64,000 nucleotides of DNA from Sulfurovum sp. enrichment culture clone C5 (GCA_001493195.1 FAXN01000038.1:1-64000); one strand, 5' to 3'; counted from the first letter of the stretch, positions 1 to 64,000 are shown. Notes: generated from the letters alone by a model not told the origin. Translations and numbers: made by a program.

Positions 1-1
1 G

Positions 2-847
2 GCCGAAGTACCACTTGTTGTTGTAAATGTTATGAGAGGTGGTCCAAGTACAGGTCTTCCTACTAGGGTTTCTCAAGGTGATATTGCTCAAGCAAAAAAT
101 CCATCACATGGTGATTATAAATCAATTACTCTTTGTGCTGGAAACCTAGCAGAGTGTTATACTGAAACTGTAAGAGCATTTAATTTAGCGGATAGATTTA
201 TGCAGCCTGTAATTGTACTTTTAGATGAGACCATAGGTCATATGCATGGTAAAGCTATGATACCAACAGCCCAAGAAGTACAAGCTGGCATTAAACCAAG
301 AAAAGAATTTACTGGTGATCCAAGTGAATATCAACCTTATGGAGTAGCTCAAGATGAGCCAGCAGTGCTTAATCCTATGTTTAAAGGTTATAAATATCAC
401 TTTACTGGACTACATCATAATGCTACAGGTTTTCCAACTGAAGAGATTGAAACTTGCAGAAAACTAATTGAGAGACTTTTCAATAAAGTAGAAGCACATG
501 AAGATGAGCTAGAATCTTATGAAGAATATATGCTTGAAGATGCAGAATTTTTACTTATAGCTTATGGGTCTGTTTCCCTTGCAGCAAAAGAAGCTATAAA
601 ACATCTTAGAGCAGCTGGTATAAAAGCTGGTCTATTTAGACCTATTACTATTTGGCCAAGTCCAGCAAAAAGAATCAAATATTGGACAGATAAAATCCAA
701 AAAGTGCTTATTGTAGAATTAAATATTGGTCAGTATAGAGATGAAATTCAAAGAGCTTCTGGAAGACTTGATATAGAAGGACTATTTAAAGTTAATGGTA
801 GACCAATATCTCCTTATGAGATAGTAGAAAAAGCAAAAGGAATGTAA
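2..847 (+). CDS. oorA: 2-oxoglutarate:acceptor (ferredoxin) oxidoreductase alpha subunit, 5'-truncated by window start
   Basis: Frame stays open to base 2 (AEVPLVVVNVMRGGPSTGLPT...); directly followed by beta and gamma subunit genes. Confidence 0.85.
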   Translation, partial: AEVPLVVVNVMRGGPSTGLPTRVSQGDIAQAKNPSHGDYKSITLCAGNLAECYTETVRAFNLADRFMQPVIVLLDETIGHMHGKAMIPTAQEVQAGIKPRKEFTGDPSEYQPYGVAQDEPAVLNPMFKGYKYHFTGLHHNATGFPTEEIETCRKLIERLFNKVEAHEDELESYEEYMLEDAEFLLIAYGSVSLAAKEAIKHLRAAGIKAGLFRPITIWPSPAKRIKYWTDKIQKVLIVELNIGQYRDEIQRASGRLDIEGLFKVNGRPISPYEIVEKAKGM

Positions 848-1705
848 ATGGCATTTAATTATGATAATTATTTAAGAGTTGATAAAATGCCAACACTATG
901 GTGTTGGGGATGCGGAGATGGTGTTATACTAAAAGCTTATATTCGTGCTATTGACTCGCTTGGATGGAATAAAAATGACATTTGTTTAGTTTCAGGAATT
1001 GGGTGTAGTGGAAGATTTTCATCTTATGTTGATTGTAACACAGTACATACAACTCACGGTAGAACAATTGCATTTGCAACTGGTATCAAATTGGCAAATC
1101 CAGATAAACACGTAGTATGTGTAGCAGGTGATGGCGATGCTTTGGCTATCGGCGGAAATCATACAATTCATGGTTGTAGAAGAAATATAGATATAACTCT
1201 TATTTTGATTAACAACTTTATCTATGGATTGACAAATTCTCAAACAAGTCCAACAACTCCACAAGGTTTCTGGACTGTTAGCCAACAAGCTGGTAATATA
1301 GATCCAACTTTTAATGCTTGTAAACTTGCGATTGCAGCTGGTGCATCTTTTGTTGGCAGAGAAAAAGTTAGTGAGCCTAAAAAAGTAGAAAAACTAATGG
1401 CAAAAGGTTTAGCGCATAAAGGTTTTAGTTTTGTAGAAATTTTATCTAACTGTCACATCAATCTTGGTAGAAAAAACAAAATGAACTCAGCAATGGAAAA
1501 CCTAGACTGGATAGATAGTATCACTGTATCTAAAACGAAATATGACAATATGAGCGAAGAAGAGAGAAAAAATCTACTTCCAACTGGAGTATTACATGAA
1601 GATGAAAACGCTAAAGAGTATTGTGAAATGTATGAACAAGTAAAACTTGTGCATCAAGGTAAACGCAAAACAATCACACAAGATGATTTTGCTAAAAAGA
1701 TTTAA
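848..1705 (+). CDS. oorB: 2-oxoglutarate:acceptor oxidoreductase beta subunit (TPP-binding)
   Basis: CWGCGDGV...GCSGR...HGR...GDGDALAIGGNH TPP-binding motifs; operon context. Confidence 0.88.
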   Translation: MAFNYDNYLRVDKMPTLWCWGCGDGVILKAYIRAIDSLGWNKNDICLVSGIGCSGRFSSYVDCNTVHTTHGRTIAFATGIKLANPDKHVVCVAGDGDALAIGGNHTIHGCRRNIDITLILINNFIYGLTNSQTSPTTPQGFWTVSQQAGNIDPTFNACKLAIAAGASFVGREKVSEPKKVEKLMAKGLAHKGFSFVEILSNCHINLGRKNKMNSAMENLDWIDSITVSKTKYDNMSEEERKNLLPTGVLHEDENAKEYCEMYEQVKLVHQGKRKTITQDDFAKKI

Positions 1706-1716
1706 GGAGTAACACG

Positions 1717-2274
1717 ATGGCTAGAACAGTAATGAGATTTACAGGTGTTGGTGGGCAGGGTGTTCTTCTTGCAGGTGAAATTTTTGCAGAAGCAAAAATA
1801 AAAGCTGGTGGATTTGGGCAAAAAACAGCTACATATACGTCACAAGTTAGAGGCGGTCCAACTGTTGTTGATATTATTTTGGACGATGAAGAGATATTTT
1901 ATCCTTATGCAAATGATGGAGAGATAGACTTTATGCTTTCAGTGGCACAAGTTAGTTTTAATTCATTCAAAGGTGGTGTGAGCGAAGGTGGTACAATAGT
2001 AATTGAGCCAAATTTGGTGCACCCAACAGAAGAAGATAGAAAAAAATGGAATATCGTTGAAATTCCTATCATTACTATCGCAAAAGAAGAAGTTGGCAAT
2101 GTTATAACACAATCTGTTGTAGCACTTGCTATAGCAAATACTTTTATGAATGCTATTGATAAAAAAACATTATTGGATACAATGTTAAGTAAAGTACCAG
2201 CAAAAGTACATGAACTTAATCTCAAAGCTTTTGATCTTGGCGAAAAATACGCAAAAGAAGCAATGGCTAAATAA
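1717..2274 (+). CDS. oorC: 2-oxoglutarate:acceptor oxidoreductase gamma subunit
   Basis: GVGGQGVLLAGEIFAEA...TSQVRGG motif; operon context. Confidence 0.87.
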   Translation: MARTVMRFTGVGGQGVLLAGEIFAEAKIKAGGFGQKTATYTSQVRGGPTVVDIILDDEEIFYPYANDGEIDFMLSVAQVSFNSFKGGVSEGGTIVIEPNLVHPTEEDRKKWNIVEIPIITIAKEEVGNVITQSVVALAIANTFMNAIDKKTLLDTMLSKVPAKVHELNLKAFDLGEKYAKEAMAK

Positions 2275-2275
2275 T

Positions 2276-2301
2276 TTTTACAGTCCAAGCGGACTGTAAA
2301 A
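2276..2301. terminator. Bidirectional intrinsic terminator
   Basis: Perfect 11-bp inverted repeat TTTTACAGTCC-AAGC-GGACTGTAAAA between convergent genes. Confidence 0.75.
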
Positions 2302-2304
2302 TTT

Positions 2305-2637
2305 TCAAGAAGCCCTTGAGTATTTAGCTAAATTTTTTAGTTGAAAATACCAATCATCATCTTCTTGAATTTCACAAACATCTATCTTTTTTAAACAAAT
2401 TTCAAGCTCATTTCCGTCAAAACTAGTATATTCTATAAAATGTATAGGAATATCTAAGCTGTTTTCACAATATTCAAGCTGATAAAATTCATAATCAAAA
2501 TCTTCAATGCTTGATATATCTAAGTTATCAGTCGATATAAGAAAATAATCTTCTAATGCAAGATTTTTATTTTGCTTTTTCATTGCAATTATTCCTTTGC
2601 ACACACTCTGAACAAATTTTTTGCTGCAAATCAACAT
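2305..2637 (-). CDS. Hypothetical acidic protein (true start probably the internal MKKQNKN)
   Basis: Open frame in apparent operon with the DUF2325 gene; overlaps its 3' end. Confidence 0.5.
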   Translation of the reverse strand: MLICSKKFVQSVCKGIIAMKKQNKNLALEDYFLISTDNLDISSIEDFDYEFYQLEYCENSLDIPIHFIEYTSFDGNELEICLKKIDVCEIQEDDDWYFQLKNLAKYSRAS

Positions 2638-2932
2638 TGTTATTTATAAGTCTCAAAACTTCACATTTAACAGAATCTATATTTCTAGTGCTGTATGCTA
2701 CACAAACCCCTCTGTTTTTTGCCTCTTGCTTGTAGTGCAACATTGCATTATGGTTAAGAAAATTTGTAAGCATTAATACCAAATCAATCTTATTTGGTAT
2801 TTGTTTTGACTTTTTGCTACCATTTTTTAAATTTCTTCCAGTCCAGTGAGTAACACTGGTTATACCCATATCGTACAATATATTTAAAATAGGATTTATT
2901 TTATCCCCACCTAATACTAAAACTGACATCAT
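2567..2932 (-). CDS. DUF2325 domain-containing protein
   Basis: MSVLVLGGDKI...GITSVTHWTGRN...DLVLMLTNFLNHNAM pattern typical of DUF2325. Confidence 0.7.
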   Translation of the reverse strand: MMSVLVLGGDKINPILNILYDMGITSVTHWTGRNLKNGSKKSKQIPNKIDLVLMLTNFLNHNAMLHYKQEAKNRGVCVAYSTRNIDSVKCEVLRLINNNVDLQQKICSECVQRNNCNEKAK

Positions 2933-2943
2933 CTCTCCTTTAG

Positions 2944-2960
2944 TTGATAATAGTTATCAA
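2944..2960. promoter_or_regulatory. Fur-box-like palindrome 1
   Basis: TTGATAATAGTTATCAA, perfect 7-bp arms, just upstream of the DUF2325 gene. Confidence 0.5.
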
Positions 2961-2995
2961 AATAATATCATTAGAAAACTTAATTTACTATTAAA

Positions 2996-3012
2996 TTGAT
3001 AATCATTTTCAA
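2996..3012. promoter_or_regulatory. Fur-box-like palindrome 2
   Basis: TTGATAATCATTTTCAA, near-palindromic, close to the Fur consensus GATAATGATAATCATTATC. Confidence 0.5.
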
Positions 3013-3060
3013 ATAAATAATGAATTAGTGATATTTTTAAAAATTGCGGTATAATTCCAC

Positions 3061-3402
3061 AGGTGCGATAGGTAGTTGCTGGTGAATTTTTTCACGAGAG
3101 GAAAGTCCGAGCTACACTAGAGACAAGACTCCACCTAACGGGTGGCCAGAGTAATCTGAGGGCAAGTGCAACAGAGAGAAGACTACCGCTTCGGCGGTAA
3201 AAGGTGAAAGGGTGGGGTAAGAGCCCACCAGTAGCTGTGGTAACATGGCTAGCTAGGTAAACCCTGTTTGTAGCAAGAAGTACATGGTAAAAGTCTCTAA
3301 ACTTGGCAGTAATGCCAAAATAGTACTTCGCTTGAGCTTTGTAGTAATACATAGCCTAGATAAATAACTACCCACGACAGAACTCGGCTTATAGTCGCAC
3401 CT
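3061..3402 (+). ncRNA. rnpB: RNase P RNA, bacterial class A
   Basis: Conserved GAGGAAAGTCCGAGCT, GGTAAACCC and ACAGAACTCGGCTTA cores; AGGTGCGA at 5' pairs with TCGCACCT at 3'. Confidence 0.95.
3389..3402 (+). repeat. 14-nt outer direct repeat, left copy (3' end of rnpB)
   Basis: TTATAGTCGCACCT, identical to 5637-5650. Confidence 0.85.
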
Positions 3403-3523
3403 GCTATATAATCATAACTTACTATATACTACTTTATACCTATAAAATAGGGATTAAAAAACAATTTTTGATAATTTATATTTTATATAAAATACTATAC
3501 AATACTATACAATAATATATTAA

Positions 3524-3548
3524 GGTGTACTCAAAAGTGTACCTATTT
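3524..3548 (+). repeat. 25-nt inner direct repeat, left copy
   Basis: GGTGTACTCAAAAGTGTACCTATTT; 24/25 match to 5575-5599. Confidence 0.9.
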
Positions 3549-3574
3549 TTGTATTTTCAAAAAGAAGTACACTT
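3535..3574. promoter_or_regulatory. Inverted repeat in cassette leader
   Basis: AAGTGTAC (3535-3542) ... GTACACTT (3567-3574), upstream of the 3610 ORF. Confidence 0.45.
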
Positions 3575-3609
3575 ATGTTTTATAAATATATTAAGCATTA
3601 GGAGTAATA

Positions 3610-4401
3610 ATGCAATTAGTAAAATCATATAACGATGATAACGCAGTTAAGGTTATAGCATTTGCTGTAAACTTTATGCCTTTGTCTGTAGAAGAAATGG
3701 TAAAATTGATTTCAAAATTGGATACTCAGAATAATATTGAGTATTTTGATAAAGAATTTAATATCAAAAAACCAACGCAAGAAGTAACAATGACAATTCA
3801 TGCGGATGGTACGCAACAGCATGAATTGTCTATTGGTGGAATTATGTACGAAAAAACCAATGATACCGATATGCTAATTTGGAATTTAACAATTAATAAG
3901 AATTCTATTATTGTATCATGTAGAGAATATACGAGATGGGATGCTATTTCCGCTAAAGCAATAGAATTTATTTCTAAAGTGATGGATAATATAGTAAATA
4001 TGAAAATTACTCATATCACACTTGAATATATTGATGAGTTTGAAATTATTAATCACAATGGAAAGTGGAAAGAAGAATTATTCAAGACGAATTGTGATTA
4101 TAATTTATCTCATATCTATAAACTGGATGATTTTTGGCATATAAATCATGGATATTTTTTTGATCATAAAAATTTAAAATTTAAACTTCTTGATACTTTA
4201 AATATTAATTATTTTGCAGATGAAAATGATAATTTAAAACATAAGGTTAATGTGATAACACAACATATGCTTACGCAGATTAATGAATCATACGATAAAT
4301 CCAATATCAAAAAATATTTTGATATTATTCATCAACATAGTAAAGAAATTTTTGAGGCAATAATTAATGATAATATTCTAAAAACATTTAATAGAGGATG
4401 A
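3610..4401 (+). CDS. Uncharacterised protein, possibly TIGR04255 family (sporadic accessory family)
   Basis: 263 aa, N-terminus VIAFAVNFMPLSVEEM and overall length/pattern reminiscent of TIGR04255; RBS AGGAG; first of three tightly spaced ORFs. Confidence 0.5.
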   Translation: MQLVKSYNDDNAVKVIAFAVNFMPLSVEEMVKLISKLDTQNNIEYFDKEFNIKKPTQEVTMTIHADGTQQHELSIGGIMYEKTNDTDMLIWNLTINKNSIIVSCREYTRWDAISAKAIEFISKVMDNIVNMKITHITLEYIDEFEIINHNGKWKEELFKTNCDYNLSHIYKLDDFWHINHGYFFDHKNLKFKLLDTLNINYFADENDNLKHKVNVITQHMLTQINESYDKSNIKKYFDIIHQHSKEIFEAIINDNILKTFNRG

Positions 4402-4976
4402 TTATGAAACCCATGACCACTAACTCATTAATTGCAGTATTTTTAATTGCATCAAGTACTGATACTACTATCGCTAGTTCTATTATAAACATAAATAATA
4501 ATCAAATAGCAACACAAGTAAGTAGTAAACAAAATAATAACTTTGGTATTAAATATGATAATATATATAAAAAACTTGATTCATATAGCCGTCTAGAAGC
4601 AAACTGGGATGGATATGGAGCAGTTAAGCCAAGCGGAGATATTATTGAAACAACAAAAAGTTTTTTAGATATTTTAAAAGAAAACAAAATAATTAATCCG
4701 AAAATTATGATAGCACATGATGGGACATTAAGTTTGTTTTGGAAGAATAAAAACAATTACCTTGAGATAGATTTTGATAGCAACAATCATCTATCTTTTT
4801 TTTATGAAATTGATAGAAAAGTTTATGGAGAGGATGACATATCTATTAATAAAGATATACCAAAACAAATTTATGATGCATTGAATATTCTAAGAAATGA
4901 GAATAATACCAGTAATAATATGATACTTGATAAAAAAAATCAAACTACTTCAAGCTCTTATTCAAAGACAGCATAA
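4398..4976 (+). CDS. Hypothetical protein with LEANWDGYGA motif
   Basis: ATGA overlap with the upstream ORF; motif SYSRLEANWDGYGAVKPS; hydrophobic N-terminus. Confidence 0.6.
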   Translation: MIMKPMTTNSLIAVFLIASSTDTTIASSIININNNQIATQVSSKQNNNFGIKYDNIYKKLDSYSRLEANWDGYGAVKPSGDIIETTKSFLDILKENKIINPKIMIAHDGTLSLFWKNKNNYLEIDFDSNNHLSFFYEIDRKVYGEDDISINKDIPKQIYDALNILRNENNTSNNMILDKKNQTTSSSYSKTA

Positions 4977-4986
4977 ATAAAATAAT

Positions 4987-5466
4987 ATGATATATGATGA
5001 ACTTTTAAAGCTTGAAACATCTAAGCAGAGTCCACATTCTCCTGGCATAATACAAAATAATGAATTAGTAGCACGATTGCTTGTTCCAGAATATATTGAT
5101 GACGATGGGCAAGTGCTTGCTTCTGCTTTTTCTCATTCTGATATTTCTGTTTTGAGATGCATTTATGATTTTGAATCAAATAAGAATTTAACAATAAAAC
5201 AATTGTTAAGTAACCCAAAAAATATTTACAAAGGATATATAACTGCAAAGATATGTAGCTTGAGAAATATTACATATGAAAATTTATCAAGTAGGTTGTG
5301 TTATGTAATTGATTCTGCAACAAAAGATAAAATTGGGCATGCAGATATAAAAAAAATTACCAAAAGAATCTTAAATAATACAAATATTGTATTATCAGAA
5401 AAAAGATTAAAAAAGTTTATAGAATCAAAAATTTTAGATGTGTTTGACAAAGAAATTAAACAATAA
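4987..5466 (+). CDS. Hypothetical protein, third gene of cassette
   Basis: Same strand, 10-bp gap after the previous ORF. Confidence 0.55.
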   Translation: MIYDELLKLETSKQSPHSPGIIQNNELVARLLVPEYIDDDGQVLASAFSHSDISVLRCIYDFESNKNLTIKQLLSNPKNIYKGYITAKICSLRNITYENLSSRLCYVIDSATKDKIGHADIKKITKRILNNTNIVLSEKRLKKFIESKILDVFDKEIKQ

Positions 5467-5574
5467 TTTTCTAAAATTAGTTTGAGTTTTAAAAAGTTAA
5501 TAAAATTGGTAGCTTTTTATGGCTTATGGTAGCACTATATTTTTTATTCCCTTTAGCGTATTTATAAAGCTATA

Positions 5575-5599
5575 GGTGTACTCAAAAGTATACCTATTT
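5575..5599 (+). repeat. 25-nt inner direct repeat, right copy
   Basis: GGTGTACTCAAAAGTATACCTATTT vs 3524-3548, one mismatch. Confidence 0.9.
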
Positions 5600-5636
5600 C
5601 TATATCGTGCCCTAAGAATAGGCAGGTGTGGATAAT

Positions 5637-5650
5637 TTATAGTCGCACCT
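5637..5650 (+). repeat. 14-nt outer direct repeat, right copy
   Basis: TTATAGTCGCACCT identical to the rnpB 3' end at 3389-3402. Confidence 0.85.
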
Positions 5651-5732
5651 TTCTTCAAAATTTTCAATAATTATTATTACATCTACATTGTACTACAATC
5701 TTTAAATCGTTTTTTAACTAAAATTAATTATC

Positions 5733-5761
5733 TTGACACTTTATATTTTACATAGTATAAT
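5733..5761 (+). promoter_or_regulatory. Consensus sigma70-type promoter of the toxin-antitoxin pair
   Basis: TTGACA-17 nt-TATAAT. Confidence 0.7.
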
Positions 5762-5795
5762 ACATAAAATTATATGGATATTAAGGAGACTCAGA

Positions 5796-6092
5796 ATGGT
5801 TGCATATAAAAAAGATGAGATAGTATCTGCTAGTGATATGGCTAGGACATTCGCTACTGTTCTTAATAGTATTGTTAAATGCAGTAAAGATAAAATTGCT
5901 ATTTCAAAAAACAATAAGTTAGAAGCTGTAATGATAAATATAGATGAGTATGAAAGACTAAAAGAAGCTGAAGAATTTTTAGAGCATCAAGAAATATACA
6001 ACTTAGTCAAACAAAGAAGTACAGGAAGTCAAATATCTCACAAAGATATGCTTAAAAAGCTTGGTATTAGTCAAAATGATTTAATGGATTAA
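5796..6092 (+). CDS. Antitoxin, Phd/YefM family
   Basis: SASDMARTFATVLNSI...ISKNNKLEAVMINIDEYERLKEAEE; ATG at 5796 with AAGGAG RBS (the track start at 5733 is inside the promoter). Confidence 0.82.
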   Translation: MVAYKKDEIVSASDMARTFATVLNSIVKCSKDKIAISKNNKLEAVMINIDEYERLKEAEEFLEHQEIYNLVKQRSTGSQISHKDMLKKLGISQNDLMD

Positions 6093-6093
6093 T

Positions 6094-6387
6094 ATGTATG
6101 ATATTGTATATCATCAAGATGTAGAAAGTGATTTAAAACAACTTGGACATAGAACTCTTTTATTGGTATTGAAAAAGATAGAAAAAATTGCCAAAGAGCC
6201 ATATATTGGTATAGATTTGGGCAATAAGGCAAACTTAAACCTCTCTGGATATAAGAAAATTTATGTTGATAATAAAAAAATTAGAATCGTCTATAAAATC
6301 ATAGAAGATAAGATTGAGATTTATATAGTAGCTGTTGGTAAAAGAGATGATATGAATGTTTATAAAAAAGCAAATGATAGAATATGA
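6094..6387 (+). CDS. Toxin, RelE/ParE superfamily
   Basis: YDIVYHQDVESDLKQL...YKKIYVDNKKIRIVYKI...YIVAVGKRDD; partner of the upstream antitoxin. Confidence 0.85.
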   Translation: MYDIVYHQDVESDLKQLGHRTLLLVLKKIEKIAKEPYIGIDLGNKANLNLSGYKKIYVDNKKIRIVYKIIEDKIEIYIVAVGKRDDMNVYKKANDRI

Positions 6388-8168
6388 TATATACAACCTG
6401 TGCTTTAGATTGTTATGATGGTTGCAGTATAGTTTATGACAATGATAAAATAAGCGGGGACAAATTGCATCCTGTTACGCAAGGGGCTCTTTGTGCAAAT
6501 GTAAATAAAAATATATTCAAAGAACCACGCATAACAACACCTATGATAAATGGTAAAGCTATAAGCATGGACGAAGCTTTGGAGTATATTGCTAGTGTGG
6601 TGGATGACAAAACTTTACTCTGGAGAGGAAGTGGAAATGTTGCTGTTATGCAAGAGGTCACAAACCTGCTAATGGGTAAAATTGATGGAACTATCACAAA
6701 AGGCTCTTTGTGTGATGGCGCTGGAGAAGCTGGGATAATAGAGGGTAGAGGGGTAAATCTAACTTTGCCATTGGAGCAAATAGCAAAAAGTGAAGTTGTA
6801 GTCATTTGGGGCAGGGATGTAACTGTAACAAATAGACACATATTACCATTTATAAAAGATAAAAAAATAATCGTCATAGACCCTATAAAAACAAAAATAG
6901 CCAAAAGTGCCCATTTGCATATACAGCTAGCTCCTAGAAGCGATTTATATCTAGCGGTTTTATTAGCTAGATTTATCTTTATGGAAGAGTTGCACGATAA
7001 AAAGTGGCTTGATAAATTTGCAAGTGACTATGAAGAGTATTATGATTTTGTTCGTACATTTCGCATAAAAGCACTGTTGGCTCTCATAGATACAAACTTG
7101 GATACTATAGGCGATATGCTATCATTGATAGAAGGTAAAAAAGTAGTATTTTTAGTTGGTGCTGGAGTGCAAAAGTATAGTATAGGAAATGAAGTTTTAA
7201 GAGCCATAGATGCCGTTGCTGTACTTCTTGGGCTTTTTGGCAAAGAGGGATGTGGAGTTAGCTATCTTGGTGATTCTAAACTTGGATTTAAGAATCCATT
7301 TGTTACAGAAATCAAAAAAGTATCAAAAGTAGATACTCCTTTTGATGAGTTTGACTCAGTTATCATACAAGGTGGCAATCCATGCGAATCTATGCCAAAT
7401 ACAAATGAAGTTATAAATAGACTTGAAAATGTAAAAAATGTGATATATTTTGGGCTATATGAAAATGAAACTTCAAGAAGAGCAAATGTAGTTATACCTG
7501 CAAAAAACTTTTTTGAAAAAAATGATGTTAGACTAAGTTATGGGCATAGCTATGTATCAAAAATCAACAAAATAAAAGAGTGTGATTTTGGCATCAGTGA
7601 ATATGATTTTGTAAGAGAAATATTTAAAATAAAAAGCTTTGGTGGGCTTGAGAGTGAAGAGTATTACCTAAACTATTGGTTGGACCAATGCGATAAAATG
7701 GGTAATATTTTCATATCAAAAGCATATAGAGAGCTTCCATATGAGAATGGTTTTGGCAAAGATGAAGATGAAGAGTTCGTCTTTTTGGATGACCATGATG
7801 ATGATTTTATTGAGAGAAAAAAACTCAAACGACCAAGAGGATATAAAAATATTTTAGATAAAGAGAACTCTTTTTGGTTGGTGAATAGCAAATCAAATGA
7901 TTCATTAAACACACAATTTGAAAAGAGCAATAGGGTTATATTGCATCCTGACTTGGGATTTTGTGATGATGAAGAGGTGATGGTTTCTTCGGAGTTTGGA
8001 GAGATAAGATTGAGGATAAAAAACTCTGTAGATATAAGGATAGATTGTGTGAAAATCACAGCAAATACGATAGGTATAAACAAGCTTACTCCATCTATCA
8101 TATCAAATGAGGGGCATAATGCTTGTTATGGGGAAGTAAAGGTATCACTATCTAAAGTGTTGATATAA
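6384..8168 (+). CDS. Molybdopterin-dependent oxidoreductase
   Basis: CALDCYDGCSIVYDN...GALC N-terminus, WRGSGN, WGRDVTVTNRH, GGNPCESMPN motifs. Confidence 0.8.
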   Translation: MIYTTCALDCYDGCSIVYDNDKISGDKLHPVTQGALCANVNKNIFKEPRITTPMINGKAISMDEALEYIASVVDDKTLLWRGSGNVAVMQEVTNLLMGKIDGTITKGSLCDGAGEAGIIEGRGVNLTLPLEQIAKSEVVVIWGRDVTVTNRHILPFIKDKKIIVIDPIKTKIAKSAHLHIQLAPRSDLYLAVLLARFIFMEELHDKKWLDKFASDYEEYYDFVRTFRIKALLALIDTNLDTIGDMLSLIEGKKVVFLVGAGVQKYSIGNEVLRAIDAVAVLLGLFGKEGCGVSYLGDSKLGFKNPFVTEIKKVSKVDTPFDEFDSVIIQGGNPCESMPNTNEVINRLENVKNVIYFGLYENETSRRANVVIPAKNFFEKNDVRLSYGHSYVSKINKIKECDFGISEYDFVREIFKIKSFGGLESEEYYLNYWLDQCDKMGNIFISKAYRELPYENGFGKDEDEEFVFLDDHDDDFIERKKLKRPRGYKNILDKENSFWLVNSKSNDSLNTQFEKSNRVILHPDLGFCDDEEVMVSSEFGEIRLRIKNSVDIRIDCVKITANTIGINKLTPSIISNEGHNACYGEVKVSLSKVLI

Positions 8169-8197
8169 TTATAAAAAATAAAAGAGAAAAAAATAAG

Positions 8198-9382
8198 ATG
8201 ACATTAGAAGAATTAGATAAAAAATATGTTTTGCATACATATGCAAGAGATTATACAAATTTTACATACGGTGTAGGCTCTACGCTTTATGATGAAAGCG
8301 GTAAAGATTATATAGACTTTGCAAGTGGTATAGGAGTAAATAGTGTTGGGCATGGAAATGAAAAACTAGCAAATGCTATATGCGAACAAGCCAAAAAAAT
8401 TATACACATATCAAATTTGCAAGTAATTGAACCACAAGCGAAATTGGCAGAAAAAATAGCTTTGCTATACAGCGATGATGTTGGAGTATTTTTTTCAAAT
8501 AGTGGGGCAGAGGCAAATGAAGGTGCTATAAAACTTGCTAGAAAATATGGTGAGATTAGTTTCCCTAAAAAACGATACAAAATCTTAACGCTTGAAAACT
8601 CTTTTCACGGACGAACACTAGCAACAGTAAAAGCAACTGGACAAGATAGTTTTCATCCATCATGCTTTGCACCATATATAGATGGTTTTTCTTATGTAAA
8701 AACCCTAAAAGATGTAGAAAATGCACTAGACGATGAGACTGTGGCGGTGATGATAGAGCTTATCAAAGGTGAGGGCGGTGTTGCAGCATTGCCAAAAGAC
8801 GAAGTGCAACATTTAGTAAAAGTTTTAAAAGAAAAAAATGTTTTGCTCATAGTCGATGAAGTTCAAAGCGGAGTATTTCGAAGTGGAGAGTTTTTGGCTT
8901 CACAAGTTTATGGCATCAAGCCTGACATCATAACTTTAGCGAAAGGACTTGCTGGTGGTGTGCCAATAGGTGCGATAGTAACACCACACAAAGATGTATT
9001 TGTCGCAGGAGATCATGGTAGTACATTTGGCGGGAATTATCTAAGTACAGCAGCTGGCAATACAGCATTGGAAATATTAAACAATATTAAAGAAAGCGGA
9101 CAATTAAGTAAAACTATCGCATATTTTGAAGATAAACTACAAACTATATTAAAAGAAAATAGCGACAAATTTGAAGCAGTAACTGGATTGGGATTGATGA
9201 GAGGCTTAAAAGCAAAAAGCAGTGAAATACAAGTCAAAACTATAAAACAGTCTTTAAAAGAGGGTGTAATAGTACTAAAGTCAGGCAATAATACCGTTCG
9301 ATTTTTACCAAGTCTTACTATCACAAAAGATGAAATAGATGAGGGTTTTGCACGATTTGAAAAGGCATTGTCAAATATATGA
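8198..9382 (+). CDS. argD: Acetylornithine/aspartate-family class III aminotransferase
   Basis: VDFASGIGVNSVGH, NSGAEANEGAIKLARK, DEVQSGVFRSG, LAKGLAGGVPIGA motifs. Confidence 0.82.
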   Translation: MTLEELDKKYVLHTYARDYTNFTYGVGSTLYDESGKDYIDFASGIGVNSVGHGNEKLANAICEQAKKIIHISNLQVIEPQAKLAEKIALLYSDDVGVFFSNSGAEANEGAIKLARKYGEISFPKKRYKILTLENSFHGRTLATVKATGQDSFHPSCFAPYIDGFSYVKTLKDVENALDDETVAVMIELIKGEGGVAALPKDEVQHLVKVLKEKNVLLIVDEVQSGVFRSGEFLASQVYGIKPDIITLAKGLAGGVPIGAIVTPHKDVFVAGDHGSTFGGNYLSTAAGNTALEILNNIKESGQLSKTIAYFEDKLQTILKENSDKFEAVTGLGLMRGLKAKSSEIQVKTIKQSLKEGVIVLKSGNNTVRFLPSLTITKDEIDEGFARFEKALSNI

Positions 9383-10365
9383 ACTTTAGTAGATATATGA
9401 ACGAGTGGCTATATGGAGATGATGGTTATTATAGTAGCTTTAAAACTATAGGCAAGGAAGGTGATTTCTATACCGCAGTGAGTAGTAGTAGATTTTTCGG
9501 CGCAAGTGTAGCCAATTTTTTACTTAAACTCATCAATGAAGATAACTCTAAAAAAGATGGTTATCTAGTAGAGATTGGCGCTCATAGAGGTTATCTCATC
9601 TGCGATATGATACAGTGGATATATAGTGTAGATCCTACGCTTATGCAAACACTTAGATTTGCTATCATAGAAAAACATCCCAGTCTCATAGAAGAGCAAA
9701 AAGCATACATACACAGCAGATTTGGCAATGATGTAAAGGTAGAGCATTTTAGCTCTGTCGGCGAAATAAAAACAGATTATGCCTTCGTAGTTTCAAATGA
9801 GATATTTGATGCATTTAGCTGTGAGCTTTATATGGAGGAAAAAATAGCAATAGTAAATGACAATGCTATCTCATGGGTACCAGCTCCAACGGATATGATA
9901 GAGTGGGGCAAAAAACATCGCCTCACAAAAGGTGAAATTGCAGTAGGTTATGAAGAGTTTGCAGATGAGTTTAAAAATTTACCAAAATGTGATTTTGTCT
10001 CTTTTGATTATGGGGAAAAGTATATAAGAAATGATTTTTCTATCAGGATTTACAAAGAACATCAAACTTATCCATTGTTTGATGAGAATTTAAATTTAAA
10101 AGATTTTTTTGGAAACTCAGATATAACATACGATGTAAATTTTGCTCATGTTATAGAAGCTTTTGAAAATAGTGGATTTAATCTAGTGGATTTAAAAACA
10201 CAAGCTAGAGCTTTGATAGACTTTGGGATCATAGATATACTCGAACAGTTTGCTAGAGTTACTACACAAGAGCGATATATAAGCGAAGCAGATAAGATAA
10301 AAACTCTCATCTCGCCTACTATAATGGGCGATAAGTTTAAAATGATATATTTATCAAAAGAATAA
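9379..10365 (+). CDS. SAM-dependent methyltransferase, MidA/DUF185-like
   Basis: GDFYTAVSSSRFFG...LVEIGAHRGYL...VSNEIFDAFS. Confidence 0.65.
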   Translation: MNFSRYMNEWLYGDDGYYSSFKTIGKEGDFYTAVSSSRFFGASVANFLLKLINEDNSKKDGYLVEIGAHRGYLICDMIQWIYSVDPTLMQTLRFAIIEKHPSLIEEQKAYIHSRFGNDVKVEHFSSVGEIKTDYAFVVSNEIFDAFSCELYMEEKIAIVNDNAISWVPAPTDMIEWGKKHRLTKGEIAVGYEEFADEFKNLPKCDFVSFDYGEKYIRNDFSIRIYKEHQTYPLFDENLNLKDFFGNSDITYDVNFAHVIEAFENSGFNLVDLKTQARALIDFGIIDILEQFARVTTQERYISEADKIKTLISPTIMGDKFKMIYLSKE

Positions 10366-10376
10366 TAGGATTTAAA

Positions 10377-10940
10377 ATGAAAAAAATAATATTTGCAATG
10401 TTGGCAATATCAAGCATGATGTTTGCAGATAAGATAAATGGCTATAACGAGCTTCATGATGCACTGTTTCTAGGTAATGATAAAAAAGCTATATCACTTA
10501 TAACAAATAAAAATTTTATAAACAGCAAAACAAAAGCAGGACTAACGCCTCTTCATATGGCGATAAAGCTAAGAAAAATCGATATTGCTACAAAGATGGT
10601 TGAAAGTGGAGCAGATATAAATGCAAAAGATAACAGAGGTTTAACTCCTCTTCATTATGCCATAGCACAAAATCAAACCAGTTTTGCAAAATACCTCATA
10701 GGCAAAAAAGCTGATATGGATATACAAAACAGTGAGGGCATAACACCTCTTCATCAGGCAGCATATAGTGGCGATAAATCTTTGGTTCAATACATGATAG
10801 ACAGAGATGCAGACACCGAGATAGAAAACAAGCAGGGCTTAACTGCCTGCCAGCTCGCATTTGTAAAGAAAAATATCGGAGTGGTAAATATCATAGCTTC
10901 AAAAGATAGGGATAGTTGCAAGATAAAGGCAAAGAGATGA
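10377..10940 (+). CDS. Ankyrin-repeat protein with signal peptide
   Basis: Repeated TPLHxAIxxxxxxxxxxLIxxGAD units; N-terminal MKKIIFAMLAISSMMFA. Confidence 0.85.
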   Translation: MKKIIFAMLAISSMMFADKINGYNELHDALFLGNDKKAISLITNKNFINSKTKAGLTPLHMAIKLRKIDIATKMVESGADINAKDNRGLTPLHYAIAQNQTSFAKYLIGKKADMDIQNSEGITPLHQAAYSGDKSLVQYMIDRDADTEIENKQGLTACQLAFVKKNIGVVNIIASKDRDSCKIKAKR

Positions 10941-11137
10941 ATATAGTAGTAAATGGCGAAATAAAAGAAGTGAAAGAAGATATAACCATACAAGAATTGA
11001 TAGAATTTTTAAGTATTAAAGTTGGGGTTATGGCAGTAGCCGTAAATATGAATATAGTGAAAAAAGATGATTGGGATAGTTTTAAACTAAATCAAGATGA
11101 TAAAGTGGAGTTGTTGCAATTTGTTGGCGGAGGATGA
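10937..11137 (+). CDS. thiS: Sulfur carrier protein ThiS
   Basis: MNIVVNGEIKEV...VELLQFVGGG, terminal GG. Confidence 0.88.
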   Translation: MNIVVNGEIKEVKEDITIQELIEFLSIKVGVMAVAVNMNIVKKDDWDSFKLNQDDKVELLQFVGGG

Positions 11138-11141
11138 TCTT

Positions 11142-11172
11142 CCCGTCATTGCGAACAAAGTGAAGCAATCCA
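11142..11172. repeat. Short dispersed repeat fragment (inverted copy of the 19.2/20.1/21.1 kb repeat)
   Basis: cGTCATTGCGAACAAAGTGAAGCAATCCA resembles the reverse complement of TGGATTGCTTCGTCACTTTGTTTCTCGCAATGAC. Confidence 0.6.
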
Positions 11173-11249
11173 TGCATTGTTATACTAAGATAAATTCATT
11201 ATCCCTCTTTTTTCTTTACTACCTTTTTAGTAAAGGTAGTGCCAAAAGC

Positions 11250-11295
11250 GCAAACACTCAGAGTTCGCTTCGCTCGTATGGTGCTTCGTGTTTGC
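11250..11295. repeat. Inverted repeat / potential hairpin
   Basis: GCAAACAC (11250-11257) ... GTGTTTGC (11288-11295). Confidence 0.45.
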
Positions 11296-11338
11296 AATTA
11301 TTTAAAATTTCACACAAACTCACACTCACACAGATTAA

Positions 11339-11689
11339 CTATTCGCCAATAACCACAACAGCGATGGCGAAACCTCCGTCATGACTGATGGATAGTGAGC
11401 TATTAGTATGTGGGAAGTTTGGAGCGACTTTTTCGCTTAGTGTAAAACGTGGAGCGCCTTTGGAGTTTTTGGCGATGATGATGTCATGGAAGCCCAGTTC
11501 TGCGCCTATGCCACACCCAAATGCTTTACTGATAGCCTCTTTTGCAGCCCAAAATCCAGCTACACTTGCACTGTTTTTTGCCAATGCTATCTCATCCTCA
11601 TTTAAAAACCTCTCTTTGAAGGTATTTCCATGCTTTTCTATGGCTTTTTCTATACGGTTAATCGCGATGATATCTGTTCCTATTTTCAT
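11339..11689 (-). CDS. acpS: Holo-[acyl-carrier-protein] synthase
   Basis: MKIGTDIIAINRIEKAI...AKNSASVAGFWAAKEAISKAFG...LSISHDGGFA. Confidence 0.9.
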   Translation of the reverse strand: MKIGTDIIAINRIEKAIEKHGNTFKERFLNEDEIALAKNSASVAGFWAAKEAISKAFGCGIGAELGFHDIIIAKNSKGAPRFTLSEKVAPNFPHTNSSLSISHDGGFAIAVVVIGE

Positions 11690-11745
11690 GGGTATTAGTT
11701 TAGCATAGGTTTTAGTTAAAAATGATAAAATTGAATTAAGAAAAA
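11551..11745. repeat. Direct repeat A, original copy (acpS 5' region and upstream)
   Basis: ~95% identical by eye to 13062-13255. Confidence 0.9.
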
Positions 11746-11834
11746 TGGGATTGGTGCAGTGTGTATGGTATTTAGCGAATCAGACACAGAAACAAAACCC
11801 AAAAGCTACCACCAAAATCTTCGATTTGCACAAT

Positions 11835-11869
11835 TATATGTAAAGAAAATTGCAAAATCTTTACATATA
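11835..11869. promoter_or_regulatory. Palindromic operator upstream of fic
   Basis: TATATGTAAAG-13 nt-CTTTACATATA, perfect 11-bp arms. Confidence 0.6.
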
Positions 11870-11898
11870 GTGTATAATATGTTAAAAAAAGTGAGAAA
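11852..11898. repeat. Direct repeat B, copy 1
   Basis: 47 nt, 43/47 identical to 13018-13064. Confidence 0.85.
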
Positions 11899-11938
11899 TT
11901 TTGACATGTTGGGTGATACAAATAGTGGAGTGCTATAG

Positions 11939-13009
11939 ATGAAAGAGTTTATACCAAATAAATTGCCAATCCAAAAAGATATAGAGACAAAAGAGATTTT
12001 AAGAGCTACAATATCAGCTCACAAAACACTTGCAGAGCTAAAAGGAATTGCGAATTCTTTGCCAAATCAAAAAATAGTTATCAATACTTTGGTACTACAA
12101 GAAGCCAAAGATAGTAGTGAGATTGAGAATATCATCACTACACATGATGAGATTTATCGCTCTAGCATTTCAGATAGTTCACTTAGTAGCGACATCAAAG
12201 AGGTACAAAACTATAAAGATGCTCTGACACTAGGGTTTGAAATCATCAAAACAAAACAGATGCTTAGTATTAATCACATCAAAGAAATTCAAGCTACACT
12301 AGAGCAAAACGATGCAGGATTTAGAAAACAAAGTGGAACTGTACTCAAAAATCCAAAAACAGGAGAGATAAAACTTATCCCACCACAAAACCCAAAAGAT
12401 ATAGAAGAGCTTATGTCAAACCTTGTGGAGTATATCAATGATGCAAGTTTGGAAGAGTTTGATAGCCTAGTCAAGATGGCAATCATCCATTATCAGTTTG
12501 AATCAATCCACCCTTTTTATGATGGTAATGGACGAACAGGAAGAATTATCAATATCTTGTATCTGGTGTTAGAAGAGTTATTGGATGTACCAATACTCTA
12601 TTTAAGTCGGTATATCATTAGGCACAAAGCTGATTATTATAGATTGCTCAGTGATGTAAGTTTCAATGATGGATTAAATGAGTGGATATTGTTTATCCTT
12701 AGAGGTGTCGAAGAGATAGCAAGAGAAACAATCCAGACTATCAAAAGTATCGAAAATTTGATGAATGAAACAAAAAACATCATCATAGAACAAAAACCAA
12801 AGATGTATAGCAAAGATTTGCTAGAAGCACTTTTCTATCACCCATATACTAAAAGAGCTTTTATAGAAGAGCAACTAGGTGTATCAAGACCGACAGCAAC
12901 TAATTATCTTAATGAGTTGGAAAAAATAGGCATTTTATCAAGCAAAAAGATAGGTAAAGAGATATTCTATATCCATACCAAACTTTTTGATTTGTTTAAG
13001 GATATGTAA
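11939..13009 (+). CDS. Fic/DOC family protein with N-terminal inhibitory helix and C-terminal winged-helix domain
   Basis: Fic motif HPFYDGNGRTGR; inhibitory motif SSEIEN ((S/T)xxxE(G/N)); C-terminal GVSRPTATNYLNELEKIGIL helix-turn-helix. Confidence 0.9.
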   Translation: MKEFIPNKLPIQKDIETKEILRATISAHKTLAELKGIANSLPNQKIVINTLVLQEAKDSSEIENIITTHDEIYRSSISDSSLSSDIKEVQNYKDALTLGFEIIKTKQMLSINHIKEIQATLEQNDAGFRKQSGTVLKNPKTGEIKLIPPQNPKDIEELMSNLVEYINDASLEEFDSLVKMAIIHYQFESIHPFYDGNGRTGRIINILYLVLEELLDVPILYLSRYIIRHKADYYRLLSDVSFNDGLNEWILFILRGVEEIARETIQTIKSIENLMNETKNIIIEQKPKMYSKDLLEALFYHPYTKRAFIEEQLGVSRPTATNYLNELEKIGILSSKKIGKEIFYIHTKLFDLFKDM

Positions 13010-13017
13010 ACAAAATA

Positions 13018-13064
13018 GCAAAATCTTTACATGTAGTGGATGTTATGTTAAAAAAAGTGAGAAA
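13018..13064. repeat. Direct repeat B, copy 2 (operator-like copy after fic)
   Basis: GCAAAATCTTTACATGTAGTGGATGTTATGTTAAAAAAAGTGAGAAA. Confidence 0.85.
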
Positions 13065-13255
13065 ATCCAGCCACACTTGCACTGTTTTTGCCAATGCTAT
13101 CTCATCCTCATTTAAAAACCTCTCTTTGAAGGTATTTCCATGCTTTTCTATGGCTTTTTCTATGCGACTAATCGCGATGATATCGTTCCTATTTTCATGG
13201 GTATTAGTTTAGCATAGGTTTTAGTTAAAAATGATAAAATTTGATTAAGAAAAAA
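13062..13255 (-). pseudogene. acpS 5'-fragment duplicate (direct repeat A, copy 2)
   Basis: Near-identical to 11551-11745 with single-base deletions that break the frame; lacks the rest of acpS. Confidence 0.88.
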
Positions 13256-13354
13256 GAATAAGAATGACAGATAATAACAAGATTTGTCTACAAGAAGTGA
13301 ATTTAAAAGTCATGCGATATCAGAAATATTTTAGATTACAAAGGAGATATATAG

Positions 13355-13513
13355 ATGAGTTTTGGTTTGTTGCGGGAATATAATTTTGATCTGAGACCTT
13401 CGGGTTATGAGCCCGACGAGCATTTAAGCAAAATTCAAGATTTTATAGATTATAATTTGCTTAACATACTTCCTCCACCTCTTGTAAAAGTGCAAATGAG
13501 GGAGTGCTTATGA
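13355..13513 (+). other. Short ORF (52 aa, MSFGLLREYNFDLRPSGYEPDEH...) containing a tRNA-fMet fragment
   Basis: AAGGAG RBS, ATG, stop overlapping the start of the Abi frame (ATGA). Confidence 0.35.
13395..13421 (-). repeat. 27-nt exact fragment of initiator tRNA (anticodon arm region)
   Basis: GACCTTCGGGTTATGAGCCCGACGAGC identical to 26557-26583. Confidence 0.9.
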
Positions 13514-14385
13514 TTCCTTACACCAAACCACATTTATCCTTTCAGGAACAAATCAACCTTTTAAAAGATAGAAATTGAATCATTCCAAACGAAGCTTATG
13601 CCATGCAAAAACTTCAGCACATAAGCTATTATAGATTAAGTGCATATTTTTTGCCTTTTCAGTCTCAAAAAGATAGATTTGATGATGGTATTACTTTTAA
13701 CGATATTGTGGAACTTTATCATTTCGACAAAGAACTTAGAATATTAACTTTTGGTGCAATAGAAAAAATAGAGATATTTTTAAGAACTTCTATCGCATAT
13801 AATTTTTCAAAAGAACATGATGTTTTTGGATATACATGTAAAACAAACTTTTGTTGCAATGATGAAAATTTTAAGTGGCTAACAGAAGATATAACCAAAG
13901 AAACCAGTCGATCAAAAGAGACTTTTATCAAGCATTTTAGAGACAATTACATAGAAAAAGATTTACCTATCTGGATGGTGGTAGAGACTATATCTTTTGG
14001 AACATTGTCAAAGTTTTATACCTCTCTTTGTCCTCAAACTGAAAAGCTTATACTTGACGGGATAAAGTTGCCGTCTTTTGTGTTTAAAAATTGGATTCAT
14101 GTTTTTTCGTATGTCAGAAATATATCAGCTCATCATAGCAGACTATGGAATAGACAATTTGTCATCAAAGCAAAAATCCCAAAACATAAAATTGAATTCA
14201 AAGGCTTGATAAATGACAAGTATTATACTTTTGCGGTTATGACACATTATGTTTTAAGTGCTATCAATGATACTTTTGATTTTAAAGATGAGTTAAAAAG
14301 TTTGTTTGAGAAATATCCTAAAATTGATAAAAAGGCTATGGGTTTTGTGGATGATTGGGAAAAGTTGGAGATGTGGCAGAGATGA
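13510..14385 (+). pseudogene. Abi_2 (AbiD/AbiF-like) abortive-infection protein interrupted by in-frame TGA at 13576-13578
   Basis: MIPYTKPHLSFQEQINLLKDRN*IIPNEAYAMQKLQHISYYRLSAYFLPF...NISAHHSRLWNR; both halves in the same frame. Confidence 0.75.
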
Positions 14386-14427
14386 GTAATGAGTATTTTA
14401 AGTTATAGAGGAGCGGGTTTATAAACA

Positions 14428-17400
14428 ATGAGTGCTATAGTACCAAACTGGAATATATTTAAAACAAAATTTAATGATAATCCAACATATTACTTTGAGT
14501 ATTTTTGTTATTTGCTTTTTTGTATTGAGTATAGTAAGCCTCAAGGTGTATTTCGTTATAAAAATCAATCAGGTATTGAATGGAATCCTATTGAAGTGAA
14601 TGGCAGAATAATAGTAGCTCAATGTAAGTTTTATGACACATCAATAGGTAGTCATAAAGATGAGATCATTGAAATGCTTAATACTATACAAAAAAATTAC
14701 ACGACACCATGTGAATTAAAATTTTATACCAATCAAGACTGGGGTCAAGGTAAAAAGCAAGGAACAAATAATTCACAAGTAAAAATAGACATTGAAGATA
14801 AAGCTCAAAAGTATGGTATCACTATCGATTGGCGAACAAATGAGACTTACTTTTTATCTCTAGATGTAGCATTCAATCAAGATCTGATGAAACATTTTTT
14901 TACTGATAGAAGTATCTATGACTTAGTGTATGACAAACAAATACATACTCAAAACATTTTAAAAGATATTCGTACGGACATTGATTTTAAATCTCAAAAA
15001 ATCGAGATTGATAGAAGTGGTGAAATCAACCAAATTCAAAAGGAACTTGAAAATTATCAGGCATTGATCATAAGCGGTATTGGTGGTGTAGGCAAAACGG
15101 CTATTGTAAAAAAGCTTTATGAAAAAATTGAAAATGATGAACCACTCTATCTATTTAAAGCCAGTGAATTTGAAACGAATCAAATTGATAATCTCTTTGG
15201 TATATATTCGTTGCAAAAATTTATGGATGTGCATACTCATTATAATACAAAAGTTGTTGTAATTGATTCGACTGAAAAAATACTTGACCTTAATAATGCC
15301 AATCCTTTTAAAGAGTTCATATCTACACTATTGGATAATCAATGGAAAATACTTTTTACAACACGATACGCTTATTTAGATGACTTGAAGTATCACTTGC
15401 AACAGAATTTACAAATAATCCCATACGGAGTAGATATTCAAAACCTTTCAGCAGAAGCATTACATTCTTTGAGTCAAAAGTATCACTTTACTCTACCTCA
15501 AGATGAAAAGCTACTAGAGCTTCTCAAAAACCCTTTTGAGCTTAAAGGCTATCTATCTCTCTATACAGGTGAAGTAATCGATTATCAAACCTTTAAAGCT
15601 AAACTGTGGAATCAAAATATTACAAAATCAAATCCACAAAGAGAGTTGTGTTTTGTGAAGCTTGTATCAGCAAGAGCCAACGAAGGACAGTTTTATGTAA
15701 ATATTGAGTGTAGTACCAACGCACTTGAAGAGCTACTCAAGGATGGTATTTTAGGTTATGAAACAGCAGGGTATTTTATCACCCATGATAAATATGAGGA
15801 GTGGGGATTAGCGTATATTATCGAAAGAGAGTTTATCAAACGAAAAGATGTCAATAACTTCTTTGAGCAAATTGGTAGCTCATTGCCCATTCGTAGAGCT
15901 TTTAGAAATTGGGTATCGGAAAAACTTTTGCTCAATGATGGGACAATAGAAAGCTTTATTGAAGATGTGATAGACAATGGAGAGATAGAGTCATTTTGGA
16001 AAGATGAAGTTTTTGTTTCTGTTTTATTATCAGAGTATTCGCAAACATTTTTTAAAAACTACGATACAGAACTCAAAGCCAATGACTATAAACTCTTGAA
16101 ACGCATTGCATTTTTATTACAGATAGCATGTAAAGAGGTCGATGATAGTATCTGGAAGCAGGCTGGTATACACAATATACATGCTATGAAAGATATAAAA
16201 TACATTTTTACCAAACCGATAGGTAGTGGGTGGATTAGTTTCGTAAGATATATATGGAAAAATATTGATACTCTACAATTGCAACATATCAATACAATTT
16301 TGCCAGTCTTATCAGATTGGAATGATAATGTAAAAAGTGGTGACACTACACAAGCCACTTCTTTAATTGCATTAAAATATTACAATTTAATTTATAGCGA
16401 AGAGTATAAATATAGCTTGAAAGACAATATCTCTACAATATGTAAAGTTATTATTAATGGTTCAAATGAAATACAAGAAGAGTTAAAAGATATTTTTGAT
16501 GAAATCATAAAGAACAAATGGAAAAGTCATAGCGACAAATATTATGAATTATCAAAAATAATTTTAGCTAAAATCGATGGATGGTCAATCTCAAAAAAAA
16601 TAACTAAAGAAATACTAGAATTAGCCAAGCTATTTTGGACAAAAACACCTAGAAAAGTTGAAGATAATGGTGTATTTTCTCATTATGAACGAGAAGTTGT
16701 TGAGGATGCTTTTAATCTTGTTAATGAATACGAATTCAAGTATTTTCCGTCAAGTGCATATCAAACACCTATCTTATCCTTATTAAGAAATGATTTTAAA
16801 AATACAGTATATTTTATTTTGAATTTTATAAATCAATCTGTTGAAAATTATGCTAAGTCTGATTGGGAAAATAGGTTTCACGATAGCAGTGTCTTTGAAG
16901 TTGATTTGTATATCGATAACGAAGTTTATATACAATATCATAGTCAAGCATTATGGAATATATACAGAGGTACAAGTTCTCCTGTATCACCTTACTTATT
17001 GCAATCCATTCATATGGCATTAGAAAAACATCTCTTAGAAATAGCACCTTTGATAGATTCTAAGACTTTAGAGATGTGGCTAATTTATCTGCTTAAAAAT
17101 TCTAAATCCTCTTCAATTTCTGCAATTGTTGCAAGTATTGTTTTAGCCAACCAAGAAAAAACTTTTAATGTTGCCGCCATACTTTTTAAAACTAAAGAAT
17201 TTATCCGAGCAGACCTAATCAGACATATGAAAGATAGTTATGAGGTAAAGTCTTTGAATAGCATGGGATATGGTCTAAATGTTTGGCACCAATTTTATCA
17301 AGATGAACGATTAAAAACTTGTGAAGATAAACATAGAAACTCACATTTAGAAAGACTATTTTTAAATTACCAACTTTTTAGAACAAAAGAAATTAGCGAA

Positions 17401-19140
17401 GAAGAGTCAGAAAAAAGACAAAAAATATTATGGGATATTTTGGATAACTACTATAAGCAATTACCTGATGAAGAGAGTCAATCTGAAGAAGATAGAATTT
17501 GGAGAATGGCATTAGCAAGAATAGATAGAAGAAAAATGGATATAGAAACAGAAAAAGTTGATGGAGGAGTTCAAATCGCATTTAATCCAAAGTTATCACC
17601 TGAGCTTCAAAAATATAGTCAAAAAGCACAGGAAAACTCTCATAATGCAATTAAATATACATCGCTATATCTTTGGTCTATAAATAAAATAGAAAACAAT
17701 CAAGATTGTAAAAAATACACAATTTATGAAGAAAATCCTCTTTTAGCATTAGAACAAATTAAAGAAGTTATAGCAATACCACATGAGGAAAGAGATTTTA
17801 TCTTTCAAGATGAGATTTTTCCAAATACAAGTATTATTTTATTAAGAGACTATGACAAGTTGCTTTCAAGTGAAGACAAAGAACTTTGTAGAGATATAAT
17901 TTTAGAAGTTGCTCGTTTACCACTATCAGAAAACTATCACTATCAAGTTTCAGATGGAGTTGATAAAACTATTAAATATTTACCTATGTTACTCATTTAT
18001 TCTCCAGAACTCAAAAACGATATAAAAATACTTTTATTATTAAATCTTTTTGATGATTATCAGATAGGAATGGGTGGAAAACATTTTTATGATTTTCCGA
18101 TAGAGGCTATTAATACATATTTTATTAGTGAATATAACTCTTTTATAGTGGCATATTTACTTTTGAAGCCTAAATATAAAGAGTTAATGAAATCTAATTA
18201 TTATGGACATAAACGAGTGAGTAAACAAGACTTACTTGAAAACTTTTTTCAATCAAACGAAGAGATTTTTGAGAAGTTTGTTTCTGATGAATTAAGATTA
18301 TCTGATAATGAAATTAAAACAATTCAATTGGATATTTTTATTGTTGTTTTTAAAATGATAGTTACTTTTAAATCTACTATAAAAAAAGAGTTTACTCAAA
18401 AGATTATAGAAATATTATGCAAAAATATTTTTAATAAAGCAGATGATAAAGTGGATTATGATGCAAAACAACAGTTTATTGACAACTATGCACTTTTAAT
18501 ACTAAAAGCAGATAAAAGTGATATTCAGTTTTACCTGCAACCATTGATTGATTCATTTAAGCCAACGGAAGATATAACAAGTTTACTAACTCAGTTGATT
18601 TATTCTCAAGATAACATAAATAACTACGATAATTTTTGGCATATATGGGAACTCCTTGAGAATAACATAATAGATATTTGCAAAGATGGAGAAGGATACC
18701 GTAATGTTGATGAAATAGTAAAAGTTTATTTATTGGCTTGGGGACGATATGGTTCACTTTGGAAAGACACTGCTAAAGAGTGGCACTCACTAAAAGAAAA
18801 AGATAAAAGATTTTTCAAACGAATGGCAAAAGAAATCGGTCATTGCCCATCAACACTCTCTTCTATTTCAAAAATTCTAACAAGCGTTGGCTCCCCCTAT
18901 CTCAATGATGGAGTTAGTTGGATTGCCAATATGCTAAGAGACAATAAAAACTTATGGAGTGATTCTTTAGAAACGAATACTCTTTATCATTTAGAAACTT
19001 TGATACGGAAATATATATTTGAAAACAGTCAAAAGATCAAACATGAAACCAAAGCCAAACAAGATGTAGTTGAGATATTGACCTTTTTAGTTGAAAGAGG
19101 TTCAGCTATTGGCTATATGCTACGTGAGAGGATTTTATAA
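14428..19140 (+). CDS. Antiviral STAND NTPase (Avs-like, closest in appearance to Avs4) with N-terminal PD-(D/E)XK/Mrr-type nuclease
   Basis: N-terminus GVFRYKNQSGIEWNPIEVNGRIIVAQCKFYD nuclease core, Walker A GIGGVGKT, Walker B KVVVIDS, WKILFTTRY sensor, long helical C-terminal repeat region; 1570 aa. Confidence 0.75.
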   Translation: MSAIVPNWNIFKTKFNDNPTYYFEYFCYLLFCIEYSKPQGVFRYKNQSGIEWNPIEVNGRIIVAQCKFYDTSIGSHKDEIIEMLNTIQKNYTTPCELKFYTNQDWGQGKKQGTNNSQVKIDIEDKAQKYGITIDWRTNETYFLSLDVAFNQDLMKHFFTDRSIYDLVYDKQIHTQNILKDIRTDIDFKSQKIEIDRSGEINQIQKELENYQALIISGIGGVGKTAIVKKLYEKIENDEPLYLFKASEFETNQIDNLFGIYSLQKFMDVHTHYNTKVVVIDSTEKILDLNNANPFKEFISTLLDNQWKILFTTRYAYLDDLKYHLQQNLQIIPYGVDIQNLSAEALHSLSQKYHFTLPQDEKLLELLKNPFELKGYLSLYTGEVIDYQTFKAKLWNQNITKSNPQRELCFVKLVSARANEGQFYVNIECSTNALEELLKDGILGYETAGYFITHDKYEEWGLAYIIEREFIKRKDVNNFFEQIGSSLPIRRAFRNWVSEKLLLNDGTIESFIEDVIDNGEIESFWKDEVFVSVLLSEYSQTFFKNYDTELKANDYKLLKRIAFLLQIACKEVDDSIWKQAGIHNIHAMKDIKYIFTKPIGSGWISFVRYIWKNIDTLQLQHINTILPVLSDWNDNVKSGDTTQATSLIALKYYNLIYSEEYKYSLKDNISTICKVIINGSNEIQEELKDIFDEIIKNKWKSHSDKYYELSKIILAKIDGWSISKKITKEILELAKLFWTKTPRKVEDNGVFSHYEREVVEDAFNLVNEYEFKYFPSSAYQTPILSLLRNDFKNTVYFILNFINQSVENYAKSDWENRFHDSSVFEVDLYIDNEVYIQYHSQALWNIYRGTSSPVSPYLLQSIHMALEKHLLEIAPLIDSKTLEMWLIYLLKNSKSSSISAIVASIVLANQEKTFNVAAILFKTKEFIRADLIRHMKDSYEVKSLNSMGYGLNVWHQFYQDERLKTCEDKHRNSHLERLFLNYQLFRTKEISEEESEKRQKILWDILDNYYKQLPDEESQSEEDRIWRMALARIDRRKMDIETEKVDGGVQIAFNPKLSPELQKYSQKAQENSHNAIKYTSLYLWSINKIENNQDCKKYTIYEENPLLALEQIKEVIAIPHEERDFIFQDEIFPNTSIILLRDYDKLLSSEDKELCRDIILEVARLPLSENYHYQVSDGVDKTIKYLPMLLIYSPELKNDIKILLLLNLFDDYQIGMGGKHFYDFPIEAINTYFISEYNSFIVAYLLLKPKYKELMKSNYYGHKRVSKQDLLENFFQSNEEIFEKFVSDELRLSDNEIKTIQLDIFIVVFKMIVTFKSTIKKEFTQKIIEILCKNIFNKADDKVDYDAKQQFIDNYALLILKADKSDIQFYLQPLIDSFKPTEDITSLLTQLIYSQDNINNYDNFWHIWELLENNIIDICKDGEGYRNVDEIVKVYLLAWGRYGSLWKDTAKEWHSLKEKDKRFFKRMAKEIGHCPSTLSSISKILTSVGSPYLNDGVSWIANMLRDNKNLWSDSLETNTLYHLETLIRKYIFENSQKIKHETKAKQDVVEILTFLVERGSAIGYMLRERIL

Positions 19141-19182
19141 ATGAAGATATTGGCAGATACGAGGTAGCAATGACAACTTTAT

Positions 19183-19408
19183 AGATTCCTGCCCCTGCCT
19201 TCGCAGGAATGACAGCAGGAATGACGAAATAGATCCTGATGAAATCTCGCAGGGCTTTAGTCCGAGGACAAACAAGTTCAGGATGACGCAAAATATGGAT
19301 TGCTTCGTCACTTTGTTTCTCGCAATGACACCCCCCCACCGACGCGGTTATACTTTACTACAATTACATCTTAGCACTTAAAATAAATTGCATTTTGACA
19401 TATTTTTA
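19183..19408 (+). repeat. Repeat module copy 1
   Basis: gattcctgcccctgccttcgcaggaatgac...gcaatgacaCCCCCCCaccgacgcggttatact...cattttgacatattttta; shared with 20101-20358 and 21078-21258. Confidence 0.9.
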
Positions 19409-19464
19409 AACATCTATTTCCGTAAGCGTTATAATCAATCCATTAAACTACATAGGAGAATAGT

Positions 19465-20037
19465 ATGGTGGATATGGTTGTATTTGAAGATATCAAAAAT
19501 AAACTCATAAAATACAAAGAAGAGTTTGCTCTTTTGGATAGTGATATAGCTGATATATATGGTGTACAAACAAGAGACATAAACAAAGCTGTTACAAATA
19601 ATCCCGATAAATTTCCAATCGGCTATATCATGCAGCTAACAAAAGATGAAAAAGCAGAGGTTGTGGAAAAATTCCACCACCTTGAGAAAATCAAATATTC
19701 ACCGCATTTGCCAAAAGTTTTTACGGAAAAGGCACTTTATATGTTAGCGACCATTTTAAAAAGCAAGCAAGCAACAAAAACAACTATTGAGATCATCGAA
19801 ACTTTCGCAAAGATAAAAGAGTTGTCAAGAAACATCAATGCTCTCGAAAATGCAAAAACACCGGAAGAGCAAAAAGCAATAGCTAAAAATGTTGGAGAGA
19901 TATTCGAAGAGATTATAGACATAGATCCTGTTGTGGAAAAAAGAGGAGATGAGATCATAGAGGTTGAAAACAGAATTGAGCTAAATATAGGTTTTGTAAA
20001 AGTTAGTAGGACGGTTAAAAGTAAAAAGTCCACCTAA
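19465..20037 (+). CDS. ORF6N-type DNA-binding domain protein
   Basis: ALLDSDIADIYGVQTRDINKAVTNNPDKFPIGYIMQLTKDE...FTEKALYMLATILKS. Confidence 0.7.
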   Translation: MVDMVVFEDIKNKLIKYKEEFALLDSDIADIYGVQTRDINKAVTNNPDKFPIGYIMQLTKDEKAEVVEKFHHLEKIKYSPHLPKVFTEKALYMLATILKSKQATKTTIEIIETFAKIKELSRNINALENAKTPEEQKAIAKNVGEIFEEIIDIDPVVEKRGDEIIEVENRIELNIGFVKVSRTVKSKKST

Positions 20038-20100
20038 ATGGTGTCAGGTAATACCTAAAAGGTGTCAGGTAATGCTAATGCTAGAAAATAAGGCTACTCT

Positions 20101-20358
20101 TTGTGGATTCCTGCCCCTGCCTTCGCATGGGTGACGGCAGAAATGACGGCAGAAATGACGAAATAGATCCTGATGAAATCTCGCAGGGCTTTAGTCCGAG
20201 GACAAACGAGTTCAGGATGACGCAAAATATGGATTGCTTCGTCACTTTGTTTCTCGCAATGACACCCCCCCCACCGACGCGGTTATACTTTACCACAATT
20301 ACATCTTAGCACTTAAAATCACAAGAGGTTAGAAATATTGCATTTTGACATATTTTTA
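20101..20358 (+). repeat. Repeat module copy 2
   Basis: Nearly identical to 19183-19408, C8 tract, ends cacaagaggttagaaatattgcattttgacatattttta. Confidence 0.9.
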
Positions 20359-20410
20359 TACCATACATTTGTTTTTTGATAATATTTTATAGATTTAATA
20401 TAAAGGAGTA

Positions 20411-21004
20411 TTGATGGACGCAAATGTCAGTTTATCGGAAAATATAGCCATAGACGATAAGATTTTTATAATCAGAGGATTGCAGGTAATGATAGATAAA
20501 GATTTGGCGGAGTTATACCAAGTTGAAACCAAAAGAATCAATGAGCAAGTCAAAAGAAATAGTGAGAAGTTTCCTGTGGACTTTATGTTTAGATTAACAG
20601 ATGATGAGACAAGTCAACTGGTCGCAAAATGCGACCGGTTTAGATTATTGAAACATTCATCTTCAAATCCTTATGTGTTTACCGAGCATGGCGTATATAT
20701 GCTATCAACAGTACTTAAAAGCAGTGTTGCTACTGATATAAGTTTAGCAATAATGCGAACTTTCGTAAAATTAAAAAATCAATCTATTCCATACTTTGAT
20801 ATCATCAAAAGACTTGAAAGGGTAGAAACGAACGACAAAGAAACAAGAAATTTACTTCAAAAAGTGATACAAGCGGTATCAATTATGCAAGATATTCAAG
20901 ATGAGGCACAAGTGTATACTAAAAAGATAGGTTTTAAAATTAATGATGAGATAGCCATGGTTAATGGTGGGTTAGCAAACCCACCCTACGGAAAACAAAC
21001 ATAA
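20411..21004 (+). CDS. ORF6N domain-containing protein
   Basis: IRGLQVMIDKDLAELYQVETKRINEQVKRNSEKFPVDFMFRLTDDE...PYVFTEHGVYMLSTVLKS. Confidence 0.85.
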   Translation: MMDANVSLSENIAIDDKIFIIRGLQVMIDKDLAELYQVETKRINEQVKRNSEKFPVDFMFRLTDDETSQLVAKCDRFRLLKHSSSNPYVFTEHGVYMLSTVLKSSVATDISLAIMRTFVKLKNQSIPYFDIIKRLERVETNDKETRNLLQKVIQAVSIMQDIQDEAQVYTKKIGFKINDEIAMVNGGLANPPYGKQT

Positions 21005-21044
21005 AAACATACCAATATGCGTAGGGTGTGTTTGCCAACACACC
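20966..21044. repeat. Composite palindromic element (two hairpins plus a pairing stem)
   Basis: GGTGGGTT-AGCA-AACCCACC (20966-20985), CCCTACG (20984-20990) with CGTAGGG (21020-21026), GGTGTGTT-TGCC-AACACACC (21025-21044). Confidence 0.7.
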
Positions 21045-21077
21045 ACACCAACACCATAAAATAAGGCTATTTTTTAT

Positions 21078-21258
21078 GGATTCCTGCCTTCTCAGGAATG
21101 ACGGCAGGAATGACGAGCAGGGCTCTTTTTGGATTGCTTCGTCACTTTATTTCTCGCAATGACACCCCCCCCACCGACGCGGTTACACTTTTCTACAATT
21201 ACATCTTAGCACTTAAAATAACAAGAGGTTAGAAATATTGCATTTTGACATATATTTA
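21078..21258 (+). repeat. Repeat module copy 3 (shorter)
   Basis: ggattcctgccttctcaggaatgac...gcaatgacaCCCCCCCCaccgacgcggttaca...aagaggttagaaatattgcattttgacatat. Confidence 0.88.
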
Positions 21259-21392
21259 ACAAAAAATCTTAAAATAGTATACAATGTAGCATTAAATGAT
21301 TAAAGAGTAAAATTTAAGGATTAATTTTAGAGCAAAGTGATAAGTCATTTAAATATTTGAGTATCTATAAAAAGGTTTATAAGGAATAAGAT

Positions 21393-22427
21393 ATGCAAAA
21401 AGTAAAACAACAGCTTACGATGCAAGACGAAATGACCGAATTTTTGCTATATACCGCCCCAAGTGGTGATATAAAAGTAGAAGTGTTTTTGCATGATGAG
21501 ACGCTTTGGCTTACCCAAGAGAGAATGGCAGAGCTTTTTGGAGTACAAAGACCAGCTATTACAAAACATTTAAAAAATATTTTTGATGATGGGGAACTTG
21601 ATGAAAATGTGGTTAGTTCCATTTTGGAACATACCACTCTACATGGTGCAATAGAGGGAAAAACACAAACTCAAAAAGTCAAATATTATAACCTTGATGC
21701 TGTCATAGCGGTTGGATATAGAGTAAATAGCAAAAAAGCCACACAGTTTCGCATCTGGGCAACAACTATACTCAAAGAATACATCATCAAAGGTTTTGCC
21801 ATGGATGATGAGCGACTAAAAAACGGCAGGTTTTTTGGCAAGGATTATTTCAAAGAGCTACTTGAGAGAGTCCGATCTATACGAGCAAGTGAGCGAAGAA
21901 TATATCAACAAATTACCGATATATTTGCAGAATGCACTATAGACTATGACCCAAAAAGCGAAATCACACAAAACTTTTATGCAATGGTGCAAAATAAATT
22001 TCATTATGCTATCACGGGACAAACAGCTGCAGAGATAGTCTATGAGAGTGTAGATAAAAACAAGCCTTTTATGGGGCTAAAGACATGGAAAAAATCATCA
22101 ACAGGCAGGATACTCAAATCTGATGTAGCTATCGCAAAAAACTATTTGGATGAGGATCAGATAAAAAGGCTCGAGAGGACTGTATCGTCTTATTTTGACT
22201 ATATAGAAAATCAAATAGAGATGAGAAATACTTTTAACATGGAGCAACTTGCCCAGTCAGTAAATAAATTTCTTGAGTTTAATAATTTTGAAATCTTGGA
22301 AGGTTTAGGCAAAGTATCACATAAAAAAGCCGAACAAAAAGCTATCCAAGAATATGAAGAGTTCAATAAAACACAAGAGATAGAATCTGATTTTGATAAA
22401 GAGATAAAAAAGCTTTTATCGAGGTAA
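21393..22427 (+). CDS. RhuM family virulence-type protein
   Basis: KVEVFLHDETLWLTQERMAELFGVQRPAITKHLKNIF...YYNLDAVIAVGYRVNSKKATQFRIWAT; classic RhuM motifs. Confidence 0.92.
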   Translation: MQKVKQQLTMQDEMTEFLLYTAPSGDIKVEVFLHDETLWLTQERMAELFGVQRPAITKHLKNIFDDGELDENVVSSILEHTTLHGAIEGKTQTQKVKYYNLDAVIAVGYRVNSKKATQFRIWATTILKEYIIKGFAMDDERLKNGRFFGKDYFKELLERVRSIRASERRIYQQITDIFAECTIDYDPKSEITQNFYAMVQNKFHYAITGQTAAEIVYESVDKNKPFMGLKTWKKSSTGRILKSDVAIAKNYLDEDQIKRLERTVSSYFDYIENQIEMRNTFNMEQLAQSVNKFLEFNNFEILEGLGKVSHKKAEQKAIQEYEEFNKTQEIESDFDKEIKKLLSR

Positions 22428-22469
22428 AAACATTTCATGCCTTTGCATGGGTGACGAGGATGTGAGAGT

Positions 22470-23825
22470 TTACTCAAACATCCATTCGACTACTTTCGCG
22501 ACATCTTCGGCGATGAAGCATTTTATCTGTGTATCTTCTAGCGGTTTGGCTGGAATGATGGCTTTGTTGAAGCCTTGAGTTTGCATCTCTTTTAATCTCA
22601 AGGAGAGATTACTCACATCTCGTATCTCGCCTGTGAGGCTCACTTCTCCCAAAAATACGGTTTTAGAGCTCAATTCGCGGTTACGGTAACTACTCAAAAT
22701 CGCTGCAATTACTGCTAAGTCTGCGCTAGGTTCATTTATCTTGATACCGCCACTCACATTGATATATACATCATAAGTTCCCAAAGGCAGGTCAAGTTTC
22801 TTTTCGAGCAATGCTAAAAGCATAGATAGGCGGTTGTTGTCAAATCCCGTGGAACTTCGTCTAGCTCCTCCATAACTCTCACTCACAAGAGCTTGAATCT
22901 CTACTACGATAGGGCGACTTCCTTCGAGTAATATGGTCAAAGCTGAACCTGCTTGAAGTTTGGTTTTGTTATAAAACTTACTCCCTATCGTCTTGGCATC
23001 ATTTAAGCCGTTTTTATTCATTTCGAATATTCCTACTTCATTTGTAGAGCCAAAGCGATTTTTGAACCCTCGCAGGAGTCTGAGTTCACTATTGCTATCC
23101 CCTTCAAAATAGAGCACTGTATCCACCATATGCTCCAAAACTCTTGGTCCTGCTATGGAACCGTCTTTGGTGATGTGTCCGATGATAAATATAGGTATAT
23201 TTTGGCTTTTTGCTATTCGCATAAGCTCAAATGTCACACTTCGCACCTGTGCGACAGATCCTGGAGAGGAGGGGAGTTCATCACTATATAATGTTTGAAT
23301 GGAGTCTATGACTATAAAGCCGTATGATTTTTGGAGTATTTCACTTAGGATATTTGAGAGATTTATCTCGCTAAGTAAAAATAGATTTTGTGCATTTGCA
23401 TCAAGTCTATCCGCTCTTAACTTTATCTGCCCCAAAGACTCTTCGCCAGATACGTATAAAACATCTTTTTTGTTTTTGGCGATATTGCCTGCGATTTTTA
23501 GAAGCAGGGTGGATTTGCCAATACCAGGACTTCCGCCGATGAGAGTAAGTGAGCCTTGTACTATGCCGCCACCAAGAACGAGGTCAAGTTCACTGCTTCC
23601 GCTTGCAAATCTATGGAATTCATCTTGGACTATATCGGTAATAGGCATAGCTTTGGTGGTATAAGTAGAATTGTTTGAAATCTCTTGTAATATCTCTATC
23701 TGAGCTGAACTTAGCTCCATCATACTATCCCATGTACCGCAATTGGTACATTTTCCAACCCATCTAGGACTTTGAAATCCACACGATTGACACTCAAATA
23801 AAGTTTTTTTCTTTGCCATAATCAC
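22470..23825 (-). CDS. radA: DNA repair protein RadA
   Basis: CQSCGFQSPRWVGKCTNCGTWDS zinc finger, GGSPGIGKSTLLLK, KNRFGSTNEVGIFEM. Confidence 0.95.
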   Translation of the reverse strand: MIMAKKKTLFECQSCGFQSPRWVGKCTNCGTWDSMMELSSAQIEILQEISNNSTYTTKAMPITDIVQDEFHRFASGSSELDLVLGGGIVQGSLTLIGGSPGIGKSTLLLKIAGNIAKNKKDVLYVSGEESLGQIKLRADRLDANAQNLFLLSEINLSNILSEILQKSYGFIVIDSIQTLYSDELPSSPGSVAQVRSVTFELMRIAKSQNIPIFIIGHITKDGSIAGPRVLEHMVDTVLYFEGDSNSELRLLRGFKNRFGSTNEVGIFEMNKNGLNDAKTIGSKFYNKTKLQAGSALTILLEGSRPIVVEIQALVSESYGGARRSSTGFDNNRLSMLLALLEKKLDLPLGTYDVYINVSGGIKINEPSADLAVIAAILSSYRNRELSSKTVFLGEVSLTGEIRDVSNLSLRLKEMQTQGFNKAIIPAKPLEDTQIKCFIAEDVAKVVEWMFE

Positions 23826-23870
23826 TCCTTTGTACTAAAAGTGATTATAGGATAAAAAATAAAATGGATT

Positions 23871-23888
23871 TAAAAATATGTCAAAATG
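23871..23888 (-). repeat. Fourth copy of 18-nt motif CATTTTGACATATTTTTA, inverted
   Basis: Reverse complement of 19391-19408 and 20341-20358. Confidence 0.85.
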
Positions 23889-23990
23889 TAATATATTTTA
23901 TATGATATTTTTTTATGTTATACTTTTACTCTATACAGGAAGTTCCTCTTTCGAAATATATTATATATTTTGATATTGTAAAGGAGTGTA

Positions 23991-24533
23991 ATGGACAAAA
24001 AAATACTTTTAGAAATCGCAAAAAAAGCGATAAGCGATACATTAACTGGCAATAAAAGCTTAGAGCCTGATATCCAAGAACATTTTATAGAATTAAAAGA
24101 AAAAAGAGCAACTTTTGTTACTCTGAATTTGTATGGACAATTAAGAGGGTGCATAGGCTCACTAACTCCCTATAGATCACTTTTTGATGATATTGTTTCT
24201 AATGCAAAGGCTGCTGCTTTCGATGACCCTAGATTTATGCCTCTAAATAGTGATGAATTTAAGCATATAGAGATAGAGATATCTCTTTTGACACTTCCTC
24301 AAGAGCTTTATTATCAAGACATAAATGATTTGAAAAATAAAATTAGGGTAGGGATTGATGGGGTTATACTTACTCTAGGAGGACGCAGAGCTACATTTTT
24401 GCCTTCCGTGTGGGAGCAACTATCGGATTTTGATCTATTTTTTGTGCATTTGTGTCAAAAAGCTGGACTTGATGGCAACTGCTTAAATCATCATCCAAAA
24501 ATAGAAATATATCAAGCAGAGAAAATAAAATAA
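23991..24533 (+). CDS. AMMECR1 / AmmeMemoRadiSam system protein A
   Basis: ATFVTLNLYGQLRGCIGSLTPYRSLFDDIVSNAKAAAFDDPRF. Confidence 0.88.
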   Translation: MDKKILLEIAKKAISDTLTGNKSLEPDIQEHFIELKEKRATFVTLNLYGQLRGCIGSLTPYRSLFDDIVSNAKAAAFDDPRFMPLNSDEFKHIEIEISLLTLPQELYYQDINDLKNKIRVGIDGVILTLGGRRATFLPSVWEQLSDFDLFFVHLCQKAGLDGNCLNHHPKIEIYQAEKIK

Positions 24534-24545
24534 ACCAATGTTGTT

Positions 24546-25298
24546 TTATATATTTTTGATAATTTCTGGGATGTGATAGCCCTTTTGCATGCTATCTATC
24601 TTTTTGCTTATCATTTCTGGATTGTTTATGAAGTTATAACCTTTGAAAATAGTCCATACACCATATATTATAATCATAAATGCACCAATTTTGATAATCA
24701 TAGTTCGTAAGTTTCCTCTTTGCAAAAAGTTGGCAAGAGAACCTAGAAATAATAGTCCTGGAATCGTCCCCAGTCCAAAGATGAACATCACCATAGCACC
24801 ATATAGAGGACTTGTTGTGCTTGCAGCAACTATAGCAAAGGCATATACCGGACCACAAGGTATAAGTCCATTTAAAACGCCTAAAAAATAAAAACTTGAT
24901 AATGATTTGCTTTGTAAAAGTTTTAAAAACAAGCTTTTAAACCATGATTGTTTTGATAAAGACCAAGTAGAAGTATTTAAAAATTTAATCCCACCTGCGA
25001 TGGCAAGACCTGTTAGTATCATGAGGACGCCAGTTACTATAAATAAGATACCTTTTGTTGCCATAGAAAAAGTAAATACTTCTCCTAGCAATCCAAATAT
25101 AACTCCAAAAATAGTATATGTAGTAACTCTACCAAAATTATAAGCCAAGTGAGATATAGTTTGCTTGGAAAATGATGATGCCGTATCTATTTTTGATGTG
25201 CTGTAAGCTACTACTATACCGCCACACATACCGATACAGTGTCCAAAGCCTATCATCAAAGCTGTTGAGAGGATAACAATAAGCTCAAAATAATTCAT
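24546..25298 (-). CDS. Sulfite exporter TauE/SafE-like (UreH_2 type) membrane protein
   Basis: GFGHCIGMCGG...LNGLIPCGPVYAF repeats. Confidence 0.75.
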   Translation of the reverse strand: MNYFELIVILSTALMIGFGHCIGMCGGIVVAYSTSKIDTASSFSKQTISHLAYNFGRVTTYTIFGVIFGLLGEVFTFSMATKGILFIVTGVLMILTGLAIAGGIKFLNTSTWSLSKQSWFKSLFLKLLQSKSLSSFYFLGVLNGLIPCGPVYAFAIVAASTTSPLYGAMVMFIFGLGTIPGLLFLGSLANFLQRGNLRTMIIKIGAFMIIIYGVWTIFKGYNFINNPEMISKKIDSMQKGYHIPEIIKNI

Positions 25299-25357
25299 CT
25301 TTTATATACCTTTGATTTTTTAATCAAAAACTATACAGTAAAAATATTAAATTGCTA

Positions 25358-26500
25358 TTAATTTTTTATTTTCTTATATAAAATAAAAGAAAAAGTTATG
25401 ATAAAAATAGTTGCACCCAAAATGATAAAAAAATGTTGAAGTCCAAAATAGCTAACAATAGGATAAAAAACTATTGGTGATGCAAATTGTCCACCAAAGA
25501 AAGCTCCAGTGAGGTATCCTGAAGCCTTTGTTCTTCTAGTATGATGTACGATTTCAAGCATCCAAGCCATAGTAGCTGTCATAAGAAGTCCTCCACCAAA
25601 ACCCATAATAGGAGATGTGAAGAAGAAGAAATATACATTTGTTATATTTCCTATGCCAATAAATCCAATAGCTAAAATAATCAAACCAATAATCCAAATG
25701 TCTGGAAAATCAAAATATTTTTTGAATTGTGCAAAACTGATGGCACCTAGTGCATTTGATGCCATTGCTGATGATATGATAAGTCCAGCCAAAGTGCCAC
25801 TAGCACCAAAATGATTTATCATCAAAAATGGCATTTGAGTAGGAAGAACATAAAATATCAACATAAGTATAAATGCCAAAACATATATAAATCGTACATT
25901 GCTCGGCAATTCTCTATCATCTTCTAATTCCGATAAAGAATTAGGTTCTTTTAAAAATAGTATAACCATGGGTAAAACAAGAAAACCTATGAGATATATA
26001 CCAAATGGATATCTCCACTCTATATCGCTTAATATCCCGCCGCCAGTTATAAACAGTACACCACCTATAGATATAAAAGCACTTTGCAAACCCATAAATT
26101 TATCTCTAGCGGCACCATGAAAATAAAATCCAGTTAGTGTAGTTCCTACAATCATAACTATAGCTATGGCAAGTCCTAAAAACATTCTAGATATTAGTAG
26201 TGAATTGATATCTTCTAGATAAAGACCAGCACTTCCTGCTATGGCAAATAAGACAAGTGCGAATATCGCATTTTTGATAATAGATGTTTTATAAATAAAG
26301 TGTCCTAAAAATGGAGCCAATATAGCTATTATAAGAGAAGGAAGGGTAATCATCAATCTAGAAAGTAATTCTATGTGAGGTGTATTTTTGAAATGCTCAC
26401 CAAGATGTGGGAGCGATGTTACTATCGCCGTATTTGACATAACACCTAACATAGCAATTAAAAGGAGTGTGATTTTAGTAGATTTTTCTACTTTATGCAT
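25358..26500 (-). CDS. MFS transporter
   Basis: 12-TM-like hydrophobic pattern, MLGVMSNTAIVTSLPHL N-terminus. Confidence 0.8.
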   Translation of the reverse strand: MHKVEKSTKITLLLIAMLGVMSNTAIVTSLPHLGEHFKNTPHIELLSRLMITLPSLIIAILAPFLGHFIYKTSIIKNAIFALVLFAIAGSAGLYLEDINSLLISRMFLGLAIAIVMIVGTTLTGFYFHGAARDKFMGLQSAFISIGGVLFITGGGILSDIEWRYPFGIYLIGFLVLPMVILFLKEPNSLSELEDDRELPSNVRFIYVLAFILMLIFYVLPTQMPFLMINHFGASGTLAGLIISSAMASNALGAISFAQFKKYFDFPDIWIIGLIILAIGFIGIGNITNVYFFFFTSPIMGFGGGLLMTATMAWMLEIVHHTRRTKASGYLTGAFFGGQFASPIVFYPIVSYFGLQHFFIILGATIFIITFSFILYKKIKN

Positions 26501-26528
26501 ATTAAAACTTAAAAACTTTATTTGTGAT

Positions 26529-26606
26529 TGGTTGCGGAGACAGGATTTGAACCTGTGACCTTCGGGTTATGAGCCCGACGAGCTGACCTGACTGCTCTAC
26601 TCCGCG
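26529..26606 (-). tRNA. Initiator tRNA-fMet (CAT)
   Basis: Full cloverleaf with CCA; C1:A72 mismatch and three GGG:CCC pairs in the anticodon stem, hallmarks of the initiator. Confidence 0.95.
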
Positions 26607-26630
26607 ACAAGATATGGATAAAATCCAAAG

Positions 26631-26704
26631 TGGATGGGGTAAAGGGATTCGAACCCCTGATGACTGGACCAAAACCAGTTGCCTTACCGCTTGGCTATAC
26701 CCCA
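26631..26704 (-). tRNA. tRNA-Gln (TTG)
   Basis: TGGGGTATAGCCAAGCGGTAAGGCAACTGGTTTTGGTCCAGTCATCAGGGGTTCGAATCCCTTTACCCCATCCA. Confidence 0.95.
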
Positions 26705-26837
26705 ATAGCTAACTATTGTTGTGGACGGCATTATAGCGGAAAGGATATTTAAAGTCAATAGCTTTTTTTAAAAAGTTTAAATATTTTGAAGTCATAAAAG
26801 GTATAATTACAGAAATATATAAAGTATAAGGGTTTAA

Positions 26838-27866
26838 ATGAAGCAATCCATCAAAAGAGTAGAAGAAGCGATTCAAGCTATCAAGCATGGACAAATGATA
26901 ATAATGATGGACGATGAGGATAGAGAAAACGAGGGCGATTTAGTATATGCCGCAACATTTAGTACTCCAGAGCTTGTAAATTTTATGGCAAAAGAGGCTA
27001 GAGGGCTTATATGTGCTCCAGTAACAGCTGAACTGGCATCAAAACTTGACTTAATGCCAATGGTAAGACACAATAACTCAAACCATGAAACAGCTTTTAC
27101 TGTTTCTATCGATTTGACAACAGCAACGACTGGTATATCAGCACTAGAGAGAAATGACTGTATACTAAGACTAGCTCATCCAACAGCACACAAGAGTGAT
27201 TTTGTGCGTCCAGGACATATATTTCCACTTATCGCAAAAGATGGTGGCGTGCTGGTTCGAACAGGGCACACTGAGGGTTCTATTGATCTATTTAAACTCG
27301 CAGGCGTTGCACCAATAGGTGTTATATGTGAGATTATAAAAGATGATGGCACTATGGCTAGACGAGATGATCTTGAAATCTTTGCTAAAACACACGATTT
27401 AAAAATAGTATATATATCTGATATCGTTGAGTATAGATTGGCAAATGAAAAGCTTGTTAAAAAAATAGAAGAGATGGAAGTTGAGGTAACCTCATCAAAA
27501 GCAAATATGGTTGTATATAAAGACCATTTAAATAGAGTTCACAAAGTTGTTCAATTTGGCAAAACCAATGAAACTTCAAATGTAAAATTTCACAACATAG
27601 GGCTAGATAGCGATCTCATACTTGATGGCAAGAGATTTGAAGTTTTAACTAGAAGTATAGAGTATCTAAAAGCAAATGGCGGAGTACTTATATTTTTGGA
27701 TACTAAAACTATATCAAATGAACAAGCAAAAGAGTTTGGTGTGGGGGCTCAAATATTGAAAGACTTGGGCATTTCTAAGATAAAATTACTTACAACTCAC
27801 GCGGAAACAGAATTTATAGGTTTAGCTGGATTTGGACTAGATGTGGTGGAGAAAATAATCATCTAA
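26838..27866 (+). CDS. ribBA: 3,4-dihydroxy-2-butanone 4-phosphate synthase fused to a degenerate GTP cyclohydrolase II-like domain
   Basis: DDEDRENEGDLVYAA, GRAP-type region, HTEGSIDLFKLAGVAPIGVICEI; C-terminal half lacks the GCHII cysteine motif. Confidence 0.88.
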   Translation: MKQSIKRVEEAIQAIKHGQMIIMMDDEDRENEGDLVYAATFSTPELVNFMAKEARGLICAPVTAELASKLDLMPMVRHNNSNHETAFTVSIDLTTATTGISALERNDCILRLAHPTAHKSDFVRPGHIFPLIAKDGGVLVRTGHTEGSIDLFKLAGVAPIGVICEIIKDDGTMARRDDLEIFAKTHDLKIVYISDIVEYRLANEKLVKKIEEMEVEVTSSKANMVVYKDHLNRVHKVVQFGKTNETSNVKFHNIGLDSDLILDGKRFEVLTRSIEYLKANGGVLIFLDTKTISNEQAKEFGVGAQILKDLGISKIKLLTTHAETEFIGLAGFGLDVVEKIII

Positions 27867-27867
27867 A

Positions 27868-29391
27868 ATGTTTAAAAATAGATCTGTAACAACAATTTAT
27901 ATTTGGGGTATGTTGGTTACATTTTTATTTGCATTGATGTTTATCGTACTTCTTATACATGAAGAGCATAATGACTTTGATAGAGAATCTTCTGTCATCA
28001 GAAAAAAATATATAGAAACTCAAAAAAATCATATAAAATTTAATGTCGAACAATTAAGTGCTTTTTTGGAGCAAATCAATCTCAACTACTCCAAGGTTCC
28101 TGTAAATAATCTGCTTGAATCTGTGGAAAAAATATATATCAGAAACAATAAAATAGAAAATGTATTTATATTTGATAAAAACGGCAATGTATTGCTATAT
28201 ACAACAGATAAAAACTATAAAAAAATATCTTTTAAAGTACCAAAAAAGAGCGGATTTGTACCATATACATACAATGGAAAAGCCAAAATTGCATATATAA
28301 AACACTTTGCTCCATTGGGTTTGAGCATCGGTAGTGAAGTTTATATGGATGAAGCAGGAGAAGAGATAAATAGACAAAAGCTGGAGCTTAAAAAAAGACT
28401 TATAAAGATAATGATGGAGATACTTTCACTCTCTGTAATTCTTTTTGGTTTTGCTATCATTTGGGTTGGAATAGTGCATAACATCATAATAAAACAGATA
28501 GCAACTTTTAGTGCATTTTTCCAAAGAGCTTCACAAGAATACTCATCTATAGATGTAGAGGATATAGACATTAGAGAATTTAGAGCGATGATTCCATATG
28601 TAAATAGCATGGTAAATGAAATTCATACCAAGAAAAATAAACTTAAAGATATGAATATGCTTTTGGAAAAAAAGGTAAAAAGAAAAACTCAAGATTTGGA
28701 GAGACAAAATAAGCTTCTAGCAGAAGAGAAGAATTTTAGTGAATCTTTGGTTGCTGCACAAGATAATTTTATACGAAGTTCAATCCATGAAATAAATACA
28801 CCCCTAGCAGTAATACTTACTCATATAGATATATATAAACTTAAATTTGGACAAAATGACTATCTTTCAAAAATAGAGTCTGCTACAAAAATGATAGCAA
28901 ATATCTATGATGATCTTAGTTATATGGTTAAAAAAAATAGAGTAGAGCATGAAGAAGAGATTATAAACATAAGTGATTTTCTTTTTAATAGAATAGATTT
29001 TTTCACACAAATAGCAAATAGTAATAAACAAAAAATCGTTTCAAATATTCAAAATGATATTTTTATATCTTTTGCACCAATAGAATTACAAAGAATTGTA
29101 GACAACAATCTCTCAAATGCCATAAAATATGCCAAAAAGTCAACTAATATAGTAGTAAATCTAAGAAAAATAGAAAAAGATATAATTTTGGAGTTTATAA
29201 CAGAATCAAAAGTTATCCAAGATACTAAGAAAATTTTTGATCCTTTTCATAGAGAAAATAGTTATATGCCAGGTTTTGGATTGGGATTGGAAATAGTAAA
29301 AAGTATATGCGACAAAAGAGAAATAAAAATAGATGTCAAGTCAGACAAAAATAGTACTATATTTGTATATACGTTTGGAAGTTTGAAATGA
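27868..29391 (+). CDS. Sensor histidine kinase
   Basis: Two TM segments, SSIHEINTPLAVILTHIDIYKLK H-box, NNLSNAIKYAKK N-box, GFGLGLEIVKSI G-box. Confidence 0.9.
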   Translation: MFKNRSVTTIYIWGMLVTFLFALMFIVLLIHEEHNDFDRESSVIRKKYIETQKNHIKFNVEQLSAFLEQINLNYSKVPVNNLLESVEKIYIRNNKIENVFIFDKNGNVLLYTTDKNYKKISFKVPKKSGFVPYTYNGKAKIAYIKHFAPLGLSIGSEVYMDEAGEEINRQKLELKKRLIKIMMEILSLSVILFGFAIIWVGIVHNIIIKQIATFSAFFQRASQEYSSIDVEDIDIREFRAMIPYVNSMVNEIHTKKNKLKDMNMLLEKKVKRKTQDLERQNKLLAEEKNFSESLVAAQDNFIRSSIHEINTPLAVILTHIDIYKLKFGQNDYLSKIESATKMIANIYDDLSYMVKKNRVEHEEEIINISDFLFNRIDFFTQIANSNKQKIVSNIQNDIFISFAPIELQRIVDNNLSNAIKYAKKSTNIVVNLRKIEKDIILEFITESKVIQDTKKIFDPFHRENSYMPGFGLGLEIVKSICDKREIKIDVKSDKNSTIFVYTFGSLK

Positions 29392-30053
29392 AAATATTAT
29401 TACTCGAAGATGAAATAATGCTACAAGAGGCGATAATAGAATATCTTGTCTCTTATGGATATGATATCGATGCTTATGAAGACGGCGAAGAGTTGTATAA
29501 GGGTGTTGATGATTTTACAAAATATGATATTTTTATCTTTGATATAAATACACCTAGTATCGACGGACTTAGTTTATTGCAAAAACTTCAAGAAAATAAA
29601 ATATTTGCACCCACTATATTTATAAGTGCTATTACTCAAATAGAACAAATTAGCAAAGCTTATGAGCTTGGTTGTTTTGATTATCTAAAAAAGCCTTTTC
29701 ATCTAAAAGAACTTTTATTACACATAGAAAGACTATGCAAAAATACAACTCAAGAAGATAAAAATATAATCAAAATAACAAAAATGTACACATATGACAA
29801 ACAAAATAAAAGACTTTGTTTTGATAATGAAGAGCAAAAACTAACACTTAGACAGATTCAGATATTACATCTTTTGGCAACTAATATAGATAAAACCATA
29901 GATTTTGAGAGATTGAGGTATGATATATGGGATAGGCTGGATATCGACAATGCAACTATCAGAGCAGAGGTACATAGACTCAAAAGTATTTTAAAAGAAG
30001 ATATCATTGAGAGTATAAAAAGTGTAGGATATAAACTTCGAAGAATAAAATAA
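29388..30053 (+). CDS. OmpR-family response regulator
   Basis: LLLEDEIMLQEAI...DIFIFDINTPSIDGLSLL...FDYLKKPFHLKELLLHI and a winged-helix C-terminus. Confidence 0.92.
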   Translation: MKILLLEDEIMLQEAIIEYLVSYGYDIDAYEDGEELYKGVDDFTKYDIFIFDINTPSIDGLSLLQKLQENKIFAPTIFISAITQIEQISKAYELGCFDYLKKPFHLKELLLHIERLCKNTTQEDKNIIKITKMYTYDKQNKRLCFDNEEQKLTLRQIQILHLLATNIDKTIDFERLRYDIWDRLDIDNATIRAEVHRLKSILKEDIIESIKSVGYKLRRIK

Positions 30054-30141
30054 GATAAATTTTTATATTTTTTTTAAAATGCTATGTTATTGCTATTTTG
30101 ACCATTCATAATATGATTGCAATATAATATTTTACAAAGGG

Positions 30142-31467
30142 ATGTGTATGAAAAAAATGACATTAAGCCTTATGGCAATATCATGTTTGGCTACTACTTC
30201 AATGGCATATGATACGATATCAGAAGCTTTTGAAAATGCAAAATTTTCTGGACAAGCTAGAGCGTTTTATATAGACAGAACGTACGAAGGTACTACTGAA
30301 AACAATAGAAACTCACTTGCAGTTGGCGGACATCTTGGATTTGAAACTGGGGATTTCAATGGTTTAAGTTTGGGTGCTAGAATGTATACTACAAATTTTA
30401 TAGATATACATGATGGCGACCCTAGAACATCAGCAAGTTTTGATCCTTCATTATTTGGTGGAAATTATGATTCTTATACATATTTGGGCGAATTGTATTT
30501 GAATTATAAAATCAGCAATACAAATATAAAAGCAGGTCGTCAAAAACTTGATACTCCTATGGCTGGAAGCGATGATGCTAGAATGTTGCCAAATCTTTTT
30601 GAAGCAATTGTCATCAGCAATACAGATATAAAAGATACAACTTTGATAGCTGCTCATGTTACAAAAGAGTCAGTTGGAACGTTTGGAAATGTATATGCTC
30701 CTGGCACTTTGTCAATTCAAAGTGGTTATGGTTTGGGCTTCAAAGATGGAACAAGTGGTAAGTTTGAAAATATGGGACATATCGCACTTGGAAGTGGTAA
30801 TGATACAGATGGCGTGACAGCTGTCGCTGCTATATATAGTGGTATCCCTGGACTAAAACTTCAAGCTTGGGATTATTATGCACACGATATACTAAATGTA
30901 TTGTATTTACAAGCTGATTATGGTTGGGATTGTAAACTAAATTCTAATCTTAAAATGAATGCCTCAGCTCAATATATAAATGAGAGTGATGTTGGGGATA
31001 AGCTTGCTGGAAGTGTTGATAGTAACTACTGGGGAATAAAATTAGGTACTAAGTATAATGATTTTGATATGTATGCCGCTTATTCTAAAACAGGTTCAAG
31101 TACTGGCTCTAGCATGAATGGTGGTATAATATCTCCTTGGGGTGGAATGCCTGCATTTACTCAAGGAATGGTAACAAGACATCAATTCTTTGCCGATACT
31201 GATGCTTGGAAAGTTGGAGCAGGATATAATCTTAAAAATTTAACAGGTTTGCCTTTAAGTACTTCAGCTTACTATACAGAGTATGATATAGGTTCATCAA
31301 ATACTTATCAAGCAGGAACTGCTTGGAGCGCAACTGAAGCTGGTTTTGATATAGCTTATAAGCCTACTAAAGATATCGAGTTGAAACTTAGAGGAAATTT
31401 CCCTAGAGATTTTGCTCCAAATTTAGATTGGAATGAATATAGAGTAATCGCAAATTATAATTTCTAA
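30142..31467 (+). CDS. Outer-membrane porin (OprD-like family)
   Basis: Signal peptide, beta-strand periodicity, terminal ...NEYRVIANYNF. Confidence 0.8.
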   Translation: MCMKKMTLSLMAISCLATTSMAYDTISEAFENAKFSGQARAFYIDRTYEGTTENNRNSLAVGGHLGFETGDFNGLSLGARMYTTNFIDIHDGDPRTSASFDPSLFGGNYDSYTYLGELYLNYKISNTNIKAGRQKLDTPMAGSDDARMLPNLFEAIVISNTDIKDTTLIAAHVTKESVGTFGNVYAPGTLSIQSGYGLGFKDGTSGKFENMGHIALGSGNDTDGVTAVAAIYSGIPGLKLQAWDYYAHDILNVLYLQADYGWDCKLNSNLKMNASAQYINESDVGDKLAGSVDSNYWGIKLGTKYNDFDMYAAYSKTGSSTGSSMNGGIISPWGGMPAFTQGMVTRHQFFADTDAWKVGAGYNLKNLTGLPLSTSAYYTEYDIGSSNTYQAGTAWSATEAGFDIAYKPTKDIELKLRGNFPRDFAPNLDWNEYRVIANYNF

Positions 31468-31478
31468 AAGGAGAAATA

Positions 31479-31787
31479 ATGCATACAGATATGGTTAAAG
31501 ATATTTTAGCGAATCCAAAATATCAAGAGTTGGTTCAAAAAAGAGGTAGATTTGCTTGGATACTATCTCTCATCGTGATAGTTGTATATTTTGGTTTTGT
31601 TTTGATTGTAGCTTTTGACCCAAAATTATTGGCGATAAAACTATATGGCGTTACAACAGTTGCTATCCCTGTTGGCGTAGCAATAATAATTATGTCATTT
31701 ATTTTGACAGGTATTTATGTAAAAAGAGCAAATAGTGAGTTTGATGATATGGTTACAGAGATAAAAAATTCTGTAAAAAAAGGATAA
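31479..31787 (+). CDS. yjcH: DUF485 inner-membrane protein (YjcH-like)
   Basis: [35 protein letters not shown]; adjacent to actP. Confidence 0.88.
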
Positions 31788-31791
31788 AAGT

Positions 31792-33615
31792 ATGAAGAAA
31801 ATATTTACTATATTTTTAGCTCTTGGAGCTTTTGCACTCGCTAGTGGATTAGAGGGTGGAGTGGAAAAACAACCACTTAATATTTCTGCAATTGTTATGT
31901 TTTTAGTTTTTGTATCAGGAACACTTGGTATCACATACTGGGCAGCAAAAAGAACAAAAACAGCTAAAGACTTTTACGCAGCTGGTGGAGGAATTACAGG
32001 ATTTCAAAATGGTTTGGCAATCGCAGGGGATTATATGTCTGCGGCATCTTTCCTTGGAATTTCTGCAATGGTTTATGAAAAAGGTTATGATGGGCTTATC
32101 TATTCAATAGGTTTTCTAGTTGGATGGCCTGTAATACTATTTTTGATGTCAGAAAGACTAAGAAACCTTGGTAAATATACATTTGCTGATGTTGCTTCTT
32201 ATAGACTGAAACAAACACCAATTAGAACACTAGCAGCGTCTGGTTCTATCGTAACTGTATTGCTTTATCTGATAGCACAAATGGTTGGAGCTGGACAACT
32301 TATTCAAATGTTGTTTGGATTGCCTTACTCTTCTGCTGTTGTTTTGGTTGGAATACTTATGATTCTTTATGTTACATTCGGTGGAATGCTGGCTACAACT
32401 TGGGTTCAAATCATTAAAGCGGTATTATTGCTTTCTGGTGCTACATTTATGGCTTTAGCTGTTATGGTTCATTTTGGCTTTAGTCCAGATGCACTTTTCG
32501 CAAAAGCAATGGAGATTAAGATGACAAGTGCTGACGCTGCGTTTAAACTTGCAAGCGATGCGAATGCAACAGCACAAGCAGCTTTAGCTTCTGCAGCTCC
32601 TGACGCAAATATTACAGCTCTCACTGACGCTGCCAATCAAGCGTCAAAAAATGCAGCAAGTGCAGCAAAAGAGATAAAAGCGGCTAGTGGCATATTGGCT
32701 CCTGGGGGATTTTTGCCTGATCCAATTTCAGCAATTTCACTTGGTTTGGCTCTTATGCTTGGAACAGCTGGATTGCCTCATATTTTGATGAGATTTTTTA
32801 CAGTTGCTGATGCAAAAGAAGCTAGAAAATCAGTATTTTATGCAACAGGTTTTATAGGATATTTTTATATTCTTACTTTTATAATTGGTTTTGGTGCTAT
32901 TGTAATGGTTTATAACAATCCACAATATATAGATGCAGCAAAACAAGCTATTGAGGGTGGTTATCCATTGTTGGGTGGTAAAAATATGCCTGCGATTCAT
33001 TTGGCTCAAGCTGTTGGCGGTAACTTCTTCCTAGGATTTATATCTGCCGTTGCTTTTGCTACAATACTAGCTGTTGTTTCTGGTCTTACACTTGCAGGTG
33101 CAAGTGCTATTTCACATGATTTGTATGCAAGTGTGTTTAGACATGGTCGTGTTGATGAAGCTACTGAGATGAGAGTATCTAAAATGGCTACTGTGGTTCT
33201 TGGAATACTCGCAATTATACTTGGAATTATTTTTGAAAAACAAAATATAGCATTTATGGTTGGTCTTGCTTTTGCAGTTGCTGCTTCAGCGAACTTCCCT
33301 GTATTGTTCCTTTCAATGTTCTGGAAAAAACTTACTACAAGAGGTGCTTTAGTAGGTGGCAGCTTAGGTTTGCTAACTGCGATTACTTTGGTTATATTGA
33401 GCCCAGTTGTTTGGGTTGATGTATTTAAAAATGCTGAAGCTATATTCCCATATAAACATCCAGCACTGTTCTCTGTAACAGTTGCGTTCTTGTTTACATG
33501 GTTATTTTCTATAACAGATAAGAGTCAAGGTGCAAAAGATGAGATAGCTGCATTTGATGCTCAAGACGTTAGAAGTCAAACTGGTATTGGTGCTGAAGGT
33601 GCTATATCACACTAA
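31792..33615 (+). CDS. actP: Cation/acetate symporter ActP (SSS family)
   Basis: [57 protein letters not shown]. Confidence 0.93.
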
Positions 33616-33654
33616 AATAAACTGTCAAGCGTTTGTCTTGGCAGAGGAGGTTAA

Positions 33655-35469
33655 ATGAATCAATTGCTCGATTCACTAAAAGAACATCCACCTTTTTCTA
33701 TTCTTGATAATACTGCATACGACATATTGCAAAAAAATACAAGGATAGGTTATTATCCAAATGATAGTGTATTGGTCTCAAGCGGTCATACTTTTGAATT
33801 TGTATATATAGTAATAAAAGGTCAAGTTGAAGCTAGAGGAGATGGAGAGCTACTTGATATATATAGCAATAATGATGTATTTGGCGGTATAGAAATACTA
33901 AAAAATGAATTATCAAATTATGACTATGTGGTATCTGAAGAGCTTATATGTTTTGAACTCAACAAAAACACATTCCTTGAATTATGCGACAAGTTTACAA
34001 ATTTTAGAGATTACTTTTTTCTTTCATTAGTAGAGCGAGCTAATGCTCTTAAAAATAAAAGAGAATATGAATCTATGAGTGATTTAATGATTTCTAGGCT
34101 TGAAACAAATTTACTTCATTCGCCGTGTATAGTAGATGGCTCTAAAACTGTATCAGAAGCTCTTGAAATTATGGAAAATTCTAGAGTATCATCTATTTTA
34201 GTAAAAAATAGAGAAGGGTATGGAATAGTAACTGATACAGATTTTAGATACTACATATTAAATGCGGACAACATTAAACATATATCAGAAATTCAAACAT
34301 ATCCTGTTATTTCAGCAAATGAAGGAGAGTTTTTATTTAACATACTGCTTTTGATGACACAAAAATCCATAAAACATTTGCCTATTTTTTCAAAAAATAA
34401 AGAGCCAATAGGTGTTTTGGAGTTGATTGATTTATTGAGCTTTTTTTCAAATCAAACATATCTTGTCAATATACAGATGCAAAATGCAAATACACTAGAA
34501 GATGTTATAAATGCATCATCTAGACTAGAAATTATGATCAGCGCATTGCATTCTAAAGGCGTTAAGAGTAGATATATAGCTAGGATAGTCTCAGATATAA
34601 ATAAAAGAATGTACAACAAATTGTTTGATATCATTTTTCCAAAAGAGTGGAAAGAGAACTCTTCTTTGATATTGCTTGGAAGCGAAGGAAGGTCTGAGCA
34701 AATACTCAGAACAGATCAAGATAATGCTATCATATTTAGATCTGGTTTCAAACCAGAGAATATACAAGAAGTTACAACTAAATTTGTAGAAGCATTGGAT
34801 GCTATAGGATTTCCTAGATGTGCTGGAAATGTAATGATTATAAATCCTATGTGGTGCAAAAGTATAGGTGAGTATAAAGTAATGATAGATGAATGGTGCG
34901 AGCATCCAAGTTATGAAAATATAATGGATATGGCAATTTTATTTGACTCCATTAGCGTTGCTGGAGACAGTGAAATACACAATGAAGTGGTTGAATATTT
35001 AGAGAGTTCGATTGATTCAAATCCAATACTTATTAGGCATTTAGCAAAATCTATAGAAAATTTTGATTCGGCTATAGGTATTTTTTCTCAATTTGTTACT
35101 GGTGATAAGGGACATAAAGGAGAGATAGATATAAAAAAATCAGCTCTTTTCCCTATGATACATGGCATCAGAACATTGGCGATAGAGTATAAAATAAAAG
35201 CTACCAATACATATGAAAGAATAAAAGAGTTGAACAATCTAGGGTTTTTCAATAGAGAAGATGCTCATGATATGATAGAGTCACTTGAAATATTAAATTC
35301 GCTTAGATTAAATACACAATTGATGACTACAAAAGGGGCTATAAATAATTATATATCTGTATCGACTTTAAGTAAAATACAAAGAGATTTGCTTAAAGAC
35401 GCACTAAAAACAGTAAGTAAGTTTAAAAAGACTATTCAATATCATTTTAAACTCTCATTGGTTGGATAA
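33655..35469 (+). CDS. Cyclic-nucleotide-binding/CBS/DUF294 putative nucleotidyltransferase
   Basis: N-terminal cNMP-like domain, CBS pair, LILLGSEGRSEQILRTDQDNAIIF nucleotidyltransferase motif. Confidence 0.88.
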   Translation: MNQLLDSLKEHPPFSILDNTAYDILQKNTRIGYYPNDSVLVSSGHTFEFVYIVIKGQVEARGDGELLDIYSNNDVFGGIEILKNELSNYDYVVSEELICFELNKNTFLELCDKFTNFRDYFFLSLVERANALKNKREYESMSDLMISRLETNLLHSPCIVDGSKTVSEALEIMENSRVSSILVKNREGYGIVTDTDFRYYILNADNIKHISEIQTYPVISANEGEFLFNILLLMTQKSIKHLPIFSKNKEPIGVLELIDLLSFFSNQTYLVNIQMQNANTLEDVINASSRLEIMISALHSKGVKSRYIARIVSDINKRMYNKLFDIIFPKEWKENSSLILLGSEGRSEQILRTDQDNAIIFRSGFKPENIQEVTTKFVEALDAIGFPRCAGNVMIINPMWCKSIGEYKVMIDEWCEHPSYENIMDMAILFDSISVAGDSEIHNEVVEYLESSIDSNPILIRHLAKSIENFDSAIGIFSQFVTGDKGHKGEIDIKKSALFPMIHGIRTLAIEYKIKATNTYERIKELNNLGFFNREDAHDMIESLEILNSLRLNTQLMTTKGAINNYISVSTLSKIQRDLLKDALKTVSKFKKTIQYHFKLSLVG

Positions 35470-35471
35470 AT

Positions 35472-36080
35472 ATGATTAAAAGTTTTTTAAATAGTCTCAA
35501 TCGAAAAAATTTAAAAGACTCCAGATTTGAGTTTTTATTTGAAGAAGATAGCGATGAAATAGTTGTTTTTGATACCGAAACAACGGGACTAAATCCAAAA
35601 ATAGATGATATAGTTTCCATAGGTGCCGTAAAAATAAAAGACAATAAAATTTTATTGGATAGTGCTTTTGAAGTTTATATAAAACAAAAACAAGCGATAA
35701 GCAGTGAAAGCATAAAAGTTCATAAAATAAGGAATTGTGATTTAAATAAAGCTCTAGAATTAAAGGAAGCTATAGATAAATTTTTGTATTATATCGGCAA
35801 TGCAAAACTTGTTGGATATTATTTAGAGTTTGATGTGGCAATGATCAATAAATATGTAAAAAAAATGTATGGGATAAAATTGCCAAATCAACAAGAAGAG
35901 GTATCAGCAATTTATTATGACAAAAAGATAAATTCCATACCACAAGGAAATATAGATTTGAGATTTGATACAATAATGAAAACATTAGACTTGCCACCAT
36001 TGGTAGCTCACGATGCGATGAATGACGCTATCATGACAGCAATAATCTATTTAAAATTAAAGCAAATAAGAAAAATTTAG
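35472..36080 (+). CDS. 3'-5' exonuclease (DnaQ-like)
   Basis: IVVFDTETTGLNPKIDDIVSIGAVKI...GYYLEFDVAMIN...AHDAMNDAIMT. Confidence 0.88.
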   Translation: MIKSFLNSLNRKNLKDSRFEFLFEEDSDEIVVFDTETTGLNPKIDDIVSIGAVKIKDNKILLDSAFEVYIKQKQAISSESIKVHKIRNCDLNKALELKEAIDKFLYYIGNAKLVGYYLEFDVAMINKYVKKMYGIKLPNQQEEVSAIYYDKKINSIPQGNIDLRFDTIMKTLDLPPLVAHDAMNDAIMTAIIYLKLKQIRKI

Positions 36081-36095
36081 GAAAAAAGGAAAAAG

Positions 36096-38054
36096 ATGTT
36101 ACAAGAAAAATATTACCCAAATAAAGAACATATAAAAAATGCTTCTATAAAAAGTATGGATGAGTATAATGAACTCATGAATGCTGCAAAAGAAGATTAT
36201 GAAGGTTTTTGGGGTAAATTTGCAAATGAAAAGATTGATTGGATTAAGCCTTATGATAAGGTCTTAGATGAATCTGAAGCTCCGTTTTATAAATGGTTTA
36301 TAGGTGGAAAACTTAATGTTGCTTATCAATGTGTTGATAGACACCTTAAAACCAAAAAAAATAAAGCTGCAATTATTTTTGAAGGTGACAATGGAGATAA
36401 AAGAGTTTTGACATATCTTGAGTTGGCTTACGAAGTAAGTAGAACAGCAAATATGTTTAAAAATGAATTTGGAATCAAAAAAGGCGATAGAGTAGTTCTA
36501 TATATGCCCATGATACCAGAAGCTGCTATAAGCATGCTTGCTTGTGCAAAAATAGGTGCGATTCACTCTGTTGTTTTTGGTGGTTTTAGTGCAGAAGCTC
36601 TAAGGGATAGAATCGTAGATGCTGAGGCAAAACTAGTTGTTACCTCTGATGGTGCTTTCAGAAAAGGAAGCCCTTATATGCTTAAACCTGTTGTTGACGA
36701 GGCATTGAGCAAGGATTGTGAATGTGTTAAAGCGGTTTGTGTTATTGAGAGAAATGGCGAAGATGTAAACTGGGTTGCTGGTAGGGACTATAGCTACAAT
36801 GAACTTATAAAATCACAATCAAAATATTGTGAATCAGAAGCTATGGATAGCGAAGATCCGCTATTTTTACTTTATACAAGTGGAAGTACTGGAAAACCAA
36901 AAGGCGTTCAACATTCAACAGCAGGATATATTCTTTGGGCTCAAATGACAATGGAATGGGTCTTTGATATGAAAGATAATGACACATATTGGTGTACTGC
37001 AGATGTTGGCTGGATAACAGGACATACATATATAGTTTATGGTCCTTTGGCAGCTGGTGCAACAACTATTATGTTTGAAGGTGTACCAACATTCCCTGAT
37101 GCTGGAAGATGTTGGAAAATGGTAGAAGAGTATAGAGTAAATCAATTTTACACTGCTCCAACAGCTATAAGACTTCTTCACAAAATGGGAGCGGATGAAC
37201 CTAAAAAATATGATCTTAGCAGCCTAAGAATTCTTGGTACTGTTGGAGAGCCTATAGATCCACCAGCATGGAAATGGTATTACGAAGAGATAGGAAGAAG
37301 CAAATGTGCAATTGTTGATACATACTGGCAAACAGAAACTGGTGGACACATGATAAGCCCACTTCCATTTGCAACACCTATCAAACCTGCTTGTGCGACT
37401 TTCCCTCTTCCTGGCATCATGGCAGAGATAATCGACGAAAATGGAAATCCAACTCCGATAGGAGAAAAAGGTTTTATGTGTATTACAAAACCTTGGCCAA
37501 GTATGATAAGAACTATATGGAATGACGGTGAGAGATTTGCAAAATCATATTTTGGAGATTGTAAAAAAGATGGCAAGCCAGTATATTTTACAGGCGATGG
37601 TGCTATGATAGATGAAGAAGGTTACATGACTATCACTGGCAGAACAGATGATGTTATCAATGTGAGTGGTCATAGAATGGGTACAGCTGAAGTTGAAGCA
37701 GCTATCAAAAAACATCCATCAGTTGCAGCAAATGCTGTTGTTGGTAAACCACATCCTATAAAAGGCGAGGGTATCTTTGCTTATGTAGTATTAAAAGGCG
37801 AAGATAACTTTGCAACAGAAGCTGAAACTATCAAAGAGATAAATGAAATTATCAAAAAAGAGATAGGCGCAATTGCACTTTGTGATGATATAGTTTTTGT
37901 TCCTGATGTTCCTAAAACAAGAAGTGGGAAAATCATGAGAAGAATCCTAAGAAGTATTGCAAAAGGCGAAGAGATAACTCAAGATACTTCAACTCTTGAA
38001 GATCCTACAATAGTTAGAAAAATCGAAGAGATTGTTAGATCTTGTAAACTATAA
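36096..38054 (+). CDS. acs: Acetyl-CoA synthetase
   Basis: [60 protein letters not shown]. Confidence 0.96.
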
Positions 38055-38079
38055 ATTCTTTAAATATTTAACCAATGGA

Positions 38080-38180
38080 TCCCCGCGTCAAGCGCGAGGA
38101 TGACACAAACTTATAATTAATGCGTTACCATTTCGTCATTCCTGCTGTCATCCCTGCGGAGGCAGTGACAGGAATCTACT
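38080..38180. repeat. Dispersed palindromic repeat remnants
   Basis: gatCCCCGCGTCAAGCGCGAGGATGAC and CGTCATTCCTGCTGTCATCCCTGCGGAGGCAGTGACAGGAATC resemble the repeat arms at 19.2/20.1/21.1 kb. Confidence 0.6.
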
Positions 38181-38853
38181 AGCCTATTATCTCTTCATAC
38201 AATTTTTTTATACTTTTCAAATCTTCAAAAGCATCTTTTTTTGCAGATGGATTTCTAAGTAAATAGCTAGGATGAAATGTGGGAATAATCACTAGATTAT
38301 CTTGCTTGATAACAGTTCCTCTAACTTTAGAAATTTGAAATTCATTTGTTGTTAAGTATTTCAAAGCAACACTACCAAGCGTTACTATAATTTTTGGCTT
38401 TATAATATCAATTTGTTTTTTTAAAAATGGTAAACAAGTTCTTGCTTCTTCTTCCAATGGGTTTCTATTGTTAGGGGGTCTGCATTTAACAATATTGGAT
38501 ATATAAACATCTTCTCTCTTAAGTCCTAAAACATTTTCTATCATAGTAGTAAGCAATTCTCCTGATTTGCCCACAAAAGGACGACCTAAGCTATCTTCGG
38601 TTTCTCCAGGAGCTTCACCTATAAACATAATCTTTGCATGCAGATTTCCCTCACCAAATACCACATTTGTCCTAGTTTTACTTAGACTACATAGATGACA
38701 TCCTAATGCTTCTTTTTTTAAATTATCTATATTTTCAGGCAAGTTAATTATATTTTGATTTTGTTCAAGTAAGCTTGGATTGTAGTATTTATATCCAAGT
38801 GATTTTAGAATCAATAGTTGTTTAATTTGTTGTGCTTTGGTTATTTTATCCAT
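38179..38853 (-). CDS. Uracil-DNA glycosylase family 4/5-like
   Basis: CHLCSLSKTRTNVVFGEGN...MFIGEAPGETEDSLGRPFVGKSGELL...TFHPSYLLRNP. Confidence 0.92.
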   Translation of the reverse strand: MDKITKAQQIKQLLILKSLGYKYYNPSLLEQNQNIINLPENIDNLKKEALGCHLCSLSKTRTNVVFGEGNLHAKIMFIGEAPGETEDSLGRPFVGKSGELLTTMIENVLGLKREDVYISNIVKCRPPNNRNPLEEEARTCLPFLKKQIDIIKPKIIVTLGSVALKYLTTNEFQISKVRGTVIKQDNLVIIPTFHPSYLLRNPSAKKDAFEDLKSIKKLYEEIIG

Positions 38854-38944
38854 CGTAAAATATTACCGCATATTATATAAAATCTTATATAAACCATCGC
38901 CTATAGTGATATAATAATAGATATATTATTCCAAGGAATAAATA

Positions 38945-39451
38945 ATGAAACATTTATGGCTGATTCTCATTGCTCTGCTTACAGGCTGTGTCGAAAGACC
39001 AAAACATGTGACACCAGTGGAGCATTTTCAACTTAAGAGCTATCTTGGCACTTGGTACGAGATCGCACGGCTTGACCACTCCTTTGAGCGCGGGCTAGAT
39101 AAGATTACTGCCACTTACTCTCTGCGCGAGGATGGTAGCGTCAAGGTAATGAACCGTGGATTTGATACAAAGAAAAAAATATGGAAAGAGGCGGAAGGCA
39201 AAGCCTACTTTGTAGAGGATTCTGATACTGGATTTTTAAAGGTTTCTTTTTTTGGACCATTTTATGGTGCATATGTCGTGATGGATACTGATTATGAGAG
39301 TTACACCATGATTAGTGGACCTGACCACTCTTACTTTTGGATACTCTCGCGTACCCCACAGCTTGATCCGAAGATTCAGTCTCGTCTGATTCAAAAAGCC
39401 AAAGAAGCAGGCTTTGAGACCGAGAAACTTATATTTGTTAGTCATGAATAA
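38945..39451 (+). CDS. Lipocalin family lipoprotein (Blc-like)
   Basis: LTGCVERP lipobox; YLGTWYEIARLDHSFERGL, YFWILSRTP. Confidence 0.92.
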   Translation: MKHLWLILIALLTGCVERPKHVTPVEHFQLKSYLGTWYEIARLDHSFERGLDKITATYSLREDGSVKVMNRGFDTKKKIWKEAEGKAYFVEDSDTGFLKVSFFGPFYGAYVVMDTDYESYTMISGPDHSYFWILSRTPQLDPKIQSRLIQKAKEAGFETEKLIFVSHE

Positions 39452-39467
39452 AAAACTAGAATTGCAC

Positions 39468-39490
39468 TAAAGCCCCAAAATAGGGCTTTA
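39468..39490. terminator. Hairpin terminator between convergent genes
   Basis: TAAAGCCC-CAAAATA-GGGCTTTA. Confidence 0.65.
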
Positions 39491-39516
39491 TAGCTTTTAG
39501 AGGTAGTGAGAGGAGC

Positions 39517-39903
39517 TTAATCTTCTACTGTAACTTCTACAGGAGTACCTTCCCAGATACCATGTTTTGTACAGTAGCCGTGTGCTACAAGGTTAAGTTT
39601 TTTACCTGTTGGGATGATAGTAAAAGTTGTTGTATTGTGTGCTTTTACATTTCCTAAAGTTCCTGGAACATAAGATGCTTTTGCAAGCAATGTATCGCCG
39701 TTAAATAGGCTTACAGACTCTATAAAATGATCAAAATCATCTGGATGAGTATATTCATTTCCCATTTTAACTGTTACTTCGAACGGTTCACCAGCTTTTG
39801 CAGTGGTTGCACAGTGGATAAATGGAGAATGTCTATCTATCAAATCTTTTTTAGCTTCTCTCTCAACAGTATCTATATCTACATATTTATTTATTTTTGG
39901 CAT
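39517..39903 (-). CDS. Superoxide reductase (neelaredoxin/class II desulfoferrodoxin-like)
   Basis: HSPFIHC...GNEYTHPDDFDHFIESV...HGYCTKHGIWEG metal ligands. Confidence 0.88.
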   Translation of the reverse strand: MPKINKYVDIDTVEREAKKDLIDRHSPFIHCATTAKAGEPFEVTVKMGNEYTHPDDFDHFIESVSLFNGDTLLAKASYVPGTLGNVKAHNTTTFTIIPTGKKLNLVAHGYCTKHGIWEGTPVEVTVED

Positions 39904-39981
39904 ATTTTGTCTCCTTAATTTTAATTAACAGAGTGATTATAACATAATTTATTTTTAAAATAGGATAAACTTTATCCTATT

Positions 39982-40293
39982 TTAATCTAAATATGAACAA
40001 CAATAATCAGTAGGTGTAAAAACTTCCAAATCAAAAGAACTTTTTGCTGGCACATTGAAAGTTGTTGGTGTTGTTATCTCCATCCACTCATTTGAATCTG
40101 CAAGTTTAACTTTCAAGTGACCTGCTAGTATCTCCATATCTTCCGCTTTATCTGTTCCAAAATTGTAAACTCCAGGTAACATAATCCCAAGTGTTTTTTT
40201 TGAACCATCACTAAAAAGAACCGTTCTACTTGTTACTTTACCGTCAAAATATATGTTTGCTTCTTTAATTACTTCTACATTTTTAAAACTCAT
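39982..40293 (-). CDS. ppnP: Pyrimidine/purine nucleoside phosphorylase (DUF1255)
   Basis: ANIYFDGKVTSRTVLFSDGSKKTLGIMLPGVYNFGTDKAEDMEILAG. Confidence 0.88.
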   Translation of the reverse strand: MSFKNVEVIKEANIYFDGKVTSRTVLFSDGSKKTLGIMLPGVYNFGTDKAEDMEILAGHLKVKLADSNEWMEITTPTTFNVPAKSSFDLEVFTPTDYCCSYLD

Positions 40294-40308
40294 TTTTATC
40301 CTTTGTTG

Positions 40309-40806
40309 TTAATTTGTTTTGACAAATTTGCCTTGTATTTTATCTTTTTTTACTTTAGTAAACTCACCGATTTTACCATTCATACATATATATATTCCGC
40401 TTGTATCGCAATTTGATAAAAATCCATAGCTCATTGCAAAGTTTGCTGTAGCCTCAATAGGATTGATGCTAAAAGGCACCATTGCACCAGTAAGAACGAT
40501 AACTTTGTCTTTACAATTTTTGTCCAAAAAATCTGCTGTTATATGCATGGTATCCGTACCATGTATAATGATGAATTTATTTTTAGAATTATGCTGATTG
40601 ATATTATTTTTGATTAATTCTCTATCATCATCATCAAACTCTAAACTATCTTTACCGACGATATTGACTATCTCAAATTCACAAAGCCAATTGCTCGTTA
40701 TCTCTTCAAAGGCTTGTGAGTCATTATCCACAAATAGCTCTCCATTTAATCTATTGTAGCGTTTATTGAATGTGCCGCCAGTATTAATAACTAAAATATC
40801 ACTCAT
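40309..40806 (-). CDS. Short asparaginase-domain protein
   Basis: ILVINTGGTFNKRY...IIHGTDTMHITADFL...VLTGAMVPF. Confidence 0.8.
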   Translation of the reverse strand: MSDILVINTGGTFNKRYNRLNGELFVDNDSQAFEEITSNWLCEFEIVNIVGKDSLEFDDDDRELIKNNINQHNSKNKFIIIHGTDTMHITADFLDKNCKDKVIVLTGAMVPFSINPIEATANFAMSYGFLSNCDTSGIYICMNGKIGEFTKVKKDKIQGKFVKTN

Positions 40807-40821
40807 ATTGCTTTCTCCTGA

Positions 40822-41706
<885 letters not shown>

Positions 41707-41709
41707 ACA

Positions 41710-42465
41710 TTGCAAGACAGCCAAGACTATATTGACAAAAAAAATAAACTGTCAAAAATACTTACCATTTATGGCAGAAATGCCGTAAATGAAGCTCTTT
41801 TAGAATCTACAATTACACCAAATAAACTTCATCTATCTACTTCAAACAAAGATGCAAAAGTTATCGATGATATGATATCAATTTGCAACAAAAGAGGCAT
41901 AGAGATAGTGTATCATGATAAAATGACACTTTCTAGAATATCTAAAAATGCCAAACAAGACCAAGGCGTAGCATTGGACATAATGATGGATAATTTTCTG
42001 AATGAAGATGAATTTATAGCAAATAATATTAATTATAGATTATTGGCGATAGATGGAGTATCAAACCCACAAAACCTTGGTATGATTATCCGCTCTGCTG
42101 CAGCAGGGAATATAGATGCTATCATCATTCCAAGCAAAGGAACATCATCTATAAATCCTCTTGTGATAAAAGCAAGCGTAGGGACTATATTTAAAATACC
42201 TATCATCATTTCAAACAATCTAAGCACTACATTAAAAAAATTCAAAAACTCAAAGACCGTCATCTATACTCTTTGCCTTAATGCAAAAGAGTCTTATAAA
42301 AATGTGGATTATACAGACAAAAGCATATTTGTTTTAGGCAATGAAACAAACGGGGTGAGCAAAGAGATAGAGGCATTGAGCGATAAAAGCATAATTATCC
42401 CCATGAAAAGAGGAGTTGAATCACTCAATGTTGCAGTAACTGCATCACTTTTAGCATTTATGTAA
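41710..42465 (+). CDS. TrmH/SpoU family RNA 2'-O-methyltransferase (TTG start)
   Basis: IYGRNAVNEALLES...AIDGVSNPQNLGMIIRSAAAGN...FVLGNETNGVSKEIEAL...RGVESLNVAVTASLLAF. Confidence 0.88.
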   Translation: MQDSQDYIDKKNKLSKILTIYGRNAVNEALLESTITPNKLHLSTSNKDAKVIDDMISICNKRGIEIVYHDKMTLSRISKNAKQDQGVALDIMMDNFLNEDEFIANNINYRLLAIDGVSNPQNLGMIIRSAAAGNIDAIIIPSKGTSSINPLVIKASVGTIFKIPIIISNNLSTTLKKFKNSKTVIYTLCLNAKESYKNVDYTDKSIFVLGNETNGVSKEIEALSDKSIIIPMKRGVESLNVAVTASLLAFM

Positions 42466-42467
42466 TT

Positions 42468-43082
42468 TTAGTCTTTCTGATATTTATCTTCTAGAATTTT
42501 CACAAATGTTTTTATATCAGTATTTTCAGCACTAAATGTAATGGCTTCTTTGACATCTACATTTATAACAAAAGGAACAAATAGCGCTTCGTTTCTAGGC
42601 AAAGATCTACCAGAATTTTCAAGGAAAATAGGAACTATCGGTATCTCTGGATATTTAGAAGCCAAATGACCGATTCCATTTTTAAATCCTTGCATCTCCT
42701 CAGGATTTCCTCTACTTCCTTCTGGAAATATAATCACACTATAACCATCATCAAGCGCATCATGGATATTTTGCATTGGATTTGCATGGAAATTCTTTTT
42801 TGACATTCTCTCAAGCGGTATAATATCTATGATATTTTTTGAAATCCAACCTATAATTTTATTTTTATAAAAATAATCTTTAGCGCCAACTGGCTTTGTA
42901 TTTTTAATCATATCACTATCAAATATAGACATAATTGCCATGATATCCAAATGACTATTGTGGTTGGCTATGATGATAAATTGTCCATCGCGTGGAATAT
43001 TGTGTTTATTTGTTATAGTAATTCCAGATACTATCAGGACAAAAGGCTTTACAAAAAATAGAAAAAATATACTTTTAAGCAT
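42468..43082 (-). CDS. 1-acyl-sn-glycerol-3-phosphate acyltransferase (PlsC-like)
   Basis: NHNSHLDIMA, FPEGSRGNPEEMQGFKNG. Confidence 0.87.
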   Translation of the reverse strand: MLKSIFFLFFVKPFVLIVSGITITNKHNIPRDGQFIIIANHNSHLDIMAIMSIFDSDMIKNTKPVGAKDYFYKNKIIGWISKNIIDIIPLERMSKKNFHANPMQNIHDALDDGYSVIIFPEGSRGNPEEMQGFKNGIGHLASKYPEIPIVPIFLENSGRSLPRNEALFVPFVINVDVKEAITFSAENTDIKTFVKILEDKYQKD

Positions 43083-43084
43083 GA

Positions 43085-44008
43085 CTAATAAAATATATAA
43101 TAAATGTAATGAAAAAATAGAGGAGCCGTATATGTCAAACTATCAACTCTATCTATAACGCCGCCATGCCCAGCTATAAAATTGCTTGCATCTTTAACTC
43201 CAACATCTCTTTTGATCATAGATACAACCACATCTCCGATAAATCCACTTAGAGAAATGATAAGTCCTGCGCCGATAGCTTGAATGATAGAAAAAGGTGT
43301 TAAATATGAAAACAAAACAGCTAAAGTTGTTGTTATTATCACAGCACCTACCAATCCCTCTACTGTTTTCTTTGGACTTACTTTTGGCACAATTGGTGTT
43401 TTACCAAAAGTTTTTCCACATACAAATTGCAATACATCATTTAATTCTGTCAATAAAAATAGATACAACAAAAGCATAGCACCATTTATATCACCTATAG
43501 GTTTTAACATAAATAGATATGCACTATGGCTAATAGCAAATATAAACAACATTGCACCCCAGTTTACCTTACTAGTGTTATCTATGAAGCCCTCGGTTTG
43601 TCCTATCATCATTTGTCTAAATGATAAAAATAAAAATAGATATACTGGAATCGTTATGATGAACATTGCATACCACTGTGTATATGCAAAATAGTATTGA
43701 GGGATGATAGAAAGATATCCATAAAATATTATTCGTCTATCTGCTAACCTAGTCGGTATGATAGATATGTATTCTTTAAATGCTAGATAACTTACAAAAG
43801 CCAAAAACACAACGCCTAGGGTATTGTTTAAAAACATTGCTAAAACAAAGATAGATATCATCCAAAGCCAAGATATTATCCTGTCGTTTAGCTCTTGTTT
43901 TTTTGTTTTTGTTTTGTATTCTAAAATCTTAGTAACAATAAATGATATTGCCAAGATAGCATATATGGCTATAACGGTATTATAAATATTGGGGTTTAGT
44001 ATGTTCAT
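43085..44008 (-). CDS. cdsA: Phosphatidate cytidylyltransferase
   Basis: Multi-TM; KVSPKKTVEGLVGA...SLSGFIGDVVVSMIKRDVGVKDASNFIAGHGGVIDRVDSL. Confidence 0.92.
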   Translation of the reverse strand: MNILNPNIYNTVIAIYAILAISFIVTKILEYKTKTKKQELNDRIISWLWMISIFVLAMFLNNTLGVVFLAFVSYLAFKEYISIIPTRLADRRIIFYGYLSIIPQYYFAYTQWYAMFIITIPVYLFLFLSFRQMMIGQTEGFIDNTSKVNWGAMLFIFAISHSAYLFMLKPIGDINGAMLLLYLFLLTELNDVLQFVCGKTFGKTPIVPKVSPKKTVEGLVGAVIITTTLAVLFSYLTPFSIIQAIGAGLIISLSGFIGDVVVSMIKRDVGVKDASNFIAGHGGVIDRVDSLTYTAPLFFHYIYYIFY

Positions 44009-44082
44009 TCTTTTCTTTCTGTGAAATTTATGTGACTTATTTATTAATATTATAACTAAAAATATATGTTATAATCGACTCT

Positions 44083-44901
44083 ATGGTTAAAACTAAAAAT
44101 AAAAAATTATTATCCCAAAGACATAAAATATTTTATCTACTATCGGTATCTATAAAAAGGTTTAAAAAATATATATCTTGGCATATAGACAATAAAAAAT
44201 ATGCTTCTATGATCGATACTGAAAAATTGAAATATAGAGTCAAGAAGCACCAATCTATTTTAGTTAGAAAGCTAGAAAATGTTGATTTGGAGCTACAATA
44301 CAACAAAGTTACAAATATTAAAATAGCCATAAACAGACTAAATGGGATTATCATCAATCCAAATGAAACTTTTTCATTTTGTAAATTAGTAGGATTGCCA
44401 ACTGCCAAAAAAGGTTATTTAGAGGGTATGGAATTATCTTTTGGAAAGGCAAAAAAAGGCACAGGAGGAGGTATTTGTCAAATTGCAAACTTGATAAATT
44501 GGCTTATTATGCATAGTCCTTTGGACATTACACAGAGACATCATCACTCATTTGATCCGTTTCCTGATAAAAATAGAATTTTACCCTTTGGAAGTGGTGC
44601 TACGATTTTTTATAATTATATAGATTATCAATTTACAAATAATACGCCTTATAAATTTCAACTTAACTTTTGGATGGATAGCAAATGCTTACATGGGGAA
44701 TTAAGAGTTAATGAATATTTAAATTATACATATCATGTATTTGAAAAAGAGCATCAATTTATCAAGATTGATGATGATTTTTATAGAAAAAATCAAATTC
44801 ACAAAGAAAAAAGAGTTAGATTTACAAATGAGTTGTTAGAATCAAAAATGGTTATAAAAAACTTTTCAAAAGTAATGTACGAACCAAAAGATATAGAGTA
44901 G
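44083..44901 (+). CDS. VanW family protein
   Basis: NPNETFSFCKLVGLPTAKKGYLEGMELSFGKAKKGTGGGICQIANLINWLIMHS. Confidence 0.9.
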   Translation: MVKTKNKKLLSQRHKIFYLLSVSIKRFKKYISWHIDNKKYASMIDTEKLKYRVKKHQSILVRKLENVDLELQYNKVTNIKIAINRLNGIIINPNETFSFCKLVGLPTAKKGYLEGMELSFGKAKKGTGGGICQIANLINWLIMHSPLDITQRHHHSFDPFPDKNRILPFGSGATIFYNYIDYQFTNNTPYKFQLNFWMDSKCLHGELRVNEYLNYTYHVFEKEHQFIKIDDDFYRKNQIHKEKRVRFTNELLESKMVIKNFSKVMYEPKDIE

Positions 44902-44904
44902 TAG

Positions 44905-45834
44905 TTAATCTAATAATTGCAAAATATTTAATGCATCACGATATATAGGCTCATCTATGAAACCATATTTATCATCCATAAAACCATTGATCCCTTTGGA
45001 GCTATGTGCTTCAAATATCTCTTTTATATATTTTGCTCTTTGAATTTCTGCCTTGGTAGTATCAAAAATCTCATTTGCAATTATAGCTTGTTTTGGGCCC
45101 ATGCAAGCCTTGCTAGTAAAACCGAATGATTTTTCATATTCGCACCATTTACGAAACTCATCCGTGTTATTGTAATCTTGATACATAAAAGAAACTGGAT
45201 GAATATCTACTGTTTTACACTCTATTAGAAATTTTGTAAGTATATAATCTATAGTTGGGTTTGCTCTTTGGAGAATAGATTGTGGTAATTTTAAAGATGC
45301 GAGTAAATCGAGTATACCAATGTTTGCTGTAGTTATACGATTATCAATCTTAAACTCTTTTATACAGCCAAAAGCCTCTTTTGTTTCTAGTGAAAAATGA
45401 AGGTCTTTTTCAAAATTTAAAATTTTAAGTGCTACTTCAAGCTCCTTTGGACTTGTGACTTTTGGCAACCTAATGGCATCAAAACCAAAATCATTTAAAA
45501 ACTCTATCTCTTCTTTACCACCTTCGCAAAATGGATTTGTACGAATAACAATAAAACTTGTAGATTTTTTGAGATTTGATAAAAATAGGGCGATATTATA
45601 AAGTGCCTCTTTTTTTCTCGCAGGAGCAATAGCATCTTCTAAATTCAGCGTAACTACATCAGCGATACTCTCATCAAGAGAGTTTAAGTGCTTAAGATTT
45701 AGAGGATTTAACATCATATTTGATCTATGTTTAACAAGCTTTGTAAGCTCTTTTTTAAAAGTGCCGAAATGCTTTTGGATTTGGCTTGGAGTTAAGTTTT
45801 CAAATTGTTCAATGTTATCAAATATCATACCCAA
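44905..45834 (-). CDS. HpcH/HpaI aldolase / citrate lyase beta-like
   Basis: LNLEDAIAPARKKEAL...VIRTNPF...FDAIRLPKV...SLETKEAFG. Confidence 0.8.
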   Translation of the reverse strand: MGMIFDNIEQFENLTPSQIQKHFGTFKKELTKLVKHRSNMMLNPLNLKHLNSLDESIADVVTLNLEDAIAPARKKEALYNIALFLSNLKKSTSFIVIRTNPFCEGGKEEIEFLNDFGFDAIRLPKVTSPKELEVALKILNFEKDLHFSLETKEAFGCIKEFKIDNRITTANIGILDLLASLKLPQSILQRANPTIDYILTKFLIECKTVDIHPVSFMYQDYNNTDEFRKWCEYEKSFGFTSKACMGPKQAIIANEIFDTTKAEIQRAKYIKEIFEAHSSKGINGFMDDKYGFIDEPIYRDALNILQLLD

Positions 45835-45971
45835 TCATAACATAAGCAAGCTTTATATGACAAAATGCAATATATCAATTTAGCAAAAAGTTTTTTAGAT
45901 AAAATACGACTTATGAAAAAACTATACATAATTTACACATTGCTAATTACGCTCTGTTTCAAAGAGATAAA

Positions 45972-47246
45972 ATGACTTTAGATAATATTTGTAAAATACT
46001 TGAAAAAGATAATATATTTTTAACAGGTGGGGCAGGGGTAGGCAAAAGCTACACCACCATGAAGATTATAGAAAAATTCAAAAAAAATGAAAAAAATGTT
46101 GTAACTCTAGGCTCAACCGGCGTTAGTGCAGTTGCAGTAAATGGTATGACTGTGCATAGTTTTTTTGTTTTTGGCATAGCAAATTCACTTGAAGAGTTAG
46201 ATATCGGAGATAAAAAAGCAAAACATAGGCTAAGCGAACTAAAAAAGATTATTTCAAACACGGATTTGATAGTAATCGATGAAATATCCATGATAAGCGC
46301 AAGTCTTATAGATATGATAGCTTACCGACTTGACTCTATGGGTTTTATGGGTAAAATTTTATTTGTTGGAGATTTTTTCCAACTTAGCCCCATAGTAAAA
46401 TACAAAGAAAATGTAGGATTGTTTGATAGCTTACTTTTTGCTTTTGAAAGCTCTTCATGGCACAATTTCGCCCCAGTAGTTGTAGAACTTACCACAATGC
46501 ACAGAACACACGATACAGAGTTTACAAAGATACTTTCTAGCATACGAAAAGGCGAAGTAAACGAAAAAGTTATAGAATATATCAAATCCTTGGAACAAAA
46601 CAGTGCTTTGGAAAATTCAACATATCTATTTGGCAAAAATGAACATGTTGAAAAGATGAATAGGGATAAACTAGCCGAGCTTTCATCTCCAGCCGTAATG
46701 CTTATAGCTCAAAATAACAGTATCAAGGGCGTACATGAAAATAAAGTTGCAAATTGGCAAAAATCCCTTCCTGTGCCAGATACATTAACACTAAAAGTGG
46801 GCGCACCTGTACTATTTTGTGTAAACAAATGGGGAAAATATGCAAATGGCGAACGAGGTGTTATAAGAGAGATAACTAGTGAAGCTGTCATAGTAGAAAA
46901 AAATGATAGTTTGGTGCGAGTTGAACCTCATGTATTTGAGCTTGGAGAGTTTCATGCCAATGAAGATGGCAAACTCAAATCTATTACACTTGCTACGATG
47001 TCGCAATTCCCGCTAAAACTAGCTTATGCTATAACGATACACAAATCACAAGGGATGAGTATAGACAACTTGGTTTGTAATGTAGATAATATCTTTACGC
47101 CAAGTCAATTTTATGTTGCCTTATCTCGTGCAACGGATCCTAAAACTTTAAAGGTTGATTACAGTGGTGGTAATTTGGAGTATTATCTAAAAAGAGTTAT
47201 ATCTATAGATCCGAGAGTAGTGGAGTTTTATAGTAGCGTTAGATAG
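45972..47246 (+). CDS. PIF1-like/RecD-type ATP-dependent DNA helicase
   Basis: LTGGAGVGKSYTTMKII...STGVSAVAVNGMTVHSFF...VIDEISMISASLIDMI...AITIHKSQGMSIDN...FYVALSRATDP. Confidence 0.9.
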   Translation: MTLDNICKILEKDNIFLTGGAGVGKSYTTMKIIEKFKKNEKNVVTLGSTGVSAVAVNGMTVHSFFVFGIANSLEELDIGDKKAKHRLSELKKIISNTDLIVIDEISMISASLIDMIAYRLDSMGFMGKILFVGDFFQLSPIVKYKENVGLFDSLLFAFESSSWHNFAPVVVELTTMHRTHDTEFTKILSSIRKGEVNEKVIEYIKSLEQNSALENSTYLFGKNEHVEKMNRDKLAELSSPAVMLIAQNNSIKGVHENKVANWQKSLPVPDTLTLKVGAPVLFCVNKWGKYANGERGVIREITSEAVIVEKNDSLVRVEPHVFELGEFHANEDGKLKSITLATMSQFPLKLAYAITIHKSQGMSIDNLVCNVDNIFTPSQFYVALSRATDPKTLKVDYSGGNLEYYLKRVISIDPRVVEFYSSVR

Positions 47247-47928
47247 TTATCAACGAGATATTACCAACTTTTTGGATAACTATTTTTTGTTTCTTTACAA
47301 CACTCAAATCTCCATCAAACTCTAGTACATTGTAGTAATTCTTCAAATCTATCTCCAAAGAATCATTTATTTGTCCATGTATATTGAAAAATCTTTTAAA
47401 TTTCAAAGGTGTGAAAACAAAAAATCTACTTTTTGATGCCAATAAAAATGGAGTGGCTAATAAATGAAATGGTAAAAGAAGTAGGGTAGAGATGACATAT
47501 CTCAATGCACCACTTTTTAAAAGTCCAAATCTTAAAACTTCAGATATAAATATATGGGCAACATCGCTTGAATTGCCACAAGAAAATAGAAATATTTTTT
47601 TATCGATAGCGTAAAATGGTACATCTATCTTTTTAACATCCTCATTGTTAGCTATCAATGCAAGAATCTTGTCAATATTTGGTAGTCTATGTATTTTGGC
47701 TAAAACATTAAAAGAGCCGGTAGGATTTACGATAAAAGGAGGCATCGAAGATATACCAAATTTATTGTACAAATCTTTTAGTGTTCTTCGAATAGCACCA
47801 TCGCCGCCATTTATGAGTATATAGTCAAAATCTGATATATTTTCTACAGATCCCGAATGAATGAGAGACACATAAGTTATCTCTATGCCTGAAAACTCTA
47901 TATGTTGTCCGATTGATAGAATTTTCAT
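47239..47928 (-). CDS. Diacylglycerol/lipid kinase catalytic-domain protein
   Basis: YILINGGDGAIRRTLKDL...VNPTGSFNVLAKI. Confidence 0.75.
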   Translation of the reverse strand: MKILSIGQHIEFSGIEITYVSLIHSGSVENISDFDYILINGGDGAIRRTLKDLYNKFGISSMPPFIVNPTGSFNVLAKIHRLPNIDKILALIANNEDVKKIDVPFYAIDKKIFLFSCGNSSDVAHIFISEVLRFGLLKSGALRYVISTLLLLPFHLLATPFLLASKSRFFVFTPLKFKRFFNIHGQINDSLEIDLKNYYNVLEFDGDLSVVKKQKIVIQKVGNISLITI

Positions 47929-47939
47929 ATAACTTTGCT

Positions 47940-48350
47940 TTATTTTGACGATGCTTTAAAGCTATTGATCACTTGATTTAAAAGTTCCACCATATCGCCT
48001 TTTTCCAATGGACCAACGAGAGGATCGTGTATTTCTTTTCCATCTGGGGACATAAAATACAATGTAGGTGTACCATAAGGCTCCATAAGTCCCTTTGGAA
48101 GCGTATCCATATCTGCAACTTCTATAAATTTAACTTCAAAGTCACTATCAAGGATTTTTTTAACCTCTGCTTTTTTAAATGTATCTTTTAAGGCATCACA
48201 AGATCCACAACCATCTTGTGTTAAAAACAAAATAGTTATTTTGCCTGATTGGTTGGTTGCAATATCTTGGTTATCAGAACTTTTTTCTTCGGAACAAGAA
48301 ACCATAAATAACATTAAAAAAGTCAAAAATAAAAATTTTATATATTTCAT
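47940..48350 (-). CDS. Thioredoxin-fold lipoprotein (SoxW-like)
   Basis: Lipobox MVSCSEE; FLTQDGCGSCDALKDTF; YGTPTLYFMSPDGKEI. Confidence 0.85.
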   Translation of the reverse strand: MKYIKFLFLTFLMLFMVSCSEEKSSDNQDIATNQSGKITILFLTQDGCGSCDALKDTFKKAEVKKILDSDFEVKFIEVADMDTLPKGLMEPYGTPTLYFMSPDGKEIHDPLVGPLEKGDMVELLNQVINSFKASSK

Positions 48351-48358
48351 AAAATATC

Positions 48359-49345
48359 CTATTGATTAAATAAATCATATTCCTGCTGCAAGCTAGGCAA
48401 TATCGATTTGTCTAAATTATATACAAAAGCATAGTTATATGTCAATGTTTTTAATTTTTGATGAACATCATGAATATCATCAAACCAAACAGGATTTTTT
48501 TCTAAATCTACTTTTGTCTTTTTGGGAGTAAGCACAATACTTCTAATCCATTTTAAACGATAATATATATATTCACTTGCTTCATGAATATCTTTTAGAT
48601 TATCTACAAATATTACAACTTTTTCACTTTTTGAACTTGATTGGATTCTAAGCTGATTGTCTATAAAAACAGGCACAAAGTGTTTTGTATATTTGATTTT
48701 TTCAAGATCAAATCTGATATGATGAGAATCAAGAAAATGCAATACTTTTGCCAAATGAACCATATGAAAAGGCACTATGTCATAATTTTGATACACATAA
48801 CCATCTATTTTGAAACTACATTTAAATAGCGTATCTGAAATCAATTGATAATCTTTTTCTATACTAAGTCTTGGTATATTAGGTTTGATGGTAGTTAGCA
48901 ACTCTTCATCGTCTCCTACGAAAAGTAAATCATTGCTATTTACTATCTGCTCAAAAGTTTTTTTCCAATCATCTGAAAGAATATTAATACTTCTTTTGTC
49001 CACAGTCAACATTTTTAAAAAACTCAATTCATGAGTATTTAAAAGATATATATCTATCTCTTTTTTGAGTAACACATATCGCACTAACTTCATGGATGCT
49101 AGCTTGACATCACTTACTTTTATCCATGCGATTTCACTGTCATTTTTAACTATATTATCATCATCATATATGATAGCATACGCACCATTGCTTAACGCAC
49201 TATCTATATCTTCTTGGATTGAAGAAAAAAACAAATCGCCAAGTTCTACTTTTGACGGATAAACCGTAGCACTATTTATAGATTGTATCTTGGGGCTACC
49301 TATAAGTTCCCCATTGGTTATATTTACAACATCACTTATATTCAT
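48359..49345 (-). CDS. MurF-like N-terminal domain protein, otherwise uncharacterised
   Basis: NISDVVNITNGELIGSPKIQSINSATVYPSKVELGDLFFSS resembles the MurF/MurE N-terminal pattern; no clear P-loop. Confidence 0.5.
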   Translation of the reverse strand: MNISDVVNITNGELIGSPKIQSINSATVYPSKVELGDLFFSSIQEDIDSALSNGAYAIIYDDDNIVKNDSEIAWIKVSDVKLASMKLVRYVLLKKEIDIYLLNTHELSFLKMLTVDKRSINILSDDWKKTFEQIVNSNDLLFVGDDEELLTTIKPNIPRLSIEKDYQLISDTLFKCSFKIDGYVYQNYDIVPFHMVHLAKVLHFLDSHHIRFDLEKIKYTKHFVPVFIDNQLRIQSSSKSEKVVIFVDNLKDIHEASEYIYYRLKWIRSIVLTPKKTKVDLEKNPVWFDDIHDVHQKLKTLTYNYAFVYNLDKSILPSLQQEYDLFNQ

Positions 49346-51291
49346 TATTTAACTGGTGTCCCTGCAGTTTTTGGTGCTTCTGGACGAAGCAGATGAAGTC
49401 CATTTTCATCTTTTGCTGCTAAAAGCATTCCCTCGCTTAGATTGCCCATAAGTTTTGCTGGTTTTAGGTTAGCGACTACACACACTTGAGTTCCAACCAA
49501 AGATTCTGGAGTATAAAACTCTTTTATTCCTGCGACTATTTGTCTTTGGTTAACTTCTCCAACATCAACTTTTAAAAGCAACAATTTGTCACTTTTTGGA
49601 AGCTCTGAAGCTTCTATGATAGTACCTATTTTTAGTGATGTTTTGAAAAAATCATCTATCCCAATGAGTGCTATGCCTTCATCATTTTTAACTTCACTCA
49701 CTTTTGGCTCACTTTGTTTTTCATTATTTTTTTGAGGTTCATAAACTGCCATTAAAGGCTCTTCGATTCTTGGGAATAGAGGAGGGATTTTTGATATAAC
49801 AAATTCAGGTAAAATGTTTGAGTCTATTACAAAGTTTTTCCATGAGCTGTTATCTATCTCAAAACTAAGTGCGGCAGATATTTTTTGAGATACTTTTGGC
49901 ATGACAGGATAGAGCATGATTGACACACGAGCAAGAATGTTAGCTATAAGTGCAACCAAAGCCATTGCTTCTTCAACTTTGCCTTCTTTCATAAGCGTCC
50001 AGGGTTGATATTTGTCAATTACTTTGTTTGCAACACCGATAGGTCGCCAAAGTTCTTCAAGATATCTATGTAATTGCATTTCATACAAAAATGGCTCCAG
50101 TTTAGATATAGATTCATTTACTTCACTTATCTCGCTGCTATAATATTTTGCCATATTGTCTGAGTTTATTTTACTATCAAAATATTTTTCACTCATGCCT
50201 ATGAGACGATTGAGAAGATTACCCAAATCATTACCAAGGTCAGAATTTATCCTGTCAATTAGTGCTTTTTGACTAAAGTCGCCATCTCCACCAAAAGGAA
50301 CTTCTCTAAGCATAAAATATCTAAAATTATCTATCCCGTAAGCATCTGCTACCTCTTTTGGATTGATAACATTTCCTTTTGATTTACTCATCTTTTCGCC
50401 ATCTCTAGTCCACCAGCCATGAGCTGCTATGTGTTTTGGGAGAGGCAGATCTAAGCTCATCAAAAATGCAGGCCAATATATAGCATGAAATCTCAAGATA
50501 TCTTTGCCTATCAGCTGAACACGCGCTGGCCAATACCCCATATTTTTCTCATCTGTGCCATATCCAAGTGCTGTTATATAATTTAGAAGTGCATCGAGCC
50601 AAACATACATTACATGTTTTGGATCATCGAATTTTTCAGGCAATTTAACGCCCCAGTCAAAACTTGTTCTTGTGATCGAGAGGTCTTCAAGTCCACCCTC
50701 AACAAATCGTATGACTTCATTTCTTTTGCTTTTTGGCAATATGCAATTTGGATTTTCATTATACCAAGCCAAAAGTTTGTCTTGATATTTTGAAAGTCTA
50801 AAGAAATAACTCTCTTCTTCTACTACTGTCGTACTTTTGCCACATTCAGGGCAAAACTCATCATCAACAAGTTGTGTTTTGGTAAAAAATGTCTCACAAG
50901 ATATACAATAATGTCCTCTATAAACATCTTTGTATATGTCGCCATTGTCAAACATCTTTTCAAATGCGACTTGTACGCCTTTTTTGTGTTGTTCGTCTGT
51001 TGTTCGTATGAATGAATCATAACTGATATCAAACTCATCCCAAAGATTTCTAAAACTTGCAGAGATTTTATCTGCATATACTTTTGGGCTTTCACCTCTT
51101 AGTTTTGCTGCTTCTTCTATCTTTTGACCGTGTTCGTCGGTTCCTGTCAAAAAGAATACATCGTAACCTATCATTCTAGAGTATCTAGCGATAGTGTCGG
51201 CTATGATAGTTGTATAAGCGTGACCTATGTGAGCTACATCATTGACATAATAGATAGGGGTTGTTATGAAGGTTGGTTTGTTGCATTGCAT
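49345..51291 (-). CDS. metG: Methionyl-tRNA synthetase (start at MQCNKPTFITTPIYY)
   Basis: TPIYYVNDVAHIGHAYTT (HIGH), KMSKSKGNVINP (KMSKS), C-terminal tRNA-binding domain; track ORF over-extended upstream. Confidence 0.96.
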   Translation of the reverse strand: MQCNKPTFITTPIYYVNDVAHIGHAYTTIIADTIARYSRMIGYDVFFLTGTDEHGQKIEEAAKLRGESPKVYADKISASFRNLWDEFDISYDSFIRTTDEQHKKGVQVAFEKMFDNGDIYKDVYRGHYCISCETFFTKTQLVDDEFCPECGKSTTVVEEESYFFRLSKYQDKLLAWYNENPNCILPKSKRNEVIRFVEGGLEDLSITRTSFDWGVKLPEKFDDPKHVMYVWLDALLNYITALGYGTDEKNMGYWPARVQLIGKDILRFHAIYWPAFLMSLDLPLPKHIAAHGWWTRDGEKMSKSKGNVINPKEVADAYGIDNFRYFMLREVPFGGDGDFSQKALIDRINSDLGNDLGNLLNRLIGMSEKYFDSKINSDNMAKYYSSEISEVNESISKLEPFLYEMQLHRYLEELWRPIGVANKVIDKYQPWTLMKEGKVEEAMALVALIANILARVSIMLYPVMPKVSQKISAALSFEIDNSSWKNFVIDSNILPEFVISKIPPLFPRIEEPLMAVYEPQKNNEKQSEPKVSEVKNDEGIALIGIDDFFKTSLKIGTIIEASELPKSDKLLLLKVDVGEVNQRQIVAGIKEFYTPESLVGTQVCVVANLKPAKLMGNLSEGMLLAAKDENGLHLLRPEAPKTAGTPVK

Positions 51292-51406
51292 GAAGTTTTC
51301 CTTAACAAATGAGTTTGGAATTTTACAAAATCGGAGTGTAAAATATTGATGAGATTTTATCCTAAAGATGCTGTAAATTGGATTTTTAGTTTTTATTTGG
51401 CTATTT

Positions 51407-52309
51407 TTATACCAATCCCAACTCTTTGGAGATGTCTTTGATGAGTTTGCTGAGAGGGCGTTTGTGCAAGTCCTCTTTGAGATATATCCCAAATAAATCT
51501 TGCTTTACCTCTTCCTCAGTTTTTTGGGTCAATTTCGCTAGTTCTTTGATACGACTATCGGGATAGTCTTTACGCTTTTGAATCATCTCGATAACTTTAT
51601 ATTTATGATAACCGTATCTACCGTCTAACTCTAAAACTTGAAGATAATGTTGATATTTATCCGAAAAATCTTCTTTCAAAAATAGTTCAATATCCGCTTC
51701 TTCATCCACCTGTAAATTTGAATTTGACAAAAAGGTTTTAAATTTTACTTTGTCATCAAAATCAAATTTTTGGCTCGTCGGTGCTACCCCTCCGATAGTC
51801 TGAGTGCCTTTAACTTTAGAAGAATTACATACATAACACGATGGGACAAGATTATACAAACTCAATGCCAAATAGGGATAAGTCCCTTTATCCATGAAAT
51901 GATCTAATGTAAAACCATTTTTTGTTTTTTTGGATGTACTAAACTTGTTAATAAACTCAATATTGCAAAAGTAACAGGTATGGACTTCAATATTATCTTC
52001 AAAAAATTTAGCTATTTTTGGCTGAAGTTTTGAAATTTTAGGAGTTATCTTTACTGACTTTGCTTTATCGTAATTGAAAACTTCCTTGACAATATTATTT
52101 TCACTCACATATTTTTCACCGATAGAGTTTTTAATTTCTACTAATTTTTCAAAATCTCCACACACAATATCTCTTAAACTATAATCATTTAGTTCTGATT
52201 TTAGATGCGTATTGTAATACGTTTCAAAAGAATCGCTTTGAATTTTAAACTTAGCGAACAAAGCATAGTAATCATCTGCCAAATTTGGTTGATAGGGAAT
52301 TTTAATCAT
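51407..52309 (-). CDS. HNH endonuclease, PtuB-like (Septu defence)
   Basis: HTCYFCNIEFI...FTLDHFMDKGTYPYLALSLYNLVPSCYVCNSSKVKG; overlaps the 3' end of the ATPase gene by 8 bp. Confidence 0.75.
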   Translation of the reverse strand: MIKIPYQPNLADDYYALFAKFKIQSDSFETYYNTHLKSELNDYSLRDIVCGDFEKLVEIKNSIGEKYVSENNIVKEVFNYDKAKSVKITPKISKLQPKIAKFFEDNIEVHTCYFCNIEFINKFSTSKKTKNGFTLDHFMDKGTYPYLALSLYNLVPSCYVCNSSKVKGTQTIGGVAPTSQKFDFDDKVKFKTFLSNSNLQVDEEADIELFLKEDFSDKYQHYLQVLELDGRYGYHKYKVIEMIQKRKDYPDSRIKELAKLTQKTEEEVKQDLFGIYLKEDLHKRPLSKLIKDISKELGLV

Positions 52310-53864
52310 TTTCCAAACTTTCCAAATAGGCTTTAACCCGTCCTATCTCAGCATTTTTCGCTTCATCTTTGCCAAGCAGTATTTTTTCTATCTCAATCAG
52401 ATGATTTTTTATCACTTGCTTGAGATACTCCTCGCCTATGATGTTTTGAATATGCCAAAATTGTGTTTTTTGATTTTCGTATTGAGCTTTTAAATCAGTA
52501 AAATCTTTTGTTTCTTTTTTATTTTCTTCTTCAACTTGCTTATGAAACTCTATAATTTTATTGATTTTACTTTTCGCAAACTCTCCCATCAAACCGTCTT
52601 TCATAAAAAATCCGTGAGAAAGGAGAGTGTGGATGTTTGCTCCGAATGTTTGCTCTGAGTCATTAAGTGGATAAACCTGCTTACCATCTTTTAAAAAAAT
52701 TACATTTTCTTTTGATAAGTCTGAGAGAAGGAATGGGGAGTGAGAAGTAACTAGAAAATGAAATTTCTTCCCCATTTGTTTACATAAACTAATAACTTCA
52801 TTCAAATAGTTTTTTTGCCAATTAGGATGTAATGCTATTTCTGGCTCATCAAGTAAAAAAATAAAATCTTTTTTACTGTGAGAAAAAGCATATATATTGA
52901 GTAATTGACCAAAGATCATCTGTTCGCCATGGCTTAAATTGTCGAATCTTCTAATTTTTTCATCGATAAAATCGAAATCAAAAAAATGAATAAAACCATC
53001 GTTTTTCATATAAATACTTTTTTCTTTTTCGGTTAAGTCGGAAATAAAAAATGATGTTGGAGTTGTAAGTTGAAGGAAATACTTATTGTAATCTTCTTGA
53101 CTAATGTAATCAGCTAATGCTTCTTTTAACTTTTCAATATCTTTCAAAATATACATATAGGAACCCGTTCCGTTTTTTTTACCATAGCATATGATTAGAA
53201 ATTGATAATATTTGTCTTCTATCGAAAGAAAAATTTTCTTAACCTCCTCTCTATTCTTAGGAGAAAAGTAATTTATGCTTCGTTCTAGAAGTTCGCTAGG
53301 CTCTGTTAGTTTAATTTCTATTTGATTAGGCAAATACATAAAAGTTGATAATCTAAATGGAATAGTAGAAATACCATAGTGAACTGTCAATAAGTTTGCT
53401 ATTGCTGTCTTATCGATTTCAAATATGTTATAATTTCTAAAAGCACAATGCTTATGAATGTTTTTATTATATATATAAATTTTTCCATATAATGCATAAA
53501 ATGAACCTATTTGTAATTCAGTTTCAATTTTTTCAATATTTGATATATATTTTAGTATTTTATTTGTATATTGAAAAACTAAAATGTATTTTTTTTCTAA
53601 CTCATTTTCTATGAGTTTTAATAAAGTTTCAAGAATATTACTCTTCCCACTCCCATTTTCCCCAACAATAGCGGTAATATTAATATTATCAGGAAAGATA
53701 CTAGTATATTTTTTAGGTTTAATATCTAATACACAATCATCTTTTAAAGTACCATCATCGTTATACTCATCATGAAATGTACACTCAAACCTTGGCGAAA
53801 AATTAAATCCTTGATTCTCGATATTTTTATATTTTTCAACCCATAAATAAACTAATTCCATCAC
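52302..53864 (-). CDS. ABC/SMC-type AAA ATPase, PtuA-like (Septu defence)
   Basis: ITAIVGENGSGKSNILETLL, LSHGEQMIFGQLLNIYA, FIFLLDEPEIALHPNWQKNYL, LVTSHSPFLLSDL. Confidence 0.8.
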   Translation of the reverse strand: MMELVYLWVEKYKNIENQGFNFSPRFECTFHDEYNDDGTLKDDCVLDIKPKKYTSIFPDNINITAIVGENGSGKSNILETLLKLIENELEKKYILVFQYTNKILKYISNIEKIETELQIGSFYALYGKIYIYNKNIHKHCAFRNYNIFEIDKTAIANLLTVHYGISTIPFRLSTFMYLPNQIEIKLTEPSELLERSINYFSPKNREEVKKIFLSIEDKYYQFLIICYGKKNGTGSYMYILKDIEKLKEALADYISQEDYNKYFLQLTTPTSFFISDLTEKEKSIYMKNDGFIHFFDFDFIDEKIRRFDNLSHGEQMIFGQLLNIYAFSHSKKDFIFLLDEPEIALHPNWQKNYLNEVISLCKQMGKKFHFLVTSHSPFLLSDLSKENVIFLKDGKQVYPLNDSEQTFGANIHTLLSHGFFMKDGLMGEFAKSKINKIIEFHKQVEEENKKETKDFTDLKAQYENQKTQFWHIQNIIGEEYLKQVIKNHLIEIEKILLGKDEAKNAEIGRVKAYLESLEND

Positions 53865-53888
53865 ATACCTTTAGAATTAAATACCTAA

Positions 53889-54110
53889 CTAAAACTCAAA
53901 TCCTCCGCTGTGTCCTTTGTTCATACTTTCATAAACAGCTTTGACATAAGCCTCTCTAGTCTCACAATCAAACATAAGTTCACATTTGGTACAACTATCC
54001 AAGTTTTTTGATTTCTGACACTCTGTGAGCTTATCTAACTCTATTTCGAGCTTTTCTTCCCACGCATCTTTCTCGACTATTTCGCTTACCTCGCTCAATT
54101 CAAACTCCAT
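53889..54110 (-). CDS. Small hypothetical protein with Cys-rich motif
   Basis: [46 protein letters not shown]; overlaps fbp 3' end. Confidence 0.6.
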
Positions 54111-54945
54111 AAGCTTTTTTAAGAGCTTCTATCTCATATCTTGAGCCAAAAAAGCATGGACTTGTATCGTGCACAAATGACGGTTTGAGAGAGAGCAGAC
54201 TTCCACCTTTATCATCTATCGCCATTCCACCAGCACTCTCATACACAAGCGCGAAAGGCAACACTTCAAACAGTTGTCTAAGTTTCCCATTTGGTTTATC
54301 GCTAGTAGCAGGATAACTAAAAAGCCCACCACCTTTTAAAAGTATTTGATGAAGGTCTGGAACCATTCCACCGCTATATCTAAGTCTATATCCCTCTTTA
54401 AATAGAGAATCTATAAAGTTTTTATGGATTGGCGTCCAGTTTTGTTGTGTTCCGCCTGGAGCATTTAATTTGCCTTTGTCATTTAGAGTTATTTCTCCTA
54501 TTTGTGCAAATTGACCGCCCATATATCTATAATGAATAGGTTTTTTGCCTCTTTTGCAGATAACAAGCTCTATCCTAGGTCCATATACCACATAAGCAGA
54601 TGCTACCAATCCATCTCCATCTAAAGTATCTTCATATATACCAAATATTGAACCTACGGACAAATCCACATCAACAAGGCTTGAGCCGTCAAGAGGATCA
54701 TAACATACTGTATATGTGCCATTTTCGTGCAAAACAGATATTCCTTCTTTCTCTTCACTTACTATGGCTTTTATGGATGGCACGCTTTTAAAAGTTTGTT
54801 CTATTATAAGATCACTTTGAACATCGAGTTTTAACTGGTCTTCGCCTGAGCTATTTGAACTCTGGGAGTATCCCAAATCGGAATTTTTTATCGCATTATC
54901 AATTTTGAGGGCAATATCTTTTATACTATCAAAAATTGTATCCAT
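54100..54945 (-). CDS. fbp: Class 1 fructose-1,6-bisphosphatase
   Basis: [45 protein letters not shown]; start at [10 protein letters not shown]. Confidence 0.94.
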
Positions 54946-55436
54946 TATATCTCCTTGCCATTTTTTAAAATCCATTCTATGATTGTATGTGGATCATTTA
55001 AATCCATGATATTCATACTCTTAGATACATTATATCTGCTCATATCAACAGTGCTATCTACTGCCAATGCTTCGCTAAAGTCTAGATAACTTTCATCTAT
55101 CTCGCCTCTTGCTATGCATATCCTAGGGAGTGGCAAATTTTTAAGCCCTTCAACTAGTAAGATATCTATATCGCCAAACATAGATACTATTTCACTTAAT
55201 TCTTTTTGTCTGTTAGAAAAATATGTTGTTCTAGTAGGCGATACTACGGCTACTTCTGCACCAGTGGCGAAAAATTTGAAGCTATCTTTTCCTTCTTTGT
55301 CAAAAACTGCTTTATCTTTTGGATCATGCTTTACTATGCCGATTTTGTATTTTGTATTTAGTATGGTAGAAATTTTTTCGATTATAGTCGTTTTACCGCT
55401 ATTTGAAACACCAGTAAATGCTACTGCTAATGCCAT
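54945..55436 (-). CDS. mobB: Molybdopterin-guanine dinucleotide biosynthesis protein MobB
   Basis: [19 protein letters not shown]...[11 protein letters not shown]...[18 protein letters not shown]. Confidence 0.92.
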
Positions 55437-55526
55437 ATATCATTGCCTTTTTTATTTTGAAGATTATACTAAAAAGTTCATTGAAACTATGTTAAAATAC
55501 TGTTTTAGATTTGATGGGATTTTAAT

Positions 55527-56015
55527 ATGTTAAAAATAATTTTTAGTTTTTGTGTTGTTGCTATTTTTTTAGCTGGATGTTCTAGTAAAGAAAACGACTC
55601 TTTGCTTAGTGATTTTAAAAACAAGCAAGATAAATTTGAACAAATACAAAAAACCAATAAAGCCACGATCTCACAAGACGGCAAGGTGACTGGATTTGTA
55701 ACTGGACTTTATCAAGAAGATACCAAATATGAAAAATTTTTGGTAGGCATATACACCCAAGAAGAGTTTAAAAATCTGCAATTTATGTTAGATGGAAAAG
55801 ATCCTCTAAAAATCGAGGAGCTACAAAACAATGATAACAGATTAGATCAAATACCATTAAAAAACAAGTGGAGCAGATATTTTGAACTAACTTTTATCAA
55901 AAGCGACTCCAATGTTATAACTCTTCAAGTAAAAAATGGAAAAATTTGGAGTAGAGATATGGTTTTTTCTAAAGTACCGAATTATTTGAATTCAAAAAAA
56001 GATGATATTTTTTAG
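55527..56015 (+). CDS. Hypothetical lipoprotein
   Basis: Signal peptide with lipobox FLAGCSSK. Confidence 0.7.
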   Translation: MLKIIFSFCVVAIFLAGCSSKENDSLLSDFKNKQDKFEQIQKTNKATISQDGKVTGFVTGLYQEDTKYEKFLVGIYTQEEFKNLQFMLDGKDPLKIEELQNNDNRLDQIPLKNKWSRYFELTFIKSDSNVITLQVKNGKIWSRDMVFSKVPNYLNSKKDDIF

Positions 56016-56404
56016 TTCACTTTGTACAATTGTATAACGAGTAAATAACCCAATGCACTCAAAGCTATCGTACCTATTAGATTTATAGCGATATTACTAA
56101 AAGCTTGTACAAATCTCCCAGATTCTAGTAAAAAAAAGCTCTCAATGGCAAATGTTGAGTATGTTGTAAGAGCGCCTAAAAAACCAGTAACTAAAAAACT
56201 TTTTACATTTGGAGAGAGTGTAGGGTGATGATGAAAATATGCAAACAACATACCGATGACTAAACTTCCTGATAGATTAACCATGATAGTTCCATAGGGG
56301 AGATAGTTACTAAAATTCTTCGAAGCAAAGCTATTTACTAGCATTCTTGCAATTGCACCTAGTGCTCCGCCACTACCGACTGCGATTATTAAACTTAAAT
56401 TCAT
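56012..56404 (-). CDS. crcB: Fluoride efflux channel CrcB/Fluc
   Basis: GSGGALGAIARMLVNSF...GTIMVNLSGSLVIGMLFAYF...TGFLGALTTYSTFAIE. Confidence 0.95.
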   Translation of the reverse strand: MNLSLIIAVGSGGALGAIARMLVNSFASKNFSNYLPYGTIMVNLSGSLVIGMLFAYFHHHPTLSPNVKSFLVTGFLGALTTYSTFAIESFFLLESGRFVQAFSNIAINLIGTIALSALGYLLVIQLYKVN

Positions 56405-57086
56405 CGTCTATAACCTCCTGCATCTGCTTTTGAATATCTTCATACCAATCTTCGCTAGATTTTTCAACATCAACAAGTGGCAAAAAATTAAAAACTACAT
56501 CACTACTTTGACTTGTTTTTTTTGATTCATCTACAAGCATTCTGCTTCCAGTAATGACAACTGGTTGAATTTTTAGATGGAGTTTTTCGGCTATTATCTT
56601 TGCTCCGGATTTAAAACTTAAAAGTTTTTGACCTTTGGATCTTGTGCCTTCTGGGAAAATAGCAACTTTTCTATCCAATGTGCTTATAGAGTATTTTACA
56701 TCATTTAAAAGCTTCAAGATACTTTTTTTACTTTCTCTATCGATTGAAATCATTTCGCCCAACTTCAATAGCTGTCCGATATAAGGAAGATTAAACAACT
56801 CTTTTTTTGCCATCCATCTTAAATGATTTGTTTGGAGCGACTCCATGGCTATGATATCCACTATGCCTTGATGGTTAAAGATATACATATCTGCACTCAA
56901 GTCTATCTTTCCAACTTGAATGGCTCTGCTACCAAGTAAAAACATAATGATGCGGTTTAACTTATGCATAATGATGCCTTTATGTTTTCTAAAAACAAAA
57001 ACAAGAGGTATCATAAAAAATGCAACTACAATAAAAATTACAAATGCACTCCAAAAAAATCTAATTTTGGACAACAAGGTATTCAA
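56373..57086 (-). CDS. plsC: 1-acyl-sn-glycerol-3-phosphate acyltransferase
   Basis: IFNHQGIVDIIAM...IFPEGTRSKGQKLLSFKSGAKIIA. Confidence 0.9.
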   Translation of the reverse strand: MNTLLSKIRFFWSAFVIFIVVAFFMIPLVFVFRKHKGIIMHKLNRIIMFLLGSRAIQVGKIDLSADMYIFNHQGIVDIIAMESLQTNHLRWMAKKELFNLPYIGQLLKLGEMISIDRESKKSILKLLNDVKYSISTLDRKVAIFPEGTRSKGQKLLSFKSGAKIIAEKLHLKIQPVVITGSRMLVDESKKTSQSSDVVFNFLPLVDVEKSSEDWYEDIQKQMQEVIDDEFKFNNRSR

Positions 57087-57754
57087 CTTTCAAAACCTTT
57101 TAACATTTTAACTCCATCATCACTTCCTAGAAGCAATTCTATGGCACGCTCTGGATGAGGCATAAGTCCAAAGACATTTTTTGTTTCATTACAAACACCA
57201 GCAATCGACTCGACAGAACCATTTATAGACTTTTCTTTTCCATTTGGATCACAGTATTTAAGAAGTATTTGTCCATTTTCTTTCATTTTAGTCAAATCTT
57301 CATTATCAACATAATAATTTCCATCAGCATGAGCTATAGGTATATGTATAACTTCATCTTTTTGACATTTATTTAAAAAAGAATTATCCGTTGAAACAAC
57401 TTTTAGATGTTGATACTTTGATATAAAATGCAAATTTGTATTTCTTTTGAGTGCACCTGGAAGAAGTCCAGCTTCGGTTAATATCTGAAAACCATTACAG
57501 ATGCCAAGCACCTTGCCTCCATTTGCAGCAAATTTACTTACTTCTTGCATTACTGGAGCAAATCTAGCGATAGAACCTGATCTTAGGTAGTCGCCATAAG
57601 AAAATCCACCAGGAACTACAACCAAATCAACATTCTCTGGCAACGCTTTGTCATTGTGCCAAATTATTTGCGTAGTATGTCCTAGTTTTTCAAAAGCATA
57701 CTCAGTATCAAACTCACAGTTTGTACCTGGAAATCTCAATATCGCTACATTCAT
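57083..57754 (-). CDS. purQ: Phosphoribosylformylglycinamidine synthase I
   Basis: VAILRFPGTNCEFDTEYAF...VLGICNGFQILTEAGLLPGAL...LMPHPERA. Confidence 0.96.
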   Translation of the reverse strand: MNVAILRFPGTNCEFDTEYAFEKLGHTTQIIWHNDKALPENVDLVVVPGGFSYGDYLRSGSIARFAPVMQEVSKFAANGGKVLGICNGFQILTEAGLLPGALKRNTNLHFISKYQHLKVVSTDNSFLNKCQKDEVIHIPIAHADGNYYVDNEDLTKMKENGQILLKYCDPNGKEKSINGSVESIAGVCNETKNVFGLMPHPERAIELLLGSDDGVKMLKGFES

Positions 57755-57984
57755 GGTTTTAACTCAAAATCATAATCTTCAATAACAGTATTTGCTAGCA
57801 AGGTTTCACACATCTCCTTGATCATTTCAGATGTAACACTACTATCAACATCAAGCACTATCTGTTTTCCGATTCTAACATCGTTTATGCCTTTAAATCC
57901 AAGGGATCCAAGAGCATGATGAGCTGCTTTGCCTTGTGGATCAAGAACCCCTTGTTTTAGATATACATTTACGATTGCTTTCAT
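57751..57984 (-). CDS. purS: Phosphoribosylformylglycinamidine synthase PurS subunit
   Basis: [24 protein letters not shown]; overlaps purQ. Confidence 0.95.
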
Positions 57985-58700
57985 TTATTACTCCCTAAAA
58001 TTCTATTTAATACCTCTTCGTATGCTACTTTCAGTCCACCAAGACCTTGTCTAAATCTATCTTTATCCATTTTTTCACCAGTAGCACTATCCCATAATCT
58101 AAAATTATCAGGGCTTAACTCATCTATCAAAATGATATTATTGTTAACATCTCTTCCAAACTCGAGTTTAAAATCGACCAATGTTAAATTTAGTTTCGCA
58201 TAGAAATCTTTTAGTAAAACATTTATTTTTCTAGCTATATATCTTATATAATCAAGCTCACTCTCATCTTTTACAAGATTGAGTATCAAACAATGTTGGT
58301 CATTGAGCTTTGGATCTCCCAACTCATCATTTTTGTAGTCAAATTCTACTAACGTAAACGGAAGAACTTCTCCATCTTTGATGCCCAGGTTTCTGCTCAA
58401 ACTACCAGTTGCTATATTTCTAACTATTACTTCTATTTTTATAACTTCTGCTTTTTTGTGTAGCATATGATTATCATCTATCATTTTTACAAAATGTGTA
58501 CTTATGCCTTTTTTTTCCAAGTATTCAAAAAGTTGTGCAGAAATTTTGTTATTTAATGCACCTTTTCCTTCTTCTACGGCTTTTTTTTCTCCATTGAATG
58601 CTGTTAATTCATCTTTAAATTCGGATATCAAAAAATTTTCATCTTCTGTTTTCCAAATTTTTTTTGCTTTACCTTCGTAAAGAAGCGTTGTTTTTGTCAT
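57981..58700 (-). CDS. purC: Phosphoribosylaminoimidazole-succinocarboxamide synthase
   Basis: [15 protein letters not shown]...ISTHFV...[11 protein letters not shown]. Confidence 0.96.
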
Positions 58701-60052
58701 TATTTTCTTCCCTCTGTAATGATTAATGCTTTTAAGATATCAATCGCGCTTTTTAATTGAGAATCTTTATTTACCTCTGATTCGCTTATATTGTTTCCTT
58801 TGTTTGAAAGTGTATTTTGCATAACTTCAGTAGTAGTATTTGCATCACCAACCGTCAAATGTTTATCTAGTTCGCTCTCTTTGATAAGACCATTATTTGT
58901 TGTTCCATTTGTGATTGAACCAAGATGAACAACAACATCAGGATCAACTCCTTTTGCTTGTATAGATCTTCCGCTTGGCAAGTAATATCTGGCAACAGTC
59001 AATCTAAGTCCTTCTTCATTTCCCAAAGGAATAACAGCTTGAACGCTTCCTTTTCCAAATGTTTTTTCGCCTACCACTACAGCACGTTTAAGATCTTGCA
59101 ACGCACCACTTACTATTTCACTAGCACTAGCACTTCCACCATCAACCAAAACAACCATTGGTGTTTTTACATCATCTTTGTCTGCTTTTGCACTAAAAGT
59201 TATATTTTCTGCTTTGCTTCTCCCTTTTTGAGAAACAATTACGCCTTTATCAACAAACAAATCTGTCAATCCAACTGCTTGATCTAAAAGTCCGCCAGGA
59301 TTGCTTCTAAGATCCAAAACTATACCTTTTGCTTTTGAATATTTTGTAAGAGCTTTTTTGACCTCTTTTACAACATTTTGATCAAATGATGTAACTTGGA
59401 TATAAAGCAAATCACCATCTATAATTTTTGCAAATACTGATTGGACTTTTATGATTGCACGATTGATTTTAATCTCGCGAGGTTTTGTTTCGTTTTTTCT
59501 AAGGATTGTTAGCGTTATGCTGCTTCCTGGTTTACCTCTCATGATACTAACTGCTTCGTCTATATTCATACCCATAGTAGCTTTATTGTCAAGTTTTATG
59601 ATGACATCACCAGCTTTCACACCAGCTTTGTATGCAGGAGTATCTTGGATAGGAGCGATAACGGTAAGTGATCCATCTTTCATACCAACAGATATTCCAA
59701 GACCTCCAAATTCACCTTTTGTATGAACATTTAAGTCTTTATACTCTTTTTTATCCATATAAGATGAATGTGCATCAAGATTGCTCATAAGTCCTTTTAG
59801 GGCTTTATCAACAAGTATTGTTGTGTTTGTTTCATCAACATACTCATGCTCTATAAGATTTAAAATTTTTGTAAATTTGATGTAAGCTTCAAGTTTTTCT
59901 TTTGAAATATTCTGATTTGTTTGTGGTTGTTCAACAACTGGAGGCTCTGCATTGGCGTTCAATCCAATAAAATAGCTACCAATCGCAACCGCGATAGAGA
60001 ACAATATAAATGGTTTTGTTTTTTTTATCATGCTAATAATTACCTTTTGCAT
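58700..60052 (-). CDS. ctpA: S41 family carboxyl-terminal processing protease
   Basis: PDZ domain, [43 protein letters not shown]. Confidence 0.94.
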
Positions 60053-60140
60053 TCTTTTGAGAATATATTTTATTTAAAAAGCTCTAAATTTATGCTTTTT
60101 ATTTAGCATATAATACTACATCTTTAATGTAAATAGGGGG

Positions 60141-61493
60141 TTAATAGATGGTTTTTATATTGAAATTTTTACTTTTTATCTTTATTTTTTGGATTTTTAA
60201 TGAATATTTATTCATTTCTTGTTTTTTTACAGCAATAAATGAATTTTTGTCAGTTATCGTTATATCTCCTATATTTTTAGCATCAAATCCCAAATCTTTA
60301 CATAAAGCTCCAAGAAAATCACCTTTTCTAAGCTTATCTCTTTTGCCGCCATATATACAAATAGTTCTAAAATCACCTTTTACTTCGAAACTATTGTCCA
60401 TAGATAAATTATCTATACTCATAGGTCCAAGATTTGGTAAAACTTCTGAAGCTAGTTTTTCTTCTCTGTTTGTATATAGAGATACTGCCAAACCTTCTTT
60501 GCCAGCTCTTGCTGTTCTGCCTATACGATGAGTATAAGTTTCACTTTTAAAAGGAATATCAAAATTAATTACCAATTCAACATCATCTATATCTAATCCT
60601 CTTGATGCAACATCAGTTGCGATTAACAGTGGAAGCGAGCCATTTTTAAATAGCAAGAGAGATTCATCCCTTTTGTCTTGTTCAAAATCACCATGTAGCA
60701 AAGCGATATCAAAATGCAAATCATCAAAGAAATCAAATAAAACGTTTGCTTCGGCTTTTGTGTTGCAAAATACTATAGTTGACTTTGGCTTGAAGGATTT
60801 TAAAACAGTCAATAAAGCTTGATATTTATCTTTGACTTTATACAAATACTCTTCTATCTCTACGACACAATCTGTTTGTATTTTTATCATTGTAGGATTT
60901 TTCATGATATTTGATGTGAGTTTTTCTATATTTGATGGATATGTAGCAGAAAAAAGCATTGTTTGTGGTTTATTTTTGATACGATTTATAACTTTCATAA
61001 TATCATCAAAGAAGCCCATGTCAAGCATTCTGTCCGCTTCATCTAAAACTAAAGTTTCTATATTATCAAGAACCAAAGTTTCTCTAAATAGATGATCATT
61101 TAGTCTGCCAGCAGTTCCTATAACTACATCTACACCATGGGCCATATTTGCTACTTGACTTCTTAAACTCACACCACCATAAAGAGTTACAACCTTTAGG
61201 TTTTGTACAAAAGTCCCAAGGCTTCTAAAAACAGATGCTATCTGTTCGCACAGTTCTCTAGTAGGAGCGATAACAAGCACTTTCGGGTTTTTATTTTTAG
61301 ATGTAAGTTTTTCCATTATTGGTAATACAAAAGATATAGTTTTGCCTGAACCTGTTTTTGCCTGAACTATAACATCTTCTCCTTTGATGATAGCAGGGAT
61401 TGTCTCTTGTTGTACTGGAGTAAGCGTGTCAAATCCGAGATTTTTTATGGTAAATTTCAACTCATCTTTTATATCTAAATCATTAAAATGCAA
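60141..61493 (-). CDS. DEAD-box ATP-dependent RNA helicase (DbpA-like C-terminus)
   Basis: QAKTGSGKTISF, APTRELCEQI, VLDEADRMLDMGF, HRIGRTARAG, C-terminal RICIYGGKRDKLRKGDFLGAL. Confidence 0.92.
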   Translation of the reverse strand: MHFNDLDIKDELKFTIKNLGFDTLTPVQQETIPAIIKGEDVIVQAKTGSGKTISFVLPIMEKLTSKNKNPKVLVIAPTRELCEQIASVFRSLGTFVQNLKVVTLYGGVSLRSQVANMAHGVDVVIGTAGRLNDHLFRETLVLDNIETLVLDEADRMLDMGFFDDIMKVINRIKNKPQTMLFSATYPSNIEKLTSNIMKNPTMIKIQTDCVVEIEEYLYKVKDKYQALLTVLKSFKPKSTIVFCNTKAEANVLFDFFDDLHFDIALLHGDFEQDKRDESLLLFKNGSLPLLIATDVASRGLDIDDVELVINFDIPFKSETYTHRIGRTARAGKEGLAVSLYTNREEKLASEVLPNLGPMSIDNLSMDNSFEVKGDFRTICIYGGKRDKLRKGDFLGALCKDLGFDAKNIGDITITDKNSFIAVKKQEMNKYSLKIQKIKIKSKNFNIKTIY

Positions 61494-61625
61494 TTGTTGC
61501 CTTTTTTATTGCAATTATATCTAAAATTAATTATTTCATTAGTTAAGTATCACAACTCAATAAACTTGACAAGACTTGACTAAAAGTTATATAATTCTAA
61601 AAACCTAAAAAATCAAGGATTGATT

Positions 61626-64000
61626 ATGAGCATACTAGAAAAACTTACCAATCAAATGACTGCTACCATAGAGTCATCTTTATCTTTAGCCCTACACAAT
61701 AAAAATCAAGAAGTTATGCCTATACATTTAGTATGGGCACTGGTAACAAATAGTAGTTCCATACTAAATCAAGTATTAAACAAACTAAACGTAGATAAAT
61801 CAGCACTTGAACTTGAGATAAAAAGTATGGCATCAAAACTACCAAGTGTTTCAAGTGTCACAAAAGAGAGTATCAGGATGTCTCAAAACTTACTTTCGAC
61901 TCTACAAAAAGCTGAAGGTTTGATGAATGCAAGTGGCGATAAATTTTTAGCCGTTGATACATATTTATTGGCAAATATAGACGAGGATTTTATATCCAAT
62001 ACCATATGCAAATATATAGATAAAATGGAATTTAAAAAAACATTGGAGAGCATTAGGGGCAATGCAAGTATTGATTCGCAAAGCGGAGATGAAAATCTCG
62101 AAGCTTTAACACAATACGGCGATGACTTAAATCAAAAAGCGATTGACGGTAAACTTGATCCTGTTATCGGAAGAGATGAGGAAATCCAAAGAACTATGCA
62201 GATATTAATCCGCAAAACTAAAAACAATCCTATACTTTTAGGAGAACCTGGAACTGGTAAGACAGCCATAGTTGAAGGGTTGGCTCAACGCATAGTAAAC
62301 AAAGAAGTGCCTTTGAGTTTACAAAAAATGAGAGTAATAAGTCTTGATATGAGCCGTTTGATAGCTGGGGCAAAATATAGAGGTGAATTTGAAGATAGAT
62401 TAAAAGCCGTTGTTGATGAAGTCAAAAAAGCTGGTAACATTATCCTATTTATTGATGAGATTCATACTATCGTAGGAGCAGGGGCTAGCGAGGGAAGTAT
62501 GGACGCAGCAAACATACTCAAACCAGCTCTCGCACGTGGTGAACTCCACACTATAGGTGCAACTACACTCAAAGAGTATAGAAAATATTTTGAAAAAGAT
62601 ATGGCTTTGCAAAGACGCTTTCAGCCTGTAAAGGTCGATGAACCTAGCATAAATGAAGCTTTGCAGATACTAAGAGGCATCAAAGAGAGATTAGAAACTC
62701 ATCATAATGTTACCATCACAGATAGTGCATTGGTAGCTGCTGCAAAATTAAGCGACAGATACATTACGGATAGATTTTTACCAGATAAAGCTATAGATCT
62801 CATAGATGAAGCTGCGGCTGAGCTTAAGATGCAAATAGAAAGTGAGCCAAACGAGCTAGCCAAAACCAAAAGAGAAATTTCGGCACTTCAAGTAGAAAAA
62901 GAAGCACTTAAAATGGAAAATGGTAAGAAAAATAAAAAAAGATTTGACGAGATAGAAAAAGAATTGGCTGATTTGGGAGAAAAAAGAGTAGGGCTTCAAA
63001 ATCAATTTGAGTTAGAAAAAAATGTTTTCGACGATATCAGTAAAGCAAAAAGCGAAATAGAATCACTAAAAACAAAAGCTGACATGGTAAAAAGAGAAGG
63101 GGACTTCACCAAAGCTGCCGAGATAGAATACGGTCAAATCCCAGCGATGAAACAAAAGATAGATGACCTTGAGTCCAAATGGGAGCAAATGAAGGCAGAA
63201 GGTACGCTTCTCAAAAACTCTGTTGATGAAGAGATGATAGCTAGTATCGTTAGTAGATGGACTGGCATACCAGTAACAAAAATGCTACAAAGTGAAAAAG
63301 ATAAAATCTTACATATCGAAGATGTTTTAAAAGTTGAAGTAGTTGGACAAGAAGAAGCACTAAAAGCAGTAGCTCGTGCTATCAAAAGAAACAAAGCAGG
63401 ACTAAGTGATACCAATCGTCCTATTGGTAGTTTCTTGTTTCTAGGGCCTACTGGCGTAGGTAAAACACAAGTGGCAAAAACACTTGCAAAATTTCTATTT
63501 GATAGTGAAAAATCACTAATAAGAATTGATATGAGCGAATATATGGAAAAACACGCAGCAAGCCGTCTAGTAGGTGCACCTCCAGGATATGTAGGTTATG
63601 AAGAGGGCGGACAGCTCACAGAAGCAGTTAGAAGAAAACCGTATAGTGTTGTTTTGTTTGATGAGATAGAAAAAGCTCATCCAGATGTATTTAACACACT
63701 ATTGCAAGTGCTTGATGATGGCAGACTCACAGATAACAAAGGTGTAACTGTTGATTTTAAAAACACTATCATCATAATGACATCTAACATCGCTAGCGAC
63801 AAGATAATGACGATAACGAACAAAGATGAAAGAGAAAAAGCCGTAAATGATGAGCTAAAAAACTACTTTAAGCCTGAATTTTTAAATAGACTTGATGATA
63901 TCGTGATATTTAACCCACTTGGCATAGAAGCAATAACTGGAATTGTTGATATACTATTTGATGGAATTAGAAAAAAACTTTTATCAAAAGAGATAGAGAT
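61626..64000 (+). CDS. clpB: ATP-dependent chaperone ClpB, 3'-truncated by window end
   Basis: [48 protein letters not shown]; coiled middle domain; [19 protein letters not shown]; frame open to window end. Confidence 0.95.

Follow-up and report, generated by a model that had tools for sequence, protein, structure and literature searches.

Judged by its sequence, the 1570-aa protein encoded at 14428-19140 of the window (the whole 64,000-nucleotide stretch of DNA analysed) is a full-length Avs4 (AVAST type 4), an identity that goes beyond mere resemblance to Avs4, and it very probably acts as a single-gene anti-phage sensor in a portal-triggered abortive defence, with a mosaic history probably shaped by recombination. 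The present analysis shows that the protein belongs to the family, that its catalytic residues and those of Walker A and Walker B are intact, that its gene has a defence-type neighbourhood at a variable site, and that its history is mosaic. The intact reading frame described in an earlier note on this DNA was borne out, and the gene and its product can be laid out as follows.

14428-19140, + strand: avs4 gene, complete (1570 aa, ATG start, one ORF open throughout)
14428-14877, + strand: N-terminal Mrr-like PD-(D/E)XK-type nuclease region, ~aa 1-150, from alignment to 8dgf and homologs
14578-14580, 14620-14622 and 14626-14628, + strand: codons of the nuclease residues E51, Q65 and K67, respectively, from the alignment
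15022-15627, + strand: STAND NTPase core, ~aa 199-400, from the nSTAND3 match and motif alignment, enclosing Walker A (GIGGVGKT, 217-224), Walker B (KVVVIDS, 275-281) and a sensor-1-like motif (FTTR, 310-313)
15628-17271, + strand: linker/winged-helix-like region and first helical repeats, ~aa 401-948, named after the 8dgf alignment
17272-18795, + strand: sensor block, ~aa 949-1456, a mosaic segment of recent common origin with other Campylobacterota Avs4 genes, from a silent-site test

Assignment to Avs4 is supported along the entire chain. The PADLOC Avs4 profile (PDLC02169) matches residues 4-1570 with 1906 bits (profile positions 2-1570 of 1570), the NCBIfam Avs4 equivalog (NF041815) scores 1900 bits against a cut-off of 1500 (profile positions 1-1579), and a sequence search of the PDB returned as its sole match 8dgf_A, 'ATP-binding protein Avs4', with 1366 bits (query 4-1570, chain 2-1587), full-length matches that exclude a chance similarity. 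The generic Pfam nSTAND3 model, by comparison, is barely over its threshold (27.5 bits, cut-off 27.2). Other Avs and STAND families gave no comparable score, and an identity as Avs1, Avs2, Avs3 or Avs5 is rejected, PADLOC reporting Avs4 alone for this protein at E values up to 0.1. The profile comparison that the earlier note had proposed thus upholds its subgroup call, with PADLOC and NCBIfam both returning Avs4 end to end.

The motifs on which that note had relied were also recovered, namely the nuclease core SGIEWNPIEVNGRIIVAQCKFYD, which holds the catalytic-type residues E51, Q65 and K67, the GIGGVGKT P-loop, and KVVVIDS with D280. These residues, together with FTTR, align with 8dgf and with the nuclease-bearing homologs (six homologs for E51, Q65 and K67), and by sequence the N-terminal segment corresponds to the nuclease portion of 8dgf. 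Structure prediction added little to this picture. AlphaFold models were run on few homologs (L002, L003) and both are too poor for fold comparison; that of the nuclease region (pLDDT 37.7, two sequences only) has an element order compatible with a PD-(D/E)XK fold, and that of residues 475-1570 (pLDDT 42.7, low confidence) is all helical. The latter, taken with the full-length 8dgf match, favours the helical repeats postulated earlier for the remainder of the chain.

Comparison with the Arcobacteraceae homologs (L002, L006 and L007) revealed a markedly uneven similarity along the protein. The nuclease end is 81-85% identical and the sensor block (aa 1000-1440) 82-86%, vs 59-60% for the centre (aa 160-950) and 60-66% for the C-terminal end, with residues ~401-948 being the part most diverged from these homologs. 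Four-fold degenerate sites follow the same course, with identities of 59-80% over aa 1-160, 33-39% over 161-400, 36-38% over 481-800 and 77-92% over 1101-1350. A segment scan, seeking the most deviating stretch at third positions of otherwise identical codons with 200 shuffles as the null, placed such a stretch at aa 948-1456 for L006 (silent match 0.89 inside and 0.61 outside; chi-square 94, shuffle maximum 20) and at aa 943-1447 for L003, and identified low-match segments at aa 117-950 for L002 and 117-982 for L007. The same scan of the more distant homolog L005 gave no deviating segment. The shuffles ignore correlation between neighbouring sites and few alleles were available, so that all these breakpoints are approximate.

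The avs4 gene is thus best explained as a mosaic, in which the nuclease (~aa 1-117) and the sensor block (~aa 950-1450) would share a more recent Arcobacteraceae ancestry than the centre, and recombination is the best explanation for how a common Arcobacteraceae-type nuclease end and sensor block came to be joined to an older, diverged centre. The case is based on silent-site similarity and branch lengths: in a tree of the centre the window protein sits on a long branch, excluded from a group of five that has full support, and in a tree of the sensor it is a short branch within an unresolved cluster. Topologies of the segment trees are not in significant conflict (AU p = 0.12 for the sensor and 0.26 for the nuclease), and this would also suit an origin of the uneven similarity in selection differing between domains, with effector and sensor under tighter constraint than the centre. 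Such an account seems rather unlikely, since the pattern recurs at silent third positions where the amino acid is the same, and the disparity at four-fold sites between aa 1101-1350 and aa 161-400 is unexplained by selection at the protein level. A search of open-access papers found none on recombination of the Avs4 sensor or on Avs in Arcobacter.

According to two papers (PMC12724215, PMC12931631), Avs4 senses the phage portal, and the genomes of phage and host alike are cut by the nuclease effectors of Avs1-4. By analogy with the family, the C-terminal helical-repeat sensor of the window protein would bind newly made portal protein during infection, portal binding would lead the STAND ATPase to oligomerise, and the oligomer would activate the N-terminal Mrr-like nuclease to cut both phage and host DNA, resulting in abortive immunity and protection. 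Because every checkable catalytic position is kept, the sequence offers no reason to doubt this mechanism.

The earlier note had described the sensor as divergent, and this holds relative to 8dgf, to which identity is 35% over aa 1000-1440, falling to 8% over aa 1251-1300, vs 47% over aa 160-950; it does not hold within the phylum, where the block is not unique but 71-86% identical in other Campylobacterota Avs4. With such low identity to 8dgf the ligand could differ, although the different ligand suggested in the earlier note is speculative. A further observation concerns a Mu-type prophage in the same genome (L048, G000:C21:18000-37000), which carries terminase, portal, and other head and tail genes.

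L048:6677-8017, - strand: prophage portal (PF06074, 143.7 bits; phrog_113 portal)
L048:8014-9621, - strand: prophage terminase, in the same prophage region

This portal is a resident candidate ligand for the window Avs4. Either the prophage is silent and expresses no portal, or the window Avs4 ignores this particular protein. Retuning of the sensor block to another phage protein within an otherwise Avs4-like mode of action would account for the coexistence of portal gene and sensor, as well as for the block departing further from 8dgf than any other part, and a precedent is found in a Klebsiella Avs2, for which binding to an unrelated second phage protein has been reported (PMC12724215). Even so, retuning is considered unlikely: the NCBIfam equivalog assignment lies well over its cut-off, divergent sensors are also expected in distant hosts where portals differ, and repression of the prophage without portal expression would make the coexistence weak evidence. 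An extension of this idea, in which the ~500-aa sensor block is a recombining Campylobacterota cassette joined to varied Avs4 bodies and effectors (nuclease or membrane) and sensing a non-portal or additional phage protein, is similarly improbable. Portal sensing remains the preferred reading.

The genomic setting of avs4 is an insert between acpS and radA, whose features are the following.

11339-11689, - strand: acpS, left flank of the insert
11690-22469, unstranded: insert of 10.8 kb between acpS and radA, at a hotspot for defence cargo
11939-13009, + strand: SoFic-type Fic protein gene (PADLOC SoFic, 395 bits; Pfam Fic_N, Fic and SoFic-like_C)
13085-13254, unstranded: second copy of the acpS 5' end with its upstream DNA, separated by the Fic gene from the original (11575-11745; 97% identity)
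13510-14385, + strand: AbiD/Abi_2 gene, 43 bp upstream of avs4 (PADLOC AbiD, 235 bits; Pfam Abi_2, 199 bits)
19465-22427, + strand: right part of the insert, with two ORF6N-domain genes (19465-20037 and 20411-21004) and a RhuM-family gene (21393-22427)
22470-23825, - strand: radA, right flank of the insert

Comparison of this locus (window 11690-22469) with further acpS-radA loci (L060, L061, L062 and L063) established its variability. The gap is a mere 24 bp in seven congeners (G314, G401, G252, G365, G399, G251 and G403), while two genomes have other cargo: in G402 a ParE toxin and a type II restriction-modification pair lie in a gap of 5.1 kb, and in G139 a gap of 6.8 kb holds genes for a type IIG restriction enzyme and a multicopper oxidase as well as an ORF6N and a DUF2971 gene. 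The junction is therefore a hotspot whose cargo is exchangeable and mostly of the defence type. Repeats within the insert are abundant. Besides the acpS duplicate, a second pair is found at 11811-11898 and 12977-13064, the latter overlapping the 3' end of the Fic gene, which suggests that the insert was built by steps of tandem duplication or recombination. An intergenic repeat of ~200 bp occurs in three copies, at 19177-19404, 20099-20358 and 21066-21258 (…GGATTCCTGCC…, …TTGCTTCGTCAC…, …CACCGACGCGG…), one preceding each of the two ORF6N genes and one the RhuM gene.

Read-through of the AbiD gene reveals an in-frame TGA at codon 23 (13576-13578); this gene may be broken, may start at an internal ATG (13603), or may contain a sequencing error. 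The broken-looking neighbour and the wealth of repeats could be taken to mean that avs4 itself has lost its defence function or is decaying, a most improbable proposition for a frame that is open over 4.7 kb, keeps all its catalytic residues and is covered by its profile end to end. An intact Avs4 is the far better reading.

Avs4 is scarce among relatives of the host. A sample of 60 relatives from the genus and family yielded no further genome with a match over cut-off; at the order level Avs4 is present in 7 of 400 genomes, including that of the window, and in the family of G292, apparently Arcobacteraceae, in 6 of 104. Such a rare and patchy distribution fits a mobile defence gene. No relative of Avs4 turned up in a scan of viral contigs. 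Many weak matches of the phylum search (E ~1e-4) involve the P-loop region only and were not counted as Avs4.

Several of the loci recovered are of interest for their arrangement. Avs4 adjoins KilA-N and Fic genes inside a type I restriction cluster in L041, and is placed after a KilA-N gene in L042. Varied N-terminal effectors have already been described for Avs proteins. At L040:987-5573 and L003:3-4397 a transmembrane-like N-terminus replaces the nuclease, and the L040 gene overlaps at its start with a type IIG restriction gene. The nuclease end is also encountered elsewhere: L046:5582-6085 encodes a remnant of 167 aa, an Avs4 nuclease standing by itself, next to an apparent IS3-type transposase pair (the transposase judged by eye), and at L049 (G457:C120:5022-5702) a nuclease end of the Avs4 type (profile 1-222, 220 bits) belongs to a frame of 865 aa that falls short of a full Avs4.

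Few bacterial proteins are as clear a counterpart of the eukaryotic NLR immune receptors as the Avs proteins. The Avs4 family is already known, and the Campylobacterota copy adds another member to it, with the mosaic and the hotspot site as additions of moderate interest. An Avs4 from this phylum, with a sensor common across families yet diverged from that of 8dgf, offers a useful test of the breadth of portal recognition. The mosaic points to recombination as a means of swapping the effector and sensor ends, potentially a fast route to changed specificity, and the acpS-radA site is a simple place in which to find more defence genes in the genus.

Placed beside known systems, the window protein most directly resembles the Avs4 of 8dgf, with which it is collinear over aa 4-1570 and 43% identical over that span (in an alignment built from the PDB matches), the architecture along the full length and the nuclease and ATPase motifs being the same; it differs in a gap in the nuclease region (~aa 110) and in the sensor block, merely 35% identical. 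The Arcobacteraceae proteins (L002/G292, L006/G237 and L007/G134) are closer, at ~69-70% identity overall, sharing the nuclease and sensor block to the extent given above, but depart from it in their central part, just 59-60% identical, and in their gene neighbours, L006 and L007 being preceded by a KilA-N gene and L006 also followed by a Fic gene. Membrane-type Avs4 proteins (L003/G556 and L009/G195) have in common with it the Avs4 ATPase, the repeats and the sensor block (74-84% identical in the sensor), whereas a hydrophobic N-terminus with transmembrane-like segments stands in place of the nuclease. The converse arrangement is found in a PD-Lambda-4_A protein (L045:5417-9145, G145), a fusion that adjoins a type IIG restriction gene: its N-terminus is a nuclease end of the Avs4 type (274 bits against the Avs4 profile, aa 1-242), while the remainder is not Avs4 but PD-Lambda-4_A (740 bits).
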